Assembly: GCF_910596095.1 (NCBI RefSeq)
Contig: NC_056538.1
Coordinates: 21,996,501-22,060,500 of the forward strand
Origin: Thunnus maccoyii
Lineage: Eukaryota > Chordata > Actinopteri > Scombriformes > Scombridae
DNA length: 64,000 nucleotides
Direction of reading: 5' to 3'
Below the pieces are notes generated by a model. The model was not told the origin of the DNA and ran no database searches. It worked only from the letters and a program-made list of their open reading frames with translations. Positions 1 through 64,000 of the stretch are shown here, one piece after another (within the stretch, counting starts at the first letter, position 1; each line of letters starts with the position of its first letter). The translations under genes and the position numbers were made by a program.

Positions 1-3000
1 GATCAGAGCAATTCACTTGGTGAGTACAATCTTATCTCAGAAACTGATAGAAATAACGGCCAAAATTGAATGCAACATGCATGCCATAAATCACCCCTCA
101 CATTTGTAACAATGGCCTTCTCATGAAACAAGCACACAAAGAGGGCAGCATCTGTCACCCCATACTGACACATGCCAAAGAGCACTCTGTTTTAGACATG
201 AATAATGAGATATCCAATTGTTGTTCTATTTTATAAGACCAGCTGTCGTAAGTGCTGGGTGATTATAGCAGCCATATTTAATAAAAAAAAAAAAAACATC
301 TGCACAAAATATCTCAGTGATTATAATGTTATCACAGTGGTTACCATGGCTGCCAGCTTTTCTGACATACTGAATAGATAGTTTATCTGTCTGAGTGCAC
401 ACATGTTGTCAGTTTTACATCTATGACATCACACTGTGATACCACCACACACTAACGCACATGCTTAAACCTGTAAATGCACTTAATGTCTCAGTTATGT
501 TGTTCCATCCTCCTTAACTACAGGTCATTTGGGAAGGACAAGGATCCGAATGGACAGGTAAACAGGTAGACAGACTGAAACCACCTTGCTGTTCTTCAGA
601 GTCAATGAGTAGCTTGTAATGCTTGTTAAGCAGTTATCAGAACGGAGAGTAAACAGTCTTGGTATGCTGATGACTCGACTGGTGCTTTCATGCTGTTTTT
701 TTTAAAACTCACTAACTCAGCTTGACTTTGTAGGCAGCATGGACAAATAAAGATAAAAGAATTAACCCATTACTTAATTTAAGAATATTATTATTTTTTA
801 TTTTCTGTAAAAAAAAACTTCTAATTTTACAAAGCCTTTCCTTTAAACAATACACAACATATGTGTGTGTTTAGCTGGTTTTTCCCTGTTTTTAGTCAAA
901 TTAGATCATGAACAACCAGATTTTTACCTCAACCAGCTTGTCCTTCTAAAAAATATATTTTAAAATTAGTATTTTATTAAAGTTTCTGATTTATGTGTTT
1001 GTGTTCTGTATGTGTATACAGTACATGTGCATGTATTTAAGTATATTACAGGTAGTCTTTCTCACTGAAGAATTCAAAGGTGGAAGATCTCCTACATGGA
1101 ATATAAGCACCTATGTTGCATCATGCAAGCTAAGCTGCAAGAACAGGAAGTAACTTCAAAATTGTCCAACCAGGACTGTTTCAATGAGCCTTTGACCTGA
1201 TAAGGAGACAGAGACAGCAAGGTTACTGAGGGGTCAGAGTTGTGTTGCGCAGGGGCTGCATGGCCAGCGAGGCTATCAGAGCCTGTCAACAGACGCTGCA
1301 GTAACATTACGGAGTCGTGAAAAATGAAAATGGTGCAAGAAAAAGGCATCTCCCACAGCTTGGTATCCTAAATGATGTACTGCCTAGATTTAAAACTAAA
1401 TGAAGTACAACCTTCATAGAAACAATGCTGTCATTTGTAAACATTCATCCATTTTAGGTAAAATTGCCTCGTATCTCCAAGGCCGCAATATTAAGTACAT
1501 GTAAGTATACATATCTTATTTGAACTTGCTGTTTGCATGTGTGTGGTAAACATGTGCAGTGGGATCTTCTTGCTTTACCATGGAATTGAGGGGTGGGTAA
1601 GGTCATAAGTCAAACCCTCAGATCTATTTCCAGCAGAGACCCCCTAACTCTCCCTCCTGTTGCCCTCCTTCCCATGTAAACTCAGGTTTAGACTCATGTT
1701 CTGCTTCATGTCCTCACTGACAACAGGGAACTGTTGATTTTCTGCTGGAGCGTGAGAAATTGTATTGGAACCAGTGTTTACTTGATAGCACATCAGCTCA
1801 TACCAAGAGAGTCCAGTATACAGAGTTTCCTGTTTCAGAGTTTGTAAATGGATATGAGCAAGCGTGTGATTGGTCTCTGACATACAGTAGCAGAAAGCAA
1901 CAGCTCTTCGGTGCTTGTTTTGATCTTTTTTTTAATAGATTAAAGATTACAGTCTTTCACCTACACATTCATCCTCACACACATCCATATATTCACAGTT
2001 TGCTTCATTCAATCCCAAAGTGTTCACCCCGAGTCCCCCTCCTTTCCTTTCCACCCAAAAACCTCAATTATTCATGAGGGATCACAGCACCCACAAAGAG
2101 TCATGTTTCCACTCCTACAGTCCTACACCAGCAAGCTGATACACTGTTCACAATACTTCAGTCACATAATAACAAGGGAGTCACTTAACGGCTGATACAT
2201 TCCCTCACACACACAGGCGCTACAGTGCATGTGGGTGTGTGATGGAATAGCTACCCAGTGTTTTAGTTGCTTACCAGTGAGTGTTTATTGTGACAGCAGG
2301 TGAGAGCAAATATCTGCTTCATCCGAGTAAAAAAATCTCAATTAACGAGGGCAAACTGCGCATTAAAGGTAACTGACTTTGTACCTGAGGCTGATATGCC
2401 TGTATCAGTTTACATATAAGCTTCACCAACAGACAAAGACACTCCTTGTGTTAGATGTTGACAAGTGGGAGCAGAGAGTTAACTTTTTGTTCAAGGGTGC
2501 ATTTTATTCGGTGTCACACCAGCTCTCTGTCTCTTTAAATCTCTTTGTCTTTCACACCCGGCTAACTACAGACAACCACTCAAATCAAATCAAAAAATCC
2601 CCAAGGACTCTGCTCTGGGACGGGGGAGTGCCCCATCTCTTTCTCTTCTGGGATGGCTACCGGCTGAGTGTAATAAAGGCCTTTGTTATGCTGCCCTGCT
2701 GCATTTCTGTGATGCTAAAGCACAATGGCAAGGAGCAAGAAAATGTGGAAATGCATGCAGCAGAAAATATTTTACCAGTTGCACAGATTCATTATTGATT
2801 CTAGTAACAAACAAGAAACAGACATGACAAAAATATGTAAGTGATCAAATCAAATCTGGCAGTTTGTGATTCTTAAAACGATTCAAGAGTGAAAAAATTA
2901 CTACAGCCTGATTTCTTGTAGCTTACCTGCAGGATCACAATAAAGGTGAGGATTAAAATGTCTTGAGTTTCTGTTTTACAGAGCCTGTGTGTCCAGGCGC

Positions 3001-3725
3001 ACAGCACTAACAGGTGCACATCTGCTTGGATACTGTATACAGTATCCTACCAACAGTGAATTTAAAGTTACAGACATGCTGCTGTGTGCAACAGTCAGAA
3101 AAGTGTAGTTCAGTTCCAAGAAACCTTTTAAATGAGGTAAAATGTGCCTAATAGATAGGATGTCATGCTGTTTTTCAATTTCAATTGTTATTGTATCACA
3201 TGAAGCATGATGAGCTTACTTACTTTTATCACTTCAGTTTCAGATTTTGAAACCACGTTGTCAGCTTCCTCATAAAATCTTGTCACTTTCACCGGAACAG
3301 AGGTCCCTCAGGCACTGAACGTCCATGGCATGAGGCACAAATGTAAATCAGTGATAGTCCCAGCGGTTTGGTTTCAGAAGAGAGTCAGAGTACATCCCAA
3401 CAACCTCACTGGTGTGGGCAAGTACCCACCACTACATCACACACATGCCTTTTCAAACGACTACTACTAATGTGGGACCAGTGGATTTGGAAAAACCTGG
3501 AATGGACTTTGGAGTGGACTGCTTCAGTTGGCGCTTGTGCTACTAGGAGTTGTAAGAGATGGTTTACTCCTTCAGTCAGTTAGTGAATGTTTCAATTTAA
3601 ATTCAGGAATAACATCTAAAAGAGAGTGAAAATAATAATAATGTATCAAATTTTAAGAACACTGAGTTAAACCTCCATACACTCATATCCTTATTATTCG
3701 TTTTACTTGTGTGTATGACAATACT
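1..3725. other. Intergenic, no gene recognised
   Basis: I see no open reading frame here that resembles a known protein, and no chain of reading frames bounded by good splice sites. The DNA is AT-rich with short homopolymers. It lies beyond the 3' end of the minus-strand C3orf33 homolog, so part of it could be regulatory DNA or 3' sequence of a gene outside the window, but nothing in the sequence shows this. Confidence 0.5.
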
Positions 3726-3729
3726 AGAG

Positions 3730-3860
3730 CTTTAGTCGACTAATCAATTAGTTGATCAACAGAAAATTAATTGCCACGTCTTTTGATTATTAATCTCTAA
3801 TTCGATTAATGATTTTGAGTCATTTTTTTATAGAAAAAATACTTTCTTGTTCTTTTTTTT
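3730..3860. repeat. Degenerate MITE fragment (ATTAATCGATTAG type)
   Basis: The sequence has the alternating GATTAAT / AATTAGTTGATCAAC texture of a very common teleost non-autonomous DNA transposon whose ends carry runs related to CGATTAATCGATTAG. Related fragments occur near 29700-29760 and 36160-36480. No clean terminal inverted repeats or target duplication are visible, so this is an old remnant. Family assignment is from recalled pattern, not from a database match. Confidence 0.45.
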
Positions 3861-5072
3861 AACTGGACAAAATGTTAATTATGTATTTATTGTTATTTTC
3901 TTAATCATTTTTATCAGACATCATGTTGCCAATCTCTTTCTAAATGGAGTTGATCCTAAATGCTTTCCTGATGTCCCAACAGATTTTTAATGATCCCCTC
4001 ACTCCCTTGTACCAATAAACTACTTAAAGATTAATTATGGAAGCACTGTGGTTAGTTGTACAGTATGGCATACAGAACATTGATACCCGTGTATCATCAG
4101 TCACACAAAAATCATTGATTGAGCTCAAAGAACTTCCTGCAACTCAAATGTTAAATTAACATCTATGAGATCACATACGCAGTCACATTCAAATCCATCC
4201 AGTCATCTTAAACATTTAAACCTCTTTAGTGAGCAGAACAAATTCTCTGTGATCACCAGCTTCAGAAACTTTCGCCTCGTTGCGTGTCTCAGCCGTGGTT
4301 TCCCTCCCACTCCTCCCTCACTGACAGTTCAAAGTCTGACAGCAACAGCCATCAGCCTGAAATGCACCTTACAATTTAAACCAGCCCACCAATCACAAGC
4401 CTCTCCAGCCGTAACAGTCGCTAGTAACATTTGCACAACAAAAGAGGGACTAGCTGATTCATCAACCCCCCCCTTCCTTCACTCCCTTTCCCTACTACTG
4501 TGACTCCTCCTCTCCTGCCTTTGTGCTCGAACCCAAAATCCTCTTCTACCCCTGTGACCTTCCTCCCCTCTGCACTAATCTCCTTGTGCCCATTGGATTG
4601 ACTGCTCCAGTGCTACCTCTCACTGCACCGAGACCCCCCCCCCCCCCTTCACCCTTCACCCTGCACCCCACAGGACAGGACATATCACAGTCTGGCCTCA
4701 TTTGCAGAAACCTCCTCCTCCTCCTCTGCCTTGCTTGGATAACAACCATAAAACACATGGAAGCACAAGGTGTAATTTGGGCTGTGGGCTGCAAACAATA
4801 ATGGCAGACACACATGAGCATAATCACAGAGAAACAGGAAATTTACTTAAGAGTTTGCTGATAAATCTCATCTATTCTTCTGAATAGTTTATAATTCTGA
4901 TCTAAAATTATAAACATTTATTGCTGTGTTGTGTGTTAGTCATTATTTTCTACAACAATGTGGTAGTTTATATCCATTTTCTCCTCTCTCTTGTGTTTCA
5001 CTACTGAAATACTCTAATGTCTTGGTCGCATTACAGCTAAAAGGGCCCTCTTTGTAGGTACTTAAAGACCCC

Positions 5073-5103
<31 letters not shown>

Positions 5104-5714
5104 TATATGTAAGGTTCCCATGGGGTTTGAGGGAGGCCAATATAGAGTTTAGCCCTCAGTTTGCTTTGTATTTCACATTTGGTGTTTCTATAGCAACAAT
5201 GATCTCAGCAAGGGACAAGTGGACCCCCCACTCCATTTTGAAAACCATTAACATACCCCGCCCCCTTCTTGTGTTTAGTGGGGTGTCCCAAACACCAACA
5301 CACATACACACACACACACCGCAGTAGTCCATGCGTAGTTGTGGTTTAATGGGGCAAATGAAAGCCAAGGGATTAGTAACAACCCTTTCTTTATCATATT
5401 GAACTTTTAACTGTACTTTTTACTGTAAAACACAGTAAAAAAATAAACCAGAAACCTTTGCCCAAAGTGTAATGAGGATATTAAAATTTACAGCCTTGAG
5501 AGGCAGTCACACATGACAGGATTAGTAATGAATGACACTTTTTGTTCACCTTATGGTAAAACTTTTAAATTCATTTTAGATGAGTCACGATATCAGTTAG
5601 CATGAACAGGTGCTCCCTCAAATAAAACAGATTTTTATCAATTCGTGAGCTGTCACATTTTGATTATTTCAGAACTCAAAGCTAACAAAGTCTTTTTTCT
5701 GATAATGTCTTGGA
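3861..5714. other. Intergenic with simple repeats; likely 3' flank of C3orf33
   Basis: No gene is recognised. The stretch contains a poly-C run near 4635-4648, a (CT)n(CA)n microsatellite at about 5071-5103 and a CA run at about 5302-5319. The last few hundred bases probably include the 3' UTR of the minus-strand C3orf33 homolog, whose stop codon is at 5715-5717, but I could not place a convincing polyadenylation signal. Confidence 0.5.
5071..5103. repeat. (CT)n(CA)n microsatellite
   Basis: A short CT run passes directly into a CA run of about ten units. Such compound dinucleotide repeats are typical of fish intergenic DNA and are often length-polymorphic. Confidence 0.9.
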
Positions 5715-8700
5715 TCAACTCTCAGTCCTCTTAAAGAGTCTCCTCATCAGTCTGAATATGATATTGTCTCTGACAGCCTTGGAGGCCCTCTCCCATAGGC
5801 TGTCTTCCTTCCACAGACCCCGCCCCTTCCTCTCAGCTTTGACCTCTGCCCTGTGCAGCCGTTTGTGGAGACGCCAATAGAGGCGAGAGTCAGGCAGGAC
5901 TCCCACGATGGCCGCAGTGCGAGCCAGACCCAGCTTGAGGACCTCTTCATTCAAGCAGCAGCTCCACATCGACCCCTGCTGGGGAGAAGAGGGAGGACAA
6001 GGAACTGGCTTTATGTGAAAATAAACTCATATCAGTTTGACATCACATGTCTCCTGGTATATTCTGTTAAAACTATTACTTTTCAGGCACAAGCTGAGAA
6101 ACTGATATTTCTTCCCATGTGTCTCAGTTATTAGCAGTGGTGGAAGAAGAACTAAGATCCTTTAGTTACGTAAAAGTAGCAATACAACAATGTAAAAATG
6201 CTCCATTACAAGTAAAAGTCCTGCATTGAAAATCCTACTTAGGTAAAAGACGTAAGTATAAGCAGCAAAATGTAGTTAAAGTATTAAAGTAAAAGTACTC
6301 ATTTCGTCCCTCTGATTGATATATTATTATATATGACATCATCAGTGTATAAGCAGCATGTTACTGTTGTAGCTGCTGGAGGTGGAGCCACTTTATATAC
6401 AGTTAGCTAGTTTAGTCCAGTGGTTCCCAACCTAGGGGTCGGGCCCCTCCCAAGCAACACCAGGTAAATCTGAGGGGGTTGTGAGATGATTAATGGGAGA
6501 GGAAAGAAGAAAAACAAAGTTCTGATACACAAATCTGTTTTCGGTTTTGGGACTTTTTCTCTCATCATTGATTTTTGGTGAAATATTTAATCATTTGAAC
6601 ATTTATTGAAATGAAACCATGTGAGAAGTTTAGAGGGAAAAATCATTATTTGGCAGAGCTGTTAACAACTCATAGACATCTGAAATGTGACCCTGACTAC
6701 ACACTGCTTTTTGTAAGACGTCAGAAGCCAAAAAAAGGTTGGAAACCACTGGCTTCATCTTTCATGTGTTGTATTTTAAAAGCTTGTTATATTATCCATT
6801 GTCTCAAATCTTCATCTGAAAAGTAACTTAAGCTGTCAAACAAATGTAGTGGAGTAGAAAGTACAGTATTTCCCTCTGAAATATAGTGGAGTGGCATCAA
6901 AGTAGCATCAAATGGAAATACTCGAGTAAAGTACGAGTACTTAAAATTGTACTTAAGTACAGTACTGAGTAAATGTACTTAGTTACTTTCCACCACTGGT
7001 TATTAGATGTCTCACCCTGCTTTGTGACACCAAACAGTGCAATATGTCGTCCTCTCGGCTGATCAGTTTTAACCAGACTATTTGGGCAGGCGCCAGGTTC
7101 TTCTGCAGCCATTCCCTCCCCTCTGGAGTCAGCTCCACTCCTGCAAGATTCACCAGCAACGGGGACGTGCTCACACCTGACAAGGACAGAAAAGAGCCAT
7201 TCACCATACATGTTAAAGTAAAGTAAAAGTTAAGGCTGACCTGTAGCATCTTCACTTGTACGGCCAGATTGTAGTCATGCGCACTCAAAAGTATGTGACG
7301 TGTAGGACTGTAAAAATAAACTCAACAGCAAATCCATACATTTTGAGGTACTTGTACTTTACTTGAGTATTTCCATTTTATGCTACTTTATACTTCCACT
7401 CCACTACATTCTTTTGACATCTTTAGTTAGAAGTTTCTTTTCAGATCAAGATTTTGGATGGAGAATATAACAAGCTTTTAAAATACAACACATTGTTAAA
7501 GATGAAACCAGATGAGTTGTTAACAGCTTCACCAAATACTGAATTTCCCCTTTAAACTTCTCACATGGTTTCGTTTCAGTACATGTTCAAATGATCCGAT
7601 ATTTCAACAAAAATCAGAGAAATTCCAAAAACTGAAAACAGATTTGTTTCGAGACAGAATAATTGCTGTTGAGTTTTGTGCCTTTTGTCCAATCCTTTCA
7701 ACACCACAAATGAAATTTGTTTGACTCTCAAAACCTGGGCAAATAAAGCCCAAACTTTTCGCATGACTAAAAACCACTAGAGTAAGTGGAAAAGTATGTA
7801 TTTTTATAATTTGTGTGACCTGGTCCTTAAAAATGTAGTGGGTCAAGTGGGACCAAGGTAATATTTGAAATAGCTAGTTGTCCTTCGTACTGACGTTGCT
7901 GATGGAGCAATCTATAAAAGTGTACTCTGCTCAGTGAGTACCATGATTTGATAACAGAGCTAACAAGCTTACCGTTCAATCTCACTCATGAAATGAGTAT
8001 AAAATGCATCCGAGTCTGACTTTACAAAGTAAAAATGTCACAATGACATTTTGGGTATAACAAGATTTAAAAAAGGTGCACCTGCAGTAAATTATCATGC
8101 TGTTGAACCGATGAGAGAAGCAGAAGGTGGGATTTGTGTGAGAGGAACAGATTTGACAAGCTGATTGCACTATTCAAATTTTTCAGATTCCCAATGACTT
8201 GTTCTTGTAAATGAACTCTCATCTTTTCTTTCACGTGTATGTCTTGCATGAGAGTGTATATGGCTCCATGATTTCACTCAAAGGATACCCCACTTTACCT
8301 TTGTGTTTTGACAGTAACGGAGAGAGGACTGGCAGATATATTGGGACATGCTCCACTTCAAGTCCTTTCTCTGCAATCGAATGAACTTTCCCACGAAGGC
8401 TGACATTCCTCTCAATGAAACGAGCAGGGATCTCAGACACAGCATGAAATTTGGTGATCTGAAAAGGTGGATTGAGACAACTGAGTGGCGATATAACTCT
8501 GACAATACATATAAAAATGCATTTCATTAACATATTTTAAAGGACAGGTTCACAATTTTTCAAGTCTATCTTAAAACAACAGTCAGATGCCCAAATGAAC
8601 TCTGAAAGAGGTTTTCCTCTCTGTAATCATCCCTCCTTTTCATACTGGCAGTTAAAAGATCCTCTTCAAATGTGTTTTCAATGTAAGTGATGGGGACCAA

Positions 8701-9934
8701 AATCCACAGTGTCCACAGTCATTTTGTGCAAAAATGCATTTAAAAGTTTATCCGAAGCGGCTTCAGCAGTCTGAGTTAGTCATATCAAGTGGATATCTGC
8801 GACATTTATAGTCTTTCTAGCATCAAATTCCCTCTTTGTATTTCCCTGTTGAGCTGCGGAGGAAGTATAGTAATAAAATGATGGACTTTGGCACTAAAAA
8901 GACTGTAACATGGAAAGATATCTTCTTAATTTGACTAATTTAGACAGCTGAAGGTTTATATTAGCTTCAGATAAACTTTTAAATACATTTTGCACAGAAG
9001 GAGGCTTGTAGATTTTGGCAACTATCGCTTACAAGTGCATTATGAAGGGATCTTCAGTATGAACAGGAGGAAAGATTATGGCAAGAAAAAACTATGTCCA
9101 TGTTCAATTGGACACCTGACTGTTGTTTTAAGACATAATTAAAAAATATGTCCTTTAAGTATAATATTATGGCACTTTTTGAAATAGACTGGCTCAAAGA
9201 AAGGAGCTATTTAGGCTGAATCAGGCTATTAAGAATACTCGTTAAAGTTGGCTGACTCTGTATAATTTCATCATTAAGTGAAGGCCCCCTTTGCCCCCAG
9301 TGTGTGCCTCTCTCTCTTACCAGTTTGATACTCCTTGCTATTATAATTACACCAGCAACTGCCAGTCCGGTGCTTATGTTCTGTGTGAGAGACAAGAGAC
9401 GGTTTAGATTTGACAGGGTGACATTGATATCGTGAGCTCAGTATGTGCTGGAGTTTGACAGAGACTCTACAGGGGCATCAAAACCCTACTGGGATAGCTG
9501 ATGGTGTACAGGAAGTCTGGTCAATGTGGTGATATGATGATACCATATGGTATCATAAAGAGGAATAGTTGGGAGAGAACTGGTCCTGAATGCTTTTAAA
9601 GGAATTCAGATTTCAGACTTTTTCAAATAAATATGCTAAAAACTTAAAAGATTAAATGTAGATGCAGGTAGATGCTAACGTACAGTATTGCAATGAAGTG
9701 ACCATACTGCACAATGACCATGCACCACCAGTCAAATGCAGATCACTGTTTGCACACAAACGAGGTTCCTACCCGCACAAGTGTTAAATTATCATCTGCG
9801 AACTGAGATATGATAGACACGATGTTATGGGACGATTCGTTTCCTTGATCTCTTTGTTGTCTGTTTCGCTTCTCCTCCTCGGTTTCTGTTTCTCTGGCAG
9901 ACTCCGGCATGTTGTTGACATTTGCTCGGTGCAT
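5715..9934 (-). CDS. c3orf33: C3orf33 homolog, membrane-anchored protein
   Basis: Five coding exons on the minus strand: 9934-9773, 9380-9321, 8458-8299, 7176-7016 and 5975-5715. Phases close to 268 codons including the stop (267 residues; the human protein is slightly longer). The match to human C3orf33 is clear: a short acidic N-terminus ending in SQFADDNLTLVR, one hydrophobic segment NISTGLAVAGVIIIARSIKL (about residues 55-74), then FIERNVSLRGKV, GLEVEHVPIYLP, LVNLAGVELTPEGREWLQK and, near the C-terminus, LNEEVLKLGLARTA with a basic tail. The single membrane segment followed by a soluble, nuclease-fold-like region is the family architecture; from memory, recent work places the animal family at the mitochondrial inner membrane, which I treat as secondary knowledge. 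I chose ATG 9934; an in-frame ATG at 9910 is equally plausible. The acceptor of the last exon is a CAGCAG tandem, so one extra Gln may be included. Introns 2 and 4 consist mainly of transposons. Confidence 0.92.
6135..6998. mobile_element. Non-autonomous hAT element (MITE) in C3orf33 intron 4
   Basis: The ends are inverted: CAGTGGTGGAAGAAG on the left and, read in reverse complement, CAGTGGTGGAAAGTAAC on the right. Identical 8-bp direct repeats GTTATTAG flank the element at 6127-6134 and 6999-7006, the target duplication length of hAT transposons. There is no transposase reading frame inside. Subterminal stretches are rich in AAGTAC / GTACTT. The perfect duplication shows the insertion boundaries directly. 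It contains a second element at 6418-6751. Confidence 0.9.
6418..6751. mobile_element. Nested hAT-type MITE (CAGTGGTTCCCAACC ends)
   Basis: This inner element begins CAGTGGTTCCCAACC and ends, in reverse complement, CAGTGGTTTCCAACC, the terminal repeats of another widespread teleost hAT-like MITE. The flanking octamers (GTTTAGTC and GCTTCATC) agree at only five of eight positions, so the insertion is old or the target duplication has decayed. It carries no coding sequence. Confidence 0.8.
7346..7675. repeat. Inverted, truncated copy of the 6135-6998 element in intron 3
   Basis: Read in reverse complement, this stretch reproduces the right-hand part of the compound element in intron 4: blocks such as GGAAATACTCAAGTAAAG, AAGCTTGTTATATTC and AACATGTACTGAAACG match it with divergence. 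Terminal repeats are missing. The copy has the opposite orientation to the one in intron 4, so exon 4 of the C3orf33 homolog (7016-7176) sits between inverted repeats. Confidence 0.8.
8537..9158. mobile_element. Foldback MITE filling C3orf33 intron 2
   Basis: The element starts TTAAAGGACAGGTTCAC and ends ATATGTCCTTTAA. The two halves are long imperfect inverted repeats: TCTTAAAACAACAGTCAG near the left end mirrors CTGACTGTTGTTTTAAGA near the right end, and further blocks (TTCATACTGGC against CAGTATGAAC, TTTAAAAGTTTATC against GATAAACTTTTAAA) continue toward the centre. The TTAA at both ends would fit a piggyBac-like target site, but that is inference. It makes up 622 of the 862 bases of intron 2. 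A half copy lies at about 45188-45487. Confidence 0.82.
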
Positions 9935-11441
9935 TGTCGCTCCGCCTATTTGGGAGGGACGTATTGAGGAGCATTGCTTGTGTAAAGTCTCCGCCCTGTG
10001 GCTCGCTTTGGATATGACAGGGTGGAGTTGAAGTGAGCCTGGATGCATTAAGTTGATACATAATGTTAAAGCCACACACATACACACACGTACACACACT
10101 GAAGCGATAATTTGCATTTTGTACTGCGAATTTATTAAAGTTATTTGTTGCTAAAAGATACTTTTAGCATGTAAATACAGTCAAGGGAAAAAGTTGCTCA
10201 TGCACAGTGCAGCTGAGATTTATATTATCAACATATTAGTCTAATAATACCGCTGGGATCAGTGACGTCCACATCTTTGTCTGCTTTGGCCTAGATTTCA
10301 TGTATGCAGCATAATTTAATACACAAAGCCAATAAAGGCTGAAGCAACAATAGAAGTATCTTCTTATTATATCCAAATATTTACAATAATTCATATTTTG
10401 TGGAAAAAACGCATGTTTTTATACCCCAAATCCAACATATCCTTCAGTTTCCTGGCATAGTCGCAGTTGTAGCAGATGTTGCACAGAGAAACATGTTTAG
10501 TAACAGACATCACTGAGGAGTGACCACTGACTGTATGACAGATGCACTGGAGCTTTCATCTTGTAAACTGTGAAGTCATGGAGCTACTTGAAGCCGGATG
10601 ACGCCCCCATTACCACAAATTGGCCAATAGGAGTTGAGAGGCAGAGTTGTCCTCCTGGCCGCCATTAAAGAATTCAATCCATGAACTGAAATAATGGAAA
10701 TCTGCAGGACCCATGGATCAGTCAAAGAAGAGAAGCCGATGAGTAGTCTCGCAAATGTGGCGTTTCATCCGTTTTAGGAGTAGTTTTACTATGTCGGAGC
10801 ACTGTGGCGGTTTTAGTGAAAAGGAGGGCGGTGTAGCTAATTGTTTTATTTAGCCAACAAGCTAGCGTTGAAGCTGTGGTATGTTAGCTTGTGTGCTAGC
10901 AGGCTAGGAGAGCTCAGGGGGAGGGGAGAGTGCCTCTGCTTTGAAATTGTTTCAGATCAGCTAGCTGGCATTAGCATTAGCACACCAGGGACTAAGCTTT
11001 TGGGGTGAAGTTTTTTTTTTTTTTTTTAGTTTTCGGGCTCGTATTTTGATTGCGCATATAACTTTTCTGGTGTTTGATTTAACGCGAGTCTGTCCAGTTC
11101 ATGTTTAACGGGGACTATTTGATGTTGTTGAGGTTATGTAGCAGCAAGCTTGCGGCTAACCAGATCAGACAATACATTTCAAATAGGATTGATGAATCGA
11201 ATAGCTAGAAGCTTACAGTTGACGCTATCTGGCTGCCTGTCTAACGTTAGCCTAGCTTTCAGGCTAGCGCCGGCTAGAAGTTGTCTGTTTGAGTAGCTAG
11301 CTGTAGCTAGCAAGTTGTTCAGCGCTTTAACGGGATAGTTACAACTGAACAGCGCGTCTCCGGCGAGTTAACTACATCAGTTATTGCCCCCGATGGTGAT
11401 TGAGACGATGGACTTAAACGTTACGACCACGCAGTGAAAGG
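9935..11441. promoter_or_regulatory. Divergent promoter interval, C3orf33 / med13
   Basis: The two genes are transcribed away from each other with about 1.5 kb between their start codons. The right-hand third (about 10590-11440) is richer in CpG than its surroundings and holds an inverted CCAAT pair in TTGGCCAATAGG near 10620, a long poly-T run near 11012, and a dense cluster of GCTAGC / GTTAGC / TAACGTTA words (about 10850-11420). No TATA box at a convincing position was seen, as expected of housekeeping CpG promoters. Transcription start sites cannot be fixed from sequence alone. Confidence 0.65.
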
Positions 11442-30237
<18,796 letters not shown>

Positions 30238-31060
30238 ACTCTTTAACGGGATCAAACTGCTGAGATTTGATCAGTCAAATCGTGGATTTCCTGCTACGAC
30301 GGATCCCCGACACTCAAAGGACCTCGCACTCCATCAGGGCAAACTTGGAGGAAGCTTCCCCTCTTCCTCCTCCTCCTCCTCCCTGGTGTATCTCACACAC
30401 AACACTGACTCACTGACTGGAAGTTTCCAATCAACCAATCAATCAATCAGATGCCAAGAATCCATTTTAGCATTTTGGATGATCAAGGGAGGTTTCATAA
30501 AGGAGAATAAATTGTCTTTTTAATGACTGTAGATTGCAATCTATGAAATTTTATCTTAATGAAATGCCTGCATATATTATTTATTGTAAGTTTTTAAATG
30601 TGGAATTTTTAATGCTTAATATCTTTTATATATTACAAATCCTAGAGGGTGTGTACATCTCACTGTAAAGGAATTGGTTTAAAAAGTGTAATTTTCTCAA
30701 TTACAACACGGAAAAACCTGTTCAAGTGAATTTTGCTGTAGATTGCTTTTAGAATCTTATTTTTTCAAAGGGTACAGACCTTTTTATTGCCACGCTGTAA
30801 AAATGAAGTAAAAGCTGGCCTGGGCATTTGCGTCCCACCCAATGAGTGGATGAGACTTACCTCTCTGTCTGCTTTGGCTCCAGAGTCTCTCGCACAGTAA
30901 CTCAATGAGCTCTGAAGAGGAATTAAAAGGTACATTGTCAGATTATATATTTTATATAACAGATTTAGGTAATTGTGTGTGTATATGTGTACATATAATT
31001 GTGTGCCGCTACTGATGGTGCAGCTTCTGTTTTAGGAATAAAGTGCGTCTACATTATCCT
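30238..31060 (+). other. med13: med13 3' UTR
   Basis: Sequence after the TGA contains a CCTCCTCCTCCT run and becomes AT-rich. Canonical AATAAA signals lie at 30506-30511 and 31037-31042; the second is followed by the T/G-rich CTTGGTGTTTTTTC, the layout of a cleavage site, so the longer UTR probably ends near 31060. Mammalian MED13 has a long UTR carrying miR-208/499 sites; I did not find a convincing seed match by eye. Confidence 0.7.
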
Positions 31061-31204
31061 CTTGGTGTTTTTTCACCTTTTTTCAACAGGTTTCAACAGG
31101 TGTAAGTAGATAAATGTTTCTCCAGTGATGAAGTTGTTCTTACTTTTAAAGTTGGAGATTTAAGGTTTTTGGAAATGCCAGTTTAAGCCCCAAATATACA
31201 TTGA

Positions 31205-31300
31205 ATTTCAAAAACACTGGATCCTACACTTCCCATAATGCAACTTGATAGCATCTTCTATTAAACCCTCAATGACATGTGTCCTACTACCATACTACAT
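31205..31300 (+). repeat. Dispersed repeat, second copy near 40560
   Basis: ACTGGATCCTACACTTCCCATAATGCAACTTGATAGCATCTT reads almost the same as ACTGGATCCTACATTTCCCATAATTCAACTGGATCAGCATCTT near 40560-40603, in the same orientation. Both are followed by related sequence ending in ATG-rich AAACCTC blocks. It is a short interspersed repeat of unknown class. Confidence 0.65.
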
Positions 31301-34300
31301 ACTAATTATACACAGTATGTGCTATTACAGATCTGCATAGTATACTGTCTTTTAATGCAGGTAGTATACAGTTTATTTACAGGAAAAGTGTCGATCACAC
31401 TACAATCCCAGAATGTCACTGCTAATTAAATTAATTAATATAAATATACTTTATATAAAATATTTAAGATGCTTATTTCAATATAATACCACTTTTCACA
31501 TTTATTAAGAAGAGAAAAGTTCTCTCCAGTTCTGAGCTGCTCCTCCATTTCCTTTGAGAATTGCAGTGCATTGTGAGACAATAGTGATAACCACCAGCAC
31601 ACTCAAATCAAGCATTTTTTTTAGTGTACATATTAACTTAATTGAGGAAAAAAATTGTCACTTTTCCAGTGTGAACTCTACATACCCAAACAAGAATTTG
31701 TTTGTAGTATGGAACGGGGTCACAGCAGTTTTTTAAAGTCCAGTTTGTAATGCAAGCACAATCTGTGGTCTCCAAACAAAGATTACCAAAAACATGTCAC
31801 TTGTGTAAGTTTTTTCTTCACTTTTTTTCTTTTTTTCAGGCTTGACAAATCTCCAGAGCCACAGAAGAATTTATACGACTATAAAGTGACTAGTAAATTT
31901 CCTTTGACATGTAAAATCAGTGAGATTCCCCTTAAAACTCCAAAGATGCAGAGAATTGCTAAAAAGAAAAAAAGATGCACCAGACATAGAAGTTTCCATT
32001 CGAATAATGAAGCCAAAGAAATGGTGTCTTGGACGTATTTCACTCAGGTTACGATGTTGGTGATCAATCTTTAACAAGACACAAGAAAAGTGTGGGAAGA
32101 AAAACTTTCAGTGTATTTTTCAAAGTACTAACAGAGATCTGTTTACTTGACATCCACCTTTGCAGAAAAAAATTAAAATTCATCATTAGCTTACATTTGC
32201 ATAAGTATTCCATAATATTATTCAACTTTTGTCACTTAAAAAGCCACAGTAATGATAAATTTTTGATCTTGATATACAGTATGATAAAATATCAGACATT
32301 ATTATTCTCACATCCATGTTTTTGATAGTAATCCCTTCAATTAGTTTTTTAAGGAACTGTGACAAAGATAGATACTCAGAAGAACATTTTACAGTTGAAA
32401 AATAAACAAATTAAAAAGGCAACATTGTTACTAAATAACCTCTTAACATATCTTGTGTGTCATTTCTTGCTACTCATCAGCCAACATATACACCGACACT
32501 GATCTGTTGACATTCAGTTTAAATCTACAGATAATATCAGTCCGATAGATTTATTCGTTAGGTTCCAGTCACGTGTAATTGTGTGATTTAGATTTATATT
32601 TTAATTTGTTGCAAATTTGTTTTCTTAAGTTAGTTTTCAAATGTATCAACAGTTTAGCCCCAGGGACTCTTTCCAGATAAATCCAAAGACAAGACATTAA
32701 CAGACAAACTAGGAGTGTGGTGAATGGCAACTGTAAAATACCACATTGTAGATCTAAATTTGGACAATCAGCTTTCTCTATTACCAACTGAAATCAAATT
32801 AATTCCAGATATAAAATCTGGAAACTATTTAAGATTTAAAAATGTAAAATTTTAATTTAAAAGGTTAAGTGCTGGCTAAAAGCAAACCAGAGCTGTACCC
32901 ATTTTTAGCTAATTATACTTTAAATTACTAAGGTGTGTGTGTGTGTATGTATTATATTGTACTTCCATATCTGTAGTGTATTGTGGTTTTATGATAATGA
33001 AAGCTGTATATTTTAATTACACTGTACATATAAAGCCCAACTAAGGGCGAGAGTTGAAAATTAGCAACAGCTATAAACTCTATGCAATGTGCTTTGTATT
33101 GGAACTATGTCAAATTACATCGTCCCTATCAAATAAAATTCAAATAAAAATAATAATAATAGCTGTGCATGAACAAAATCAGCCCACAATAACTTCCATT
33201 GTAGCTCCTTGTTGGGGAGGCTGCTTTAAGTTGTCTAATTAGTCTTGGCACATCAGTGAATTGTGGGTTATAGAGGTTCAGCCTAATTGTTCATGGCCGG
33301 ATGAACACTGTTCCTCGACAGAGCAGCAACTTTAACTCTGCCCATACTAACAGGATTTGGATGGTTAGCGAGAATGGAATTAGCTAATCAAGGAGAACAT
33401 GTCATCCCAAAGCCTCATCCAATCAGCGTCTTATGTTCTGCTTAATGGGATCCAATGGAAGGGTAGCCCACTTCGTTTGAGGCTATGCAGGACAGCGTGC
33501 TCAGCTGGTGCCAAATCACAGAATTAAAAAGAAATCTGTTCCGTTATTTGGAAACATTTAATCGTGAAACCCATTGTGGATATATCAGGATTTGGTGTGT
33601 TTGTAGCCAGCAAACAGGTTCTCTTAGATTATGTTCAGTGCCATCTGTGTCACTGTGTGAGCGTCTCTGTGACCACATGCTGCTGTGTAGCTCAAATGTG
33701 TTTCTTTTACAGATCTGCCTTTACAAATAGTTCATTTTGACAATGTAACTAAGAGAGTAGGAAGAAAAAAGATCGGAAATATGTGTTTAATTTCCATTAT
33801 ATCCAGTATTTTTTGTATGTAGAATTGACACATTGACACACTGTACAGTACACACTAGAGAGCAGAATATTTGTCTTGTATACAGTCTCTTAAAACCCCC
33901 TTACATTTAAAAAATTAGAATTAAAGTAAAACGTTAATGTCATATGACATCTATGTGCATGAACATGTACAGACTGAAAATAAATTTAAGACTACCTATT
34001 TATTCTGCCTTCTGAAATTAATTAAGGTTCGTAACAGAACTTCATGAACTGCTAGATTGTTGGCAAGTAGGATTTGGCCACCTTGAGATTCGAACCCATT
34101 ACCTTTGTATCCCCGGAGAAGGTGACTTTACTGACTGTGCGACTGAGGACACATGGTTTCCACACCTTCTCACAAGTTGAGGCAATGACATCACATGCAA
34201 AACTGGGGTGTTTTTGTCCGTTTGAAACAACAGTCAAAATGTTGGTGATAAAATTCTGAAAAAAATCACATATCATTCTGCTGGTTTCAGGTGTATTATC

Positions 34301-34419
34301 AAACACTTTGATGAAGTTATCTAAAGAATGTCTCTGTCAATATTGGAAGTATATGAATGAAGACTTGCAGAGATACACTGTATATGTTAATTGATTTTAC
34401 ATATTTTGAAAAATATAGA

Positions 34420-35320
34420 GTGATGGACTTCTGACCAAAGGTTGCAGTGAGAGAAACTTTTGTCACCCATCAGTGCACGTGCTAAAAACATTTCAGCTCT
34501 CTTGGACCAACGGTGAAATTTAAATGATTTTTGGAAGTTTTGACTGCAAAATTGATGAAAATGTGAGTTTATGCTTATAAGCCACTTACCTTTTCGCCAA
34601 TCATGACCACACTTTATTCAATGAATTGAGCATGTCCGGAGAACATGTTTTCACTAAAATCCGTGCAGCTAATTATGAGTTATAAACTTTTCACATTTGT
34701 GGCGCCTCCAAGTGGCAGAATATCCCAGGACTGCGTAACAAAACTCAGACCTAGCACCTGAACATGTGTACTAAGTTTGGTTACAATAGCTTAAGGCAAT
34801 TTAGATTTATGAGCGTTTATGTAAAATTGAACTTAAAGACAGGTTTAAAAATGTATAATTTCAAAACGGATTGATCATCAAAATTTCACCTTAAGATCAG
34901 TGAAGTCTGTAGATGACACAGTTTTGGGACAATTGGCCCAGCAGTTTCTGACGAGATGTCGAAAATGGGATTTTGGGAAAATTGAGAAAAAGTCGCAAAA
35001 CTTAACATTTTTAGAGCAGAAGACCATTGGAGCAAAGATCCAGATGAATTGAGAGATTAAAATGATGACTCTAGGCCGAGCTGTTTTTGAGATAATTGCT
35101 AAAATTGACCTCAAGCATCACCTTGACCAATGAGTGTCATTTTATGTGCCTGAGTAGTGGGTTGGAAGTTGCAACCCACCTGCAAATTGGTGTTTCTAGG
35201 TCTTACAGTTTTTGCTGCACGAACTGCGCTGTAAGCAGAGAAAAATAGTAAGAAGAATAATGAGAACAAAAACAGTAGAGTTCCAGGAGAAAACGTTCAC
35301 TGATTGGACCCCTAATAACT
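34420..35320 (+). repeat. Unclassified dispersed-repeat-like block
   Basis: This 0.9-kb stretch has no coding potential, keeps a uniform composition, and ends with CACTGATTGGACCCCTAATAA, a phrase I recall from the ends of a common fish repeat family. Blocks such as TGAGTAGTGGGTTGGAAG and GTGGCGCCTCCAAGTGGCAG have the same feel. No terminal inverted repeat or duplication was found, so boundaries are approximate. Confidence 0.4.
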
Positions 35321-36139
35321 ATTAATAGATAATAATAATAATAATAATAATAATTAGTTTACACTGCACAGATATGACTATGTATGTTACAATTTATTTA
35401 TGTCAGATTTTCATTTTCTCACTAGCATCCCTGTTGAGAAAAACCCTTCTGTTGCCACATAAGCTGTCTTTGTCTAAACTGAATCAGAAGGGTTTAGAGG
35501 GCTGACGGGATTACTGTAAGCAATTAGGAGTAGTTAATGGTCTTTCCTGGTGTTGGTAAGTAACACTAATTGATCAGGTACAGCACACAGCTGACACTGA
35601 CTCATAGCAACAGGTGGTCCATGCTGAACTGAAGTCACTGTACCAGAGCTGCAGACGGATGCCGAACCGGACTCGTTCAACTGCTGTTGGCTGACTGGAT
35701 CGACACAGTTAATTAAATATATGAAAGGCTGTATTAAACGCCTTTGTCTTTACTTTGTTGATTGATAAACAGGCTTTGAGGGGCTGAATCTTGTTCACCG
35801 GATAATCAAATATCAGGAGGTCAAGAGATTTCACCTCATCACACAGGTAAGGAACATATTTACAGAATATATGCGTTTGATTTTGTCAGAACGAGAAAAT
35901 ACTGCAGCATTAAATAATGAGATGGAGGCCAACCATAACATCTTGCATAACATTACACCTGCAGATTACTTTTTACCTTTTTATGCTTAGAAGGCTGTTG
36001 AGAGTTCAATGTGACTTTAAACAACAATTATGTGACAATCCACATAAATATTCAAACATCAAAATCAACATTTCTTTTGTCTTTTCCCCTCATATTAAGT
36101 TCAATATGCACTGATTGTTCAATTCATGACTATGTACAT

Positions 36140-36500
36140 TGGCATTGTAATTGTTTTAGAGTTTCCAGTAGTGATTACTTTCGTGATCAATCAATCTACA
36201 AATTATTTCTTTGATTAGCTGTTTGGTCGATAAACTTTGGTCAGTTCCCTTCACAAATTTCTAGAGTCTAAGTTGACATCTTCAAATGTCTTGTTTTGTC
36301 CGACCAACAGTCCAAAATCCCAAAATTTTCATTTTACTACCCTTAAAGAAAAAGAAAATGAGAAAAATTTACATTTACAAAGTTAATTTTTCCATTTTTA
36401 CTTAAAAATTGTGCATAAAAATTGATTTATCAATTATAAAACTTACTGCTGAATATATATTTTAATATTCAAGTCAATAAATCATAGCAGCTCTAAATTA
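36140..36500. repeat. Degenerate MITE copy
   Basis: TTGATTAGCTGTTTGGTCGATAAA, GTCTTGTTTTGTCCGACCAACAGTCCAAAA and a closing AATAAATCATAGCAGCTCTAAA correspond to the interior and end (reverse of AGAGCTGC...) of the same teleost MITE family seen at 3730 and 29700. The copy is nearly full length but diverged. Confidence 0.6.
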
Positions 36501-37258
36501 CTTAAAAAGTATTAAGATGTAAAACTAATCTGTTGGCAATTGTTTAATAAAAGTGTTAAATATGAATTTTATCTTTATTTTATCTCACTTTTGACATCCA
36601 AGCACTATTGAGAACTCAAAAAGCACCAGTGCATCTCTGGAGATTTTTAAAGTATAGGGTTCAGTTGATGTATGATTTAAGCAGCAGGTTTTGTCTTTAA
36701 GTTGAGTTCCGGTGCTCTTCGTGCCCTAAGATAACACAGTGAGCTGTTTCTGATGTCTCATTCACTCCGTTTATGCTCCTAACAAACAGCTCCTTTATGA
36801 GATTAAGAGATTTCTGTGGCGCGCTGACATGGACGAAATTTAGAGTACATAAGATGTGTAACCTCCAGCTAATCTTGTCTCTATGAGAAAGGAGGGATCA
36901 GGCTATCGGATTGCCACAGCCTAAAAAGGTTATAGAGGCACTGGCACAAACAGCACTAGAGAAATGGCTGCTTAGCTAAATCTGCACCATACTTTATAGA
37001 AAAAAAATGATATGTCACAGAGACAACTCAACTCTTTCCTTTCATGTAAATGCAGCCAAAGATGTTTCACAATTATTATTTACTCTCAGTGGCCAAAAAC
37101 ACAGAACCCACTGTACATTCAAACGTAATCCAATAGACTCTTGTAATAAATGTGATCTGTGAGAAACTAGAAAGCAATGTGAGAAAGCTATTCATCATGT
37201 TGTATTGTAAGGCAGCCCTGTTACTTTGTCTGTCCTCTGTTGGTCTACACAATGAAAA

Positions 37259-37449
37259 ACAACATACATAAAGGCAGTTTTAAGCATCTTGCTTGCAAAA
37301 TATTAAAATATTTATTGAAGATTCTGATATAAATCAACAAAAGCGCACAGAGATTAAAAAAAAAAAAGGTTGTACAGAAATTGATCAGAAGCTTCAATAA
37401 ATATTTTAATTTTTTGCAAGCAAGATGCTTAAAACTGTCTTTATGTTGT
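37259..37449. repeat. Perfect-looking 65-70 bp hairpin (short MITE)
   Basis: The left arm AGTTTTAAGCATCTTGCTTGC with flanking ACAACAT and AATATTTATTGAAG is repeated in reverse complement on the right, ending AAAACTGTCTTTATGTTGT. Arms are roughly 65-70 bases with few mismatches around a loop of about 55 bases that includes a poly-A run. It would form a stable stem if transcribed. No family was recognised. Confidence 0.85.
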
Positions 37450-37805
37450 CTTTGTCTTGTTGATTTTGGAAGTCGTGTTTTATTTCTCTCTGTATTTATA
37501 AGATTGACTAAATATTGACTTGCTGCTGCAGAGACAAACGTTATGTTAGCCTGTTCTTCCTCTAGTTTATATTCACATACTGCACATCACATTGCTCCCC
37601 ATTCACTAACAGCATTATGTGTCCTTGGAACAGATGGATCCTAAATTAATTAAATGGATTGGCACATTGAATGCCTCAGTGGGATTATCGCCAGTAATGC
37701 AATCTAACAAGATACTGTCATTTGCAAGGCAAATTGCCTAAGATGTATATCATACAATATGCATGTCTCAAAACAATATACTGTATTATGTTTATGTTTC
37801 TGTGA

Positions 37806-40332
37806 ATGTTCAGTGATTCATTCTGTTTGTGTCATACAGAGGACTTCAAGAACCTGTTGTTGCCTGGCTGGTCTGCTAACTTTCTGGAAAGCCTCCATCT
37901 TGCAGGCGAACTGAGATCCAACATTAACTTCAAACCAGGTGTGTTTGAGCTTCAACAAAACTTCAACCAGCCTCACTTATGCCAAGAACAAACCCACTGA
38001 CTCACATTATTTACTGACACATTATATCACTGTTTCTACTGTTTCTACTTCCTCAAAAAGAAATGCTTACCAAAATGATCTTCCTTTGTGATTTTTCCTG
38101 TAGAATATACTGTCCTGCCTGCTCAGGAATCAAAAGCACAATTGCTCTCATCTTCACACACCGTGGTCCATCAGCACAAACACATGCATCAGTACACTCA
38201 CCAGTGTGCCTTCACTCCCATCCCTCATCAGTCCTCTGCTGGCTTTCCTGCTCCAGCTATGATGGGAGTTCAAGACAGTGATGTAAGGAGATGTTTTTTT
38301 CATTACTTTCACCAGCTCAGTGTTATCTCTGCTGAGTCACTTCACTCAGTTTCTTCCATTTTTATCTTCTTGCCACTTAACCACCAAGAATAGTTTCAAG
38401 ACGTCATATTTTACCTCATGTTACAGTTCATCCAGCATCTTCTCAGAAGAACAACGAGGCCGCCCTCCTTAACTCCTGTCACTGCCTTCCGCAGAGCGAC
38501 ACAGAAGTCCTTCAAGTCAACAGTACGTCCAAGATGCATCATTCAAAACAAGAAATGTCAATATAGCAATTAAAATGTAGAAAGATTCAGTAAAACTTAA
38601 TTCATTTATATGTCAAAACTTAGTTTGTGATTATTACAATGATTTTAATTAAAAGAAGCTTAGTAAATCATTTAATTTGTTGTAAAAAACCTTTTTTTTT
38701 CCCCTCCAGAAACGAGGGAGATGGGGTGCACTGCATGTCTGCATAGCATGGCAAATTTATTACCAAAAGAAACTCAAGGTAACAATTAAATGCATCAATA
38801 TTTTAGTCACAGAAACAGGTTGAATTTTTTAAAAATGTGGTGCTTTGCGTGTGAAATTAAAGTCAATTAAATTGTATTTTTGTATTTTTGTCTGTCATCT
38901 ACATAAACTAAGATATAATGTGAAAAAATACCTAAATTATGATAATATTTGAATGTTTTTTTTAGGATTTATCTTTGATTAATTGTCTTATTAATAACTA
39001 AAAAAGTGGTCAGGTCAGAAGAGGTCTATATTAGGTCTTTCAGTTGCCAGTGTCGGTCAATATCAAGACAGAAACAGCAGCATTTATGAACAATATAAAC
39101 TTTAAATTAACAACAGTTTTAAGACGGTTTGGGTCAAGATGTCAGACAATTCTACACTGTGGAGGGATTTTGATGATATCTCATATTGCACTGGCAGATT
39201 TGTATCTGGTTCCAAAATTAAGTTGATGGTATCATTTAACAGAAAATGCAGCCAAAACCTAACAGTCTCCATCAAGAACTGACCACCAGACTACCTGACT
39301 CAGTGCAACACAAGGAACCAGTACAACCCTCTTGCATACAGCCCAATCTAGGTGAGTCCAAGAACAATAATGTCATGAATACAGAAAGTTTAGCAGCAGG
39401 ATATGACAATCACGATGATCTTCTTCTCCTTTTCAGATTCTACATGTGGACAGTCAGCATATGGTGAAAGGAGTGAAGCAGGAAAAACAACAGAGAATAG
39501 GAGCCACTTCCAAAAAAGTCATCCCTCTGACCTTTACACATCATCGACAGCGTCTTACCACATCCATACCACCAAGAGGGAGAAACTGGGACAGCTCCCG
39601 AACCTAAACTGGAAAGAGAAAAGGGATGAGAAAGAGGAGCACAGACACCACCAGCTGGATTCCTGTTCGAATGTTTTACCTCTTAAAGAAAAGTCTCGGG
39701 GTCACACAGTAGTCACTCCTGAACTTGACGGCAGACATGACACAGTCTCACATGACAGGAAAAGGCCGCTCAACTGTGGCAGCTTGATTAAGGTGAAGAG
39801 GGTGAAGCAGGAAGTTGTAGATGACCGGTTTGATCCATCTCTGCTCAGTATGACTCGTAAAGATCCGTCATCTAACACCATGTTAGTGCAACATATTAAC
39901 ACGAGTGACACCTCTGCCCTGCATTGCTACAGCAGTGGATGTAATGTTGCCAGAGCTCCTAGGGGGGTTGTCTCTTACCCAGGAGCTGAGATGTATCCTT
40001 ACCAAACTGCTTCATGGGAGCAATTGTGGACTGGATTCAAGACAATGGATCACAGCTTAAGACAACAACTCCTAGGAGACTATTTACTAAATAGCTGCAA
40101 GGTGATCAAGATGCCTCGTGCAGCACAAAAGCACAAAGAAGTTTTTCACAGCTTCTCAGCGCCACATCTTCGTTTCCCTCTTGCTATAAGGCAGCAGGAG
40201 ACTGCTTACCTCAGCGGGAGGAAGTTTATGAGCTCAGGTAATGAGAGCCATCATCTCCACCACTGCCATTCTGCTACCATGAGTCATCTCCTTCATCCTG
40301 GCTTTCTGGCAGCATCCCACACGGGGTGTTGA
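37806..40332 (+). CDS. Uncharacterised multi-exon gene, probable nuclear protein (5' end uncertain)
   Basis: Six exons join with consistent phases: 37840-37938 (perhaps extended to an ATG at 37806), 38104-38282, 38427-38522, 38710-38778, 39243-39351 and 39437-40332. From 37840 onward this gives 482 codons before the TGA; starting at ATG 37806, 493. An in-frame TGA immediately precedes 37806, so either that ATG is used or an upstream coding exon exists. All donors and acceptors are canonical. Exons 3-4 carry the most structured part: a basic segment with LTPVTAFRRATQKSFKST joined to KRGRWGALHVCIAWQIYYQ, an amphipathic helix-like motif followed by lysines. The last exon is hydrophilic, rich in His, Ser, Lys, with IKVKRVKQEV (a VKQE sumoylation consensus and a possible nuclear localisation signal) and a His/Ser-rich C-terminus ending SHTGC. 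No signal peptide or membrane segment is seen. I do not recognise the family and assign no function. Confidence 0.75.
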
Positions 40333-41599
40333 GTCTCAAGGGTCAGCCTGACAAAAAAAAAGGAGGGCAGCTACTCCCATAGCAATCACTCACTTATAGG
40401 ATGTCACTGGTCATTCTGGGCTGCGCTGATTCAGTGGAGCTCCACACTGTCCTAGAAAATCTAGTGATAGGGAGAAACTGGGACACACAAGAGACACTTT
40501 TTTGTTTAAAGGTCAAAATTGAAGAAGCAGAGGTATCTTGACTTTTACCCTCCAAAAGTACTGGATCCTACATTTCCCATAATTCAACTGGATCAGCATC
40601 TTTCATTAGAACCTCCATGTCTCATAAATCCTTCTTTAAAACCTCATGTAAAAAAAAAAATCTGCACAGTGCCCCTTTAATGAAGCATAGTGGTCTTCTT
40701 TGACAGAAATTATTTCTTGAATGGATTGTTTTTACTTACACTGTATGTATGACCTGTATGACCCTTTGTTTGATTATATGATTAGAAATATAGAGATGCC
40801 CAAGAAAGCTGCTTGGTGATTTCTTTTAGGTTAGCTTGAGTTTAAAATCTTGATTTGGACTTGAGGGTGGAATATGAATTGGTCAGGTGGTATCAAAGCT
40901 CATGTTTGGAGGTGGAAAAGCTTGTAAAATCTAAAATGTGCAAGCAGCTGTTGAAGAGAGTTGAGTTAATTACTTCATGTATAAGTTTCAGATAAACTAA
41001 CCTACAAATAAAACCAAGAAAAGCGTACTTTTGTATCAAAAAATGTATTTAAAATGTATAACAATGATAACTTACTTCTGCATTAAACAATACAATTAAG
41101 CAATATTCCAAGGCTACGATAAAAAACATCATCTGAAATCCTCTGTGAGGGCAACATCATGGAAATATCACAGAAAATGGAACATGGTGTGTTAAGAACA
41201 CGTAGGGAATAACATTTCATAGAACTAGCGTTGTAGTGCTTTTGACTCATTACATTCACGTAAGCTTTGTCAACTCACAGAAACATTAACCTATGTTTTA
41301 CAGGCAATTTTATATAAATGCGAGACATCACAAAGCTCAGCCGAGGCATTAGAGTTACTAAGAGCTGCAATAGTGAAACTGTGGTCCCAAAACAGAGATG
41401 ACAGTAAATCAAAGTAACATCACTTTAAAAACGCTAAAGACCATTCGGAAGCTTTGGCTCAAAAAAATAGTCCCAGTGATGACTTCACTGACAGCTCCAC
41501 TGCAAAAATATAGTAAAAGAGGCAAACCAATTTAATTGCATAATAGCTATAAGAGAGCCTACACCCATCAGGCTGTACGGTGCAGTGCACGGTGGACAA
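40333..41599. other. Convergent 3' flanks of the orphan gene and hinfp
   Basis: The plus-strand gene ends at 40332 and hinfp (minus) ends at 41600, so this holds both 3' UTRs. An AATAAA at 41007-41012 on the plus strand is a candidate signal for the orphan gene. A copy of the repeat seen at 31205 lies at about 40558-40650. No other coding sequence is visible. Confidence 0.6.
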
Positions 41600-44500
41600 T
41601 CACACCACGTCCATGCCTAGGCCCCTTGCGACCTCCGTCAGGGCCTGAACTGCTCCAGATGTCCCACTAGTGTCACAGTCCTCCTGAGCTACTCCTCCGG
41701 GCTCGTCCTCAATGTGAGGGATGGTACTCATGACACAGTAGACGGGAGAGTCGCTGCCTCTGGGGCTGGGCTGAGACGAAACGTCCTCGCCTCCAGAGAG
41801 CTCTGAGGAGTATGAGGACGAGGAGCTGGAGGAGGGCGAGGAGGATCCTGCAGGTGAGCTTCGACCGCTCTCTGGTGTCACTGCTGGTCTCTTGTTGCGG
41901 CTGCTGGTTCTCTGACCTTTCCGAAGGCTCTGAGGCTTCTTGGCCATGTTCTTCATGATCTCCTTCGTCACTTCCACAGTCTCAAACCGTACCATGTTTA
42001 CTTTTAGGAAGCCGTCTACATCCTTTCTGTATCTGTGGAGAAAACACAGAAAAACCACACATGTAATATTTATTTTTAGATATCTTATAGTTACATTTGA
42101 TGCATGCTGAGAGCTGAAAAGTTAAGTGTTAATTGGCTTATTTGACCTACCTAAAGCGGGAATGTCCAGAAGGCCATTTCAGCTCATGCTTCTTGCGAAG
42201 GTGAAGTGTGAGAGTGTAACACCAGGAGAAGACCTTATCACAGATATGGCATTTATATTTGGACATTCCTCCAACCTGTTAGTGAAAACCATGCAATGGT
42301 GTCAATGACCGAGCATCATCGCAACTGTCAACAAGATTACAGCAGAGGTCGGTGCCAACAAACCTCGTGCACTCTCTTGAAATGATGATTCATGGTTGGG
42401 AATGTGTGACAAAAATATTCACAGCCCTCCACTGTACAGTGGTAAACCGACCCCTCGTTGTGGACCTCTGTGTGTTTCTGTAGATCACGCTGGTTCTTAA
42501 ATCTGTAAAAAATAAATAAATAAATAAAAAAGAATATATGACAACATGAATATATGATGCTGAAATAATTTGTATTCATTAAATACAAAACAGGGATAGA
42601 TGATAAACACATTAAAACCTCACTACAAATGTTTGATGTTGAAATAATTTGTTCCAAAGGAAAGGGATACATAAGGAGACTATTCCTTAAAAACTATATC
42701 TTGGTGCTTTTAAGGTAAAACTCCTCTTTACTCCTATATGGAGCAGATGACACAGGTGTTATTTTTAGATTCTCATCACTACATGAAGAGTGAAATGACA
42801 AAACTGTCTTGTCTGTCTTTTCTATTTTCTCTCATTCTGTCTACCTTCTGTACCTACTGTTTTGTAGGTACAACTGTACATCACTAAAATGTTATGCAAA
42901 TAATGCTTACTTACTTACAAATAGGCAAAGAATAATAACCTTTATAAAACAGCAGAATAAAGAAGTTTCTTGAAATGGCTGAAACTTGATGCATTACTTT
43001 TAATGTCAAATTTACTGAACACTAGCTATGAAGAGCTGGTTCGATATGCTGTGTGACAAAGTTCAGTTGTTGTCAACTGGACATCTAATCAGCTGTTCTG
43101 AAGCTCTACCTTTTGTCACAGAAGTCACATGGGAAGGGCCGCTCATCACAATGGCGGAACCTGATGTGGATCTTCAGAGCTGCCAAAGTGGTGCAGGTCA
43201 TGTCACAGAAAGGACACTTCACCTGATTCACTGGAAGTAAAAGAAAAGAACACACAGGATGTTGTCTGGGAATATGAAAATATGATACATGACACAACAA
43301 TTACTAATTAACAGCTGGGAATGGATCAAGCTTTATATAGCTGATAAATCATTAATCAAAAATGCTTTCATCTGGCACAGCCTGACCTTGCAGATCAGCT
43401 ATATGATAGTATGATTTAAACAAGCAGCTAAATGTACTGTAGCCACAATTGAAGCTACCCTGAAGGAAAAACCTTGCACACTGAGTAAAGACCTCATTCA
43501 ATATGCGATTATTATTATTATCATTATTATTATTCAATTATTTAACACTAAACATTTTACTGCTTATGGTTGCTTTAAAACTTTACAACACTGTAGTTAC
43601 AATACAATTACAATATCTGGGTAAAACTAATATGTCAAATGTTGATTGGAAATGAGCTCATCATCGTTAATTCTGATAAATTCACACTTACTAACTGCAA
43701 TGTCACAATAATTTAAGTTTAGAGCTGTGAAAAGTTACCATGCTGACGAACATGATCCCTCAAAAGCCTCTCGCTGGAAAAAGCTTTGCCACAGTGTTCA
43801 CACACCAGCGACTCTGTTCGAACGAGATGGGTGTATTTAGAGAAATCAGCATTAAACAAAACAATTAGCATCACATTTAGTAGAAAAGTTATGCAAACCA
43901 AAGTGTCATTCTCACCTACTGGCTCGGCCTGCCTGTGGAGGTGGTCAAACAGCTTTGTGTTGCTGGAGAACATGCTGCCACAGGTAGGACAGGCTACAAG
44001 TCTCTCCTGAGTGTGGCTCCGCATGTGTTCTCTTAAACGGTACCTGATCTTGAAGAAGGCGTCACAGCCTGTGATAGAAACATGAGCACACATACAGAGG
44101 TAAAATTTAAATGTGGGACCAGTGAAGTGAGACACACCGTGAAGATCATTAACATCTCTTTAACCTTTTCTTGCTCAGTTATACCTGTCCAATGGCAGAA
44201 TAGAGCCTGCTGTTGTTGTGGGAGAGACTGCAGCTCAGCACTTTCAACATGATTGTCCACATGTCGGTAATACCACTCAGGATTGTTAAACGCACTCTGT
44301 ATAGACACAAAAATATGAATTCTATATTTTAATATCTATATTTATTTAAGTAATCAATCGATTATATACTGTGTGACTGCATTTGCCTTAAACTAAAAAT
44401 ACTTACATCACAATGCTCCCACTGGCAAACGTATCCATCTGATCCTTCTGGAAGCAAGTTGTTGCTATGCAAGCCTTGGTTGCAGCTGGGCAGGTCAGGA

Positions 44501-45888
44501 CGGGACTTCAGCAGCTGTGACCCGACAAACTTGAGCTTACCGTGGTAGTTGTGGAAGTAAGCGTGGACCTCCAACTCTGCAGGGCTGCCCATGGATACAA
44601 ATTCACATCCATTCCAGAGACAAGCATACTCGTCTAAACAAAAAGAACAAATGAGTCATTACTAGATAGTTATCATAGGATCTACAGGAAGTCATGACAT
44701 TCTTCTAACAATGGCTGCGCAACTGAAAGTTTGACAAATCTCTAACTGACCTTATTTAACTCAGTATGTTCAGCAAATTCCTCCAGACAGGCTGTTGTCT
44801 ACCCCCTTAATACTCCCAATAGTGCAACAATCCCACTAAAAGTAATAACCAATCAGCATGTGCTTGCATCTTTATGTGTGGGTTCATTGACAACAGAGAA
44901 AACTGAATCGGCGTTCCTCCACCTGGCAGTTTTAATTGTTCAGTGTCTGTTCAGTGTCTGAAAAGCTGGTACAGAAATAAAGATGCCATGTTGGTCACGC
45001 AGGCTCATTTTGGTGAATATAATACAAGACACAACAAAATGTAAAAACTGTCAGAAAATGGTTGTGGCTTCAAGAGGAGACACAATTTTAACATGTTATT
45101 ATTTTATTCCATCGCATGAAACACATCATACAATAAGATGAATTCATGGCCAAGTAACAACAGAAAAGAAAAAACTCCTCAGACAGTGTTTCCCTGTTGA
45201 GCTGCGGTGGAAGTATAGTAAGAAAAAGAGGGACTTTGGCACTAAAAAGATTGTAAAATTTAACGTTATCAATTTGCTTTGACTAATTTGGACAGCTGAA
45301 GCTTCATATTAGCTTCAGTTAACCTTCTTTAAGCTTTTTTGCACAGGAGGAGGACTGTGGACTTTGGCCCCCATTTCTTACATTGTAAGCACATTATGAA
45401 GGGATCTTCTAATGGCCAGTATGAACAGGAGTGATTATGGCAAATAAAACCTATTTCAATGTTCATTTGGGCACCCGTCCATTAAAGTTTAACTTTGAAC
45501 CTTTCTACAGATGTCTCTCATTGTTTATGATGCTGTTTGTAGGTGTGTGCTTTAAGGTTTGTTTCTCTTCTCAGTACACGGGTCTCTACTGCTAAGAAAT
45601 GTTGATCTCAATGGCATTCGTTGATGAATTTATGATTAGAATAAACTGATTTCAAGGAATATCTTCCAGCCCTCAGTTAGTGGCTGCTCATATGTCAAAC
45701 AGTATGGACACAAATGTTTAGCAGCATGTACACTCACCCAGTTCCTCCAGGGCATCGTTATCACCCAGGTAGTCCTTTAAATGCAGCGACATATGATCAC
45801 TCAGCTCCTCCATGGTGTGGCCCTTGAAGTTGCATGAAGCCCACTCACACATCACCTCAAAGTTATCGAGTCTCTTGGTTGTCATCAT
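41600..45888 (-). CDS. hinfp: Histone H4 transcription factor Hinfp (C2H2 zinc fingers)
   Basis: Ten coding exons on the minus strand: 45888-45738, 44633-44407, 44296-44185, 44068-43916, 43813-43739, 43230-43110, 42502-42364, 42275-42151 and 42032-41600 (nine listed blocks carry the whole frame), total 512 codons with the stop, 511 residues against 517 in human HINFP. Hinfp binds the site II element of histone H4 promoters and works with NPAT at S-phase entry. C2H2 fingers run through most of the protein: the first is C14-C19-H32-H36, later ones include [88 protein letters not shown] and [20 protein letters not shown]. The conserved [18 protein letters not shown] follows the fingers. The C-terminal tail is Ser-rich and differs from mammals. 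Start chosen as the first ATG (MMTTKRL) after an in-frame TAG; an acceptor just upstream (45910) implies a non-coding first exon. Confidence 0.95.
45188..45487. repeat. Half copy of the 8537-9158 foldback element
   Basis: From TTTCCCTGTTGAGCTGCGG to ATTTGGGCACCCGTCC the sequence aligns with positions of about 8841-9130 in C3orf33 intron 2, including GGACTTTGGCACTAAAAAG and CATTATGAAGGGATCTTC. Only the right arm is present. It lies in the first coding intron of hinfp (44634-45737). Confidence 0.85.
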
Positions 45889-45909
45889 GGTGGAGACCAG
45901 TGTGACCTC

Positions 45910-46460
45910 CTAGACAGAAAAACACAGCGACGCACATTTTAACAGATAGAAACTGTGGCTAACAGCTGAGCTACGTAGCCTACAATACTAGCTAGAATTG
46001 ACTATAAATGTATAAACCGACGTTAGCTTAGGTTAGCTGTAAAGTGTTTCTAGCTCAAGGTGACGTAACGTTACCTAGAAAATTTTAGCTGTCAGCGTTA
46101 TTTCGGACTGTGTGCTAGTTGGCAAAACGAGTAACATAACTAACTGTTGATACGTTATTTCAAGTTTATTATTTCAAGTTTAACATCTTATGTTCATACA
46201 AAAGTTAGTATTTTGGCTAACAGTCTAGCTACCGCTAAACCTGAGATAGGTTTGCACTCATTTTTAGGACTTTTCTTAAACAGCCGATCGCAATTTTAAA
46301 TCGTTTCACGCTAACGTGGGAAATATTTGACATCTTAATGGGGGATTTGTAAACACACACTAACGTTTCCGACGCTTGATACATTAACTATTGAAAATGT
46401 TTCTTACAAATATGAATGTTGCCCGCTGCAGACACCGAGCAGCTCTTCCCTCCTCTCTGC
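45910..46460 (-). promoter_or_regulatory. hinfp: hinfp 5' region and probable promoter
   Basis: Upstream of the acceptor at 45910 lies about 550 bases with more CpG than the surroundings, a TAACGTTA palindrome at 46066-46073 and several GTTAGC / GCTAAC words, the same vocabulary seen at the med13 and thap12 5' ends. A non-coding first exon of hinfp should lie here. CTT-rich sequence follows at about 46485-46515. Confidence 0.55.
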
Positions 46461-46689
46461 TTGTCTGGTTTTGTTTATTTCCGGTTTCTTCTTCTTCGTC
46501 TTGTTCTTCTTCTTCTTGAAGAGAAAAAGGAACATACCGCCACTTTCTGAACCGGAGGCCTCCAGGACTGTTGTATGAGATATTTCATGGCATAAAAAAA
46601 CATTAAATAGCTCATTATCTTCATAATACATCAGGTTTATTGGTGCTTACAACGAATAACTGCTGAAATATTGCAGAATATGAATAGTT

Positions 46690-47160
46690 TATCATAATGA
46701 TAATGATAATGATAATAAACTTTATTTCTATAGCGCCTTTCTAAACCAGAGTTACAAGGTGCTTCACAAAATACAATACCATAAAATATAGGTGCAAACA
46801 CATACATATATACATATATACATACATACATACATAAAACAAACAAAAATAAATAAATAAAAGAACATCATACACAGGAAATGCAATAAAAACAGGGATT
46901 TCAAGAAGTGATCAAACACAGACACATAAAACAAAATATAAAAAGAGCAACATAAAATATTTGAACAGACATCATAAAATTATTATAGGCCTATAAATGC
47001 CAGTCTGTACAGGTGGGTTCTTAAAAGCTTTTTAAATTGAGGTACTGACTCAGCTGATCTGATACTGAGGGGGAGTTTGGAGCTAAAACAGTAAAAGTAA
47101 GATCCTCCTTTGTTTTAAGCTTGGGCTGTGGAACTGTGTGCAACTCCACTGTCATCTTTG
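46690..47160. repeat. LINE/SINE-like dispersed repeat
   Basis: AATAAACTTTATTTCTATAG, then CGCCTTTCTAAACCAGAGTTACAAGGTGCTTCACAAA, is a very common teleost repeat start, and AGGTGGGTTCTTAAAAGC plus CTGATACTGAGGGGGAGTTTGG fit its interior. A TAA/TGA microsatellite at about 46695-46718 precedes it. I recognise the pattern but not the exact family. Confidence 0.65.
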
Positions 47161-49980
47161 GAGGATGTCAGCCCTCATGTGGTGGTGCTTTCTAATTGGA
47201 CTTCTGTGCAAGCTATGGATTGTCCATAACAAGCACCATGAGTATAATGCTGGTCATAAGTGTATTTTACAGAACTCCAATTAGGCAGAAGATCTATGAT
47301 AAACTTTGTAGTTATCTTGAACACATGGGTAATGATGGGGGAAGTTCCCAGACAGACCTAGTAAACATGAGCTTAACTAGGAACATGTGGCAGAGACCCC
47401 TGTCTGCAAGGCCTTCAACTGTCAGGATTTCTCCTGTATCCCAAGGGAGGATGAGGACATAGAATCCTAGTGAGCCACATTCAAAGCCTCCGTTGTTGGT
47501 TCTTATCATTGGCAGCAACGCCAAAGCACAGCAGTGATCCAACAGTGTTTGGATGAAGCTTTCAAGGTCAAGGAGGCCTTTCGTATTTGACTAGGTATCA
47601 GCAGGCCAGAGGGACTGCAGCCTCTGTGGTCATAGCTATAAAAACTAGAAGAGAAGTTAGGGGGGGCCATGGAAAAGGCTTTCTGTAGAACCTATAAGAC
47701 AACAAGAGAAGGAGAAGCAGGGTCTTGCCCGAGCTGCTCAACCTCTCAGGTGGAGGCTTGTTGAATTTCCTTCCTTCAGGGTGTCTTGAACAAAAAGAAG
47801 AGTTGGATGGTTCTACCCTATGTTTTTCTTGAAATGCAGCATTGTGTATTTCATTATAATGATTACTTTTTTACCCGTCACGGTGACGCTGCTATGAGTT
47901 TGTGCAACAGCTCTTATCCACTAGAGGGCAGAATGTGCTGACTATAAGCACCACTTCTCATGTCATATGCCTGCCCAAGAAATACAATATCTTCATGAGG
48001 ATGCATGTTTCCTAATGTGAAGTCTATCTTAACAATACACCTATTCAAAATAGGCATTTATGTTGCAGTGCATAATCTTGACGTAGATACATTATTTTAT
48101 TAAAGAAGGGTGTCTTAGAAAGGAAGAATTTGAGATCTGCTGCAAACTCACTGAGTCACATCCCCACTCTGCTGTTCATTGGAGTATTTGGCCAACATTT
48201 ACACTTAGTGGCTAAATAACATTCTTCTGGATGTTGTCAAATTCAACTGATAAACACAAGGGCCTCTTTTGTTCATGAAATATTTTTTAACCACACCAGA
48301 AGATAACAATAGTGGCAATAACTGCTTAAACATGACAAAAATGGACACACAATAAAGCTGTGTAGGGGAGTCTGTAACCAGCCAGACAAGTCTTTTAGAG
48401 AAAGGACAGAGCTTACACTGCTCCAGTGCCATCGCTGATCTTTTATTCAATATTTCATGTTGCTCTGCAAACATACAAACCCATAACAACTGAATTATTC
48501 ATGCAGTTTTATGTCAGGATGACTGATTCACAGGAAAATGACCACCAACATCCAAAATCCAGTTGCTGAATATACTGAAAAATAATTGAATAATGCCTCC
48601 ATTGTACATCTGTTCTTTGTTTCATATATTTTTGTTTCAAGATGGGGTCATTTTGCATCTCTGAATTAATCCACTGACTATCAGTAAATAGAAAATTACT
48701 GATTGCATTATTTAGATTATTAGAAAAAACACCATATGAATGATTCTAAATATTAGTTGAGATTTTAGGAATAAAACAAAACAGTAGCATCTGCAGGGCA
48801 CATCAAGCTCACTCTCTAACAAGCTGTACATACTTTGGCCTCTAGGTGTGCTGTGGACATAAAATTTGGAGCTGAAAATGATTTCAGAGACTTCACTACC
48901 CAAAATAATTACAACAACAGTAATAAGAACAGAATAAAACAGTAATTCAGTATTCTCACTGTAATCTAGTCCAATTTTTACAAATTCTGTAAAGTTAAAT
49001 ATCTTAACCATATTTTAAAAAAAAAAGTGAGAATATGTTAACTATCTCTTTTTCAGAGTAATGGATGACACTGGTACACATAGAGAATTGTGTTGCATTT
49101 CCAAATTTGTTAAATTTCCCACATGCCATAACACTGATTGATAGTTATCAATACACAGAAAAATGTGCCAAAACTTGGGTGACTATTGTTATGGAAGCCC
49201 AGTATTCATGTTAAATCTACTGGGCCTCAGGACAGGCAACACCATTCTCTATCCCTGACCTAACTTTACCTTTAAGCTGTGTTTAAATCCTCCTCACATC
49301 CAAGCAAAGAAAAAGCCTCATTCCTACATTGTATTTGCTTAGGCTAAACTGCAGTGGCTGGCTCCACTGGCTTGATAGACAGCATCATCAGTATAATGGC
49401 ACAGCCTGCACAGTGGTCCCGTCATTATCCCTACTTATCTAGATCCACATAAATCTTGAACTCTGCTTTTAACCACGTCGGTTCCTTCTTATAGAAATTA
49501 TTGCTGAAGTATTGTCTTGAGCTTGAGAATTTAGATAACTGGCAGTTTAGGCTTATATAACTACATTATGTTTACATTTATAAGCAACATTGATGGATAT
49601 CTATATCTAGTTGCATTTATAGCATTATCTTAAAGTAACATTTCACCTTACCTTACATTTTTGTTCTCTGCAATTATTTGCCCAGAAATTTTACTGTGCT
49701 CATTTTATGCCTTGATATTTTCTCATTTACTTCTGCCTTTGGTTTTACACCTTAAATCACTCCTTCCTACCATAACATGCAAAGCCTAATGCCTTAAATA
49801 CAAATACTGTATTTTGAATGCAAAATATTATTGTACAGATAAAAATAATCAATAAAATGTGCAACATTTTTGGAACCCAAAAGAACTATTGAAGGTGAAA
49901 AACTGAGGACTTACTGATATTTTTACAATCCAAAAAATACTAATGCCTGACACAAAGGGTGAAATAAGTCACAACACACA
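47161..49980. other. Intergenic, no gene recognised
   Basis: Short reading frames only, none with a recognisable product or supporting splice sites. Composition is AT-rich. It separates the hinfp 5' end from the 3' end of map6, both on the minus strand. Confidence 0.5.
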
Positions 49981-51637
49981 ATTCTGTATCATCATTTTAA
50001 TCAGAGTTCATTCAGAGCAAGCTGAGAATACAAGCACAATACCACAACATGTCTGCAGCAGTATGACATTGTCATATCATCATTTCACTCTGGTCTGATG
50101 CCACACGCAGTCCAAACCAGACAGCATATAGGATGAGAGATATAGCACCAGGGTGTTGGAGTGCATAGCAGCACTTCTAGTGGTGGGATCAGACTTGATG
50201 CTTAGCAGGCAGCAGGCTGTAGAGGTCAGACACAAAAAAAACTCCCATCCCTCACACACTCACACACAAAGAGAAGCTAAAACTGGAAGCAGACTCACGG
50301 TGCATGGCTAGTGCTTGACTGGGCCCTCACATACAGCAGCCAAGTTGGCCGCTGAGGGTATCACGGTAGACGACAACCAGAAAGGGAAGGCTGTGAGGAC
50401 GTTTTAGTAAAAACGCCTCATGTCAAACGCACGACGAACAGATGTGATTTGCGATTTTTCAGACAGCAGCATTTTATAGAGCTGAACTTCAAGTCCTGGC
50501 CCATTCCTTGTCCTTCAACACCTGGAGTGATCAGCCCATTGAAAGTGAGAAGTACTGACTAAATACAATAGACTCTGCTTTTTCAAGCCTATATGCATTT
50601 TTTTTCTTGTGTAGCACAATTACAGCGTAACAGCTCAAAGGATAGGATGGAGTACAATGCCACACAATACTGAGTCATCATAAAAACTGCAGTATTCCTA
50701 GTCATTTAAAGGAGTGGATCTCTATTTAGATTGCAAGAAATATTGTGGGTGAAACCATATTGCTGGTGTGTTTATTTTACAGCTTTTACAGCCACTAGAC
50801 TATGTATTTTACTGTTAACTGTGTGTATCTTTGTTAGTAGGTGTGACCAGAATCTACTACTACGCATGCATATTTGAAAAGGGCTTTCCCCTATACATTT
50901 ATCTTAAATGGCTCAATTTACAAGCTAGAATGTGACTGTGACATATAGTCTGCTAAAATGTTGCTACTCAACCAAAAACGGGGTCTTGCATGCAGACTGT
51001 AGCAATTATATTACAGTTCATTTGGTTTCTTAGCAACCAAACTGATGAAACCAGATATCATCCAGAACAATGAAATGAAAACCAGGACCATACAGCGGAG
51101 GCACTGTAACTAGGAAACGCAACCGTAAAACAGATTTTGTATTTTCACAAAACCTCACATTTGATACTGTCTCAGAGAGAAAGCGTCCCTTTAACATTTC
51201 CTACAATCATTTTAATATTGATCTCAGCTGTCAGGAGACATCCATTCAGACAAAGGTAAAAATGCCCTTTCGTACACATACTACACATGTACCAATGGCT
51301 CTTTTTTATAGTTTGATGTCAAAGAGAACTCATATAAACCATGTGCAAATTATGTGCTCAATAATATAAAGCGGTTCTGTGCACCAAAATACAAGGGATC
51401 CCAAACTTTCACACACACACACTTCCACACACACACACACGCACACACTCAGTTTACAGTGAAATTATTTGCATTATTCTAAAAGCTCAACATTAGTGCC
51501 CATTCAGAGGTGAACAGTAAATGACAAGATGGCAAAGACAACAGGTAAGGAAATAAACCAAAGGGAAGAGATTTGCCTCGTTTGTCAAGTAGCCTTTGAT
51601 TTTGCAAAATAAACGACACGATGCAGAGATGTAACTT
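49981..51637 (-). other. map6: Probable map6 3' UTR and flank
   Basis: After the map6 stop (51638-51640) there is no further recognisable exon. Reverse-strand polyadenylation signals are possible at 50771-50776 (AATAAA) and about 49994-49999 (ATTAAA). CA runs lie at about 51413-51447. Extent of the UTR is inferred. Confidence 0.4.
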
Positions 51638-54600
51638 TTACTGCTTTGCTTCAGCCAGTCTATTGCTTATCTCTTTGCTCTTCTTTGTGACAGCTCCCTG
51701 TGGTGTAGGTTCTGGGGTGCTCAAAGAGGGTTTCTTCTTGGCCGACTGGGAACTAGCAATCTGCTTCTCTTTTGATTTTTTCACCATCTTCCCTGTTGTT
51801 GTTGTTGGTGTCTTTTTTGGTTTGGTGCGAGACACTGGTTTGTCCACCTGGAAGAGAAGAGAGGTGCAATGCACTGAGATTAAACTCAGTTTCAAAAACA
51901 GCCAATGAAATTTAAACCTAAACATAAGCTTAGTTTATAGACTCTACATCATGTCAAAGCCCTTTTTTAGCATGCAATACATACCTTCTTTGCCCCGTTA
52001 CTTATAATAATGACAGGCAAATGACACCATATGGCATAGGTGATATTTGCATGTGGTGGTTAGTGAAATGACGATTTGAAGAAAAAAAAAAAAAAACAGC
52101 ACAAAAGGTGTATTTGTGCCTTTTTTGTAAAGAATAGTGGTTCGTGCAGCTTTCCAACTTCTAAAGAAAGTACAAAATACAAACTACATGGTCTTTATTA
52201 GTACATGATGTTAGTCTTATGTTTTACAGAATTAAATGTTTTGGTAACATTCAGCTATTAACAGAGGTGGCAGTAGCCTGTAAAGGATTGAGAAACAGCC
52301 TTATGACTGGAGGGTCACTGGTTCAAATTCCCATATCGACTGGGACGATGTGGGTGCAGAGATGAATGAGTAAAGAACAAAGAGGCCCCCTTCCTCAAAA
52401 AAATACTATCAATTGAATTGTAGGTGCCCTTGAGCAAGGAACTTAGTTCTGCTCTAGCGGAGTACGGTAAAACTACAGAGGAAGCTTCCAAGTGTCAGTG
52501 TGTGTAAATGTGTTGATGTAAAAACAGCAAAAAGGGTGCATGCATGCTCAACTTTTGCTGAATAAATACAGCTTAAAACTTGTATTCTGTAAGAGGTGAT
52601 AAATGTTTGTAAAAGGCTGAAAGTAGAAACAAAGGGCTCTATTCCTGTGAATAAAGGCGTTCTGGTGCGAAGTGCAGTAAGTGGTGCTTCAACCACAGCT
52701 GGGGACAAGATGGAATTGAGAAGAATATGCTAATTTTGGATGTGGAAAGTTGATTCAGTTATCAATGATTTAAAATTCCTTAAAAGCAGTAAACAGGCAA
52801 TATTAGTTTCAACATAAAAGTGCTCAAAGGAAAGTCCTTGGCACCTTAAAATAATAGTTCTCCCACTTGGGAACACACTTTCTAATTTTTAGTGCACAAT
52901 CTTAACACTGTGAACCTAGAAACACAGCTGCCCAATGTAGAAATTAGTTTAATGAAATTAGGTATTTACCACGGCTGCATCATACTCAGCTGCAAACTCC
53001 TCCCATGCAGATCAGACATCAAAAGCCAAAAGAATGACATCATCTGCAAACAAGTGTTGCCAATGCTTGATGGCATAGTTTTCCACCATCACTGTGCCTC
53101 TTTAGCCACTAGGATGCAGTAAAATTCATGGTGAACCAATTGGGTGCAGACATGGAAATATGTGGAAGAACTGCCATTTTGTACCAAGTGTACTTTGCAC
53201 CATACAGTATCACCAAAATAGAGCCCAAAACAGCGAAGATCTGTGTAAATGCACATAGGGCTGGGCGATCTGACCAAGATCTCAAACCCTGATAACATTA
53301 CCTATCCTGGTATGGCACATTTTAACTCAATGAATAAATAGTTGGTCCGTGCACCCCTGTGTGTGCAGCACACACACACGGAGGGCTCAGCCCCGCCTAT
53401 GGTGAACCTTAGAGAGCAGAGGAGTGTAGCATGACCATAAATGACAGCAAAAAGCAAAAAAGACTCTCACACTGAGCTGAAATTAAACAAGTGCACATAC
53501 ATTTGGTGAATAACATAAATAAAGACTGTCTCTACTGCGTTTTGCTGTCATTTATGGTTGTTGTCTTGCTGCTTCTCTCCTCTTTCTCAGTGCAGGCGGG
53601 GCTGAGCCCTCTGGGTGTGTGTAGCGCAGCAGAGGAGAGACAGACAGCGGCGGAGAGTCGGAGAGCTAAGGACAGCTAAATTCGTTACATTACTGTAAGT
53701 GCAATAAATGCTTTGCAAGTAAAAAGCCAAGAAGAGTAATTTATCAATGTAATCTGCGCAAAAGATGGACAGGCTCCAAATGATGAATAATATTGCCGTA
53801 GCGTGCGATTTGCGTCACAACAAAATAAATGATAGAGCATAATATGAAACAGAGACGTTTTTCTATCATATACATATATCGTCATATCGCACAGCCCTAC
53901 ATGCATATTATTGAAATATGAAGAAATTATTGACGTTTTGGCCTCCACTAATGCAATAAATCTTTCTGTTTTGCTTTTATTTTAATCTGTTATGTGTTGA
54001 TACCATGAAAGCTTCATTGTTTCTTCCATCCATTATTGAATCCACCCCCTTTCACATATCTATAGAATTTGCATGGTCGGTTTTTGAAACTATTAAGCTC
54101 CACAAAAGTTGGTGGCGGTTGGTGCAGGCTGAGAGGTGGGCAAACAGTGAAGATGTGGCTAATAATTTTGGCAGGATTGCATCTAACAGCTGAGTGATAA
54201 ATGTGACTGTGGCTCAGGTTGGTGCATACTGTGTGTGTGTGTATGTGTGTGTGTGTGTATGTGTGTGTGTGTATTCAGTATGCACGTTTGCGTCTGATCA
54301 ATTCGAGGTCAGCATCCATGCCTTCTAGAAGAAACAGTGAACACACCTGACTACAGCAGACTTAGAACAGAGCTGCTCTCAGTCTCTGAGAAGTCCTATA
54401 AGAATGAGAGAGGGAGTGGCCATATGAACAAACTACTATAGACACATTATTACTGTGTTGCTAACATGCAGTGTTAAAAATATCTTAAAATAAAGGCCTA
54501 CTTGAGTTGGGATAGATAGAAAGATTTCAGACTGATGCATCGTCATCTTTTGTTAAATGAAAATGTACACAGATTGGCTAGTTAACAACCAGGCGATTTA

Positions 54601-64000: not shown

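Follow-up and report, generated by a model that had tools for sequence, protein, structure and literature searches.

The 64,000-nucleotide stretch of the Thunnus maccoyii genome analyzed here (the window) carries a small gene downstream of med13 that, judged by sequence and position, is auts2b, the copy of auts2 that derives from the teleost genome duplication. This identification is based on a position shared with auts2a, in terms of the order and strands of med13 and a map6-like gene, together with exon homology. The best reading of the locus, which we consider probable, is a retained, fast-evolving, and still protein-coding auts2b for a short AUTS2-type nuclear cofactor. AUTS2 acts in brain development and has been linked to human autism, and the accessible text of PMC7732068 describes the gene as occurring across animals. 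The auts2b locus is already known in other fishes, and the gene does not represent a new category; its interest lies in the intact frame found here, set against the published loss elsewhere.

An open six-exon frame

Six exons on the plus strand, spanning 37840-40332 and bordered by AG and GT, join into 481 in-phase open codons that end in a TGA. These are exon A (37840-37938, 99 nt, entered and left in phase 1), exon B (38104-38282, 179 nt, phases 1/0), exon C (38427-38522, 96 nt, 0/0), exon D (38710-38778, 69 nt, 0/0), exon E (39243-39351, 109 nt, 0/1), and exon F (39437-40332, 896 nt, entered in phase 1, with the stop at 40330-40332). None of 3,000 dinucleotide shuffles of the joined sequence was free of stops (mean, 19.7; minimum, 6), and the remaining five frames contain 21 to 28 stops each. 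Exon F alone (297 codons) was likewise never stop-free in 3,000 shuffles. These results confirm the continuous six-exon frame described in an earlier note on this DNA.

The borders of the exons were scored using splice-site weights that we presumed to apply. Five of the six acceptors lie above the local 95th percentile (2.85), the exception being that of exon E (1.1, under the 90th), and four of the five donors exceed the corresponding value of 1.10, with the exon C donor at about the 90th percentile (-0.4). The earlier description of the splice sites as canonical therefore holds for the AG/GT dinucleotides at every border, but the exon E acceptor and the exon C donor are weak. At the 5′ end, an in-frame ATG at 37806 reads into exon A (37806-37839, +) if the acceptor at 37839 is unused; it directly follows an in-frame TGA, and its context, with a T at -3, was judged poor. 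Since an AG acceptor lies 5′ of exon A, a spliced upstream exon is equally possible as the 5′ end, so that the ATG proposed earlier as the start exists in frame without being favored over that alternative. A search for coding exons from med13 to exon A returned one trivial candidate (6 codons) and zero internal exons at the thresholds used.

Exon homology and synteny with auts2a

A Pfam search with the joined protein returned a single family, Auts2 (PF15336; 26.6 bits, where the cut-off is 23; E value, 7.1e-6), in which residues 125-167, encoded by exons D and E, match positions 1-49 only of the 218-position profile. For comparison, we modelled exons 9-19 of a gene in the same genome at C13:27197162-27206806, which is called auts2a here from its sequence, its neighbors, and its Pfam score; as a positive control, these exons score 344.8 bits against the same profile. 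When auts2a exons 9-19 were searched against window positions 30000-42000 with tblastn, 10 rows were obtained at an E value of ≤10, three of them below 1e-3. The three significant matches occur in order and all on the plus strand, and the next best E value is 1.7. They pair exon B with auts2a exon 9 (E value, 2.5e-7), exon D with exon 14 (4.4e-5), and exon F with exon 19 (3.3e-9). Because tblastn was run without composition correction, shuffles are the better control: the z scores are 9.7, 11.6, and 12.2, respectively, and in each case 0 of 500 shuffles reached the score. In a semi-global comparison over the whole length, the score was 121, against a mean of 13.1 (standard deviation, 6.7; maximum, 44) for 1,000 shuffles.

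It is extremely improbable that the gene is instead an unrelated, fish-restricted nuclear cofactor. Beyond the Auts2 segment, most of the protein is without a Pfam match, and a PDB search yielded five rows at an E value of ≤10, none relevant and none below 0.07 (best, 0.075); against this stand an Auts2 match above the cut-off and three collinear auts2a matches. The same matches place the gene, and they refute the earlier statement that it could not be assigned to a family. The suggestion in the earlier note of a fish-restricted or diverged vertebrate regulator is upheld for its second half: the gene is a diverged vertebrate gene, a fish-specific duplicate of AUTS2 and not a fish-restricted orphan.

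The best-conserved part of the protein is the block WGALHVCIAWQIYY, as the earlier note had supposed, and both Pfam PF15336 and the comparison with auts2a of the same fish identify it as the AUTS2-family exon-14 core. In both genes the core sits on its own exon (exon D, 69 nt, 0/0; auts2a exon 14, 72 nt, 0/0), and 9 of 24 aligned positions differ, one of these being a gap. The His-X repeat of exon 9 is present in exon B in degenerate form, with 4 units in a row compared with 11 in auts2a. The two genes have collinear exons 9, 14, and 19, compatible intron phases, the His-X repeat, and a KVK element with a psi-K-x-E motif in common, whereas the PPPY motif and the whole Auts2 profile are found in auts2a, the window protein having a partial profile and no PPPY. 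No significant match was found in the window gene to the remainder of the Auts2 domain (exons 15-18), and no counterparts of auts2a exons 16-18 were recognized.

The other exons were compared individually. Exon C may be the counterpart of auts2a exon 11, which is also 96 nt with phases 0/0: an ungapped alignment of 32 residues was equaled by 18 of 2,000 shuffles, and in local mode the score was reached by 38 of 500, which is suggestive only. Exon E, which accounts for the second part of the Pfam match, is by this and by its phase and order possibly the counterpart of auts2a exon 15 (142 nt, 0/1); the alignment score itself is not significant (126 of 2,000 shuffles). The score of exon A with the N-terminal part of auts2a exon 9 was reached by 860 of 2,000 and 1,021 of 5,000 shuffles. 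Two candidate origins of exon A were rejected. Exons A and B do not appear to be an exon 9 split by a new intron, as the beginning of auts2a exon 9 is matched above shuffles by neither exon A nor the exon B start, and a candidate auts2a exon 8 is proline-rich and by eye unlike exon A. A comparison of C9 with C13 for auts2a exons upstream of exon 9 gave nothing convincing.

The exon phases of the two genes are compatible. The five internal junctions (1, 0, 0, 0, and 1) fit those of auts2a at 8/9 (using the candidate exon 8), from 9 to 15, and at 15/16, as expected if exon A corresponds to exon 8 or to part of exon 9 and the other five to exons 9, 11, 14, 15, and 16-19. Since auts2a exons 10 to 14 have phase 0 at both ends, dropping exons 10, 12, and 13 keeps the frame, which also makes phase agreement in this region weak evidence. 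At the 3′ end, the alignment with auts2a runs five codons beyond the exon F stop (40333-40347, +), a hint that this stop may have truncated a longer ancestral C-terminal tail.

To place the gene among its relatives, we considered searches of the fish's own genome, which covered 782 Mb in 54 contigs and for which match counts are lower bounds. With exons C-D-E as the query (E value of ≤10), at least six rows were found, two being the window gene itself. One row each on C9 and C13 gave a clear AUTS2-family core when translated, and the rows on C14 and C11 look like chance matches. With the auts2a sequence, at least six rows fell at four places, namely, C13 (two), C9 (two), C20, and the window gene. 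We take the C9 gene to be fbrsl1 and the C20 gene to be fbrs, both names being guesses. At C20:5659313-5659405 the core exon is more diverged.

It is very unlikely that the window gene diverged from fbrsl1 or fbrs and not from auts2. Exon D scores 77 with both auts2a and the C9 paralogue; however, exon F scores 112 with auts2a exon 19 against 56 with the C9 paralogue, exon B scores 101 against 85, and the med13-map6 synteny is common to the window gene and auts2a. In this comparison the C20 gene was considered at exon 14 only, by eye.

Synteny was examined on both sides of the gene. The upstream neighbor is med13 (Pfam Med13_C and MID_MedPIWI), whose nearest copy lies on C13 at 26.701 Mb (+), with 90% identity over the exon used; auts2a exon 14 follows at 27.202 Mb (+) and the nearest copy of the map6-like exon of the window at 27.395 Mb (-). 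The arrangement of med13 (+), auts2 (+), and map6-like gene (-) is accordingly found both on C6, which contains the window, and on C13, constituting double conserved synteny. The names map6 and hinfp are ones that we presume for these neighbors; the piece assigned to hinfp has Pfam C2H2 fingers. The map6-like first exon (57390-58223, -) comprises 278 open codons, with copies on C13 (63%) and C12 (48%), and a Pfam search with this piece returned no family. The accessible text of PMC9454499 lists med13 and map6 as neighbors of both teleost auts2 copies.

Elsewhere in the window, minus-strand open frames at 6897-8536, upstream of med13, resemble a separate gene, and their 8234-8536 piece had no match in a Pfam search. 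At 59627-62153 (-), a 664-codon open frame has a weak DUF4371 match (29.8 bits, under the cut-off of 32.1), and the adjoining piece at 61788-62153 has a THAP domain (36.3 bits); we presume that this frame is perhaps thap12, a transposon-derived host gene.

Retention or decay of auts2b

Published accounts describe auts2b as reduced or lost in other fishes. As far as the accessible text of PMC5555464 goes, most of the non-otomorph fishes examined have at the auts2b site a gene that is reduced and retains one conserved exon; in other teleosts, fugu excepted, a predicted gene has a single conserved exon and a highly diverse remainder, and transcription at the site is supported by RNA-seq for three species (molly, platyfish, and tilapia). 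A teleost survey covering 76 species (PMC9454499, in its accessible portions) reports auts2b lost in 52 acanthomorph species, with remnants that are non-functional in the eight species examined. A death of the gene about 150 million years ago has been proposed for acanthomorphs. The remnants in that survey were found with one exon as bait, an approach that would overlook diverged exons such as B and F. Among the papers listed in our literature search, none concerned an intact auts2b in acanthomorphs. The window gene shares with these reduced or remnant copies both its site and the core exon that survives in them. In contrast to their one conserved exon or non-functional state, however, it has two further homologous exons. 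Recognizable exons 9 and 19, compatible phases, and a frame open throughout are added here to what has been published.

We saw no disabling change in any of the 481 codons. Computed for these codons and ten splice sites, the probability of observing no such change drops to 0.05 once neutral substitutions reach 0.011-0.038 per site, the value varying with the indel rate assumed. When auts2a exon 19 was allowed to decay neutrally to 30% identity in simulation, a mean of 10.1 stops accumulated and 0 of 400 runs remained stop-free; the short exons give a weaker test, as 41.5% (exon 14) and 12% (exon 9) of runs kept an open frame. A death about 150 million years ago is therefore at odds with the state of the window copy. 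Identity to auts2a at the three codon positions is 0.51/0.61/0.39 over 191 codon pairs, a pattern that comes from a protein-guided alignment, which favors positions 1 and 2, and that could also predate a loss. Since dS is saturated (NG86), dN/dS against auts2a is not computable.

Two alternatives to a retained coding gene bear on these results. In the first, the loss of auts2b function is a recent event in this lineage, and the frame of a dying gene is still open for lack of time. The very strong divergence from auts2a, the two weak splice borders, and the continuation of the auts2a alignment past the stop are in line with this, as is the suggestion in the accessible text of PMC9454499 that northern pike auts2b is perhaps undergoing pseudogenization; the intact frame would be compatible with a loss that dates back less than some 0.011-0.038 neutral substitutions per site. 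However, this requires a late event just here, whereas an older loss would have left stops, as in every exon 19 simulation, and we regard it as unlikely, although with an appreciable chance. In the second, the locus is a remnant that is transcribed without being translated, and its importance lies solely in the core exon or the RNA, as the papers suggest elsewhere, where a conserved exon with transcription (PMC5555464) and a non-functional state in the species checked (PMC9454499) are described in the accessible text. This is quite improbable given the 481 open codons across six exons, which no shuffle reproduced, and the homology in exons B and F besides D.

The predicted product and its possible role

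The tail encoded by exon F includes an element alignable with one in auts2a. VKQE, at residue 306, lies in a stretch alignable with VKEE of auts2a (KVK/VKQE against a KVKEE element). The sumoylation consensus pointed out earlier is thus a real motif, but since two such motifs were seen where 0.62 was expected by shuffling, VKQE alone is weak evidence. AlphaFold2, applied to exon F alone with one sequence, gave a mean pLDDT of 36.5, with helices, all of low confidence, only at residues 193-218, within the stretch that matches auts2a. The earlier view that the remainder of the protein is disordered fits this value; coming from a single-sequence model, a low pLDDT is consistent with disorder and is no proof of it.

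Missing from the part found are the N-terminal half, PPPY, the greater part of the Auts2 domain, and the C-terminal end. The gene would be an auts2b reduced to about its C-terminal half and diverged almost beyond recognition. If expressed, its product may be a short protein located in the nucleus, with a remnant His-X repeat, the AUTS2-family core, and a largely disordered tail; the nuclear cofactor of the earlier note is plausible. Zebrafish auts2b has the same med13/map6 neighborhood in the accessible text of PMC5555464 and PMC9454499. As in zebrafish and other retained auts2b genes, the predicted product is limited to the C-terminal part, with a shortened His-X repeat and an exon-14-type core; the zebrafish gene has 14 exons over 20 kb and encodes a 748-amino-acid protein, compared with six exons that span 2.5 kb and hold 481 codons (counted from exon A) in the window.

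A further parallel is offered by the human short isoform AUTS2-C, which according to the accessible text of PMC9008325 is a C-terminal form that, like the window gene, is without the N-terminal half. AUTS2-C starts after the His-X repeat, whereas the window frame includes the repeat, although a start after it is possible. The same source cites reports by two groups that the long AUTS2 form binds non-canonical PRC1 and the short form does not, and states that mutations in the His-X repeat of AUTS2 disrupt P300 binding. By analogy with the short AUTS2 form, auts2b might act at chromatin although it is without the N-terminal region. It could be a weak activator through contact with P300, or it could compete with auts2a for shared partners.

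Collectively, these findings raise the prospect, tentative and at somewhat less than even chance, that auts2b persists in the fishes for which its death was announced, in the form of a mini-AUTS2 that works, evolves fast, and retains the core, the His-X segment, and a portion of the tail. Just as tentatively, we suggest that this mini-AUTS2 has lost the N-terminal half, the WW-binding motif, and the greater part of the Auts2 domain and has a changed, perhaps antagonistic, role beside auts2a. If this is true, the record on auts2b loss would be corrected. The division of labor among the His-X repeat, core, and tail of AUTS2 is an unsettled question, and a naturally reduced AUTS2 with an open frame would show which parts are dispensable, something that knock-outs in fish could test directly.
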